A DNA stretch of 64,000 nucleotides from Rhizoclosmatium globosum (lineage: Eukaryota; Chytridiomycota; Chytridiomycetes; Chytridiales; Chytriomycetaceae), in NCBI GenBank assembly GCA_002104985.1, contig MCGO01000026.1, positions 310,001-374,000 of the forward strand. The letters are read 5' to 3'. The notes beneath the pieces were generated by a model, which worked only from the letters and a program-made list of their open reading frames with translations, was not told the origin of the DNA and made no database searches. A program made the translations under genes and the position numbers. Below, piece after piece: positions 1-64,000 of this stretch (positions within the stretch are counted from its first letter, which is position 1; every line of letters starts with the position of its first letter).

Positions 1-655
1 TCTTTTGCATTGACACCGTAGGCAAAGCTAGAATGCACAGAAAAACAATGAGTACTCTCATGGAGAGGGAGGGAAAGACTTACGCAGGGCCAGCAGCTTG
101 TGAGGAAACCGACAGGTTCTTCACGGCGTCTTCAATGCTCGAGACAGTTTCCTCCGTGATTCCTTCTGTCGTGTCACGTGCAGCCTGACGTTCGATCTGA
201 GCGCCCTGGATTGTTGTGCGTTTCCAGTTTCTGACCGAGGACTGAGTTGGTTGAGCGGCGGTTGAATCCAGCGACGCATTCGGCGTTGCGGTGGTTTCCG
301 AGGCAGTTTCCGAGGCCGCCTTTGCCGCGGCGAGCGACTGCGCCAGCGAGTGCGGAACGATCTGAGGCAGAAGAGCGGCAGGAGCGCGGGCCGATGCGAG
401 AAGCGGCTGGATTGGAAGTGCGGAGGAAGAGGCAGGTGCGACCGTTGGATCGGCTGAGTTTGCGCGGTTGACGGCGTTCCACTGGGCCGCCCGGCGTCGC
501 ATTCGCTCAACGTGGTTGGCCTCGCTGGTGCTGCCGTCTTTGGCCTTAGCGATCAGCTTGGCCTCCTTGGCGGCGATTCGTGCGCCCTGTCGACGGGTTG
601 CGGGCACGTAGAGAACGGGGTGACGTGCAAGGGCGGCGGGTGTACTGCGGAACAT
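1..655 (-). CDS. Unknown Ala/Ser-rich protein, 3' end outside the window
   Basis: The first exon starts at the ATG ending at 655 and runs to about 84, where the minus strand shows a clean GTAAGT donor. An acceptor (TGCATTCTAG) lies at about 28 and the frame continues to the left edge, so the protein is longer than the roughly 190 residues visible. The first 20-25 residues are Arg-rich and lack acidic residues, which would fit a mitochondrial targeting peptide (inference). The rest of the exon is rich in Ala, Ser, Thr and Gln with no domain I recognise. It is divergent from the gene at 984. Product unknown. Confidence 0.55.
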
Positions 656-983
656 GGTTCAGAATGTTCAGAGTTTGTTGGACAAAAAAGGAAGATGTCT
701 TGGTTTCTACTCTCCTTCCTCTTCTCCTTTGTTGTCACAATCTATGTGAAGCGCTTACAGTTTTACCATGCATTCATGAACTGGCAACTTGGGAGTGGTA
801 CCTTGTTTCTCTCTCTCTCTCCCTCACTCTTCCCTTCCTTGATTAATACTTATTCCTTAACAGAACTCTCCCAAACTCCTTACAATGAGCCTCCCGTCCT
901 GGTACACTTATTAAACTGCTCAAAACGAAAGTGAATGCACCTAATCCTTTATTGTTTTCCAGGAGCTTGTGGTGGCTCGTGCA
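656..983. other. Divergent intergenic region with a (TC)n tract
   Basis: This 328 nt stretch separates two divergent starts (655 minus, 984 plus). It holds a pyrimidine-rich TC run near 809-830 and an acceptor-like TTTTCCAG at about 954-961. The latter could mean that the gene at 984 has a 5' non-coding or short coding exon upstream; I could not define one. Confidence 0.4.
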
Positions 984-2181
984 ATGGCTGCTACAAAGCT
1001 TGACACCTTCAATCTTGATAACTCTAACGATAGATCCGATTTTGCTCTTAATATCAAATCTGCCCTTGATGATGCCTGGAATGCCGGCAATCCTTCGCAA
1101 CCTTCTTCTGGAGACGTTACCACTGCCAACAATCAACAATCTCAGCAGCCTCGTAAACGCGTCTACGGCGTCTTCCGTAAATTTGTTCTCGACTGTGTTA
1201 CTCAAGACCTGAGTCGTCGCATGAAATTGGTGGATGCATTTGTTAACGATCCCCTCCTCCTTGCGGTCAAGATACCTGACCTTGTTATCATTACATCAGC
1301 TACTCCATTTTCTGGCGCCGAAAAGATTGTTGAATGTGGGTTAATGTGGAATATCAAGAACGCCTATCTCAAATTCCTTGCACCCCAGACCTTAAAACAA
1401 AGGACAACAAATTCCACGCTCCAAGCCTCTCCGATATCAAAAACATTGTGCCCACCTCATCAGTTTCATCACCTCCACCAAAAACTGTTCCACATTCAGC
1501 GCCCCCCTTCAAACCCGAATACGATGTCTTGCTCAAGAACTTTACAAATTCCGCCGAGATATCTGGACCCTTGTCTCCTTCCAACTTTCGTGTCGGCCAT
1601 TCAGCCTACCTAAACTGTACATTCCATGACCTCCACGCGTTCCAACGCCTTCCCCGTATGTAGCACCCCAACTTCCACTCCACAAATACTAACCACCATA
1701 TTCCAAACGAAAAAAAGTCCCAACACTCCAATCAACACCACGAACCATACAAACGGTCAACCTCCTCAAACTCCTCCTCCAGCTCCACACATCCCACCTC
1801 ACAACACCTCCACCCCCATACATTGTCCTCGAAGGCCACGAGCACGTGGAATACTTGCACTTGCTTGCATCCGTGTTCCCGTCTGTTCGTGTTGTTGTCG
1901 TTGAATCGACACATGAGCAAGTTGAAGTGAAAGTGCGGGAGCAGGTTTCGACTGTACGTCGGATTGTGATGGGGGTGGTGGAGGATGTGGATGTCAAGAG
2001 TCTTATTGAGGCTGAGAAGGTTAAAATCGATGTTGGGTGTGCGAGTCTTGGGGCAGGGAAGGTGTTGAGGGTTGATGGTAGTGGGCTTGTGAATGTTACA
2101 GCGGAAGGAGTCGCGAATAGTGGAAAGCGAGGAGTTGTGGAAGTTTTGGGGGATCGTATTATCGATTGGCTTGAGGGTTAA
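984..2181 (+). CDS. Unknown conserved-looking protein, three exons
   Basis: Three exons can be joined in frame: 984-1335, 1389-1655 and 1718-2181, giving 360 codons. The donors are GTGGGT and GTATGT; the second intron has a perfect TACTAAC branch site. The ATG at 984 was chosen because its frame is open and it has G at +4. The frame stays open upstream to a possible acceptor at 961, so an earlier exon cannot be excluded. The N-terminal third is hydrophilic and Asn/Gln/Ser-rich, the middle is Pro/Ser-rich. The C-terminal 120 residues are Val-rich with alternating hydrophobics, which looks like a compact alpha/beta fold. I do not recognise the family. Confidence 0.6.
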
Positions 2182-2248
2182 TACACACTATATTTTACGA
2201 CATTGAAATCTATTTTACAATTGACAGCCATATAATGTGATTCTGAAC

Positions 2249-3161
2249 TCAAAAGAGTAAATCTGTATTATATGCATAATCATGAGCCGTAAAGCCCTTT
2301 TTGTTTTTGATGTGCATGCTCACTCCACCCCTTTCAATGAGCAGAACAGATGCCTCTGCAAAACCATATGACATGGAATAATGCAAAGCTGTTGATCCAT
2401 CTTCATCCACCATTCCAGCATTTGCTCCTGACTCAAGCAAAATCTTGAAGGGAATCAGCAAGTAACAATCCAAAACTACCAAGAGGTTTCTTACCAAAAT
2501 ACACTTTGTCATTCCTTTTGATGCAGCAATCATTAATGCCGTCTGGCCTTTCTGGTTCACCATATCGACAATTTGTGGGAATAGATTCACATAGATTGCA
2601 ACAGCCTGTTCAAAGAAACGAGACATGGTCAACACCTCTCAATCAGGCGGATTTACAAGTGAAAACAGTTGAATTTACCTCCTCATTCTTGTGTTCGGCT
2701 GCAATGATGATGGCAGTGTTTCCTGCAAAGTCCTATCCCAACCAACATAAGACGATTCCACAGCCACAAAGCTTACTTACCCGCGAAATACCTTCCGCCT
2801 CATGTCCGCGCTCTAGAAGATATTGAACAATGGTGTTTTGGTTGTATTTGATGGCATAGAAGAGAATGGGCCTGATGGTAGCTTTTTAGCTCGCACAACA
2901 GCACAAGACAAAGATAGAAACACAGGCCCACAGGGACAAACGCTCCCAACCCCGCCACCAATTCACTAGACCCAATACTCACCACCCGTTTGAGGCATCG
3001 ATGCATTGGATCGCAAGTTTCTTGTTTTCCATGAGTTGCCGGAGACCCGCCAGATCGCCTGTCGCCACAGAGTCTTTGAGCAGCTGCTGCAGCGTCAGTT
3101 CGCTGCTCGGTATCGAAAGAGTCTGGAGGGCAGAGAGTATTGTGGATGACGGGGTCTCCAT
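2249..3161 (-). CDS. Ankyrin-repeat protein
   Basis: Five exons splice into a protein of about 210 residues. It starts at the ATG ending at 3161; a TTG further upstream in frame is not a start. Exon junctions are near 2983/2871, 2781, 2611, 2496 and about 2446. Four ankyrin-type helix pairs are visible: a degenerate first unit, then NTAIIIAAEHKNEE, then QTALMIAASKG, then STALHYSMSYGFAEA with the following KGFTAHDYA half-repeat. There is no signal peptide or membrane segment. Small stand-alone ankyrin proteins of this size occur in fungi as chaperone-like adaptors, but nothing here names the partner. Stop is TGA at 2249-2251. Confidence 0.8.
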
Positions 3162-3617
3162 GAGTGGTGTTTGGGAGTTCAACGACTATGCAGAAAATTC
3201 AATCGCTCTCATGAACCCCTCCATTAACTCAACTGCTGCGTTCACGCTCTTATCCTAGATGTCAGTCTCTCATATTGGCTGTAAACTACTTGATTTATCA
3301 GTGTTTCTGCCCGCCCATCAACCCAAAGAGGTTTCTTGTACCATCTATGACGAGATTCGGTCGTCTGATGCTACAAGAGGTTACCAAACAAATTCTTTTC
3401 TTTCTTCGCCTTTTTCTGATGATCCTTTATGTCGATGGAGATGGTGAAAAATTTTCTCGAAAAGGGGGTATAAGAGGACCAGTTGAAACTCACCTTTTTC
3501 TTTCTTCGAAAACACATTGAGTCACGTCACTTCGATTCACGACACTGCCCAAAAAAGAAACCTGTCAAAAGTCCTCAGTCACGTGACTTCAATCTGCACT
3601 CTAAAACTGTTTTGGAG
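3162..3617. other. Divergent promoter region
   Basis: 456 nt between the ankyrin gene (minus) and the phosphatase-like gene (plus). Two short direct repeats of the CACGTGAC type (GTCACGTCACTT near 3521 and AGTCACGTGACTT near 3577) suggest a bHLH or CREB-like binding site serving the downstream gene. That is inference from motif shape only. No other feature seen. Confidence 0.35.
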
Positions 3618-6434
3618 ATGGACTTGAATTCAATGATGCTTTCGGATTCGGAGGATCCGCCGTTCCGCGAACCAACTCCTCCTACTGTTATACCTTCGCG
3701 TATTCCACAGTTTGACCTCCAGACTCTGTTGGGTAATGTGAATGCTGCTGCGGCCGAGCTGCCAACTGCAATCCAGCCATCACTTGTACAGACTCCAGCA
3801 GTAGTTGCTGCTCCGACAGTTGTTACTCCGGCATCGCCAGTGAAAGCTGCGCCTCCTCTCGTGCACGTTAGTTTCCTTGCAAGTGCCCATCCCATCTTAA
3901 ACCTGTATCCTCTCTATTCCTCTTGCAGATCAATCCTCCTCCGCCAGCAGTCTCGCGCACGCCGCCCCTTGAAGACGGGCAGCTGCATGAATCGAAGCCG
4001 CCAGTGTTCCCAACCACGTTGCAATCAGCTCAAGTTCAGTCCAGAGGGTCACCTGCGCCGCAACCCACTTCCAGGCCATCAACTGCTCCAACGTCCAAGG
4101 AAGATGTCGCTGTACTTGCACCTAGTCTCGCCAAAGTGATTTCATCAAATCGCGAAGAATCCCCAATCCCTACAGCGGCTAGCACCCCACTTCTTGGAAA
4201 CTCATCTCCTTCAACAATGGGACTTCCTCCCAGACCTCCTGCCGCTCCACGTCGCTCATCTCCGGGAGATTTATCTAGCATACTACCAGGTTCAAACGGA
4301 ACTCCCCCCTTTTCACATCAACAAATGAATCTGGATACAAACGCGGGACGACCACCACAGCAACCTCCAGCTCCAGGATTAGATCGAAATTCTAATGGCG
4401 ATAAGAACCCAGTACGTTCAAGTTCGGTTCACGAACGGGGAACCCAACAACAGCAACAACAGCAACAGCAAAATCCACCTTCAATGAATCAAGGAAACGG
4501 TCAAAAGTTTCCACAACGAAGAATGACAGGAGGTCCACAAGGACCATTGGGGCCACCGCAACCAAACAGAGGTCCAGATGGTTTCAACAGACGACCGCCT
4601 CCTGGACCAAATGCGACGCCTGTTGGTGGGACAAAGCGAACTGTTGAAGAGGCATTTCCTGGTTTGGCTTCGGGTGTAAGGGTACGTGTCACGCATTTCA
4701 TCATCCCAAAAATGTTCAAATACTAATTAATCTTTGATAGAATATGAAATCAGTTCTCGTAAACCAAATGAAATTCGATGCGCAAAAGTCTGGTCAGTTG
4801 ACAACTTCTGCTATCAGTAAATCCTCAAATTCACCCGACCAAGCCACGCTCGAGTCCACAACACTATCGGCAAGCAACATACTAATTTCAGACAAGAAGG
4901 AAAAGCCGTTGTTGTTTTCACCAGCGCTTCAACCGCCTGAATGGAGTTTCAAACTCATCTTGCCTGTTGATCCGACACTTCCATCCGACAAAGCAAATGA
5001 TACCACCTTTTCGCAGTTGACGACAGTCTCCATTATTCGACGGCCTGGGTTCCCAACATTTTTACTGGAATCTGAATATACTTTGAAGTCCTTGTTGCCC
5101 CGATCGTATTTCAACATTTTGCATGGCCATGGCGTTCCACATAACTTTGTATTTACATTCACCAATCCTGAGCATACCTTGTTTAAAGAAATGGCTGGAC
5201 TTCGAAAGGTATGTGCCTCAACCATGGGTACAAGAACCTGTTGCTAATGTCTTTGACTCAGACGGGATATTTTAATATTAAAGAAGCCGGGTCCAACGAA
5301 GAATGGGAATTACATTTAAAGCAATCTCGAGAGAGAACGTGAGTTATTAGGTTATATATTTTAAAGGGTTTAACTCACCTGTCATTGACAGTAATTTCTT
5401 TGGATACCTCATTCGTGCATCTGACTTACGCAATTTTATTCAACAACGCATGACTATGATGACTACAAGTCGCAAACTGCCACTTGTACTTGATCTTGAT
5501 GATACCCTCGTCCGCATGATTGGGAATGAAGAAGGGCGTTATGTACCTCCACACATGGCTGAGCTTGGTTTGTAACCGCATTTGTGTAAATATGTTGCTG
5601 ACATCAATTCATTAGTACCGAATCGAGTGAGGGCATTGGCGGACGGTCGCAAAGTTGTCTTGACGGAACGAGTCGAGGAGTTTTTGCAATGGGCGCAACG
5701 ATATTTTGAAATATCAGTTTGTAGTGTTGGTGACCAGCCTTATGTGGACATGGTGATTGCGGTGTTGGATCCTCAGAGGACGGCGATTCGTGGGGCAGGG
5801 TACTCAGCTCGTGCAGAGTTTATGCATATTCAAGGAACTTCTATGGCCAGACGGCCTCCCAAAGACTTGGACTCTCTTATGGTGTTTCCCACAAAAGGGT
5901 CTGGGGCAGATGCGAATAGTCCTGGAGGGTTTTCTGGACCATTTGTGGAAGCCTTGGTCATTGACGATAATGTTGGTATGTGGCCTGTGGACCAGCAAGA
6001 TAACATTATTGTAAGTTTCACGTCATCTACTGTGTATAGCTAATTTCAAACAGGTGGTAAGGGAGCAGAAGAACAACAAGGTCTGGAATGTGCAGCTCTT
6101 CCCTCATGTACAAAACGTTCTTCAAAGCGTTCATACCGAGTTTTATAAGCAGCTTGACGCTTGGGATAGTAAGACTGCAAGTCCTGCAAACCCTGGACCC
6201 TCGTCTCGTCAAATTTACAAGGAGTTCTTAAGGAATGAGTTGACCCGGAAGATTGCTGAACCTTATATACCCGTTGGATCAAACAATGCAGTATCAGTCT
6301 CACTAAGTGAGACAGGTGTCATCCCCTCCCCTGTGATTGCACAACTCCAAAACAGCAACATTGTCCCTTCCCCTGTTATTTCCCAAAAAAGCCTGTCTCC
6401 TTTGATTGGTACATTTTCATTACCCGATGATTGA
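3618..6434 (+). CDS. FCP1/CPL-like RNA polymerase II CTD phosphatase
   Basis: Seven exons (introns about 3867-3928, 4682-4740, 5209-5261, 5339-5391, 5568-5615, 6011-6053) give exactly 832 codons from ATG 3618. The first 330 residues are disordered, Pro/Ser-rich, with a poly-Gln run encoded near 4450. The catalytic HAD module is in the last third: LVLDLDDTLVRM at about residue 550 carries the DxDxT nucleophile motif, followed by an ERVEEFLQWAQRYFEISVCS segment and VIDDNVGMWP as the acidic motif IV. This order is typical of FCP1/SCP/plant CPL phosphatases, which remove phosphate from the Pol II C-terminal repeat in the nucleus. No BRCT or dsRNA-binding domain was seen, so it is not classical FCP1. 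Substrate is inferred. Confidence 0.75.
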
Positions 6435-6553
6435 ATAAAGAATTCATTGTAATCTGCTATAACGACGTCGCTAACCTGTCATTAGATGTACTATTACATT
6501 TACATTGCTCCCCTGAGAGACCAATAGTCAAAGAATACTTTTATTTTTCCCTT

Positions 6554-9188
6554 TTAACCTAACCGGTAATCATCAAGTATGGTAGACAGGCGTCGTTGTC
6601 GCGTCAGCTCTACGCCCAATCGTTCTCCCAAGGCCTTTTCATCCATAGCAAGTAACACTGCCCCATTAATCTTTTGTTCCTTCACTTTCTCTCCCGCGGT
6701 CTTTTCACCCATCATATCCAGCCATTTTGCTGTCTCATCTGCATCCCAGAACATTGCATGTTTTGAACCCAATTGAAGCTCTGGATTCGGCAAAGAATGA
6801 GGCCGAAACATGTCGCTGCTAGATGGTGGGCGCAAACCAGTTTGTTGCATATTCTGGTTTTGTAATTGCAGCAGAGTTGGGATGGAGCCGCTCTGCGAAG
6901 TGGCGCGGCTCTGCTGTGCAACAGGGGCGGGAAGCTGAGAACTTGGGTTGTACAGATACTTTTGTTGCTGAGTATTGCCCCCAAAGTAGTTGTATGAATT
7001 GTTGTTCAGCATGGGCGTCGACGAAGACTGGGGAGAGCTTTGTGGAGGCAGCGATCGTTGAAGCCCCATCATATTGTCCAACGGTTGGCTCCCGACTAGA
7101 GGTGAAACTGCGAGATGGGGACCTGACCCATTCATCATTACAGGCCCATTTCCGCCGTACATATCCATGCGAGTACCCCCTACACTAATTTGGGCCGGAA
7201 GAGGAATGTTGTTGGCATAGATTGAAGCATAGTCTGCATCCGATTTTGCCTTCTCCAGAACGCGAGTCATTTCTCTGAAAGTTGGTCTCTTTTCAGGATT
7301 TTGGTCCCATCCAGATTCAATTAATGAGCGAATTGGTTGAGGCACATCGGCAGAAAGAGCAAGTTCGGGACGCCGCCCGGATTGTACCAGAGCAATCACA
7401 TTCTGCATAATCGGAATAATTGCTTCATATGCAATACAATATGGACCAGACCATGAGAAAATTTCTGTCATGACAATAGTAAACGCATAAACGTCGCCCG
7501 GTTTGGAAATCTAGTTGCAATGTTGTTAAGGAAAATATCAATCACTATTAGAATCCATACCAAGGCATTCATATCAAACAGTTCAGGCGCCATCCACAAA
7601 GGTGTTCCCATTCCTCCATTTACAGTCATAGATCCCATGGAGATTGCCGCCTGCATCTTCAAACCTCGAATAGCACCGCCACTGAATTCTTTGTTATTTG
7701 CAGAAGATGATGAACTAGCACCATTCCAAAAGGTTGATTCCATTCCCAAACTCTTGACATGCGCAAATCCAAAGTCACAAACTTTGGCTCTCAGAAATAC
7801 CCCCGAGTCATCTAACAATACATTCAAGGCCTTCAAATCTCTATGCACCATGTTAAGGGTATCATGTAAATATGCCATAGCGTGTGAGACGTCTCGTGCA
7901 ATTCGAATTCGTTGTGCCAGAGATGGGATTGGTGAGCTTTCAATGTATGACTTCAAACATCCAAGAGGAAGAAGCTCCATAACTAATCCAAGACCAAGAC
8001 CTTCTTCAATCATGACTCCAAATAGTCGTACTGCATTGGGATGAACAATTCGACTCATGATTTCTGCCTCCTTAATGACAGCTTCACGTTGTTGTTTAGT
8101 GAGATGCTTCACGGATATGATTTTAACAGCGACAGAGTTTCCAGCGTAAGTAGCTCGACGGACAAATCCAGACGTTCCTGATCCAAGTTTTCCTGACGGT
8201 GTAAGGTCGATTTTAAGTGCGGTGGCTGGAATGATGAATCCAGGGGGTAAGGTAGATTTAGCCGCAGTGGTAGTACTGCTTCTATCTTGCTCTGCATTGG
8301 GAATAGTTGGTGGTGGCACTGGGGGCTTCTCTGCGACAGTGGCAGTAAGTTTACCACTTGAAGGCATTTTCGAGATTGTATTTGGTTTTCGAACATCAAT
8401 TCCTTGTTGTTGGAGACCGAGTATGTAATCCAAATCGGCTGACGACATTTTATCCATCATGATTCCCATTTGGTCTCCAGTTGGCCTTTCCAAGGTTACC
8501 ATATTCCCACTGACTGATAGAAAACGAGCATCCACTTTGAAAGAACCAGACAAGTCTGTCCATGTTCTGACAGGAAGTTTTGGTAATGGGAGCACAGGAG
8601 GCGGCCTCGCAGAGGTCGACACAGGTTGCTGAGCCTGTTGAGTCTTCACTGTGTCCTGTCTAGTTATTTCAGACAGTTGAGAGAAAGATTCCGCCAACGT
8701 CAGTGATATCTTCTTGCTCATCGCTCGGACTTTTTAATGGGGACTTAATGGGGGTGGATAGGCCTATGAGGGGAACCTACTTCTTTCAGCAGCATCCGGT
8801 GCTTCCTCATCTTCAAAGTAAAGAGATTGTAACGATTCTAACGTTGGTATCAACTGTGCCCTTGCGAACTTGGTGGCCCCTGGTATCCCTGCCAACAAGA
8901 GCGAATCCAGCAATTGCAGCGACTAATGCGGAAACATGAGCAATCCGAGCCCAAAAATTAATGAAGGAGAATGCGTACTTTGAATATTTGGCGATGGTTT
9001 CGTGCATTGTGATCCTGCAGACGCCTCTCAATAACCTGCATCATTTCAACACACTTTGCTCTAAAGACAGATGAGCCAAAGAAATGTATTGAATTAAAGA
9101 TGCGATCGACTTACGGATCTTGCGCGTCTCTCGTAAGAGCTGCCATATCACTTGCAGACAGCTTATCTGTGTCATTTGCTGTGGCCAT
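6554..9188 (-). CDS. ENTH-like / SHD1 / TKL protein kinase / SAM protein
   Basis: I join five exons starting at the ATG ending at 9188. Residues 1-115 resemble an ENTH/VHS superhelix: RRLQDHNARNHRQIFK and SLQLLDSLLLAG match the epsin pattern, ending in an RIRAMSKKISLTLAE helix. That last helix spans the intron 8723-8775 (GTAGGT...TTAAAAAG), which supports one gene rather than two. RTWTDLSGSFKVDARFL (about 155) is an SLA1 SHD1 domain. The kinase (about 275-560) has GSGTSGFVRR, VAVKI, HRDLKALNVLL, DFGFAH and GTPLWMAPE, all needed residues present, TKL type. A Gln/Ser/Pro-rich linker leads to a C-terminal SAM domain. About 805 residues. An endocytic or actin-patch kinase is inferred. Confidence 0.8.
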
Positions 9189-9293
9189 CCTACAGCCTCA
9201 TAATCAGCAATCATTGAAGCCGAATGAGCTTTCCGGCGACCCTTACGTCGTTCTGAGACGCTCCATTGACATGTTCCTGTGTCTCTTTCCTCC

Positions 9294-12024
9294 TTATTTT
9301 ATTCGTTTAAAAAAGGACAGTGTAGAAAAGGATTCTTCAAAATCGTTTGGATTCATGCCTGCTATTAACAAAGTTTTCCCCATTTCACCATCTTCTAGGG
9401 ATTCGTGTCGGATACACATTCGTCCATATTTCTCTGAAGTAAGAATATTCATTAAGAGGGAATTTCTGGCTTCGCTATATTTGATCTTGCCGGTTTGCTT
9501 ACCAAATTCGTCACTTAATGCTGCTAACGAGTGTTTTACGGACAAATATTCTTGAAGCATAGGCAAAGATACTGTTTGGGGCCCAACTAGGTTGAGATTT
9601 GCAGGTGAAGATGGCATGTCCACAAATACTAAACGCGAACTTAAAGACTTGCTGGAATTAAGTGATACGCTGATAGAAATAATATAGATTCGACTGGAGA
9701 AGGAAGAACTGTATGAGTAGAGCAGTCGTATACGCTCTGCTTTGTTTTCAATCGCTTGTTGTATCTTTGACAATGTTTCCATGGATTCAAGTACGATGGA
9801 TGAAGGCTCTGGCTTAATGTGCAGGTTGCTTTTTATGGTACTGGTGTTCAAACTGGTTTCCAGCTTCGATAACAAATCGTATGCTTAAACTGTGTCAGTC
9901 GAGAAACACCAAGTTAAAATTGATACCTTTTTCACGATGAATTTCTATACATGATATAGTAACTGCCGCTTTCGAAATTTGTTTGTTTTCTCCAACTGAA
10001 TCCAACAAAGTTGTGATTCCCATTGCTATAATTCCACGTCGTCCACCTTCCCCATATAGCACTGAATGCCTTCTCTGAAGAAGAAATATAAGTTGGTAAA
10101 AATTTCATCCATGTATGACATTACACTATTTCCGCTGCTCAAGAACAGTACAGAGAAATTCAGCCCATCAAGGCATCCTGATACATATTGTTTCATAGAT
10201 TTGGCATAGAATTCATCTTCCGATGAGGATGATGTAAATATTTGATCAAAAGTTACTTCAACGTCATCCATTTTGTTTTTTGCTACTACACATCGTTCAC
10301 CAAGCAATCGTACCGAGGGATCCCCAACCGTATTTGTTCCGGTCATCCGACATACAACTTCAATACCTCCTCGTAAATTATGAATCAAATTCTTCAGATA
10401 TCTTCCGGATCGTTGAGACACTTGAACCATGTTTTGCAACGATTGATTGATTGTCTCTGTCTGAAAAACTTTCTCAACAAGTGGCACCATCATTCTGCTA
10501 CATTCTTTAAACATTGTATCCAGGCTTTCTTTAACTTCAGATTTATATCGTTGATGTTCTATTCGGAGCTTACGAAGTTGGTTCAAATTCCTTACAGCAG
10601 AAACCCCAAACCGCCTCCTCCACTCTTCTAATTCAGCTAAACGCATTTTTAAATTTAAGATAGTAGCGGTTAAGCCCCTTATTTTCATGTCTTTTTGCTC
10701 AATCACTTTTGACGGTAATTCAGGCAACATATCAAGTCTCAGCATTCGAAGGGATTCAACTTCATTTCTTAATGCTTTTATAACGTCATTGTGTTCGAAT
10801 AATTGCGCATTAGCTTCAATGAGAGCCTGGTCTCGTTGGCCGTTCTCGTCTCGCTGTTGTGCAAGATCCAACCGAAGACTTGCAAGCTCATCTTCCAGCT
10901 GCGTATTCTCAAGAATCAATTTCCGTATTTCTTTGTTTGCAATTTCTAACTTTGCGTCCAAGTCCGATAGTTTCCATTTTGTAACATTAAACAATCGTTG
11001 GGAAGCACTTGACTTCAAATCAACCAATGAAATGGCGCTGTCTCCCTTATGTTTATCATGATGATCAGCAATCTGCTCCAAGTCAAGTTCGTCATCTGAT
11101 TTTGCTCTAGATTCCCAATATCCAATTTCAGTATCTAATTCACAACTGGGAAGCCTTTCAACACAAAACATTTTGAGAGTTCTATCTACATCATAAGCAC
11201 AATCACGCAATGCTTGAAGAATTTCGGTCCTGGTTGGTATCTCAATACTATTCGCAGATCTCGCACGATTCAATTTTCGCTCAATAAAGGTGATCGTTTG
11301 TTTGACTTCTGGAATAGTCAACTCTAACGAAAGTGGCATTAAGCTCCAACAACCTGTGGTTCCATCATACATATGCCGAACAGGACGTATCGAGGGAAGC
11401 ATTTGCCAAGCAACGTATCGATTCATCGTTGGATCATATAATCGTGTTGCGGACGTGAAAAAGGAGTCGTGTAAGTGGGGCAAATCAATAACTAGTCCCT
11501 CATCATAGTGAGTTTGCTCTCGATCTTGTTTCTTTCTTGATTCATTAAGAAAATAGCCTCTATCACGTATCCATGATTCTGGAACTGGGAGAGGAGGTTG
11601 ATTCTTTCAACAATAATTAACAACGTTTACCAACGGACTAGTTTTGATATACCTGCTTGTTCCAATCGATATAAAACCATTTTCGTGATGCATCCTTGAA
11701 ACAGGTATATGCCTTTCCACTTGAAGTGATAAATGTGTCATGAATATAATCTGAGTTGGGCAAGAACTGAAAATCCGAGGTTTTATGCAAATCTGAAACT
11801 GATTCACTTGCAATAAATCCAGAATCATTGACTTCAACAGAAACCTCAAATAATTCTTTTTGCTCAGGTGTTAATTCGTTTTCACGTCGTTCTTGTTCTT
11901 GCTGTCGGGCATATTCCAGTTCCGCTCGTTGAGTAGCAGCCCTTGCTTCTTCTTCTTCATGAAGTCTCTTCTGTTCTGCCTCTAACTCGGACTTTCTTCG
12001 ATTAGTTGATGCAGCTGCTCCCAT
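9294..12024 (-). CDS. Kinesin-14-like pseudo-motor with N-myristoylation motif
   Basis: Four exons (12024-11653, 11603-10125, 10074-9927, 9883-9294) give 862 codons exactly. MGAAASTN at the start is a classical N-myristoylation signal. An acidic/Arg coiled segment follows (residues 12-55), then a region with WFYIDW, and a long coiled coil (about 290-460). YLKNLIHNLRGGIEVVCRM matches the kinesin-14 neck, placing the motor at the C terminus. The motor keeps the order of kinesin elements: GRRGII, TISCIEIHREKAYDLL, LVFVDMPSSP in place of DLAGSE, and NPNDFEESFSTLSFFKR near the end. The P-loop position reads SSGNSRRHS and lacks GK[ST], so ATP hydrolysis is unlikely. Compare the inactive Vik1/Cik1 partners of Kar3; role inferred. 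Confidence 0.75.
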
Positions 12025-12117
12025 TCTTTGGATGTTTTGGAAATCACAAACAATCAAGAAAAACAAAAGGTTTATTTAAAACCACACTAGTACATATAGA
12101 TCCCACATTAAAATAAG

Positions 12118-15100
12118 TTATCCACTCGGAGTTGAAACACCGGCTGTTCCCGAATCCACAGCTGGCCCGTCGTCTGACACCGCATCATCTTCAGCAGTTA
12201 GAACAGCTTTGTGAAGAGGGCTCCCTGATTCCTGAACTGATGTAGCAACTGCTGGTGGCTTTACATCCTTTGACTGAGGACACAGTTAATAACTGCAAAT
12301 ATAATTGAGATAGAAATCGAGCTTACAATATATGAGTCTGAGTCCGATTGATCAATTGAGTCTGCCCTACTTTCTTCGTCAAAGCTGATGGAGGAAACCT
12401 TGTCAGGGAAGGGGTTATCCTAACCAATAAAATCTTAACAACTAAATCGATTCTCGACGAAAATTAACTTACAACATCAAATCTGTTGAGCAAATCAATA
12501 ACAGAAGGGAAATAAGGAAGGTTAACAACAAATTCGTGAATAAGTGGTTGGTACAAACCCTGTTTCATCAAACAAAAGTTCGTCTTGAATCGCTTCGCCC
12601 AACCCTTCGTCCTCATCATCGTCAGATTCGTCCCCCAGAATACCCCGATCCGGAAAGTCATTCACGATAGACTGACAAATAAAGCGCGCCATCTACACAT
12701 ACGTCAATTTTTTCCTCGTTCGGACAAGAATTCCAAACTGACCTGATCACTGGCAACATCCCCTCCATCAGCAGTTAATGAATCACTGCCTTTCCCAACT
12801 TCATCCTCTTCTTCATCGGATTCGTTTCCAGTTGCTGGTGCACTGTGATGTAACCCTCCTCCCAATTCTTTTTTCGGTGGCGGTGCAGCACCCAGTGGTG
12901 GCATATCCGTCTCGTCCACTTTTCCAAAGTTCGCAGTTTGTCCAGTGTGTGTAGGTCGTACTCCTCCCAACGCCTGACGATCACGGTCCTTCGTTTCTTT
13001 CAAAACCCCAGTCAAGTACTCCTGCCATTCGTCGGAATGAATGAGCTCTGTGTAACCAAATACTTTTTTAGTATTCTGCGATAATGTGATATCGCCTCAA
13101 ACGTACCTGGAACCTCAGGTCCAAAGTCTTCCAAGCATTTGTCAACAAGCTTTGTGACTTCATCCGATATATACGTTAAATGCCCCATATATCCCAAACG
13201 AACGCCTTTAGGTTGTTCAACCGTAAAGTCATTTCTACGCTGAGCTTCAGTAATCCGCAGAGTGAGCTTTCCTTCCACCAAAATCTGTAGCAAGACAAGA
13301 ACAAACATTCAATAAAAGCATCAACAAAAGCAGACATGAGCAAGAACTCACAGATACAACCAGCTTTTTGAAGACAACAGAAACTTCCTTCATTTTCACT
13401 TCAAGTGGACTCAAGATACCCTCTTCTCCTGGTGCTGGAACAATTTCGTTTCCATCAGGACCGACAGGCGCAAAATTCGAGCTTTGAGATGTAAACGAGT
13501 ACGTGTTGAATACTTTTGCAATCATATCGTACACGACGCTGTGCAAAAAGTTGTTCCACGGGAATTGGAAGAACAAAATCTAAACACGAATTCCAGTCAA
13601 TAACAACCAGCATGTTCGAAAACAGAGGCAGATTACTCACGAGACACATTGGTAAAACTTTCGAGTTGACAAGCAATTCACTGATCGATGATAACTCATC
13701 AGCTACATTTCGGCCAGAGAGTCTCTTCAACGACATTTCTGCAACAGCATTACTAAGTCCATCAACAACAGGTTCCGCAGACGGAGCATCAGTTCCTGCC
13801 GCAGCCGAGACTGATTCAGCTTCACCTCCCACTTTCCCATCAGGTCCAACTTCTTCCTCCTCAGGAGGATCCCCAAATACAAGCCGCTCAAACAGCGGAG
13901 AAGAGAAATAGAGGTATTGCAAGTGTAGGATTTCAGCAAACAGTTCGCAGGTACGTAGACGTTCACTCCCAAGAGGAATAACTCGTCCAAGAGTGGTATC
14001 AGTAGCTTGCTATTGTTAAATAAGGATATGAGACAACGCACCGAATAAGAGGGACACAGAAACACATACCATATTCCGTGGATGTTCCAGCAGATAACTG
14101 AAATCCTCTACTTTCTCGCCAATTACTTTCAACAGCTCATTCAAATCTGTCGACAGACTCTTCATCTTTTCAGTTGTCGGCATAATTCCAAACTCGTTCA
14201 CACGTGTCGATTGCATCATTTGTGTTTGGAATTGGTGTTGCTGAAATTCTGCTTGCTCGATTTCACTGTGACAAGTCAAAACAAGGTTATAGACTGCAGA
14301 TCGAATTGGAAATAACTGAAGCCGTCTTACCTGCAGTATCTTCGAATCAATTCAATCATGATAATCACTCCGCTAGACAGAGCGGAGGACGCATTTGGTG
14401 CTGTTTTGTCCAGCATATAACCAAAGATTTTTCTCATCATTGCCTCGCTTTTGTAGGTCCACGAGTTTAGTATTTGAATAGTTAAAGTAAAGACACACCT
14501 CTTCAACTCATCCACCAGTGAGTTTCCGCCACCCGCATTCGCTGGAGATCCATCTTCCTGCTCCACTGGGCCGACATTTTGATAACTGACTGCAATGATA
14601 TCCAATAGAGTTTGGGCGGCAGTATTGTGAGTCTTGTTTTTGTATTAACATATGCACGCAGAACAACAAAAAAACACATACCTCAATATCTAAATTAGGA
14701 TCCAATCGCTCCACCAAAGAAGGAATGAGGCCTTGCTGGCTCAGCCACTGAGCAAACTCATCAGAAACAATTGACTGAAACCAACATAAAAATACGTACA
14801 GGAACAATACCCTGTCCCTCTGGAATTTCTTCTAAACTGATAATCTTGAGCAATAGTTCGGCAATAGAAGAGTTTCCGACGTGGAGGAGGATGTTGGAGA
14901 TTGATTTTGTTTGACTCTTGACGAATTCAACCATCTGTGCACCGAACGAACATGAAATATAATATTGTTGAGTGGTTGGAACAAACTGAGGTGGGAGGAA
15001 GAGAGAGGAACAGGGGAAAACGCGAAAGGTCCAGAACAGCAAGAAAATCACACAAGATGTGGAATGAGAAGATATAAGGATAGATAAAACTACGTACATC

Positions 15101-15763
15101 TCCTGCCTTCTTTTGCATTAATATTCCATTTACTTTTGAAAAATAACTGGCTTGGAGTGGATGGATGGGAACCGGCCTGTCAAGCAATGTCCAGAAGGAT
15201 TCAAGCAGATTCGGTTGAGTAATCACAGCGTCGCTGACTGCATAAATTTCGCATCCGAATATTTCGGCGGCTAGGTATGGGTATCTAGTCGGGGATAAGG
15301 GGGGAGTAGGTGAAGGAATGAGTTGTCAAGCGGGTGTCTTCTTTTTGGGGACAGATGGACACAGCAAACACCGACAGACGGATGCACAGATAGAGGGACA
15401 GACATGACAAGCACATACTTGAATTTCTTTGTTTCGTCTGGGTTTTCAGTGATGATAGTATTGAGGAGTTGTTGGAGGATTTCGGGTCGACAGAGGCTGT
15501 TTTGATAGAATCGTTTGTTAGTTAGCACAGTGCCCCACGAGCCACGAGGTGTCTCTCCCACGCAGAGTAGAGCAGAGTAAGGGGGGTGCACTAGGAGCTT
15601 TAACCCTTCAGGCTGATACATACAATTCAATTAGCTTTGAGTTGTGGCTCTTGCATTCCTGAAGCAGCTCCTCTTCCTCGAATAGTTCTTCTAAAGTAAC
15701 GCCCTCTTTTTCGAGAAGCGCGTCCACGTTCGACGCCGGGCTGAATCCGAATCGCCAAAACAT
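12118..15763 (-). CDS. SAPS-domain regulatory subunit of PP6/Sit4 phosphatase
   Basis: The protein opens with MFWRFGFSPASNVDALLEKE and then LLQECKSHNSKLIEL, the signature start of the SIT4-associated/PPP6R family. About 13 short introns (mostly 50-75 nt) interrupt a helical SAPS repeat region; exons with YPYLAAEIFGCEIYAV, SFWTLLDRPVPIHPLQASYF and QGLIPSLVERL are family-typical. The middle has acidic Ser/Glu-rich insertions, and the C-terminal 120 residues are acidic (FPDRGILGDESDDDEDEG) and disordered, ending at TAA near 12118. Such proteins hold the PP6-type catalytic subunit and direct it in cell-cycle and nutrient signalling. Exon-by-exon limits are approximate. It sits in a close minus-strand run, 93 nt upstream of the pseudo-kinesin start. 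Confidence 0.85.
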
Positions 15764-15854
15764 TTGCTGGAAAAGTGAAGGTGGTGTGCTGGTTGGTTGG
15801 TGGTTGGTTGGTTGGTTGTTCAACACAAGACTCTTTTTTCAAGAACAAAACAAA

Positions 15855-16725
15855 CTAATCCATTAGCATTCTTTCAATAACAAGATTTGAAACAATATGC
15901 AATAAAGTGGGAAACGAGGCATCGTCGCGGATTGCAGAACGCAGTGCTTCTCTCTGTTGAGGGACGCTCCATTTTTCAAAGTCTGAGTTCATCAGAGTTG
16001 GAGTTGGAGTTGGAGTGGAAGAATCAGCAACCGAGTTTGAGTTTATGATCGACACGAGGCCGAGGGATGTTGAATCAATTAGCAAGTTCGTGGTCTGTGG
16101 CTGCGAATACGCGTTGTTGTTGATTGTTTGAATTGGAGTTGGACGGGGAAGAGCGAGACGAGCAATCGCGTCAACTTCGAAATCCAGAGTTTGCGAATCT
16201 TCAATTTGAGTTGATGAATTGATGTTGGTGTTGATGTTGGTGTTGAAAGCGAGTGAATCAGCGACAGGTTCGTGTTCTGTTTCATCGTGGACATGGACAA
16301 CGTGGCGCGTCTTTGCTCCGGCGATCGCCACCTTTTCACGACAGTTTTGAGCGTCGGCAACAGAATCGAATGTTGTTTGAAAGCGATTCTTTGCGCGTTT
16401 GTCCTGTTGGTTGAATCAGTCCTGGTACCTAGGCAACTGTTGACTACACTCTTACTCACAGCTGCACTTCCGTACTTGAATCCAACTACGCGTCCTTTTT
16501 GAAGCACTGCGAGTTTAGTGAGGACAACGTGTTCCTTTGCCTCCACTTAGTCCAGCCACAATCAATTGAAATGCCTCAACAAACCACAACAACGCCCTGC
16601 ATTCGAACAACCGCATTCCCGCCCTCAATACTTAACACTCCTGTCTCCGTCTCTCCAACTCCCACCCACGATCCATCAGTCGCGTGAAGCCGTGCGTATT
16701 TGCTCACATTCCATTCGAAACTCAT
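15855..16725 (-). CDS. REC114/Rec7-like meiotic recombination protein
   Basis: Three exons from ATG 16725: the first ends at about 16623 (phase-1 GTATTG donor), the second encodes EHVVLTKLAVLQKGRVVGFKY, the third runs from about 16403 to the stop at 15855. The N-terminal 95 residues look like a PH-type beta sandwich with W, LLTI-like and KNRFQTTFDSVADAQNCREKV strands and helix, close in spacing to REC114. The middle is Asn/Thr/Pro-rich and variable. The last 35 residues (REALRSAIRDDASFPTLLHI) match the REC114 C-terminal helix that binds Mei4. REC114 promotes Spo11 double-strand breaks in meiosis. Sequence conservation in this family is weak, so the call rests on layout; alternatives are open. 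Confidence 0.5.
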
Positions 16726-16829
16726 TTTTGGTGATGCTGAAAAATCTGAAACGAAACCTCCCTTTCCCCCCCAATACATGGTAGAGAATGGAAATGAGTC
16801 AACCGCGCCTGTCTGATATGTGGAAATAG

Positions 16830-18634
16830 GGTCCTCTTAGCTCACTCTTGTGCTTGCTTGTCTTGGCCATTTGGGTCCATGCAGCAGAACCAGAGTATCC
16901 CCCAATCACAAGCCGCATCACTTCAGCCAAAGGGTCCCTGTTCTTTGATGAATTGGGTCGATCAAGGATATTTCGGTGGGTGCATTCATCTCATCCAACT
17001 GTTTTCACATGATCTGATCTGATTAATAGTGGAACAAATGTCGTCTACAAGGCCTTTCCTTACGTCCCGCAAACATCCCAAGACTCTGATCCTCTGTATT
17101 CATTCAACCAGAAAGATATCAGTCTTTTGGCTTCAAACGGTGTCACTGCCGTGCGACTAGGTTGGTTTTGGGTGTTGAGTTCTGCAGGACTGTCCCCTCT
17201 TACAAATTCACCCTTGTTGCAGGAGTCCTGTGGGCTGGAGTCGAACCAACGAAAGGAAACTACAACCAGACATACCTGACTGAACTTACCAAAATTGTAC
17301 AAATGTGCAGCGACGTCGGAATATACGTCCTACTCGATTTCCATCAGGACATCATGTCGGAACGATTCTGTGGGCAAGGAGTCCCGTCGTACATTGTTGA
17401 TACGAATCCGAGTGCAAATTCTGGATGGACTGGGTTTCCCGTTCCTCTCCGATTCTTGGCGTACAAGACTGGGAATGGTGGAATCCCATCGGCAGGCGAT
17501 TGCCAATCCAAGACATGGACATTTTACCAAACCGCCGATTCGGTTGTATTTCTCTATCAACAGCTCTATGAGAATAAGGACGGTGTCCGCGACGCTTTTA
17601 TTAGTTTCTGGACCATGGTTGCCAAAACATTCTTGCCATTCAAGAATATCCTCGGTTACGATCTCATCAATGAGCCATTCATGGGAAATATTTACACCAA
17701 CCCACTTCTATTAGATCCACTATACGCAAACCGGGTTAATTTACAACCGTTCTATGACGTTGTGAGTACAGCAATTCGGACCGTTGATCCAAACGCCATC
17801 ATCCACTTTGAACCAGCAACACTCATCCAAAAAAGTGCCGGATTCACAAACACTCCTGGTGGGAAAGACTTCTCCAACAAGTCCGTGTTCAATTTCCACT
17901 ACTACGCCGACGCGCAACGAGAAAACGGCTTGAACGATACACTTGGCTACCGCATCGATTCCGCAATCTCCCTAAATTGTGGTGCGTTCTTGGGTGAATT
18001 TGAAATGGGATACAATTCAGGGAAGAACCTGGACTCAATCCGCCAAACATTCCAAGCCGCAGATTTGCATCTAACATCAGCTACTGGCTGGGAATACAAA
18101 GAGTATATTCCAAAAGGTGTTATGGTGATGACGGGAACAAACAACGGCCTCGTTGATTCCACTGGCTCCGTTCGTGAAGACTTTGCAAAAGTGTTTTCTC
18201 GGCCTTACGCGCATGCGATTGCTGGAATCCCAACTGGAATGGCGTTTGACGATGGAAGCAAAATATTCACCTTGAACTTTACGTTCAATGGACAAGTGGG
18301 GGTTTCAGGGACGACAGAGATTCGAGGAAACTTTGGACTATTTCATAAACCGTATGGTAGTGAGGTGAAAGTGGTTTCTACGTCTGGGGTGTTTTCGATG
18401 TTGCCGGGAAATGGTGTATCTGGAAGCAGTGTATTTGTTGCTCCGGATTCCGCGAATCTTGCCAAAGTAGGAGCAAATGTCACTATTACTGTTTTAGCGA
18501 GAACGTCGCCTCCCCCGGCGCCGGCTGTGACAACAACTGTCACAGCAAGTGCAATTGCTGTCGCAACAAAAAGTGGAATAATTCCACTTAAGCCCTTACT
18601 ATTTGTAATTATCTCGTTTTTCTTCTTCCTTTAA
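16830..18634 (+). CDS. GH5 endoglycoceramidase-like glycosidase, copy 1 (intron-poor)
   Basis: Secreted GH5 enzyme. Residues LSSLLCLLVLAIWVHA form the hydrophobic core of a signal peptide, but the start is unresolved: ATG-TGG-AAA at 16818 is in frame yet followed by TAG at 16827. Two introns remain, about 16976-17029 (after RIF) and 17161-17221 (after VRLG); then one exon runs to TAA at 18634. Catalytic motifs are GYDLINEP (acid/base Glu) and GAFLGEFEMGY (nucleophile Glu). The LLDFHQDIMSERFCGQG segment is typical of endoglycoceramidases, which split glycan from ceramide. A Ser/Thr/Pro tail and a final hydrophobic stretch suggest GPI anchoring. Substrate is inferred from family resemblance. 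Confidence 0.8.
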
Positions 18635-18832
18635 TCCCTTTTTTTAAAATCGAGGTTATAAATTTCAAAGGAATGAGTCTGGGCGGGGTGTTCTTGCCGC
18701 TTCCTTCCAAATGTGTGACGATAACAGATTAACCTTCGCTACTTTCTTTCTTAACCTTAATTTATTTGATATTAAGCATTATGTCGTTTCCCTTTCCTTT
18801 CACGGCGGTGACAATTCCTGTCAACTCTTTCC

Positions 18833-20685
18833 ATGATCTGGCACAAGCTCACTTCCCTCTTTCTTCTTTTTCGAAACACATATGGAGAGAGTTCAGGGAT
18901 TTCAATATCGCGTATCGTATCTGCACAAGGCTCCCTTTTGTTAGACGAGCTTGGTCGGGCGAGAATCTTTCGGTTCGTGTCCTTACTTCGAAACGCAATA
19001 GAACTCTCAACACACGCCACATGTCAAGGGGGACAAATGTAGTTTCGAAAGTGTTTCCTTATGTTCCGGATACATCTGATTCAGCGGATCCACTGTTGTC
19101 GTTCAATCATCGAGACGTCAACATTCTTGCGGAACAAGGTGTAACAGCCATACGGCTTGGTGCGTTGAAATTTACAGAAAGTTTCAATAAATTCTAAAGA
19201 AACTGGATTCTATAGGAGTCTTGTGGGCTGGTGTTGAGCCTACGAAAGGAAGCTACAATCAAACATACTTGGCTGAACTCTCAAAGATTGTTCAGATGTG
19301 CAGCGACGTTGGAATATACGTGCTACTTGATTTCCATCAGGACATACTTTCAGAGAAGTTCTGTGGACAGGGTGAGAGAAATAATAACGACGTTTGAAAT
19401 GGTATTCAAAAAGATTAGGTGTCCCACCGTATATCGCCGAAATAAATCCATACATCGAATCTACTCAGGTATAACTCTCAGACCTAGTGTTGTCTAATAC
19501 GACTCGCATCTTAGAAAGGATTCCCTCTTCCACTAACTCAAACACGTTATGATACAATTACAAACGAACGGCCCTCAAAATCCGACTGCAACAGATTTTA
19601 TCAAACATGGGGTCTCTATGAAATGACGTATGCAGCTTCATATTCATACCAACAACTCTATGAGAAAGGCCAAGTCCGCGATGCTTTCATAGCGTTCTGG
19701 ACTCTTGTTGCCAAGACTTTCCTGCCTTTCAACAATATCCTTGGCTATGATATCATTAATGAACCATTTGGTGGAGGTGAGAAAGACTGACAAGGACTTG
19801 ACGTTAAGGACTAAAGACAACGTATTCCATAGACATCTATGCGGATCCGAAACGCCTTAACCCAATATACGCAAACAAAAACGATCTTCAACCATTCTAT
19901 GACGTTGTTAGTTCTGCAATCCGTGCTGTTGACCCGAACGCCATTATCCACTTTGAATCCGTTACAATGATACAAAAAGATGTTGGGTTTACAAGCGTTC
20001 CCGGTGGAGAAGAATATGCATCAAAGAGTGTTTTCAACTTTCATTACTATTCGACTGTTCAGCGAGAGTACAGTGTGAATGAAACAATTGGATTCCGAGT
20101 TGATACGGCTAAATCGCTCAATTGTGGCGCATTTTTCGGAGAATATGAGATGGGATGGGGAACATATGGTACAGAATCTGTGATTTTGAAATCCAACACA
20201 TAGTAACTCAGAAATATTGAACAGGAGATAATATTCCAAATATTTTAAAAACTTTACAAGCTGCCGATGCTCATCTCATATCTGCCACTGGGTGGGACTT
20301 TAAAGATTACGTCCCAAAAGATGCTTTCGTCATTACAGGGGCGAATAATGGACTGATTGACCCAGAAGACGGACAGGTACGGAGCGACTTTGTAACAGTC
20401 TTTTCACGGCCATACGCGCATACAATTGCCGGAACTCCGAAATCAATGGAATACATAGATTCACGAAGAGAGTTCTTGTTGGTGTTTGTTTTTAATGGGA
20501 AATCGGGGGCTTCGGGTACTACAGAGATTCGAGGCAACTTTGGGATTATTTACAGTGATGGCTATGATGTGAAGGTCACAGATGGTTTCCGGGCAGTGTT
20601 TGTGGATAATAGTCGTATTCATATTGTCCCAGTCAAAGAAGGCCAAGGAAATGTTGTTGTGACTTTTCAAATGTTGCCAAAATAA
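18833..20685 (+). CDS. GH5 endoglycoceramidase-like glycosidase, copy 2
   Basis: ATG 18833 opens with a weak hydrophobic leader (LTSLFLLF), then the same RIVSAQGSLLLDELGRARIF start of the mature domain. Six introns are visible: after RIF (donor GTTCGTG), after IRLG, after FCGQG, after ESTQ, after NEPFGG and after GWGTYG. NEP and GEYEMGW carry the two catalytic Glu. The protein stops at TAA 20683-20685 right after MLPK and has neither the Ser/Thr tail nor the GPI-type end of copies 1 and 3, so it is probably secreted rather than anchored. A fragment similar to the missing tail lies downstream at about 20758-20800. Confidence 0.78.
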
Positions 20686-20689
20686 AAAG

Positions 20690-20940
20690 TAGGGAAAAGG
20701 ATGGTGATGCTGTTGCTTCTTACTTCTCTTGTTTCATCAGGAGTTCAATCGGCGTAAACATGGCCAAACTAGGAGCAAACGTCACTATAACTGTTCCGTG
20801 GCGGCCCTTTCCATGATCCGAAGTATTTCAGAGATTCGGTATGGAAGGTCACAGATGGATTCCAGGTAGTGTTACTAGAATTCATAAAAAAAGGCTATAG
20901 AGTTTGTTTTTTGAGTTTTGCCAAAATAAAAAGCGGGGAA
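20690..20940 (+). pseudogene. Decayed GH5 fragment between copies 2 and 3
   Basis: Three short pieces of GH5 gene sequence are recognisable. At 20700-20757 there is a start and signal-peptide-like stretch (ATG GTG ATG CTG..., ending in GTTCAATCGGCGTAA) that mirrors the first exon of copy 3 at 20945. At about 20758-20800 a piece matches the tail of copy 1 around LAKVGANVTITV. At about 20845-20880 a piece matches the VTDGF segment of copy 2. None is joined into an open frame. It looks like the scar of a fourth copy or of unequal crossing-over. Confidence 0.7.
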
Positions 20941-20944
20941 ACGG

Positions 20945-23005
20945 ATGTTGTTGCCTCTTACCGCTCTTATTCTCGCGCTCGTCGGCAGTTCAATCGGACA
21001 AGTTACTCGAATCACCTCTACAAAAGGACCTCTGTTTATTGATGAGTTAGGCCGTTCACGAATCTTTCGGTGAGAAACCTTGTATGCTGCCAAGCTCAAC
21101 ATCACACACTCACTCAACACCGTTTCTGTGATACAGTGGAACAAATGTAGTTTACAAGGCATTTCCCTATGTCCCTCAAACAACTGCCAATGCAAATCCA
21201 GTGCTTTCATTCAACCAAGCAGATGTCGATGTGCTTGCTGCTCACGGTGTTAGTGCCATCAGGCTCGGTACCAGACCCCCGGACTTTGGTATTTAACAAG
21301 TACTTATCCTTGTTGCAGGAGTTTTATGGGCTGGAGTCGAACCAACGAAAGGAAACTACAATCAAACATACTTGGCTGAACTCACCAAGATTGTTCAAAT
21401 GTGCAGCGACGCAGGAATTTACGTCCTACTCGATTTCCATCAGGACCTCATGTCGGAAAGGTTTTGCGGACAAGGTGATAAATTGGTGTTTCAAACTGGT
21501 GATGGGGTATGTTGACATGGTGTTGTCCATAGGCGTTCCACCATACATCGTGGATACAAATCCAACTGCGAACTCTGGTGCAGTAAGTCAAATAGCATAG
21601 TCTGACGATGTTGCTGAGAACAATGTTAAATATAGGCTGGATTCCCTTTCCCACTTTCCTTCTCCTCTTACAAAACTGGGTCAAATGGAAACCCATCCAA
21701 TGCGGATTGCCAATCAAAAATATGGTCTCTGTATTCAACTTCACAATCTTTGGCGGTACTGTTTGACCAGCTATACAACAACAAAAACGGTGTTCGCGAT
21801 GCTTTTATCAGTTTCTGGACCGTGGTTGCCAAAACATTCTTACCGTTCAAGAATATTCTCGGTTATGATATCATTAACGAGCCATTGCCGGGAGGTGATT
21901 CCAGCTTGTTTTTGGCATCAATTACTATACGGCAATTTAACTTGGACGATCAGATATTTACGGAAACTCTGCTTTGCTTGATGTCCTAACCGCAAACCGC
22001 GTTAATGTACAACCGTTCTATGACGTTGTGAGCACAGCAATTCGGGACGTCGATCCAAACGCCATCATCCACTTTGAATCGATCCCACTGATTCAAAAAG
22101 AAGTCGGATTCACTAAAGCTCCAGGGGATGCGCAATATTCTTCAAAGTCGGTTCTGAACTTCCATTACTATGACACTGTCCAATCGAAGCTGAATGTGAG
22201 CGAAGCGATGGGATTCCGAATCAATTCCGCCAAGACATTGAATTGTGGTGTTTTCATGGGAGAGTTTGAGATGGGATATGGGTCTGGTAAAGAACTGCTT
22301 GAAAGTGATTGATTGGCAACTTATTTTGAAAAACTAGGTGGGTCGACTCTTCCAAGTATTCTCACCACTTTCCAAGCTGCAGACACGTACCTTCTCTCTG
22401 CAGTCGGATGGGAATACAAGGATTACGTTCCAGACAACGCACTTGTCATGACAGGCACGAACAATGGCTTGGTCGATCCCACGAATATGTCCGTCCGTCA
22501 AGACTTTGCAACCGTCTTTGCTCGTCCATATGCTCACACGATTGCCGGCACACCAACGTCCATGCAATTCATTGACACCACCAGCGTATTCACGCTGGAC
22601 TTTGCATTCAATGGACAACCCGACGCTGCTGGTTTGACGGAAGTCCGGGGACGTTTCGACCTGTTCTTCAAGAATGGATTCAATGTGAAAGTGACTTCAA
22701 GTTCGGGTGCTTTTGGTGTTTTGGTGGGTGATTCAAAGGGGGGCAGCAACAGTGTTACTGTTGGACCATGCTTGAACAATGCACCTCAGTCTGGGGCACA
22801 AGTACGCGTTACGATTGCTCCAAAAGATGCTTCGGATTCAAGTAGTCCCTCCTGTCCCATCAGTACCACTCTGGCTTTACCAGGGCCATCTGGTGCTACA
22901 GTCAGCGCTACTACCACAACAAAAACAAGTGGCAGCACTGCTCCACACTGCTTAAGTATTAGAATTATAGCACTTCTTCTTGCCCTTGCTATTTTCATTT
23001 CTTAA
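20945..23005 (+). CDS. GH5 endoglycoceramidase-like glycosidase, copy 3
   Basis: ATG 20945 gives a clear signal peptide (MLLPLTALILALVGSSIG). Six introns sit at the same places as in copy 2; the one after NEPLPGG is about 21894-21958 and the one after GYGSG about 22287-22336. Catalytic motifs are GYDIINEP and MGEFEMGY. After the beta-sandwich-like C-terminal region come Ser/Thr/Pro repeats and a terminal hydrophobic run (IIALLLALAIFIS), the usual GPI-attachment signal, so the enzyme is likely bound at the cell surface. It is the most complete member of the cluster. Glycosphingolipid or steryl-glucoside hydrolysis is inferred from the endoglycoceramidase-like motifs. Confidence 0.82.
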
Positions 23006-23070
23006 GTTTTTTTCCTCTGGGGATTGATTGCATAAGGGAACAGTTCATAATTTTATCTCATATATATTTG

Positions 23071-23998
23071 TCATTTCTCTGCACGAACGCGTTTGATGCT
23101 GTTGCCGTCGTCTGATTCCTCTTGCTCCAATCCTCGCTTGACACTTCCGCTACTGCCCAAACTAGTCTTTTCGTTTTCGGCGCGCCATTCCCGTAAAATT
23201 GCAACTAATTCATCAGCTGCAGAGCCGCGTCTCTTGTTTTTGTCGGCCGGCGAACTGGGAAACACATCTGGTGCGTTCAATTGGAGAAACCTTGATAGAA
23301 CGGGGTTTGTGAGGGCGACAGAGGTGGAAGAAGGAGTAAGAAGTGATGATGATGTGTATGGATCAAAGAGAGGTCGTTTAGCAGTTTGCTGAGGGGAAGA
23401 AGGAAAGGGAGACGGAGAGGAGTGAAAGAAACTGGAGGTTGGGAGTACAGGCGATTGGTGTTGAACAGCGTCCACGAATTCATCATTTTCCGAGTCTTCA
23501 GCTTCAGCGTCTTTGTTTGAATGGACAGGAGGTAGTGCGGGAAGGGGGGGAAGAGGATTGGGTGTGTCCGAACACTTGAGTCCGACAGGTGCAACAATTG
23601 CCTCAACAGCCTGTTCAGGTGGACACACGTTTTCTGTATTATTGTGATTGTTTCGAAGGCCTTCTGCGCGTTCTGCGGCGACACGTTCGCGCTCTCGATC
23701 CAGTTGCCCGGTTTTAGTCAGACGAGGCAGGAGCGTCTTTACAGCTCTATCGCGCCAGCTCTGCCAACTGTGTCTGCCGTTCGAATCCGCGAGGGCCTTG
23801 TACAATTCGTTTCCTTTGACATTCGAAGTGTGTTCAACGAGAAGCGCGGTCAATGCGGCGTCGTCCGAGGCGTTGAAGGCCGTGCGACCACTGTGTTCGT
23901 GCGTGGTTTAGTGGTTTAGTGGTTTAGTGGTTTAGTGGTTCAATCCATTGTGTGTATCAGTACCTTTTCTTCACTGTGCCGGCTGTCCGAGAACTCAT
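23071..23998 (-). CDS. RAP1-type Myb domain protein
   Basis: A 12-codon first exon (ATG ending at 23998, MSSRTAGTVKK) joins across an 85 nt intron (GTACTG...ACACAG) to the main exon ending at TGA 23071. Residues 12-65 form a RAP1-like Myb fold: GRTAFNASDDAALTALLVEH, then GNELYKALADSN and RHSWQSWRDRAVKTLLPRL. This spacing and the SWRDR...LLP helix are typical of RAP1/TERF2IP. The rest is disordered, Pro/Ser-rich, with two basic patches (KNKRRG, SIKRVRAEK) that may be NLS. There is no BRCT or RCT domain, so it is either a stripped RAP1 or another protein with a RAP1-like Myb. Telomere function is inferred. Confidence 0.6.
23904..23940. repeat. 8-nt tandem repeat inside the RAP1-like intron
   Basis: The unit TGGTTTAG is repeated four times plus a partial fifth copy. 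It fills the 3' half of the only intron of the RAP1-like gene, read as CTAAACCA on the coding strand. It gives a series of CTAAA branch-like motifs before the acceptor. Confidence 0.85.
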
Positions 23999-24003
23999 TT
24001 GCA

Positions 24004-25219
24004 ATGAAAATGTCTCTTGAAAAGGCACTGCAACAGGCTCAGGAAGCCGTGCGCTTTGACGAGAAAGGCGAATACATCAATGCACTCAATTCATACCGCC
24101 GCAGCCTGTTGATCCTCGACCGCGTTCTGGGAAACGTGGACATGGCCACTGCGGCCCCTGATGCAGCGCCTGAGGTCACCGAACCGCTTGACCGCGACTC
24201 CAGGCTGCAAGTCATCAAACTACGTTCGCGATACGTGTCGCGTGTTGAAGAGGTACTTGTTGTTGTTGTTGTTTTCCATTAGGTGTCTGTGATAGGATGT
24301 TAATTGATCACACCTTACACAACAGGTCCTCGCAACGGTGCCGGCATCAGTTGCAGCCGTGTACAGCGGACAGAGCTTTGAGTATCCTGTGGTCGGGGAC
24401 GTGTACAGTGGCAGCGAGCGAGATGCGGCGTTGAAGCTAGTTGGCTCGTCGTTTGGAGGCGCCGAGACACTCTACCTCGACGTTGTTGCAGCAGCCACTG
24501 ATCTCAACAAAGAGACCGCGCTGCCGGACGCCCGCATTCCGATGGTGGCAGCGATCCCGTCGACCAGCCGCCACGAGAACATCGCCGCCCGTCTTCGCAC
24601 CGCCGCCGCCGCCCTCTGTCGCCGCGGTGCTTTCGTATCGCCCCGTCTTGCTGTGCCCCACGAGGCCGCAGCCGCCGCTCCTCCTGGCGCAAAACTCGTC
24701 GCTATCGAATTGAAAATGAATGCATTGACGGCTATGGCCCAGTGCCCCTCACAGTCAACTCAACAGTCTCTTCAGCAAGATATTGCAATCACTCGTGACA
24801 CCGTCGATGCCGTCCTCCAACAACCTCTCCTCAAAAAACTGGCTGGCGAAATTCCAAACCCATTTGAAGAATCAATGCAACAACAACAGCAACAGCAATC
24901 AAAGTCTATCTTTAAAACTATGTTTGCTGCAGCTGCCACTGCCGTCCAAACGATCCCCAAAGGAGAAAAGGTCAACGACCTTGGTCCCTATACCGATGCT
25001 GTCGGTCGAACTTTCTCTCTCCTCGCTTCTCTGTTGGATTCATGGGGTGCTATTCTCGCTCAAAACCAACGATTGGCTTCAAATCAGGCTTTGATGGCAG
25101 ATATGGAGCACATTTTGAAGTTTGTGGAAGGGGTTCTGCTTGCTTTTGTAGTTCGTGACTTGGAGAGACTCATTGAACGATTCTTGAGAAAAGTGACTGC
25201 CGCGGCAATTGCTGTGTAG
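24004..25219 (+). CDS. MIT-domain protein of unknown function
   Basis: Two exons, 24004-24252 and about 24326-25219 (donor GTACTT, acceptor ACAACAG). Residues 1-85 form a three-helix MIT-like domain (LEKALQQAQEAVRFDEKGEY, then ALNSYRRSLLILDRVL, then VIKLRSRYVSRVEEVL), the kind that binds ESCRT-III tails in Vps4, spastin and others. The remaining 290 residues are Ala-rich and helical with a Gln run near 24877-24897, and have no AAA or protease domain. Either ATG 24004 or ATG 24010 may be the start; the first lies only 5 nt from the divergent RAP1-like start. A role in endosomal sorting or cytokinesis is inferred from the domain alone. Confidence 0.65.
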
Positions 25220-25532
25220 CTTGGAAATAGAAGTAGATAAATACTGATTTAATTTGCCGTTCCCAAACATATGTGCTTTTAATGTTCTGGGTGACCGCTT
25301 TTGAGTATTGTGCAGCTATTCTGTGAAACTCCTAATTCTGCTTCACAACGCATTACCAAGTGTCGTAAAGTCGAGATCAAAGTTAATCCAGCTTGTCCGA
25401 TTCCCAACTCAAGTTCCACAATACCGATTTCGATCTTGGAGAAAGGCAGAGGAAAATGGTGATGAAGGATGTTGCATCGAATATTGGTTGATTCAAACCA
25501 GAAAAAAAAACGACTTCATGAAAACTCATTTC
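25220..25532. other. Convergent intergenic region
   Basis: 313 nt between the MIT gene stop and the 3' end of the ABC gene. I see no open frame, repeat or RNA gene in it; it presumably holds the two 3' UTRs. Confidence 0.4.
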
Positions 25533-27947
25533 CTTTACTTGGAAAACAAGTCAAAAAAGGCACCATTGCCACTCTTGACTAATGCACGCGGATTCCCGTC
25601 TTCAACCACCTTTCCCCCACTCAATACAATCACCCGATCTAATCCCATGACGGTTTCTAATCGATGCGCAATTGTTATGCTTGTCCATTTACGTTGCCCA
25701 CCGTCTCCCACAACAAGTTTGTCAATCACAGCTTGAACAACGCGCTCTGAAGATGCATCCAACGAAGCAGTCGCCTCGTCAAAGACAATCACTCCATCTC
25801 TGTTTCCAAAACTTTGTTTCCGAAGGACAGCGCGTGCGAGGGATATCAGTTGCTTTTGGCCTGATGACAGGTTAGTTCCAGAGTTGGAAATTTTTGAAGA
25901 ATCAGTTACAAATCGGAATGCATTTTCGATTTCGCTTGGGGTGTAACTTGAAGTTGGATCTAAGTTTAGTTGAACAGTGCCTTGAAATAAGAAAGGATCT
26001 TGAGGAACAACGACGAGCTTTTGGCGTCTGAAATTAAAATAAAAAAGGTAGTGAGTTACGGTTAGCTAGAGGAATAAAACTCAACAAATATTTGAGGCCA
26101 ATAACGGCGATGTCGACACCATCGATCCAAACAGTTCCATGTGCGTACTCTTCGAAACGAACAAGCGACATTCCCAACGTTGACTTTCCACTTCCCGTTC
26201 TTCCTACAACCCCAACGGATTCCCCGGCAGCAATCTGAATGCGACTTGTAATGTCGACAGCGAAAGAACCACCAGCTTCTGACTCCTCATTTGTCTGATA
26301 TTGTATTCCAAGATGATCAAACGCAACGCTTCCGTTAGTTGGCCACTGTTTTGAGTTGAGAAATTGCACGAAACACCAACACAAAAAACTTACAGACTCT
26401 GGCACTGGATAATTTTCCACAACCGCAGGACGCTCTTGTTTCAATTTGGTGTACTCAAGCAATCGTTCGACAGATGTCATCGTCATCTCCATCTGCGCAC
26501 TATTCCGTACAAGCCAGGTCAAAACATCCGTAAACATTCCAGAATAATTCAACAGCAATCCAGCCCAACCAGGATCCATCCGCACTCCTCCTCCACGTTC
26601 TGAAACCGCAAAAGCAATTGACAATCCCGTCCCAAATGCTACCAAAGCCCCAACAGTCTCCACTCGTCCAGCAAGCCACCGATTCGCAGCCCACAAAGGC
26701 AAAAACGCGCGATGGTTAACGTCCAATGTCTCCATCATTTGTGACATCCACACATCCGTCTTTCCAAACGCGCGAATCGTTACGGCACCTTGCAATGATT
26801 CTCCAAACGCTGAGTAAATGGGACTTCGTGATCCGCTTTCAAGGCGCTTGAGACTGCGTTGGACGCTCAAGAATTTCCGTGCGATTGGAGTGTAGATGAT
26901 TCCAATTGGGATTGTGAAGAGGAGAAGGAAGGGACTTGCTAGAGAGATCATTGTGGTTACCACGATACCATGAATCACTTGCTGGATTGTTTCGCCGATA
27001 CTTGATGCGACTTCTTGGTCCAGAACTTGAGTGTCCTTTCCAAATCTATTCATCATATTTCCAGATGGTGTCGCGTCAAAGTGAGACAGCGGAGCATTGA
27101 GAAGGCGACTGAATGTTGCGGTGTAAATGTTGGAAGATGCCTTGGTGGAAAAGTGGATTTGATAGATGAAGCGAAGATACAGAGCAGTTATAGCAAGGAC
27201 GACTGTTCCAACATATATGACCAATGGCCATATTGTTTGATCGTTTGACTTTTCGGACCAGGACTTGAGCATGAAATCATGTAAAACTCCGCAGAAATAA
27301 GCAATCACGATGGATCCAATCATCATAATACCAGATCCAAAGCCACCAGCAGAGAGCAGGTAGAATTTGTATGCATCTAAAGATGCTTTTGAGGGTGGTG
27401 CGGCATCCAACTTTGGCTTCACAGTCGCCTTCCCCACCTGTACCTCAACATGTCCATCACGACCCTTAATTTCATCAATTTCATCACCTACATCAATTTC
27501 AATCCCATCTTTCCCGGTAACACCCTCCAACAAACTCCTACCCCCACCTGCAACAATCGCTTCCTTAACAACCACATCCCTCTCCGCAACAGCCACAACC
27601 TCATCAACACCCCCACTCGCAACAACCCGGCCCCCATCCCCCAAAACAACAAGATTCTCAGTAACTCCAACAACACCATCAACCCGATTCGTAACAACCA
27701 CAACCGTCCGGCCCTTCGCAAAACACATCTCCATAAAACACTGCTGAACAATATGTCGCCCCGTGCGTGCATCTACAGCACTCAACACATCATCAAGCAA
27801 CAAAACACGCGATGGAGCGTATACAGCACGCGCAAGGCATATACGTTACCGTTGCCCACCTGAAAGCGTTGTGCCTCTATCGCTATGAATATGTTAGTTT
27901 CAAGGAACAAAATATAGGACTATGAATTTCTTTTCAAAAAACTTACA
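25533..27947 (-). pseudogene. ABCC-type ABC transporter, 3' half (disrupted)
   Basis: This part begins in nucleotide-binding domain 1 at DRGTTLSGGQR and continues through Walker B (VLLLDDVLSAVDA), the second membrane domain and a complete second NBD (GRTGSGKST, VVPQDPFLF, LSSGQKQ, VIVFDEATASLD, H-loop IAHRLETV), ending at TAA 25533. Introns near 27883-27946, 26345-26393 and 26031-26089 have good splice sites. The signature motif reads CAA-CGG-TAA-CGT where family members have Gln: an in-frame stop at 27846-27848. The exon upstream of the 27883-27946 intron also reads TAG in the only compatible frame. Together with the frameshift in the 5' half and the inserted gene, this copy is very likely dead, though decay is recent because the rest is open. 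Confidence 0.8.
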
Positions 27948-30900
27948 TCAGCTAAACGTCGCTAACGTTTCCAGCAGCTCCACGGGAGGCCAAGTGCAAG
28001 ATAGGAAAGTATGTGGATTGTAGTCCACTCGCTGACAGACACAGTTGTTGTCAGCCTGCCTCGAAGTGGAACCAATCCCACCTTCGTCCAATCTCCCTTC
28101 CCTCTCTACCTCCTCCACAGCAACATACTCCAAACGACCTTTGACAATACGTTGTTTCTTTGCAGGAGGAGGTTTGCTGTTGCCACTTCCACCAATCCCT
28201 TCACCACTCCCACCTCCACTCCCACCTCCAGGTCCTCCACCTCCTGGATCACCGTTTCCATCATTGTTTTCAGCACCTCCTGTCCCACCACCTCGAATGT
28301 GGTGATGAACCCGCATCAATGCAATTGCCCATGTTAGATTTTCAATAAACAGGCCACTCTTGACGTCACGTGGGAGACGGAAGGTGAGACTATCACGTGA
28401 ACATATTGCACGACCACTGCAACGTGGGTTGGAGCATTTGAACGTCTTGGCCTTCCCGATGCGTGAGATGCGACCGCAAAAGCACATGATTGTCGATCCA
28501 ATCTGATGAACAGAGTAAATAAAATAAAATGCAATATGAAACTGTTACCTCAGTCACTATGACTACAGCCTTAATCTTTCCAACTCGGCCAACAAGAGGA
28601 AACTGGGGATCAAATTCTTTCGCCATGACTTTCTTCATTTTGGATATATTCCAGGCAGGTCCACCAGGATTAAAGAATGCACCGTCATTTTGGGACTTTT
28701 TATACGCCATTACTGTGGTTTGTTTCCTGATGGAAGCATGGGCCGCATATGAAAGGACAGTCTTGACCCATTCTAAGATAAAAGAGTTTAGATTCAAAAT
28801 TGAGTTATTAATCAAACTCACTTGGAATACCATCTTTCCCAGAAGTCACTTTTTTGTTTGTAGTTTTGGAGCTGAAGTCAGATGTAGCGTACGAGTCAGC
28901 ACCAGAATTCCATTCTGCGGCAGATCGGCGAATTCGTCGAGCATACTTGTTCAAGTCCTCTTGCGCATTCTTGAGCAGGCGCGAGAAGTTGTTGGGGTCG
29001 TCTACACCACCACCATCAAAGGTGACATTGAATTCATTTCGCATCTTTTTCAACTCCTTATCCACTCTCCCCACTTCATCCAGAACATCATTTTCTTCAT
29101 CCACCACATTCATGTCATCTGGGCCAGGAGTTGGCTTACGAACCATTCTTGCTGATGCACGAAACTCCTTCAACCTAGCCTCCAACTCCTGTTCTGCTGC
29201 AAGTACAAGATTTTCCAGTCGCAAGGTTTCTTTTGCCACAACTACATCACCCGCGACATATTCAACAAGATCCAATTCGGCAGCAGCGACAAGGCTCCGT
29301 AGCTCCACCACAGCCTCAAGTTGATCAATGGCCCTGTCTCGAAACGATTGAAGTGTGCTGATGCGTTTCTGAAGACGACAAATCACTGCTTCAAATCCAA
29401 CTCCAATCTGAACAACATGACCAGTACTTGCCATCTGCGTTTCCACTGTTCTTCCACCTGGATCACTGCTCAACAATAAACGAGATGTTCCAAAAGCATT
29501 TCGAAACGCAGATTGAATCGCTTTGGTAGGATTGGTGATCCAAACATCAGGACTTTGAAAAGATCCCATATGAGATTTGAATAGTTCCGTATCTTCAGCA
29601 TGTACTGCGCCCAATTTGACAGAGTCATAACGAAACGAACCAAAGTTGTGCTGACGGGCATACACAATCATGGCATCTTCCAGTTTGCGACGGTGCTTTG
29701 CAGAACATTCATTCTGAATTCGACTTTGGAGGTACCGAACCAAGTGAGATGCATGCCGATATTCCTCGCGTGCCTTTGAGTTTGATGGATTTGCAGCGCA
29801 GTATTTTCGAGTCTCAGCCATCTCTTTGAAAGAATCAGACAATAACTCTTGGACTTCATTAAAGCTGACATCAATGGAATTGCGGTTGACTGCGGGTATT
29901 GTTGTTGGATAACGTCGAGGGTTGTCGTTGTATGAATATTGTTTTGTAATAAGTCCTAATTCATGGGTGTTCATGTGGTGAGTTTGAAGTGGCAGCATTG
30001 ATTTGAAGACTCCAGTTTCCCTGTCATACGTAATGCTGATTGCACCTGGCCTATACGTCACGAATTTATTCTTGGAAGTGGGGAAGGGAATTGTTGAATT
30101 CTTTGTTAGACAGAGGTGGATGACATTCCTTGCACTTGCAAATATCTTGAATCCAAGTGGATGAACAACAAGTCTCCGACAAAGTGGACCTCCTTTTTCC
30201 AAAGCCAGACGCATCAAGTTCAAGTAATGCAAATTGACAGAAGGGAAACTAGGCGGCCATGGAATGTCTCTGGTGGGTTCATCACAAGAATCAAGGAAAT
30301 AGCCCTCAATGTGTGCAGCTATTTGTTTGTTCTGATCAAAGACAGCAGCCTGCATCCCACGAACTTGAGAGTCAGGCAGTCTGGGAAATATGGTGTGACC
30401 ATCAACTGAGAGATATCGACGATTTGAGTGGCTGAACTGGTCATGGAATGATTTTCCTGGTTGAATGTGTTGGATTAGGAAAGTGAAAGGATGATGTCAG
30501 AGATAAGGAAAGAAGATTACCTAATTTCAGGCCAGTTGTAGCCCATGTCTTGTATCTGGCAATAGCGCCTTTGAATGCACCCTGCACAACAAGTGTATTG
30601 TTGAGCTGTTCACCAATTTTGTTTTCCAAGTATCCTTCATTCCCAAACAACAAATACTTGCTCTTGCTCAGCTTAAATATATCAGTGAACAAGTTTACGA
30701 GATCATCTCGGCATAAATGTGTGATGTTGACATATGCCTTTGAAGATACTAGTCGTGTTCCAGTTTCCAGACACAAGCCCCACTGAACAGGCTGGATATA
30801 TTGGAGAATGGAGGTCTTGAACGAGGTTCTTAGTTGAGCAAGAGTTAGCTGGGTGTTGTCCTCTGGGGCTTCGTCTTCTTCATCCACTCCCTCCTCTGAT

Positions 30901-31247
30901 TGAACTCCAACAGCTCCACCAACTCCAACTCCAACTCCGCCTCCAATAGGTACATCAACATCAATTTCTTTCACAGGTTTGATGACAAATGAAACGACAA
31001 GAGCATCCAGAAACTGGGAAAGAGCCTTGGCATAAAAGTTGCCTCCAACAGCAGGCTGAACTCCAGTGATGATTGCTGGATACCTGTAACGCTCAATATT
31101 GTTTCGCGACTTTATAGTTTCTTCGAATTCGTCGTCCAGTTGGTAGGCAGGCAGATTCATGATATACTGATAGATGGAAAGTTCATGTGGACTCAAAGAA
31201 TTCAGAGTCACTTGATGATCAACACCAACCAGAAACCCATCAACCAT
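27948..31247 (-). CDS. Fanzor: eukaryotic TnpB-like RNA-guided nuclease
   Basis: Four exons (31247 to about 30521, 30456-28822, 28772-28549, 28502-27948) give 1046 codons with clean splice sites. LLLSSDPGGRTVET (Asp codon 29462-29464) is the RuvC-I DPGxRT motif of TnpB/Fanzor, followed by the usual STGHVVQIGVG beta hairpin and a helical stretch. Near the C terminus, KAVVIVTEIGSTIMCFCG leads into a zinc ribbon (CFCG, then CSNPRC 17 residues on) and PRDVKSGLFIENL, matching the final RD-x-N-type RuvC-III motif. The Glu in VIVTE is the candidate RuvC-II or relocated catalytic Glu. A Gly-rich tail holds PPPAKKQRIVKGR, an NLS-like patch. Fanzors cut DNA guided by an RNA from their 3' end. At about 1046 residues it is large, with Gly/Val and coiled insertions. 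Confidence 0.85.
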
Positions 31248-31264
31248 ACTGAACGGGCCAGTTT

Positions 31265-33478
31265 CAATAATCACATCCACAGGATTCGAGGGTTTCGGCG
31301 TATCGTGTTGGATCAAACTCGTTTCCAAAGAGGATGTTTTGTTTGATGGATGTGTTTGTGAGGAATGGGGTTTGTGGAGTATATGAGACTGGGTGGGGGG
31401 TTATTTTGGGGGATGAGTGGTAGGTGTTTGATGGGGTATGGACTTTTCCGTTTAATGTTTTGAGTTCTATATTTGGATATAGGACTGTGGTACCTCCTAG
31501 TAATGCAAGTAGCATCGTCGACTTTCCTGCTCCCGATTTTCCAATGATGGTTGTCAACTTTCCTTCTGGGAACGACAGTTCCAAGTTTTGTAACACTGGG
31601 TTATTATCTTCACCACCATAGTTAAAAGGCAGCATTTCCAGTAAATCCCAGCTTCAACTCATTCATTTCATCGTACAATTGTTCAGAATTGCTTCCCAAT
31701 GCAAGTTGTGTTTCAACAACTCTCTCCAAATCAGGCTCCAATAAAAACTCTTCAATACGGCCCAAAGAAACTTTGAGTTCCATTACACTGATTGCTAATT
31801 TCGGTACAATAAACAGAGGATACTTGAGGACGTTGTTATACATTGCCAGAACAGTGAAGGCTGCAGCTGCATCGACAGGCCGAGATGGACCGTTTACAAT
31901 TGCCATCACCAAGAATGTGACTCCCGCTGCAAGAATTGGGCAACATCTCCACACAATTTGTGTCAACATGTTAGAATTCGGTTTCCTCAAATTGGTAGCA
32001 AGAAAATGGGGTTCCCAAGTATACAACTTGATGGTGCGAATCCCAGAAAGTATTTGTGCAAAGTGGGAAAGGCGAGAATCACTGTGGTTCATGAGTTGTT
32101 TCCTGAACTTTTTAATTTGTGCGCCAATTTTTTTCGTGGCGGGGACTGCAAGAGAAAGGGAGAGGAGACCTGCAATAGTTCCTGGGATTCCGATCGTCTG
32201 AATGAGGAGCGTTGAGCAGAGAATAAGAAGGAAGGGCACAGACACAAGATAGTGAGATTGACGAAAACAGGCAAGGATTTTGTCAGTGTCAGCAGTCATG
32301 AGATTTGAAATGGCACCATCTGAAAAGGATACGTTGTTGGAGTTTGCATTTGTTGACAGTGGAGTGGGGGGTTGCATTCTACACAGTCCTTTTTTGAAGA
32401 TGGCACCAAAGAGAGCAGCACGAATTCGAACATCAATTTTTCGATTAACCCAATACAATTGCGATTCCAGAATTGTACGAGCAAATGACGACAGCAATAG
32501 CCCAATGACGGGATACATAATATCTTCGGATTGTGTATTAGAATCTGCAATCGCTCGAAGTATGCGATTGATGAAGAAAGGTCCACCGAAGATGAACAAG
32601 TGGTCAACCAATGATAGTGTGAATTCATATGTCAATATTCCAAAGTTGAGATTGAGTATGATTCGCAGGAGAGTCCCTTTTTCATAACCTGTTTGAACTC
32701 TTTCTCCAAACCGTGCATACACTGTAGCGCCCTTATCGTTGTAATCAAGATGCCACAAATCATCAAAGGTTAACGATCGCGTTGAAGCCAGATTGATAAG
32801 GGAATTCATCCAAGAGAAGGAGACGCGGCTCCACAGCGACGCAACTAATTCAGGCCATACTTTTGATGGATATTCAGCCCAGCTAGGAGCGCAGAGAGCA
32901 AGGAGGGAGTAAAATACAAGACTGAGGGCAGGAAAGAGGGGAGTTTTCCAGTTCACAGCCAAATCAAATACGCTCGCAGCAGCCACGACACGAGCGAGGA
33001 ACAGAAAAGGCGATGTTTTCGACAAATTTCCTCGAATTATGCCCGACGGACGAGCGAGGTAGACCATCACGGCCTTTGACACAACATCAAACACTTTGGA
33101 TGCAACAGCCACAGCCAACACAGAATGAAAGGGTTCAAAGCCGAATGATTCGTCAAAAAAGACAGCGCGAACGAGGGCGGTTGCGAGGCCGAGTGTTGCG
33201 ATTGCTGCGACTGTGACACTTCCTCGCTCGTCTTGTTCGCATTCTTCGGCTTCGTCTTCTTCGTCTTCTTCTTCTTCTTGTCCGTCTTCCACTCCGTTTC
33301 TTTCAGATTCACTGGATTGGACTGCCGAATACGATCCTTCTTTCTGGAGACCAGCGATCAATAGAACAATGCTCAACACGAATGGAACTGCAAATGGAAG
33401 TAGTCTAATAGAAGAGAATCAGGCCTTCGTCCTCCTGGCTGCTGGTACTTGCCTGAAAACTTGGTCGTAGTCTGTCAT
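31265..33478 (-). pseudogene. ABCC-type ABC transporter, 5' half (disrupted)
   Basis: ATG ends at 33478. A first exon of about 10 codons joins to the long second exon best by a GC-AG intron (GCAAGT donor, CTATTAG acceptor), giving MTDYDQVFRLLPFAVPFVLS. Then come an acidic loop, membrane domain 1 (about 10 hydrophobic segments) and the start of NBD1 with GKSGAGKST and a Q-loop (VSYTPQTPFL). At 31624-31627 a run of four T (coding strand) shifts the frame: one T fewer restores TGNAAFNYGGEDNNPVLQ, the expected entry to NBD1. The frame then ends at YAETLESCGCDY, just where the Fanzor gene begins, and the missing NBD1 part resumes at 27882. ABCC transporters export conjugates or drugs. Confidence 0.8.
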
Positions 33479-33635
33479 GAACAGAGAGGGAAGAAGAAAA
33501 CTTCCTGATTCTTTCTTTTCTTTTTCTCTCTTTCTACTCTCTCTCTTTCTTTTCTCTTTAATTAATAACGCCACCGGGTGGTGGTGGACGGAACGGATGT
33601 GGTTGTGCTTCTTTTTCTCTCCGATCCATTCCAAC

Positions 33636-35502
33636 ATGCCTGTCTCACTCATCTTCAGCAGCAGTGAGTCCGCTCCCTCTTCCATTCTATCTAGTGCATT
33701 CGCATCCGAAATTGGAATCTGATCTGTACCCTCTCTAGTCACTGCCGAGAACTCTTCCTCCTTCACAAGTGCCCTTAGTGCCACTGCCAATGTCTTGGTC
33801 ATTGGTGAGAAAGCTGCTCTTAGTGCGGAGAATGTACGTTTCTGAGGATACTGCTGATTGCGTGACTGATTGCTGCCTTATCCCACAGGCTCTTTCTCTC
33901 CTTGGACTCCCAGAGGGTTTTGCCGCCCCAATTGCCGATGGTGAAACCATCACAGCATACATTGGTGGCAAGGCTATCACTGTTGCATCATTTGCCGAGA
34001 AGCAGTCTCGCACAACTGGTGTGATCCGCTCTGATTCTATCACCGACGTTGTCTCCAAGAACGGAAAGGGTGACAAGGATCTCTCTATTGTTGTGTTCTT
34101 AAAGAACCAAGAGCAAGCTTTGGCCGCGGTAAGATTGGATACAAACTCTGCCTGCACCCGGACTGGTCCGAATCTCCCCTTCCACCACACAACACATCAA
34201 CCCACAACACCACCATCTCAATAATATATTAAAAATCAACAGTCTCTCGCCATCGCCCGTGCCTACCCTCTCTACGAAAACAGAAAGAAAGCTTCTGCCG
34301 AGCGTAACGTTTGCGTCCACTTCCTCCTCGCCGAAGCCCCAAAATCAATCACCTCCACGATTACCACAAAAATCACAACCACAAAAGGCTCCTCAACCAC
34401 CGAATCCGTGTCCACAGTCACATCCACCAAAACCAGCTCCTCCAAAACCGTCACCACAGCAGAACTCCAAACCGCCGCCGACGCTGTCCGCGAATGCGCA
34501 AAGCTTGTCGACACTCCTCCCAACGAGTTAAACCCAATCACATACGTGGAGCTTGTCCAGAAGCTCCACGCCGAGAAGCTTGCGGCGTTTGGCGTTGAGT
34601 TGACTGTCATCCAAGGCACCGAGTTGCGCGACCGCGGATTCGGAGGAATCTGGAACGTTGGAAAGGCCAGTGAGAACCTTCCTGCCTTGATCCACTTGAG
34701 CCATGTTCCAGCCGGTGCGGTCAAGACCGTGGCTTGGGTTGGAAAGGGTCTTACCTTCGATACTGGAGGTTTGGACATCAAGGTTGGCGGTGGAATGGTT
34801 GGAATGAAGACCGATATGGGTGGAAGCGCTGGTATCTTCCAAGGATTCGTTGCCACTGTCTTGAACGGTATCAACACAAACTTTGCTCTTCACGCGATTC
34901 TTTGCGTTGCCGAGAACTCTGTTGACACCAGATCTTTCCGTCCAGACGATATCATCACTGCTTACTCTGGCAAGACTGTTGAGGTTACCGACACTGATGC
35001 TGAAGGTCGTTTGTGTTTGATGGATGGAGTCGCGTACGCTTCCAAGGACTTGAACGCCGATGTGATTTTGGACATGGCAACTCTGACTGGTGCTCAAGCT
35101 TCTGCGACTGGATACAAGCACGCCGGACTTGTTGTCAACTCTGAGGAATTCGAGGCTGCTCTTGTTGCTGCTGGACGTGTCTCTGGTGACCTCTGCCACC
35201 CAATGTTGTACTGTCCAGAATTCCTCGCTGCTGACAAGACTTTCCCAAGTGTTGTTGCCGATATGGTCAATTACCCAAAGAGCGCGACTAACAATGCCGG
35301 TTCCGCGTCTGCAGGATTCTTTGTTGGTGCTCATTTGGTTCCAGCTGACGATTTCAAGGAGGATGGATCTCGTTGGTGGGCTCACGTTGACATGGCTTTC
35401 CCATCGACAGTGGGAGGTCGTGGAAGTGGTTACGGTGTGGGTTTGTTGCACGAAATCTCGCGTACTCTGAATGCCAAGTTTGCTGCGAAAAGAGAGGAGT
35501 AG
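33636..35502 (+). CDS. M17 leucyl aminopeptidase, paralogue 1
   Basis: Four exons: ATG 33636 with MPVSLIFSS, then exons starting near 33748, 33889 and 34243. The C-terminal catalytic domain carries the M17 metal site: VAWVGKGLTFDTGGLDIK (Lys and Asp ligands), KTDMGGSAG and DTDAEGRLCLMDGVAYA. The family signature is NTDAEGRL; here the Asn is Asp, a mild change outside the ligand set. The N-terminal non-catalytic domain ends in a Ser/Thr/Lys-rich stretch (about residues 170-215) not found in paralogue 2. Such enzymes (NPEPL1-like) are cytosolic hexamers that remove N-terminal residues using two metal ions. It lies head-to-head with the broken ABC gene, 157 nt between starts. AATAAA signal near 35532. 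Confidence 0.9.
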
Positions 35503-35870
35503 GTTGACATCAAACATGCAATGAATTTCCAATAAAGTTGTCTCGGTTTCAAGTCAATTTTGGAAAAAGTTTTGGCACATTCTTGGATCATTGTGTATTT
35601 TGCTTGAAACAAATGGAGCTTTTTGGTGCCATTCAACAGTACGAAGAGAAGGACTGCATCAAAAATGTGACTGGTTTTATTGTCAAATCATTCCACTTTA
35701 AAGCAACACTGTGTTCGAGTTGCCCAAAAAATTCAAGTCAATTATGTAGGCAATGTTCATGTTGGAGATGTGGATGTTTCTGTTGACAATGTTGAATGGC
35801 TTTACAGTGAATGTGTTTGTTTTTGGTGGTGGAGAATGGTGTTTGGGTTCAGCTTGGAGTTCTTTTTCAT
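35503..35870. other. 3' flank of aminopeptidase 1
   Basis: About 370 nt after the stop codon, starting with an AATAAA-like signal near 35531. AT-rich, with short frames that show no domain or codon structure. It leads directly into the palindrome. Confidence 0.35.
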
Positions 35871-36267
35871 ACCACTGTTCCAAGTGTTGGCCACTACCAC
35901 TTCAACCCCACCAGGAACCAACCTGTGGCAGCAAAGGTCAGAGTGCTGGATCTTCATTCTATTCTATTTGGGGACAGGGTGGTTCTTTGAGGTTTCCGAC
36001 ATCAAAAAAGATCAAAACTACATTCTATCTCTCATTTGTTCATGGTTTGCATCATGATTGCCGCCTGGTCTCATGAACAACTGAGAAATAGATTGGGTTT
36101 TTGTTGAGACTCTTTTGGAGCAGATAACTCATCTGATGACAGAAGCCTCAGAGAACCACATTGTCCCAAAATACAATAGAATGAAGACCCAGTACTTCAA
36201 CCTTTTCTGTCACTGGTTGATTTCTTGTGGGGTTAAATGCGGTAGTGGCCAAAGCTTGGAATAATGG
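35871..36267. repeat. 400 bp imperfect palindrome (fold-back element)
   Basis: The left arm (about 35871-36046) matches the reverse complement of the right arm (about 36072-36267). Clear blocks are TTGGCCACTACC, TCAACCCCAC, GATCTTCATTCTATT, GGTTCTTTGAGG and, nearest the centre, CTCTCATTTGTTCATG against its inverted partner CATGAACAACTGAGAA. The loop is only about 25 nt. Arms differ by many substitutions and small gaps, so the inversion is old. It lies between two tail-to-tail aminopeptidase genes. Confidence 0.8.
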
Positions 36268-37159
36268 GGTAGAATCTAATACAATATTGAGTGGATAAAA
36301 CTTAATAAGAAAAATTTGAATCAGCTCTGCCAGAAGCAAGTGTGCAAAATACGGCAGAGGAGGAGGGGAGGGAGGCAATAACAACAGAAGCTTTGGTTTC
36401 AACTTGAAGAAAGAAGAGAAGGTGAATCCTCTGGTATCAAACATCAGATCTTGCTCTTGTTCTTCAAGATTTGTTGGTGTTTTTCCAAGCTCCATGAGGA
36501 TTCTTGTCCTTGAGAGGATGACTCCCAGCCATTACGAGAGGAACTTGAACTAGCATCTCAGTGAGTATTGATGTTAAGTTTTCTCCCAAGTGAGTAGAAA
36601 GATAGGGTAGCCTGTTGTGGTGAAAAGGACAAACGTTAGAAATAGTGTCAAATATAAGGAGACATATTACAGGTGTCCTTGATTATGATGAAAGAAGTCA
36701 AGCATTGAAAAACGAATACAGACAGACCTCATATAGAACATAGGATGCTTGCGTGAATAGTTTTGTCAGTGTTTTCTTGTGCCAAAACTAAAGAGGGAAT
36801 TCGACAACATCAATGTTAAACAAGCCAGCAATGACTGAGAAAGAGAACAGCATATGGAATGTTTAGTATCAATGATTTCAAGTAGAACAAAAGAAGAGGA
36901 AGAGGAAGGGCAGATGCCCACTCTCCTCCACGTACAAGAGAGCTGTAAGGACAGCCACAAGACGGAGAGTCGAGATAGTTGATGGAAGGAAGAAGTAAGT
37001 GGCCGAAGCGTGAAATTTTCCCGTGTACTGTAGGATGATGGCAGAAAGTGCAGAGAGCACTCAGGATGAACGTGGACTGCTATACACACCTCGCCTTATG
37101 CGGACGGGGATGAAGGATCAGAAAGATTTACAGAAATTTCAAGGGACCAAAAAGTTTTT
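36268..37159. other. Gene-poor spacer between the aminopeptidases
   Basis: About 900 nt with only short frames. A minus-strand frame at 36878-37060 has hydrophobic stretches (FFLPSTISTLRLVAVLTALL) that could be a remnant of ABC membrane sequence, given the clear relic next to it, but I could not align it. No RNA gene seen. Confidence 0.35.
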
Positions 37160-37268
37160 TGGTTGATCTCCATTGCGGCTTCCGAACTTATGATCCTTGA
37201 TTTGGTTGTTTAAAATGGAATTACAAAATTAATGGAAGTAGTCCAATGAGAGAATCAGGCGTTCGTCC
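37160..37268 (-). pseudogene. Relic of the ABC transporter 5' end
   Basis: Plus-strand 37214-37268 matches 33381-33432, around the first intron acceptor and second exon start of the ABC gene, with roughly 90 percent identity over about 48 aligned bases and two small gaps (TGGAAGTAGTC and GAGAATCAGGC are shared exactly). The acceptor TAG has become TGG. Weaker similarity continues to about 37160 (AAGGATC...TTCGG). Same orientation as the ABC gene, now just beyond the end of aminopeptidase 2. Confidence 0.7.
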
Positions 37269-37375
37269 AAAATTTCAGCTAAGTCCCAAGAGACAATATC
37301 ATTCAAATTTTTTTGAACTTATGAACTCTCTGATTTTTCTATACATGACTTTGGTTTATTGTATGAGCGATGTTT

Positions 37376-39204
37376 TTAAGCAAATTGTTTGTTCAAATCC
37401 TTGGCGATTTCGTACAAGATTCCAACACCGTAACCAGTGGCACGACCAGCAGCGGCAGATGGGAAGGCCATGTCAATGTGAGCCCAGAGACCCTCACCAC
37501 CTTCAGCCCACTTCTCCTCTGGAGACATGTGGGAGACAACGAACAAACCAGCACCAGCAGAAGGAGCGTTAGTTCTTTCGGCAGCACCTGGAATGTTGGT
37601 CATGTCGGCAACCTTGGAAGGCATAACCTTCTCAACACCGTGGAACTCTGGGCAGTAGACCATTGGGTAAGCAAGGTCACCAGAAACCTTTCCGGCCTTG
37701 TAGACAACGGTTTCAAAGTCAGCGTTGTTGCTAACGAAACCAGCGTGCTTTGAACCAGTGGCAAAAGTCTGGGCACCAGTCAAGGTGGCCATGTCAACAA
37801 TAACGTCAACGTTGAGGTCCTTGCAGGCGTAGGCAACTCCGTCCATCAAACACAAACGACCTTCGGCATCAGTGTTCATGACTTCGACAGTCTTTCCAGA
37901 GTAGGCAGTGACAATGTCGTCGACACGGAAGGAACGCTCGTCAACAGAGTTCTCGGCGATACAGAGAATAGCGTGGAGAGCGTAGTTGGTGTTGACACCG
38001 TTCAAGACGGCAGAGACGAAACCGTGCAAGACACCGGCACTTCCTCCCATATCAGTCTTCATGTTGGACATGACACCTCCAACCTTAATGGACAAACCTC
38101 CAGTGTCGAAGGTGAGACCCTTTCCAACCAAGGCAACAGACTTTTTGGCATCAGCTGGGGTGTGGCTGAGGATAACGAGAGCTGGGAGGTTCTCGCTGGC
38201 CTTTCCAACGTTCCAGATTCCACCGAAACCGCCGTCACGGAGCTCAGTTCCCTGGATAACCTTCAAGGTGACACCCTTGGCCTCCAACTTCTCCTTGTGG
38301 AGGGCACGGACAATGTCAACGTAGGTAGTTGGGTTCAACTCGTTTGGTGGCATGTCGACAATGTTGGCAGCATCACGGACGGCATCGGCAAGCACTTGGA
38401 TGTGCTCAGTGGATGTGGCAGTGCATCCGTTGTTGACAACAATGTGAACGTGGATGGCACGGACGTTGGCAGCCTTCTGCTTGCGAACGTAGTGTGGGAA
38501 AGCACGAGCGATGGCAAGGGCCTAGTAGGTAGTAGGTGGGGAGTTAAGCAGGGAGAAAAGGGGGTTGGATTGGGATCAGCAAATACGAAAAGAGGACCCG
38601 GTGGCGTCCGAGCAACGCAACCACCACCACCACCACCACCACCACCAAGTTAACAAAGACTCACCGCAGGAAGCACCTGGTCCTCGTTCGCAACACGCAA
38701 GACAATCACCGCATCGCCGTCCTTGCCCGCATGCTTTGAAACAACGTCCTGGATGGCATCAACTCGAATTGGAGCCTGGTTTCTAGTGCGCTTCTCGGTG
38801 AAGGTGGCGATTGTCACGGCCTTGCCGCCAGTGTACGTGGTGATGCTCTCGGTGGTGCCATCGACGATTGGCGCGGCAAAGTCCGATGCGAGGGAGAGCG
38901 CCTCAAGGGGAAGCGCCTGTCGTGGTTTCTTGTTGTTAAACTACTACTACTACTACTGCCTCAGAAGAACGTCACTTACGTTCTCGGCAGTCAACACAGC
39001 CTTCTCTCCAAGAACAAGAACTGTCTTGGCAGAAGCGAAAGATGTGGTGGCGGCGGAAACATCCCCTCCAACTACACAGTGAAAACCGCATTAGTACATG
39101 CATTCACCATAGAACAGGATCAGAAACACAGTCATTCGGCATTCAGGATTCCTGTCCGCACATAGTCACTTACTGGTGGCAAAAGTAACAGTAACAGCAG
39201 CCAT
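37376..39204 (-). CDS. M17 leucyl aminopeptidase, paralogue 2
   Basis: Start ATG ends at 39204 (MAAVTVTFAT). Exons then lie at about 39074-38983, 38916-38665 and 38521-37376, with introns at the same places as in paralogue 1. The catalytic core is VALVGKGLTFDTGGLSIK, KTDMGGSAG and NTDAEGRLCLMDGVAYA, the exact family signature. All expected metal ligands (Lys, Asp, Asp, Glu) are present. The linker between the two domains is short compared with paralogue 1. Two introns hold microsatellites: (ACT)n near 38940 and (ACC)n at 38617-38646. Both paralogues are probably active cytosolic peptidases; the inverted pairing suggests origin by inverted duplication. Confidence 0.9.
38617..38646. repeat. (CCA)n microsatellite in an intron
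   Basis: About ten CCA triplets lie in the third intron of aminopeptidase 2, just upstream of a GTGAGT donor on the minus strand. Confidence 0.9.
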
Positions 39205-39368
39205 TTTGTTATGATTTTGATTTGGAAAAAAGGAAAGGGAAGGGCGGAATCACAGGGCCGCCGATCCGCCAACAACATCCGTTCCGTTGCCACCGGAAGA
39301 AACAATCAATTAATTGATTCTTTTATTTTGTTCCCATTCACGAACACGCACGAATAACATCCATTTGC

Positions 39369-41593
39369 TCAAATCTTCTTTTGCTTCTTGGCCGCAGGTT
39401 TTTTCTCTGTCACTTCCTTAGAGGCCCCCTTCTTTGCCGCTGCTTCCTTCTTCTGGTGCGCAATACGGCGGTCAAGTAATTTCTGGGCCTCTTCCTCCTT
39501 CTTCTTGCGTCCATATTCAATCTTGTGGTACAAGTTGCGGTCTTTCTTGGTCATCATTGTCATGGCAAGAGCCTTCTCTTCGGCAGCTTGCGCTTCAGCA
39601 GCAGAAATCTTGCGTTTTTTGCTTCCCTCAGCTGGCTTCTTTGTTGTTTTGCCTTCGGCCGCCTTCTTTTGCATGTACTCGGTGTAAGATAACCCAGCGG
39701 CCTCGGCTTCAAGCTCGGCCTTGTAGACTTCCTCCTCTTCTTCAGACTAGAATATAGAGTATTGTTAGTTTCATGCAAATAACTTGGACAGAGTTTGTGC
39801 TTACCTCAATTTCCTCTTCACCATCATCCTCAACATCATCATCGTCATCATCAGCTCCTTCTGTTACTTCAGCACCAGCTTCATCAGCCATAATTCCACC
39901 AACAACGTTGTCTCCCTCTTCCTCCTCGGCTTCAATACCCTTGCTGACAGCAAGGGCACTAATAGCTTCAGCTGGAACGTATCCTTCCTTACCTCCACCG
40001 AATGGCGACAAGTGAGCAGGAAGAGTCTCACCAATGTGATAACCCTTGGTTTTGAGAATCTTGCCTGCATTCACACAGTCATACACCCACTGAGGCTGAA
40101 TGTAATCTCTAGTTCCTTGCTTTGTGGCTCCAGGACGATCAACAATTTGGTGAGTAATCGTAGCATCATCCTCAGCGACAGCAGAACCAGCACCAGAAGT
40201 CTCAGGCCATCCAACCTTTCCACCAAACGCCTTGATAACAAACTCCAAAGAATGACGAGGAACTTCACGGCTCAAGTAAAATACACAAGAGTGGAACAAC
40301 TTGTGGCTGGAGGATCCAGTAACAATCTTGGCAGCGTCTCTGAGGGATGGAACCATTTCAGAGGCATCGGTTGGCGCAACAATGGCATTTGGAATGTCCT
40401 TGTCCTCATCTTCCTCCTCCTCATCCTCTTCTTCATCATCCTCACCATCCTCAGCTGCAGCCTTCTTACTAATCTCTCCAATCTTGTCAGCAATCGACTT
40501 GACTCTCTTCTCAACCTCCTTTCTCTGCTTGCGGTTCACAGCACCCGCTGAAGCGTTGTCAGATCCAGCAAGAACCTTGCCTTCAACAGTCTCGACAGTG
40601 AAACCAGCGAGACCCGAGCTGCTCTCCTCGTCTTTCACTTTGGGTGGGTACACCAAGTTCAAGTCGCTGTAGAGCTTGTAGTTGACGAAACCAACCAAGG
40701 TCTCGTACAAGTCCAAGAACGTGGCCATGATACGGAAATCGACATCCTTGGGAGTGTCTTGGGAGAATGGGTGGGGCACAATCCAAGTGATCTGTATCGG
40801 GGAAAGAGAGAAGCTTAGCTTAAGAGAGACCAAGAAAGTGACGCTGAATGAAAAGAAACTCACGTCTGAACCGCCAATGTCGGCTTGGTAGTAGATTCCC
40901 TTGATACTGACGAAAACCTTCTTCAACCTTCCAGTAATCATAACATAGTGCTGAAACTCGCTAATAAGACGTGCACATTTTCTGATGATGGATGGTTTGA
41001 TGACTCGAGAGTGGGTTGGAAGAGTTGCGAACAAGGCAAGCATGGAAAGGGCATCGTCCAAATCCTGGACAAGAACTGTGATTAGAGATCGAGGAAAGAA
41101 AGAAAGAAAAAAGGTTAAGGAGAGTAGTTACCCTGACGGCCATGTTGAAGGATGGATATCTTTCGCGGATAATGTGATCCAAACGGTACTCTGGTTTCGA
41201 CTCTTCCAACTGCTTCGCAACGGCCCATTCCTCTTTTCCAATAGCTCTGTTGATCTTTTGTTGATGCGCTCGGATCTCTCTGAGCTTTTGAAGGATTGGT
41301 TCATGAAGCAAGTATTGAATGTCTTTCTTGTAGTACACTGTCCTTGGGGCGGTGGAACCCTTGTTAACCTTCTTCTTGTTTCTTGGCTCTCTTGGGTAGA
41401 TTCCCTTGATGATACATAGACGTCTGGTGAGCAGAGGTGAGGTTGTTAGGAAAGGGATCAAGAGGTTTGGAAAGGATTGATTCCTGTCTTACCTGAATTG
41501 GGCCAGTGAGATCTGGAGCTTTCGTACGGCAACGTTACGAGAAATGAAGTTGTTGGCCGCTCCCTTCTCTCCCTTCTTTTGAATTCGTCCCAT
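39369..41593 (-). CDS. NOP7: Pescadillo (Nop7/PES1) ribosome biogenesis protein
   Basis: ATG ends at 41593 and begins [20 protein letters not shown], the standard pescadillo start. The N-terminal domain includes [19 protein letters not shown] and the [15 protein letters not shown] segment. A long acidic stretch encoded near 40430 splits it from the BRCT domain ([20 protein letters not shown], then [17 protein letters not shown]). Another acidic run and a Lys-rich C terminus ([11 protein letters not shown]) follow; the last intron is near 39747-39804. Pescadillo forms the PeBoW complex with Bop1/Erb1 and WDR12/Ytm1 for 27S pre-rRNA processing in the nucleolus. All parts are present and the length (about 600 residues) is normal. 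Confidence 0.95.
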
Positions 41594-41924
41594 GGTGTTT
41601 AAGTTTTTGAAACTTGCTTAGAAAAAAAACAAAAAGAAAGAAAGCGGTTCTAAAGTTCTTGAACAGATCTGCCCAAATGAGATTTAAATATCTAAGAAAT
41701 ATTATAGACGAGAGTTGGGGCATTAGTGACGGGAGCAAGAACGGAAGGAAACTGAATCGTAGGAAAAAAGCTTTCAGCTTGAAATACTTTCATAATCAGC
41801 AGTACTGATGGGTATAAAACAAGTATATAAAACAAGGCAATTGTATTTGCGTAGCACTAGTAGAGCCGATGTCAGTTTCTGTGCTGTTGGCATCCAAAAT
41901 CCAATTTCGCAATCTCTTTCGAAA
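41594..41924. other. Divergent promoter region
   Basis: 331 nt between pescadillo (minus) and a small gene (plus). Contains an A/G-rich block (about 41615-41645) next to the pescadillo start and AT-rich DNA beyond. Nothing else recognised. Confidence 0.35.
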
Positions 41925-42300
41925 ATGCCTGACACTCCGCCGCCGTCCGTCGAAGATGCTGCCGCAATGGCTGCCGAAAGCACCGAGCCGGCAGTTGCAC
42001 CAGATCCATCTTTGCTTGGAAGGAGGCGAGGCGGCGTATCCCTTCCCGTTCCAAGGTAATGCACCCCCTTTGTTTTCCCCTCGGCCTGAGCCCTATTGGC
42101 TCCTGCCGGTGATGCATACATGCACTTGATGGAACATGATGCATTCATTGGCAGTGCAGCTTCTAGGGTGAAGGCGGTGGCGGCGATTGCACCCTGAATG
42201 CTAACTGCGTGACTCCTCCTTTGATCGCCATCAAATCAATAGTGGCCATGCCGAAATGACACTTGAGCAACTGAAAGAATACTACAAGGAAGGGAAATGA
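41925..42300 (+). CDS. Small protein, 62 residues, two exons
   Basis: Exon 41925-42055 (MPDTPPPSVEDAAAMAAEST...) joins across a 187 nt intron (GTAATG...CAATAG) to 42243-42300, giving exactly 62 codons and stop TGA. The first half is acidic and Pro/Ala-rich, followed by a GRRRGG patch; the end, MTLEQLKEYYKEGK, is an amphipathic helix. I do not recognise it. The Kozak context (AAAATGCC), the phase match and the compact helix support a real gene. An alternative is that the intron carries more coding exons. It could be a small subunit of a larger complex, which is a guess. Confidence 0.5.
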
Positions 42301-42463
42301 ATGTACGAACTTGAGCTTTTGTATTGCCTGTTGCTGGAGGAGGATGCTGATGAGAGTTTCCTATGTATTCTTTAAGTACTGTTATTAGACGTGTTGATTA
42401 AATGCCTTTCTCGTTGTATATATTAATGTGGAGGAGGGCAATCTCCAAAACCAACCTTCTTCT

Positions 42464-44305
42464 TTATTCACATGCCAATTTTGCATCAAAACTATATATT
42501 TCATTGAGAGTAAGTGTTGGATTTGTTTGGGAATAAGGAACAAACCTTGTTAATGCAATTCCAAATGCTTGTACCGCTGTCATCGGGTATTTGAAATCCA
42601 TAGTAAATTTGTGAGCCTCAACCCGTCCAAATTGCATCATTATGTAATCCACTGGATTATTTCTGACATTAGACGCAATGTGATTGGGAACAAAAGAGTA
42701 CAAACAGTCATGATCATGCACAATTTGGAAATTTTTGACTGATGCCATCGTCACTCTAGTGTTAAAGTTAAGTACAAATGATTCGGTATCTGGTTGATCC
42801 GTTAGAAACCGATAATATGGTGGAGACGGGGGACTATTACCCGGGTTCCACTGAGGAGTCTTGTTGTGTGTGATGTGAATATCCTTATCCACATCACGTT
42901 TACTTCGAAACAGAAGTGTATCTCTTTCCTAAGAAACAAATTTTGGTTGGATTGATTGGACCATATGTTCAACTTTACTCACACTCTGCGGCCGCAACTG
43001 GCAACGAGTTTTGTCCTTATTCATTCCTGGCAAAATTACTGTCATCTTTCGAGGACCTTTAACTCCCAAAATGTTTGGCTCCTGTAGGCCAAAGAAAATT
43101 CAATCCCAACCCATATTTCTTGTACAAAGCTTACATAGAGAACAGCACAAAACTCTTCATGCGATCCAAACTTCATTTTCGATGAGCCTTCAGCATTATC
43201 ATAAACGGAGAATGCAGTTCCAATGAAGTTCGAGCTAAAATAAAATTAAATCAGCATTACTCCCAACTCCTCACAAAACAAATTACCGAACATTCGCCAC
43301 AATATTTTCCTTTGTTCGTGACCAGTTTGAAAGTCGATCCGTTGAAATCACGTAATGGCTACTCTTGCTCATAAAGTTCTGTTTTCGCGCGGATAGGAGA
43401 AACACCTGTCGAACATCGTCTTCGATAAACAGTTCGTACGCAGGGAACGTCTTTCCACCACTCGCAAAGCTTTTTGTTCGTTCAATTTTGCATCTGATTT
43501 CGTGAGGATAAGGAACGGGCCTGCGGTTTTTTGAAGATTGTATCAGATTCAATTTGGTGGTGGGGGGAAAGGTATCCACGCACGATAATGCGAACGCCAT
43601 TAAATCGGATCTGGCATCTGAAGCAGGTAAGAGACGGGGAATAGTTGTGCGCTGTTGTTGATGTTGCTGTTGATGGGCTCGAGGGTTGTTGTTATTCCAC
43701 TGAGCGAGGCCGTCCTGATTCTATCAACAGGCACATGACAATTTAAGTAGTCACAGATATAAGTGCAAGGTAAATTACGTTGCGTTCAATAGGGATTCTG
43801 CCCAGAGCTCCTGCCACAGCTTGATTCAACGCAGCCGGTGGATCAGGAGCAGGAGCCACTTGCAGAAACAGATCGAGATTGGATTCGGACCGAGCAAGAG
43901 TTAAAAGTCTCTAGTATAGAAGTAAGCGTGGCAGATATGATGAATTGGATAGGTACACCGCCAGCAGAGTTATTTCGCGAAAGTTCGGAAAGTTCGGGCG
44001 ATGACAGATTGTTTACGACTGTCTGGGACTCGGATCCGTCTGTTTCGATATCTTCATCGCTTTCATCTGCAGAATAAACGTTTCCTGAATGAATGTTAAC
44101 GTGGTTGGTTGATGGTTAAGTTCGACATAAACACACTTAGTGACGATGAAGCCATCCGGTTGTGACTATTGGTTGATGGACCGCCTTGCATTCTCGTCTT
44201 GTCAATCGTTGGGTGAGATGAAGAGGGAATGGATTTGGAGAACTTTTTGATTGTCATTTTCAGGTCAAAGCCTTTGCGACAGCTTAGGGCGACAGCTGCA
44301 TTCAT
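42464..44305 (-). CDS. Tubby-like protein
   Basis: ATG ends at 44305. An N-terminal disordered part (Ser, Asp/Glu and Gln-rich, over four short exons) leads to a full Tubby domain of about 260 residues: [102 protein letters not shown], ending [12 protein letters not shown], the family's terminal signature. A 53 nt intron without stop codons near 42659-42711 must be removed to give HDHDLDYIMMQF. Tubby domains bind PI(4,5)P2 and, in ciliated cells, deliver membrane proteins to cilia with IFT-A. In a zoosporic fungus a flagellar role is plausible. Confidence 0.92.
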
Positions 44306-44540
44306 TTTTTATATTCTATATTTTATTCATATATACACGTGTTGACCAGCGTTCAAATGAAGTATATCTATTGCAGGCCTGGTTGTAGAAAAAGAAAGAA
44401 GCGTAAACACTACCGTATTGTAATTATTTCCCCTTTACTCTCTAATTCTTTATTTTTAACAGTCCGTATCGCGTGTCTTGCCTTGACCCTCGTGCGTTTG
44501 CGCGGCAGGGGCATTTTTCGCTCACACAAAGAACTCAACA

Positions 44541-45496
44541 ATGGCAACTGTGAGCGCGGAGGCCAAGGTCGCTTACGAGGACGTTAGAAACGATGCAACC
44601 CCATCCAACTGGTAATTACCGCTCTCTTCAAAGCCTCTCCGATTAGTCCCGTGGAAAAAAGCGGGTGTTGGGGCGGGGTTGTAAATTGATGGGTTGGTTG
44701 GTTCTGATCACGCCCCCAATAACTCCAGGTTGCTCCTTGAGTACGCCGACGACAAGAGCGACAACATCGTCCTTGCTGGATCTGGTACGTGTTTTTGATT
44801 GTTTTAGTGGTGGCAAGCGGGGACAGTGAGTTCTAATGAACGTGTCTTTATAGGAAGCGGTGGTTTGGCTGAAGTCAAGTCTAAGCTCGACGATGTAAAT
44901 TTATTACCCCTCTCTCCTCTACACTCTGTCTCCGTTCGTTTATTGTGGTTGGAAGAGTTGGAAGGAAGGGGACCTTGAGGTTGCTTCGATTGGGAGACGT
45001 TCTGGGGGATTTGGGGGGAGGGGTTTTCGATTTTTACCCTCGCATCCACCCCACCTACAATACCCACTTCCGTCAGCTTATTACGCGATTGTGAGCAACA
45101 AATTGATCCTGCTTACTGTGTTTAGGCCAAGGCTGCTTACGGTTTCGTCCGTGTTGTTGTTGGAAACGATGAGCTTTCCCAAAGAGTCAAGTTCCTCTTC
45201 TTCACATGGTGTGGAGCTGGTGTCAAGGTATGTTTTGAACTTCTTAATTGAATGTTTCTTAACTGTATTTGTTGCAGGTTATGCGCAAGGCCAAGTTGAG
45301 TGTTCACATTGCCAGTGTGAAGCAGGTTTTGCAAGCCTTCTCTGTGGAGGTTTCTGCTTCCACCTTGGATGACTTGAACGAGACTGCTGTTATTACTTTG
45401 ATCAAGAAGGTTTGTCTTTGTTGTAATTTGGCTTTTGACTAATGACAATTCTATCAGTCAATGGGTGCCAACTACGATGGACAGGGTGCAAAATAA
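44541..45496 (+). CDS. Coactosin-like actin-binding protein (ADF-H)
   Basis: Six small exons (44541-44611, 44729-44784, 44854-44894, 45126-45227, 45278-45409, 45458-45496) encode about 146 residues, the normal length for coactosin. ADF-homology features are the start MATVSAEAKVAYEDVR, YGFVRVVVGNDELSQRVKFL, FFTWCGAGVKVMRKAKLSVH and the end GANYDGQGAK. The last motif and the lack of the cofilin N-terminal Ser/actin helix basic cluster favour coactosin over cofilin. It binds the side of F-actin and counters capping. Introns are 51-231 nt, one of the densest intron loads in the window. Confidence 0.9.
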
Positions 45497-45759
45497 ATTC
45501 ATGAAAGATTGTAGGACTGTTGTTGGGGAATGAGATTCTGATGATTCATTTTCATATCGTTGGAATAAAAGTAAAGATCGTTTCTTCCACTTGTTCGTGT
45601 TCTTTTTCCTTTCCCTTTTTGGTAACAAATCCACATTAAAGCATTTCGTTGTTTTTATTTCAGTCTTTTGGGGCCCACTCCGAAAACACAAGATTTGAAA
45701 AGTGAGAACAAATAGTCCCAAGGGAGAGGTATGGGGGTTTTGAGAAAAAGACATGATTT

Positions 45760-48253
45760 TTAACAAGCAATCTTTGGCTCAGGGTCGAGCGCTTGACCAT
45801 AGGTGAAAGCCTGTGAAAAAAGTCCACTTCAATATTGAATTGCTGTACATAAAATAGAACCACAAACCTTGGAGGCCTTCGCCATTGTCACGGAAGACTT
45901 GGAAATAGGATCAGTCATGTAAAAGTCTTTGATGGGCAGGCTGAATGGTATCTTGGACAAGGCAGAAGTAGAAGCATTCTTCAACTGCGACACAGCAAGG
46001 CTGTAGAACTCGGATCCTTCCAGACCGTCGTAGCTGACGAGCGATGGAGCAACATCTCCCAAACGTTGACGAACCTCCATAGTCTCGTTGTATGGAAGGT
46101 CGACGCCTGATACTTCGGCCAATGCACGAATAATCTTCCAGTCTTCACGGGCGGCCGCTGGTGGTGGGACAGCAGCACGAGTCACCTGAGTACGACCTTC
46201 GGTGTTGACGAAAGTGGCGGACTTCTCAGTGTAAGCAGCACCGGGGAGAATAACATCAGCGTAGAGGGCTCCGTGGTCTCCGTGGTGACCCTGGTAGACA
46301 ACAAAGGCGTTCTTTGGAATTTCGGATTCGTCAAAGTGGTCGGCGTTGAGGAGGTAGACAAACTTGGCAGAGGAAGTGTTGTCAATGGCACTTTGAGAGT
46401 AACCAATGTCCAAAGCGGCAGTCCAAGAGGCAGCCCTGTGGAGGAAAGCGTAAGACTTCCATCCTGGCTCAGCACCCTTGAGCTTCTCAGCCAAAGTAGC
46501 AACACCAGCCAAAACGGAGGCAGAGTCATCACGCTCCAATACCGAGCTTCCGACAAGAATCAAAGGCTTTTTGGCAGAAGCAAGCTTCTTGGCAAAGTCA
46601 GAGGTACCATCGATGAGGGAGGCAAGGGCAGATGGGTCAGTACCGATGTGGTCGTACTCGTAGTTCAAGGCAGCTGGAGCCTCACCAACCAAAGCGACAT
46701 CCAAACCGTTCAAGTAAGCCTTGCGGATTCTAGTGTTGAGGATAGCAGCTTCGTGTCTTGGGTTGGTTCCGACAAGGAGGAGAACATCAGCCTCTTCCAC
46801 ACCATTCAGGGAAGAGTTGACAACATAGTTGGCACGGAAATCAGACAAACCAGCTGGAGTGGCGCCCAAGTTCTTGGAGTCGAGTCTAACGTTCTCAGAG
46901 CCAAGCTTGTTGACCAAGTCCTTCAAGGCAACCAAACTCTCAGCATCCGCGAGTTGTCCAGCCATGGCAACAATTTCGTCACCCTTCACGTTCTTCAAAG
47001 CACCAGCAACAGTTTCAAGAGCCTCTGGCCATGAAGCCTCGACGAATTGACCGTTTCTGCGGACAAGTGGGGTGGTCAATCGCTGACGCTTCAAACCATC
47101 CACTGCAAAACGAGTCTTGTCTGAGATCCACTCTGAGTTGACGTCATCGTTGAGTCTAGGAACAACACGCATCACTTCCAAGCCCTTTGAATCCACACGA
47201 ATGTTTGAACCAATAGCATCGAGAACGTCAATAGACTCAGTCTTCTTCAACTCCCAAGGTCTAGCATTGAAAGCGTATGGTTTGTTGGTCAAGGCGCCGA
47301 CTGGGCACAAGTCAATCACGTTTCCAGACATTTCAGTGTTGAGGGTCTTCTCAATGTAAGTTCCAATCTGCATATCGTTTCCACGACCAGAGGTTCCAAG
47401 CTCAGCGGCACCAGCAACTTCGTTTGCGAAACGAACGCAACGGGTACATTGAATACAACGGGTCATGACAGTCTTAACAAGAGGACCAAAGTTTTTGTCC
47501 TCAACAGCACGCTTCTCATCGCACGACTTTAAACGGGAACGGTCGGTACCGAAACGAATACTCTGATCCTGGAGATCGCATTCACCACCCTGGTCACAAA
47601 TAGGACAGTCGAGGGGGTGGTTGGCAAGCAAGAACTCCATAACACCCTCTACGGTTATTGTGGAATTAGTAAGAGAGGAGAAAAGGAAGGAGATACCCAC
47701 CTCTCGCCTTCTTGACGGTTGGAGTATTGGTCTTGATCTTCATTCCAGGCATGACAGGCATAGCACAGGAGGCCTGTGGCTTTGGAGACTTTTCGATTTC
47801 GACAAGGCACATACGACAGTTACCAGCGATAGCGAGACGCTCGTGGTCTAAGAGATATTGTTAGGCAACAGCAATCTCGGGCGAGGGAGGGTGACTCACA
47901 ACAGAAACGGGGGATATCGACACCGGCAGCCTCGCAGGCCTGGATGATTGCGGAACCAGCTTCGATCTTGATTGGCTTTCCATCGATGAATACTTCGACA
48001 AGGTTGGCACGGGCTGGAGCAGCGCCAGAGAAGCGACGCAGACTTTGGGGACGCGGTGCGAACGCGGACACTGGTTGAACGAAGGAGGGTTGGGTTAGAT
48101 GCCGTGTCCTAGGAACGCCCCGCCTAGGCCCCCCTCCTAGGCCTTCCTCCTCCTTGCTAGGGCCCTCCTGGGCTCCTAGCAGCCTCGTCCTATGCTGCTG
48201 TGGCCGGACTCCTTACCAGACAACTTGGATGCAAGGCGTTGCGCGCGGATCAT
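45760..48253 (-). CDS. NDUFS1: NADH:ubiquinone oxidoreductase 75 kDa subunit (complex I)
   Basis: ATG ends at 48253; [12 protein letters not shown] and the Arg-rich second exon start form a mitochondrial presequence. Cluster-binding motifs are complete: [20 protein letters not shown] for N1b, [19 protein letters not shown] for N5, and [16 protein letters not shown] for N4, plus the [18 protein letters not shown]ys. A molybdopterin-oxidoreductase-like fold follows without cofactor. Five exons; the last ([16 protein letters not shown]) ends at TAA 45760. The protein passes electrons from FMN along the Fe-S chain in the matrix arm. Length about 730 residues is usual. Intron 1 is unusually GC-rich (see separate entry). 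Confidence 0.96.
48100..48200. repeat. GC-rich CCTAGG-repeat segment in NDUFS1 intron 1
   Basis: CCTAGG occurs three times within 35 nt (near 48108, 48123, 48136) and CTAGG/CCTAG twice more. 48156-48180 can fold as a hairpin: GCTAGGGCCC pairs with GGGC and CCTAGC with one unpaired T and a TCCT loop. The segment is far more GC-rich than the surrounding DNA. Confidence 0.7.
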
Positions 48254-48645
48254 CTTGGTGAGAGAGTTGAAAAAACGCGAAGCTCAAAACCGAAAATCGA
48301 TTCTCTCTTCTTCTCCTTCCCATTCTTACTCACGTAGACATACAGCATCCGAATCCCATCCACGTGACTAACTGCATGCATGCATGCATTCATAGAAGTG
48401 GCTACTTGGTTTTCGCAAATTCATCGCACATAGGAGACATTAGGAGTGTTCAGTGTTGAACATTTGCAGAAGTAAGTTGCAAAAGTTAACTAATTGCATG
48501 TGCGCGCCACATTGTTTCTCCTTTCTTGAAGGAGGGGGACAATGGACGCGAAACACTCGACTCAAAAAGCTCAACCACCCAATATTACTGCACGTAAACC
48601 AACCCAGCCAACTTGGTCATCTGTTCCATCCCACAGCCTGAAAAC
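48254..48645. other. Divergent promoter region
   Basis: 392 nt between NDUFS1 and the coiled-coil gene. It contains a CACGTGAC motif near 48361 and an alternating TGCA run (48374-48390). No open frame or RNA gene recognised. Confidence 0.4.
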
Positions 48646-50095
48646 ATGCACGTCGAACAATCTGTTGTGACTCCAAATCTACCCAAACAGGTAAAGCAAA
48701 ATTCTCTGAACTTCATAACATCCCTGACACCCATCATCCTCTTCCACAGGGCGATGGAGCCCCCATTCAAAGCACAGGAACAGAAATGTCAAAGCTCATT
48801 TCCAAAGATCCAAACTCATCCCCACAACAACATACTCTACACCCTCGAACTCGTGAACTCCTAGCTGTGAAACGCGACACTCCCTCCCTCACCACCGAAA
48901 TCGAAGAACTTAAGCAATTCAAAGCGACAGTATACGAAGAACTCAAATCCCTCAAACATCAATTGGCCGTCGTCACAAAAGACCGCGATAAAATGAAGGA
49001 AGACCATGCAAAAGTCGTTTCCTTCCATCAAAGGGAGAATGCACGACTAAAGGAGGCGAATGGGAGTATAGAAACGATCAAAGCCCTCGAAAAAGAGAAT
49101 AGGCGGATGGCAGACGACTTGACTGTCCTCTTGAAACAGAACGAAGAGCAGAAGGTGTGTGTGTTTCAATGTTTACTCTGATTGGGTGGCCCAGCTCCTT
49201 TTTGTACCTCCTTTCATCCCCCTCATTCGTCCAAAATCCACCCGACTCTGATTTTATGCTCCAGGAATTCATACGTGATCTCGAAATCAACATCTCTCTT
49301 CAAAAAGCCAAACTGAGACATGCGACTGAGAGCAACGAACTCAAACAGAAAATCATAATGGTATCAAAAAAGAAATACCACTCTTTGGAAGAGCAACTCA
49401 AAGCTTATCATACTATAGGAATTTGAAAAGCGGGCAACAGAAAACACAGACGAATATGATGCGAAACAAATCGCAGTGTTACGTGAATTCCAAGCACATC
49501 GATTACAAGATTTATATCAGAAATCGCGGCGTCATTTGGAAGTGGAGCGAAAACACAATGATAGTCTTCGAAAGACTCTTACAGAGAGTCAGAACGTTGC
49601 CATGATTGAAACACTCAAGGACGATATCAATGCATTGAAGGAAGAGAATTTGAAGCTACGAAAAGATAATTTGGCCATGAAGGTTAGTTGAATTATGTGC
49701 TTTTGATCTTGGAAATTCATGCTTAATACTGCTTCTTCAAGAACATTCAATTCCACCAAGAGAAGGAAATTGTGGTGCTGAATGAACGGAATCAGAAACA
49801 AACAATTGAAGAACTAGACCAAGAAATACATCTTCTCAAAATGGTAACGAAGTATTACAGCAGTATTTACCACAACTTTTAACACTATCAATCTAAACAG
49901 CAAATCCAAAAAATGGAGGCAAGAGAAAGGGAACAACGATTGCATTCTTCCTATGTACCCTCTCTTAAACATTACGCAACAACCGGAGGCCTAAGTTTAG
50001 ACCATTCAAGAGCAGTATCTTCAATGCCAAGTGGACCTCAACGATTCTCATCAACAATCGGACCTTCTTCTTCTGCATGGACTTCAAATGTTTAG
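48646..50095 (+). CDS. Coiled-coil protein, possible basal-body/flagellar component
   Basis: ATG 48646 (MHVEQSVVTPNLPKQ); exons join through introns at about 48691-48750, 49155-49264, 49360-49421, 49683-49739 and 49843-49900. The 62 nt intron 49360-49421 is needed to link KQKIIM to EFEKRATENTDEY. The product of about 350 residues is almost wholly coiled coil with heptads (LEKENRRMADDLTVLLKQ, LKDDINALKEENLKLRKDN) and a short disordered Ser/Pro tail. It resembles basal-body or ciliary coiled-coil proteins such as BBOF1 in length and make-up, but coiled coils look alike, so this is a weak suggestion. Confidence 0.55.
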
Positions 50096-50261
50096 AACAT
50101 GGCGATTATAATATAGTACCCCACTTTGTTCGTTTTTTTTTACAGCTGTTTCGGATGCGGTTTTTTATTTCATCCTCCCCTCCCCCCCAACCCCACCAGT
50201 TTATCTACATATAAAAAAACAACGATGTGCTGTAAAAAACGTATATGTCACCTGCATAAAA

Positions 50262-53200
50262 TCAAAGAATAGTCACTGGGATAACCAAGTTCGGACCCGT
50301 GTGCCAAACACGTCCATCATAATCCACCATTCGCGTATTTACATTCAAATTATACTTTCCTGGACCTCCGATTCTTGACAAATCTTGCATTGAAAGCCCC
50401 AAAGAACATGGGGTTTCAAAGTGAGATCCCTTGATTGCAGTTTGGAATGTGGGTCCTGCCACCGTTGTATTGGTTTCGATAGTGTAACTCGATCGTGGAA
50501 CAAGTGTTAGACAAGCCTGGTGGAATTGCATCTGAGATCCATGCCCTAATGAAACCAGTATTCAGGGCCACAGGTGACAACAATCAAAAATGCCCGTCCA
50601 AAACGAACCTCTCTTAATCCATCCATCCGTGGCTACAACTCCTCCTTCAACAACAAACGAAATCCGAGCCCCACTAGAAACAACAACTTCATCCTCCCCC
50701 TCTTTCTTCCCAATCCCAACAACCTTACATTCAACACGAACTCGCGGCACCGTAACAAAAAAGTATCGTGGGAACCCAAGTCTCCTCTTCCCTCCACAAC
50801 CACTTCCCATAACCGTATCCCCATTCGCATCAAGCACACTCTCTTCCACAACACCCAACTGTTCAAGGTACCAAACACTTTGCTCGTCTATATCCGGAAA
50901 CCCTTTCGCAAGCAACTCCGCCTCCCGTTGTACTGAAGGTGCACCAGGGGTTTGCAGGGAAGCTATACGGAGCTCGATGAAACGGGTTGCAAACGACCGT
51001 GGCGTTTTCAGAGAGACCAGGGATTGCATTAACATCGCGGCTAAATAGTACAGCGAAACGGCACTTGTAGGGAAGTCGCTTGCAACTGATTCGGCAATAG
51101 CGATGTGTGTCAGGATCTGGAGCCAGGTAGACGTTGCTTCAGAAAGAGTCTTCATTATAATTTGTGAGTTAGTCAGAGAGATTGTGGAGGCAGGAAGTAA
51201 TTACATGAGTGCATTCTTCCAACAACTGTTTCGCAAGTTGGAAGTGTCCGCCAATGAGTGCGCTTTCCGCAAGCTTGTAGACGTCCCATTGTGTGCCAGA
51301 TTCATGTTGGGAAAGAATACCTCGAAATAGAAGGTCTTTCGCAAAGGCGGGCGTGAGGGAAGAGTCATCTCGGGATTGGAAGCACAGGCTCTGTTTCAGA
51401 AGGTTGAAACTGGTTCGAGCCTAATGCATAATTAGCTGTTAGAAGAAGAATGATTAGGTGATCATTCGCTTACGTCGAGGAACCCAGCACTTTGTAGTAC
51501 AGTAACAACCAAGGGAGCGTCAAAAACTGAATCTTGTATTTTGAATGTTCTCGAGTGAATCAGAGGGAGCGCTTTTGATACAATCGGCGCCACTAATCGG
51601 AATAATGTTAGAAGTTTGTGAGAATGATACAAGGGGTCCAAACCTTCAGGCATCTGCAAGAATCCCTTCACTCTCTTTCCAAGCTGTTCATCAACTTTCC
51701 CAACACAAACAACATTGATGAAGCAGTGTAAAAACACTTCGATCTGACGATTAAGTATGGTGTGAGCCTCCGAATGCGTTGTGAGGTGGGATGGGTGTGA
51801 AGAGAAAGGAGAAAAAAATTTTGCGGATGGAAAGAAAAACAACAAAGCAAGCACAATCACCTCCTCTGGCTTTTTACACACAGCGATAGCGTGTGACAAC
51901 TGTTCCATTGCCTCACTTTTTCGTTTTTCTGGGTGAAGGAGACGATTAGAACTTTTTTTTTGGAATAAGATGTTGAGTTACCATCCCGTCCTTCCTCCAA
52001 TCCCATACACAAGAATTCGCACGCCTGTAAGGCACCTTTCACAGTCTTCATGTTGATGATTTCGTCAAAAACAGTTTTCGGATTGACATATGACTGGCTT
52101 GAAGGAACAAATAGAAGTTGTGCGAATCGAGGCGTTTGGCCGAGGATTTTCAGGAGATGCAGGCACTTGGTTGTTTTAAGAGGTGTGCGAAACAAGTAGT
52201 TTGAAATGATTGTTGAGAAGCGCTAAAAGTGCGATAGGCGAATTTTGAAGATGAGAACAATAATGTGTAAATTGAGTTGATTACTTTGATATCTGCAGGT
52301 TGGAAGTGATGACTTGCGGATTCAGCGATACTTGATAAGTTATCAAGGCATGCAAGGATGATAAGCTCTGAAGTGTCGTTGTTCAAGTAAGATGCGAGGA
52401 ATTGAATCTGATCATAAATCGGATCGATTACGGGACTTTATGAGCCAAGCGAAATCCGCATACCTGCATGGGTATTTGGAATGGAACATGGAGCGACAGG
52501 ATTGTGAGGGATCGAATAATAACAAGTTTGGTCTCGATGGGAGGACTTTGGTTTATCAATCTGATGCATAATGCGCGCGCCTAATCATGTCCAAATAGTT
52601 GAATAACAGGTGTTGTTGATTAGTGAAACAGCACCTCTTGTGCCGCCGAAGTATTTCGATGCATATGACAAAGAATTCGAATCAATTTTGTTGAAGTAGC
52701 TGGGCCTTGTTCTAGTTTCCAAAATCAGTTGAGCAGCGACAATTGAACAAATGGTACGAAACTCGCAGATATCCGTGCTATCTTTTGAACAATTTCCATC
52801 AAGAACATGCTTGTCTTCGCGCTCTTATCCGTTGCAAATATAGCAGCATTGTATTCGAGGGGATCGGATGATTCCAGACTTTCAATAATACTACAGACAA
52901 CGAAATCAATTGATGTTGGAATATACGAGGCATATCAAAATATCTGAGACCTATGGTGGATATCGATATTGTCTACAATCAAGTGGGCCAAGATTCCATA
53001 GAGCCTGAGTTGAAGAATCAGGAGAGGTAAAGTCTGAGAATGGTCCGAACCTCAAGGTTAAAGCCCTTGCGATGGGGTCGTTACTTATCATGACGACTTT
53101 CACGCGTTTAATGATGCTCTTGATGTTAACTTTTGCAGGGGACAGGGAGGGGCTGACTTGGCAGAAGACTAGCGAAGGGAGTAACTGTCAGAGCAAGCTA

Positions 53201-53513
53201 AAAGGGCAAGCTAAAAGAGCAAGGACGCGCACGTTTATAAATAGCGATTCGCAATGAGTTGTCAGCCTCCCGCCAGACATCCGCGAGGGAAAGAAGAGCT
53301 ATTTGATAGGTTTACTCTCTCTCTCTCTCTCTTTACACGAAGCAAACAAAGTAAGTACGCACGGATTGTCGCCAGTGAGGCCAGACCCGCACTTTGAAGC
53401 ACCGCGGGCAGCCAGGCCGCAGCTTCGAGCACGGCCTTCTGTCGCTCGCCGTACGCTCCACCGAGTCCCTTGGCCAGCGCTGCCGCCTGTGTCTGGGCTC
53501 GGTACTCTTCCAT
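50262..53513 (-). CDS. INTS7: Integrator complex subunit 7
   Basis: ATG ends at 53513 (MEEYRAQTQAAALAKGLG). Small exons give LLSLADVWREADNSLRIAIY, then NIKSIIKRVKVVMISNDPIA with RALTLR, then IDIHHSIIESLESSD: residue by residue these match the INTS7 N terminus (LADVFR..NN.LR, VKRIFSVIHSNDPVARAITLR, HHSIRQSLDSHD). The middle is alpha-solenoid over many exons that I did not resolve one by one; the C-terminal exon (about 50547-50262) is beta-rich and ends VWHTGPNLVIPVTIL. Integrator cleaves nascent RNA at Pol II and ends snRNA transcripts; INTS7 is part of its backbone. Divergent from the next gene by 92 nt. Confidence 0.85.
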
Positions 53514-53605
53514 TTCTCTGCTTTTTCGTTATGTAGTTCAGACAATTCCATTCCTTCCTGTCCACTCACACTCACTCAAATAATAAACAAATAATATAAA
53601 AAACG

Positions 53606-56300
53606 ATGAAGGTTGCTCGGAGGCTGCGCACGACCCTGCTTCCCCTCGCTGCTCTGATCGTTGTTTCGCTGTGGTTGTTGCAGGTCACAGCCCCGCATCC
53701 GCCTCTGAGTGCCCCGTATTCCCCGGCAACTTCAACCTTGGATTGCCACGGAAACACCCGTTCTTGTCTGCTCAGGAACGTGCATGCTGACAACGGCGTG
53801 CTGAAACTGTACATTGGCGCGTCCTCACAGCTTAACTGCACAGATCTCGGTGTGGAATACTTGTGGATGCAGTCTCTGCCACATTGCTAACCCAACTTGC
53901 TTGCACACAGGCCTCGGCGATGCTCTGCAAATGTTTACTGGAATCGGTTGGGGCACCGGATATGTCCGATTTGTGTGTGGCGAGCCAGGGGAAAACAACA
54001 GAGACGCGTGGAAAGGAGATTCCTTGCTGTCCTTGTCTGCTTCTGGACGAAATTCAACAGATCCAAAGCGATTTGCCTTGCCAGTGCATGTCATAAATAA
54101 GGATCCTCCATCTTCATATACGAAAGTTGTTGTCGTGTCTGAACCTACAATCCTCTTTTCGGTTCTATGGCCAAACCTGTTTCGAACAATATATGCTTCC
54201 TATGCTGCCTGGTATTCATTACTGGAATACAAAATATTCTTTCCTGAACATCATCGCGTCTTGTTGGTTGACCGAACCCCACACCCATACAAATTTCTAT
54301 CCATCATTCAAGCTGTAACTCCAACGCCCATCTTGACTGCAAACCAACTACTCGAAGGAACTTTTGTTTTCAAAGCCCTCGTCGTTGGATTAAGTCGGGA
54401 TGCTCTTGTTGCAGAAATTGTCTTGGAGCGAGGTTCAGAATGGCGATTTGCTCTTCGTAGAAAAGCATTCCATATGTTCTGTAATGCTCTCAAGCAAGGG
54501 ATACTTCATGGTGGCAAATTTGTCCACGGACTGTCACCATCGGCGGGAGGGCATTCAATGAATCCATCTCTTGACCACACACCCACTATGCCCACCAAAA
54601 AAACATGGCTCTCTTATCTGACAACCCGAAAAAAGCCTCGCCTCACATTGATTCTCAGAGAACCGAATACTCCTCGTCAAATTCTGAATGAAAACCAGAT
54701 TATAAGTGCTTTAAAGCGTCTCCCAATCACCCTTTCCGTTCACCGATTCCACGCTGGCATGACCCTTCTAGATCAAGTCCGCATTATCGACGCCACAGAC
54801 ATATTGATCACAATGCATGGTGCGGCCATGACCCATCTCCTCTTTTTAAAACCGAACGCATACGTGATTGAACTGTTCCCTTATGCCTTCAAGAAAGTCA
54901 TTTACCAAAACATTGCAAGTATTTTGAATGTACGTTACTTGCACTGGCAGAATATGCGGGAATCACGTACCCGCTTTGATTGGGGTGTTGTGGAACGAAA
55001 TCGTGTCACTGATATGACTAAAGAACGGATAATCAGGCTACCGATTGATTGGTATAATATGGACAGTAAAAATTATTGGCGTAATCAAGATACCGAGGTT
55101 GGGGTGGAGGAGTTGACGTATTTAATCAAGAGCGTCGTAAAAGATCGGGCGAACGAGGGACAGACAAAATACCTACTATTTATGCCATGGGAGCAATTCA
55201 ATAACCAGGTGGTTGGATTCAAGTCTGCTTGCGCTGTTGCCAATATGCTAGGAAGAACCCTTGTGGTAATAATACTTTTTCTCACTTTTCTTTTCCTTCA
55301 CAACACTCAACCTGTCACTTTACAGCTTCCACATCTCGGCTACAAAAATCCAAATCCAACCACATCGTCTCCAACAGCTCCACCCGCTTCCCCTGAATTC
55401 ACTGTAACAAACGTGATTTGGCATCCATTTGAATACTACTTTGATCTCACAAACCTGTCCACAACACTTCCATGCGAATTTATAACATTCGATAATTTCT
55501 ACAGCCTGAACCAAGGCGCGAAACTACCCGCCATCAGGTACCACCACCTCGGCGACAACAAAACCTCCGAACGCCAACTCCGTGACTACTATAACCTAAT
55601 TGCCCGACTCCCCTTCAACAAACTCGAATACGACAACGCATATTTCCACCTCCCCGCCAAAGAAATCATGAACCTGCACGCAAAAGACGCAACCCCTGTA
55701 CTCGCACTTGGAAGCATGTTCTGGTACTTTGATTTTGGAGTTCCCGTCAAATACCCGTTGCATGGGTATCATGATTACATGGAGAACGCGCTGTATCGAC
55801 GGATTAGCGAGAGTTTGGTTCCAACGGAACGAGTGCAGAGTCGTGTTGAGGCTGCATTGAAAAAGGCGGGGTTGGGGGATGGGTTTGTGGCGATTCATGT
55901 GCGAAGAGGGGATTATGAGAGTAAATGTAGGGAGCTGCCCGAGGGTGTTTTGCAGGACAGGTGTTTTACTCGCCTTGATTTTATAAGTGATGCATTGCGG
56001 GCAAAGTTTTCGGAGAATGTGCGGAGGAAGAGTGTTTTGTATATTTCTACCAATGCTGGGGAGTCGGAAGTTAAGGAGATGGTAAACACGCTCGGAAATT
56101 CATGGGGTCGTGTTATGGTCCACGGAGACTTGAAGGATAAACCTGTAGAAGGGGTTCGAGAAGATGGAATCGATGAATGCTTGTTTGATCAATTGGTTTG
56201 TGCGAGGAGTGTGCACTTTGTTGGAAATATGTACAGTTCGTTTACAAGGCATGTTATTGATATGCGTAGGATACGAAGATTGGAGTCATCTCTGTTTTAG
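53606..56300 (+). CDS. Fusion of GT61 glycosyltransferase and O-fucosyltransferase-like domain
   Basis: Three exons, 53606-53849, 53911-55265 and 55326-56300, about 857 residues. Residues 8-30 form a type II membrane anchor (TTLLPLAALIVVSLWLLQV), so a Golgi/ER lumen enzyme. Residues about 90-480 carry the GT61 fold: DQVRIIDATDILITMHGAAM with THLLFLKPNA and VIELFPY is the conserved donor-binding region of EOGT, POMGNT2 and plant xylosyltransferases. From about 500, KYLLFMPWEQFNNQVVGFKS and NMLGRTLVLP start a GDP-fucose O-fucosyltransferase-like domain, with FVAIHVRRGDYESKC as its GDP-fucose site and a Cys-rich C-terminal part (DECLFDQLVCARSVHFVGN). Two activities on one secretory-pathway glycan are inferred. 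Confidence 0.85.
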
Positions 56301-56410
56301 CATCTATTTATAGTAAAATAATGAGCCGGCTCCTATTGTTCATTATCGTATCGCCACTGTTGGGGAAATCCACTTTGTTCCAGAACAATAGAAATCTTGT
56401 GCAAAGCTTC

Positions 56411-58608
56411 ATGTCTGAACAAATTATATCAAGATCTAGCACTAAGTCTGAGAATGAGAACGCGAAACTGGATGGTTACGAAGCTTATGAATCAACTGTT
56501 GAGACCACACCAACGTCAATTTCCAACAAAGCGAGTTGGACCAACAAAATTAAGAAGTTTATATCGCCTTCTACAAGCAAAACCGGCTCTTCGCAAAAAC
56601 TGAATCCTTCGGACCAATCTCCTGGAAATGAAGTGAAGCTTGTTGATTCTGGAAATCGAGCAAGTGCTGGCTCGTTATTGAGTTCCATGTTTGGTTTATC
56701 AAATAAGACCACAGAAAATGGCGTGGAAAGCGCTGGAAATGAAGCGTTGCAACCAGAGTTACAGGAGCGTCGTGTTAGTACTTTTGTATGTAAATTTGCA
56801 TCTTCTTATTTTCATATTTATGCTAGAGCGAAGCCGTCGTCAATCGTGAGAATCTTTCTCCATCAGATTCCACCGGAAGACTGAATTCCACTGAAGAAGA
56901 GTTTGAATGGGTCATCGATCCTGAATCATGTCAACCAAAGCAAGTACGGAAAAGTCCGGCTAAACGCGAAGAAGCTATAAAACCAAAGCCTCCACCTACA
57001 GCTCGAAGTCATGACAAACTTTCTCCCCGAAGGCAAAGTGTTTCCTCACTGTCCAGAATACCATTTTTCGCTACAAATCAGCCAATATCAAAGGAAACTG
57101 ATGCTGCGTTGATATCAGAATCAGGACTTGTAATTTCATCAGAGAGTTCCAGACAGCCCGAAATTTTAGAGAAGGTTGTAGACGTAGGGGCCTCATCTTC
57201 ACTAGAAACATCAAGGACAGAAACATCAACCAATATATCTGACACCCAACAATCTGCTTCTAGCAAACTACCAAAACCGATTCGTTCTGCACAATCACAG
57301 TCTTCTATTCACTCGGATATACAACATTTCGATATCAAGAAAGCATCCAGAAAATCGTCGCTCAAAAAAAGTGCGTCTACTTTCAGCCAACCTATCAATA
57401 GTATCTCTATGGAGCCAGTTGCAGCGCTGACACGATCAAATTCCAGGACGAATAGCAAAACAAGCATGTACCCAAAAAGTATTCACAAACAAGGGAGCGT
57501 TGGTTCAATATCGGCGAATAGTAAGGCATTGGCTCCAAGGACCGAAATGGAAACCAGTGAAAAACAAACTTTGGCGACTGAGCAAAATGAGGGAAAACCC
57601 CAAGAAAAGAAAACCATATTACCGGAAAAGTCGCCATTAAATACCATGCCTTCATACATTCCTAGTAAATACGAAGAAAAATCAAGCCTTGAGTCTTTAG
57701 AGTTGATTGTTGGGAAAGGTATTGACATTACATCCCCACCTCCAGATATAGCCACATTGACAGCATTCAAAGACGCTGAAGGTACCACAGATGACGAGTT
57801 TTACTCAGTCGATCAGTTGAATGATATGAAAGTGGGACAGCCAAAGAAAGTGGATATCCACGCTTTCAAACTTAAACAGCAGCAGTCACAGGAATTTTCC
57901 CAAGAACAACTGACACAAAACCCCAAAAAGAATGAAAATCAGTTGGAACTGGAATTAAGGGAAATCGTTGACGTTATAACCTCCCACATAATGGAAGCAC
58001 TCGTTCCATATCTCAAATCTGGTGATGATGTCAAAATTATAGCTTCTCAGATCATTTCATCCCGATTAAGTAAAGAATTATCTTACATTTTGGAAGCGCA
58101 AGCTTTGGGATCCAATCTATTTGGAACTTCAGAGGACATCATTGTACCGGAATCAATGAGACGATCGCTGGTGGAACAGGAAAAATATTCTGATTTTTCT
58201 GCTGATTCTTACTCAGCTCTTGAACCAACCCCGATCACAAAGAGGAAATCATCAATACCTATTCCCTCAAGTATTCCAAGTAATGATAAGCGAAAGGTAA
58301 ATGCAAAAGCACCTTCTAAGGCCGACGTCAATTCGAGAAGATATTCTCAGCAAGTGACTGGAAAACCAGCAACGAAACCTGTTTTAAAATCACGGCAAGT
58401 GTCAAATGTGTCATTGAAATCGGGAGCAGTTTCAAGCCCCCCCGACACAACTCCAGCGATAACCTTGAAAAAGTCTTCAAGAAGGTCCTCAGAAATACCT
58501 TCTTATATGCGCCCAACTTTGACGTCACAACGAAAAGTAAAAGGGGTGGATGATGACGATATACCAATGCCGTCAAGACGACCCTCAAATATTCCAAATA
58601 AGAAATAA
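56411..58608 (+). CDS. Ser-rich protein with repeated SxIP motifs
   Basis: Two exons, to 56785 and from about 56834 to TAA 58608 (donor GTATGT, acceptor TATGCTAG). I prefer ATG 56411 (MSEQIISRS); an in-frame ATG at 56321 adds 30 hydrophobic residues but lies only 20 nt after the previous stop. The protein of about 715 residues is mostly disordered, basic and Ser/Pro-rich. Six SxIP tetrapeptides occur: SRIP, SYIP, SSIP twice, SEIP and SNIP, several next to Arg/Lys, the form that binds EB1. One ordered segment, ELREIVDVITSHIMEALVPY and following, looks helical. A microtubule plus-end role is inferred. Confidence 0.6.
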
Positions 58609-58624
58609 AGCTTTGTTTATTCGA

Positions 58625-63872
<5,248 letters not shown>

Positions 63873-64000
63873 TGCTTCGTGCTCGCTTGCGTCGAAAAAA
63901 ACAAAAGCAGAAAGTAACTCTCACAATAGTAACATTCATGTTCCACAGTCGCGATTTACTTTATTTTCCAGAATTCAACTATCGCTTTTTCATGCACAGT

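Follow-up and report, generated by a model that had tools for sequence, protein, structure and literature searches.

A 5'-truncated copy of a highly divergent, predicted Fanzor-type mobile element lies in a broken ABC-transporter gene of the chytrid Rhizoclosmatium globosum

Among the described Fanzor systems, SpuFz1 (SPu-1-1p) of Spizellomyces punctatus comes from a chytrid host, arranges three acidic residues (D-E-D) around a Cys ribbon, and resides in a multicopy mobile element (PMC10432273, PMC3627910, both in the portions of text consulted). SPu-1 itself is a ~2.1-kb element with a single ORF of 633 aa, with inverted repeats of 33 bp and with putative TA duplications. The Chlamydomonas families CRe-1, -2 and -3 (Fanzor1, Helitron2), as given in the excerpted text of PMC3627910, encode multi-exon Fanzors and show frequent 5' truncation together with an excess of 3' ends; their ends are common with those of verified Helitrons, and many of their truncated copies are flanked by 7-19 bp duplications. 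A third system in the same excerpt of PMC3627910, MCi-2 of Mucor circinelloides, has its Fanzor in a conserved 3' part, ‘fuzzy’ 5' ends and no recognizable inverted repeats; it also has duplications of 11-12 bp, and one of its subfamilies carries a partial Crypton transposase.

The element of R. globosum resembles each of these systems in part. Like SPu-1, it is a multicopy mobile element of a chytrid that encodes a D-E-D arrangement around a Cys ribbon; however, a full copy is ~12.8 kb long and contains introns, its Fanzor frame runs to 1474 aa, and no inverted repeats or TA duplications were found. It shares the multi-exon structure, the 5' truncation and the 3'-end excess with the CRe families, whereas neither the verified Helitron ends nor the duplications of those families were found, save for a repeat of 18 nt in the flanks of one copy among 14. 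Compared to MCi-2, which it matches in the 3' position of the Fanzor, the variable 5' ends and the lack of recognizable inverted repeats, it has an orphan upstream protein instead. The frame of 1474 residues also exceeds the length of Fanzor1 proteins, which reach up to about 800 residues according to the section of PMC10711439 at hand.

The window analysed here is a 64,000-nucleotide stretch of the R. globosum genome. We take the strain to be JEL800. Four exons on the minus strand, separated by introns with GT/AG borders, splice to give 1046 uninterrupted codons followed by a stop. Exon 1 of the remaining frame (31247-30521) opens with the first ATG that the truncation has spared; in other copies the frame reaches further upstream than 31247. 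Exon 2 (30456-28822) encodes an N-terminal part, the RuvC-I motif and a coiled insert; exon 3 (28772-28549) ends in a putative RuvC-II Glu; and exon 4 (28502-27948) comprises the Cys ribbon, the RD motif and a Gly-rich tail, with its stop 6 nt before the element end. The junctions GIP/KWVKT and VTE/IGST are also present in the NCBI model P0004 of a sister copy, and LKFG/KSF in another such model, P0003. In the spliced protein, DPGGRT runs from residue 574, VIVTE occupies 858-862, the ribbon starts at C869, PRD lies at 906-908 and IEN begins at 915. Both the four clean exons and this order of motifs had been proposed from the DNA alone, and both held up, with every motif assigned to a residue and the junctions recurring in the sister-copy models. 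The three candidate acidic residues are D574 of DPGGRT (RuvC-I; codon 29462..29464), E862 at the ‘Ealt’ position six residues before C869 (codon 28549..28551), and D908 of PRD (codon 28365..28367), which presumably represents RuvC-III, with D899 as a second candidate. The four-Cys ribbon C869/C871/C885/C890 is encoded at 28419..28484; all of these features are on the minus strand.

Alignment by blastn to 20 other loci revealed that this frame belongs to a 5'-truncated copy of a mobile element, of which only the 3' part is present (27942..31279, minus strand). In 17 of the 20 fetched loci the alignments to the window copy end exactly at 31279, and 16 of those 17 have more than 3 kb further upstream in common. 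Sixteen of 20 loci, a count that includes the window and leaves out the fragment L028, continue for more than 3 kb upstream; a search started from the full copy L013 gave 15 other loci that match over more than 3 kb past the truncation point. Three copies, those in the window, L011 and L012, each break off at a different point. An internal deletion, rather than simple 5' truncation, accounts for the shortening of L018, in which pieces of the upstream region lie directly ahead of the Fanzor part. The C63 copy has a Fanzor frame of 1474 residues that is open through the window breakpoint at residue 406, where MVDGF is at 417; thus, about 406 residues are absent from the window copy. The gene of about 1046 residues claimed by the sequence-only reading is therefore a true open frame of that length, but one left over from a longer, 5'-truncated frame. 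Its further suggestion of a complete and perhaps active gene was not supported, given the missing N-terminal residues and the position of the copy inside a broken ABC-transporter gene.

The interrupted ABC-transporter gene is also on the minus strand. Its 5' part (31280..33418) consists of two ORFs with Pfam matches to ABC_membrane and to positions 1-80 of the 137 of ABC_tran, and the transporter sequence upstream of the window copy ends in ETLES. Its 3' part (26034..27882) resumes from DRGTTLSGGQR. The gene is split inside the first nucleotide-binding domain, and a TAA directly follows LSGGQR, before RICLARAV. No close paralog of this gene was found in the R. globosum genome (the best is at 40%). 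We infer that target sequence was lost at the insertion site. Elsewhere in the window, away from the Fanzor copy, diverged fragments of the upstream region of the element (68-77%) lie at 35612-35697, 35870-36009 and 36067-36278.

The window copy is a member of a family that is under purifying selection. Near-full exon 2 occurs at 20 loci including the window, in addition to 8 fragments, and by identity to the window these fall into two groups, with 13 loci at 90-100% and 7 at 76-78%. Exon 2 is stop-free at 18 of the 19 near-full loci other than the window, and for the pairs computed dN/dS is 0.12-0.43 over exons 1-3 and 0.01-0.07 over the core of exon 4. Phylogenetic analysis pairs the window copy with L018 (support 93/90). 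The introns are kept in 12 mapped loci; L022 and L027 are without some 3' exons, and the 3' terminus is absent from L016, L022 and L027 (3/20 loci).

Two full copies measure ~12.8 kb or more and are 91% identical over ~12.8 kb, with the Fanzor as the 3'-most part of the element. In the window, the 3' terminus reads GCTGATGTAAG at 27942-27952. A 25-nt terminal pattern gave 27 matches, compared to none for the reversed control. The last 121 nt of the element match at least 33 places, whereas the first 247 nt of one copy match at least 11, none of them a copy of the 77% group. Of 6 copies folded, 4 are predicted to form an 8-bp terminal hairpin (27961-27968 with 27945-27952, minus strand), with 7 bp in one of the four; the other two do not form it. 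Inspection of the hairpin columns by eye showed no covariation. The position of the 5' start varies from copy to copy, long ones included, and three copies of the second group begin at the identical CCCTCAAAATTTCTG. At 5 of 16 short loci examined the matches to the full copy shrink to 55-82 nt, where internal deletion is also possible. No end-to-end terminal inverted repeats were found in the two full copies at their common 5' end, a position that turned out to lie short of the outermost one. Target duplications next to the ends are likewise missing from 11/11 copies, the 4-8 nt shared being comparable to cross pairs (5.8 on average, at most 11). When the flanks were widened to 230 nt, the longest repeat was no more than 10 nt in 13 of 14 copies (maximum 11 in 182 cross pairs). 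In the remaining copy, L009, the 18-nt repeat CAAACCTAGATGATGTTT flanks the element, one occurrence lying 195 nt ahead of the 5' end used and the other 49 nt past the 3' end; judged from the sequence, this may be a target duplication, with the true 5' end lying further out.

Some minor features of the ends were also observed. The 18-nt repeat described above, which lies on either side of one copy and beyond the ends used, was noted in the flanks of L009 and L057. Locus L051 (46-100 and 282-351) contains a 55-nt remnant of the 3' end that has the same orientation as the full copy L021 and precedes its 5' start by ~180 nt. L042 and L043 are element remnants in which the terminal loop is replaced by another sequence common to both.

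We propose, as the probable explanation, that the window holds the shortened gene of a Fanzor1-type nuclease which is very divergent and is carried by a ~12.8-kb element that is copied from a fixed 3' end. By analogy with SpuFz1, the full-length protein would bind an RNA that derives from the conserved 3' end and in which flanking sequence serves as the guide; matching DNA would be cut by a RuvC site composed of the residues corresponding to D574, E862 and D908. Copying would begin at the fixed 3' end and halt at variable upstream points. The window copy would have halted inside the Fanzor frame, landed in the nucleotide-binding domain of the ABC transporter and broken the gene.

As for how such copying might proceed, one-ended rolling-circle (Helitron-like) transposition, as in the Chlamydomonas Fanzor1 families, is a real possibility, although one we stop short of favoring. 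The published Chlamydomonas case combines 5' truncation with an excess of 3' ends (PMC3627910, in the excerpt cited above), and the retained introns, the terminal hairpin and 18 Helitron_like_N matches in the R. globosum genome point in the same direction. The flank repeat of L009 lies outside the ends used, and some of the published truncated copies have duplications as well. However, the element ends differ from those of Helitrons (5' TC, 3' CTRR), with no CTRR end, and the 5' hairpin has just 4 bp and is weak in the sequences folded. Moreover, Pfam domains of Rep or helicase are absent from the 10 element ORFs scanned, and duplications from 13 of 14 copies. The element is possibly a non-autonomous Helitron relative.

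A reverse transcriptase of the LINE type acting in trans, which would copy the RNA from its 3' hairpin and thereby leave 5' truncations and short carried 3' flanks, appears rather unlikely. It is consistent with the common 3' end, the 5' truncation and the 55-82 nt matches at five loci, as well as with the terminal hairpin and the shared flanks of 14-40 nt. Reverse transcription in trans thus fits the truncation but not the introns retained in the 12 mapped loci. Nor do duplications adjoin the ends in any of 11 copies, and in wider flanks L009 is alone among 14; the 10 element ORFs scanned also lack a reverse-transcriptase domain.

The assignment to Fanzor rests on a two-part fingerprint and on the order of motifs. 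In the section of PMC10711439 consulted, the Fanzor fingerprint combines a DPG at RuvC-I with a catalytic Glu (Ealt) placed six residues ahead of the zinc finger. The protein has DPGGRT at 574, invariant in all 10 rows of alignment A1, and E862-IGSTIM-C869, in which the Glu is a putative catalytic residue. VIVTE is found in 11/11 other copies with exon 3 read whole; in a twelfth copy, L022, the match covers no more of exon 3 than its first 11 residues. Compared to the Fanzor motif D-X(125,275)-[TS][TS]XX-C4-X(5,50)-RD, as given in the excerpt of PMC3627910, the window protein keeps the order D574...ST-IM-C869...RD908, whereas its first spacer of 290 is beyond the range 125-275. The distance from the Asp to the Glu likewise exceeds the published ranges. 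Its ribbon is CxC-x13-CxxxxC, compared to CxxC...CxxC. The fingerprint expression, with spacing ranges widened beforehand to fit the window protein, was kept in 0 of 200000 shuffles of the protein. By fingerprint and motif order, the family is a new, highly divergent variant of the predicted Fanzor type, in agreement with the initial proposal of a large divergent Fanzor-type protein in a chytrid, for which D574, E862 and D908 are the three candidate acids.

Profile searches gave a different picture. The protein itself matched none of the TnpB or Fanzor models or chains in sequence searches of Pfam, NCBIfam and PDB. PF07282 (OrfB zinc ribbon) gave no match at a maximum E of 10, a setting at which the HMMER filters drop most matches above ~0.1; this weakens membership by profile and leaves the fingerprint unaffected. 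A viral_contigs scan revealed no relative, Rfam matched nothing within the 64-kb window, and in the paper collection searched no paper joins Fanzor and Rhizoclosmatium. An unrelated zinc-ribbon protein that fits the motif by chance would account for the absence of a relevant profile match at the thresholds used, and for the probability of only 41% in the family comparison described below. We nevertheless regard such a coincidence as distinctly improbable in view of the motif order, the exact six-residue spacing of the Glu, a ribbon match over 32 columns and the outcome of the shuffles.

A search of the genome with PF07282 yielded 13 matches, all under the cut-off, 5 of which cover just the end of the profile. 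L036, L068, L069 and L070 form a second multicopy Fanzor-like family of the R. globosum genome, and the one member scanned, L036, scored E 0.003 against PF07282, below the cut-off. The two families share E-x6-C, an ST before the ribbon and a ribbon alignment over 32 columns; however, the second family has GDIG in place of DPG, ORFs of 384-415 aa and an RDxDA ending. In a single hhalign comparison the ribbons match over these 32 columns with 41% identity and an E of 2.8e-4, at a probability of just 41%. The ribbon profile alignment pairs IVTEIGSTIMC-FCGRISRIGKAKTFKCSNPRC with FVTECQSTVLCSSCSCHSPPYRRRKFACSNYFC, and BLASTP between the families gave a weak E of 0.059. Another profile comparison of the two families aligned just the coiled insert and is not used as support. 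Altogether, a new Fanzor-like lineage appears to be missed by the standard zinc-ribbon profile, so surveys starting from this profile may undercount Fanzors.

The 3' end of the element stands out at the nucleotide level. Between the two groups, the last ~240 nt are 83-92% identical (30-nt bins), compared to 55-79% in 38 of 45 windows of 150 columns, with further peaks around RuvC-I (86-92%) and in part of exon 4 (86%). The reading frame of this end nevertheless varies: among 17 copies, 6 are in frame 0, 10 in frame 1 and 1 in frame 2, with 4 other copies unscorable. As three frames run over one conserved 3' end, the conservation is not that of a protein. Accordingly, the terminal NLS-like tail described by the sequence-only reading is not conserved protein, the last ~30 codons being read in different frames between copies. 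Nucleotide conservation despite the frame changes is fitting for a guide-RNA scaffold, for which the terminal 82 nt (27942..28023, minus strand) are the candidate; the adjacent 3' flank (27922..27941, minus strand) would then occupy the guide position.

These 3' flanks are partly shared between copies. In a comparison of 23 flanks, with 3 segmental duplicates dropped and one mismatch allowed, the sequence immediately behind the element end agrees over 18 nt or more in 7 of 253 pairs (shuffled maximum 17 in 2000 trials), in addition to one pair agreeing over 14 nt; the shared flanks are 14-40 nt long. Such sharing is what RNA-guided homing would predict, in which copies insert where the genome already matches the guide of the donor, as is the common flank of L015 and L020, which are not sisters in the tree. 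But exact copies of two flank motifs occur at element ends alone (6/6 and 3/3), and two further places in the genome differ from them by 2 nt. No unoccupied matching target was thus found, and the flank is more probably carried along by the element than a sign of a target already in place. An inherited flank stretch explains the data with less, which makes homing very unlikely, even though plain inheritance does not explain the common flank of L015 and L020 without gene conversion. The first six flank bases are T-rich, with T in 15-22 of 23 copies per position, as a target preference or an RNA terminator might produce.

It is extremely improbable that the 1046-residue frame in the window is an intact and active Fanzor gene standing by itself, despite the open frame, the clean splice sites and the acidic positions, because 17 of 20 alignments stop at 31279 with 16 of those loci continuing for more than 3 kb upstream, the C63 frame is open through the breakpoint, no element sequence lies upstream of 31279 at the window locus, and broken ABC-gene sequence borders the copy at either end. 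We return to the preferred reading, a truncated copy of a longer Fanzor1-type protein, whose frame probably continues even further upstream into the orphan protein. The orphan ORF is open past two further marker peptides in 12 of 13 copies that hold the marker peptide (17 searched). An exon beginning KQPRR is present in 16 of 17 copies and reads in frame into the Fanzor start, and the NCBI model P0006 joins the orphan and the Fanzor. In the junction region upstream of the Fanzor, the C63 copy is 7 nt shorter than the C13 copy. Homologs of the orphan were found in R. globosum alone (2 proteins).

Several ORFs further upstream, in the same direction, show third-position bias, and one ubiquitin-like domain (E 1.2e-5) is encoded there as well. 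We infer that the orphan, these ORFs and the Fanzor may all be one protein. In the paper collection searched, a single paper combines Fanzor with ubiquitin-like and fusion, and it mentions Fanzor just once. A broader scheme, which we offer as speculative and unlikely, would make the Fanzor the C-terminal module of a giant protein of at least about 1850 and possibly more than 3000 residues, with the ubiquitin-like domain upstream. In that scheme the transposition end would coincide with the 3' end of the guide-RNA scaffold, and new copies would inherit the guide-position sequence of their parent, so the nuclease would keep a lineage-specific guide while spreading. With many copies that have a common 3' end and readable flanks, the family allows guide position, scaffold and insertion to be studied together.

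A near-identical Fanzor C-terminus is also present in Rhizoclosmatium hyalinum (P0002; 99% over 18% of the query part). There, the NCBI model joins it to a PF00150 (glycoside hydrolase) domain, perhaps reflecting an insertion beside that gene.
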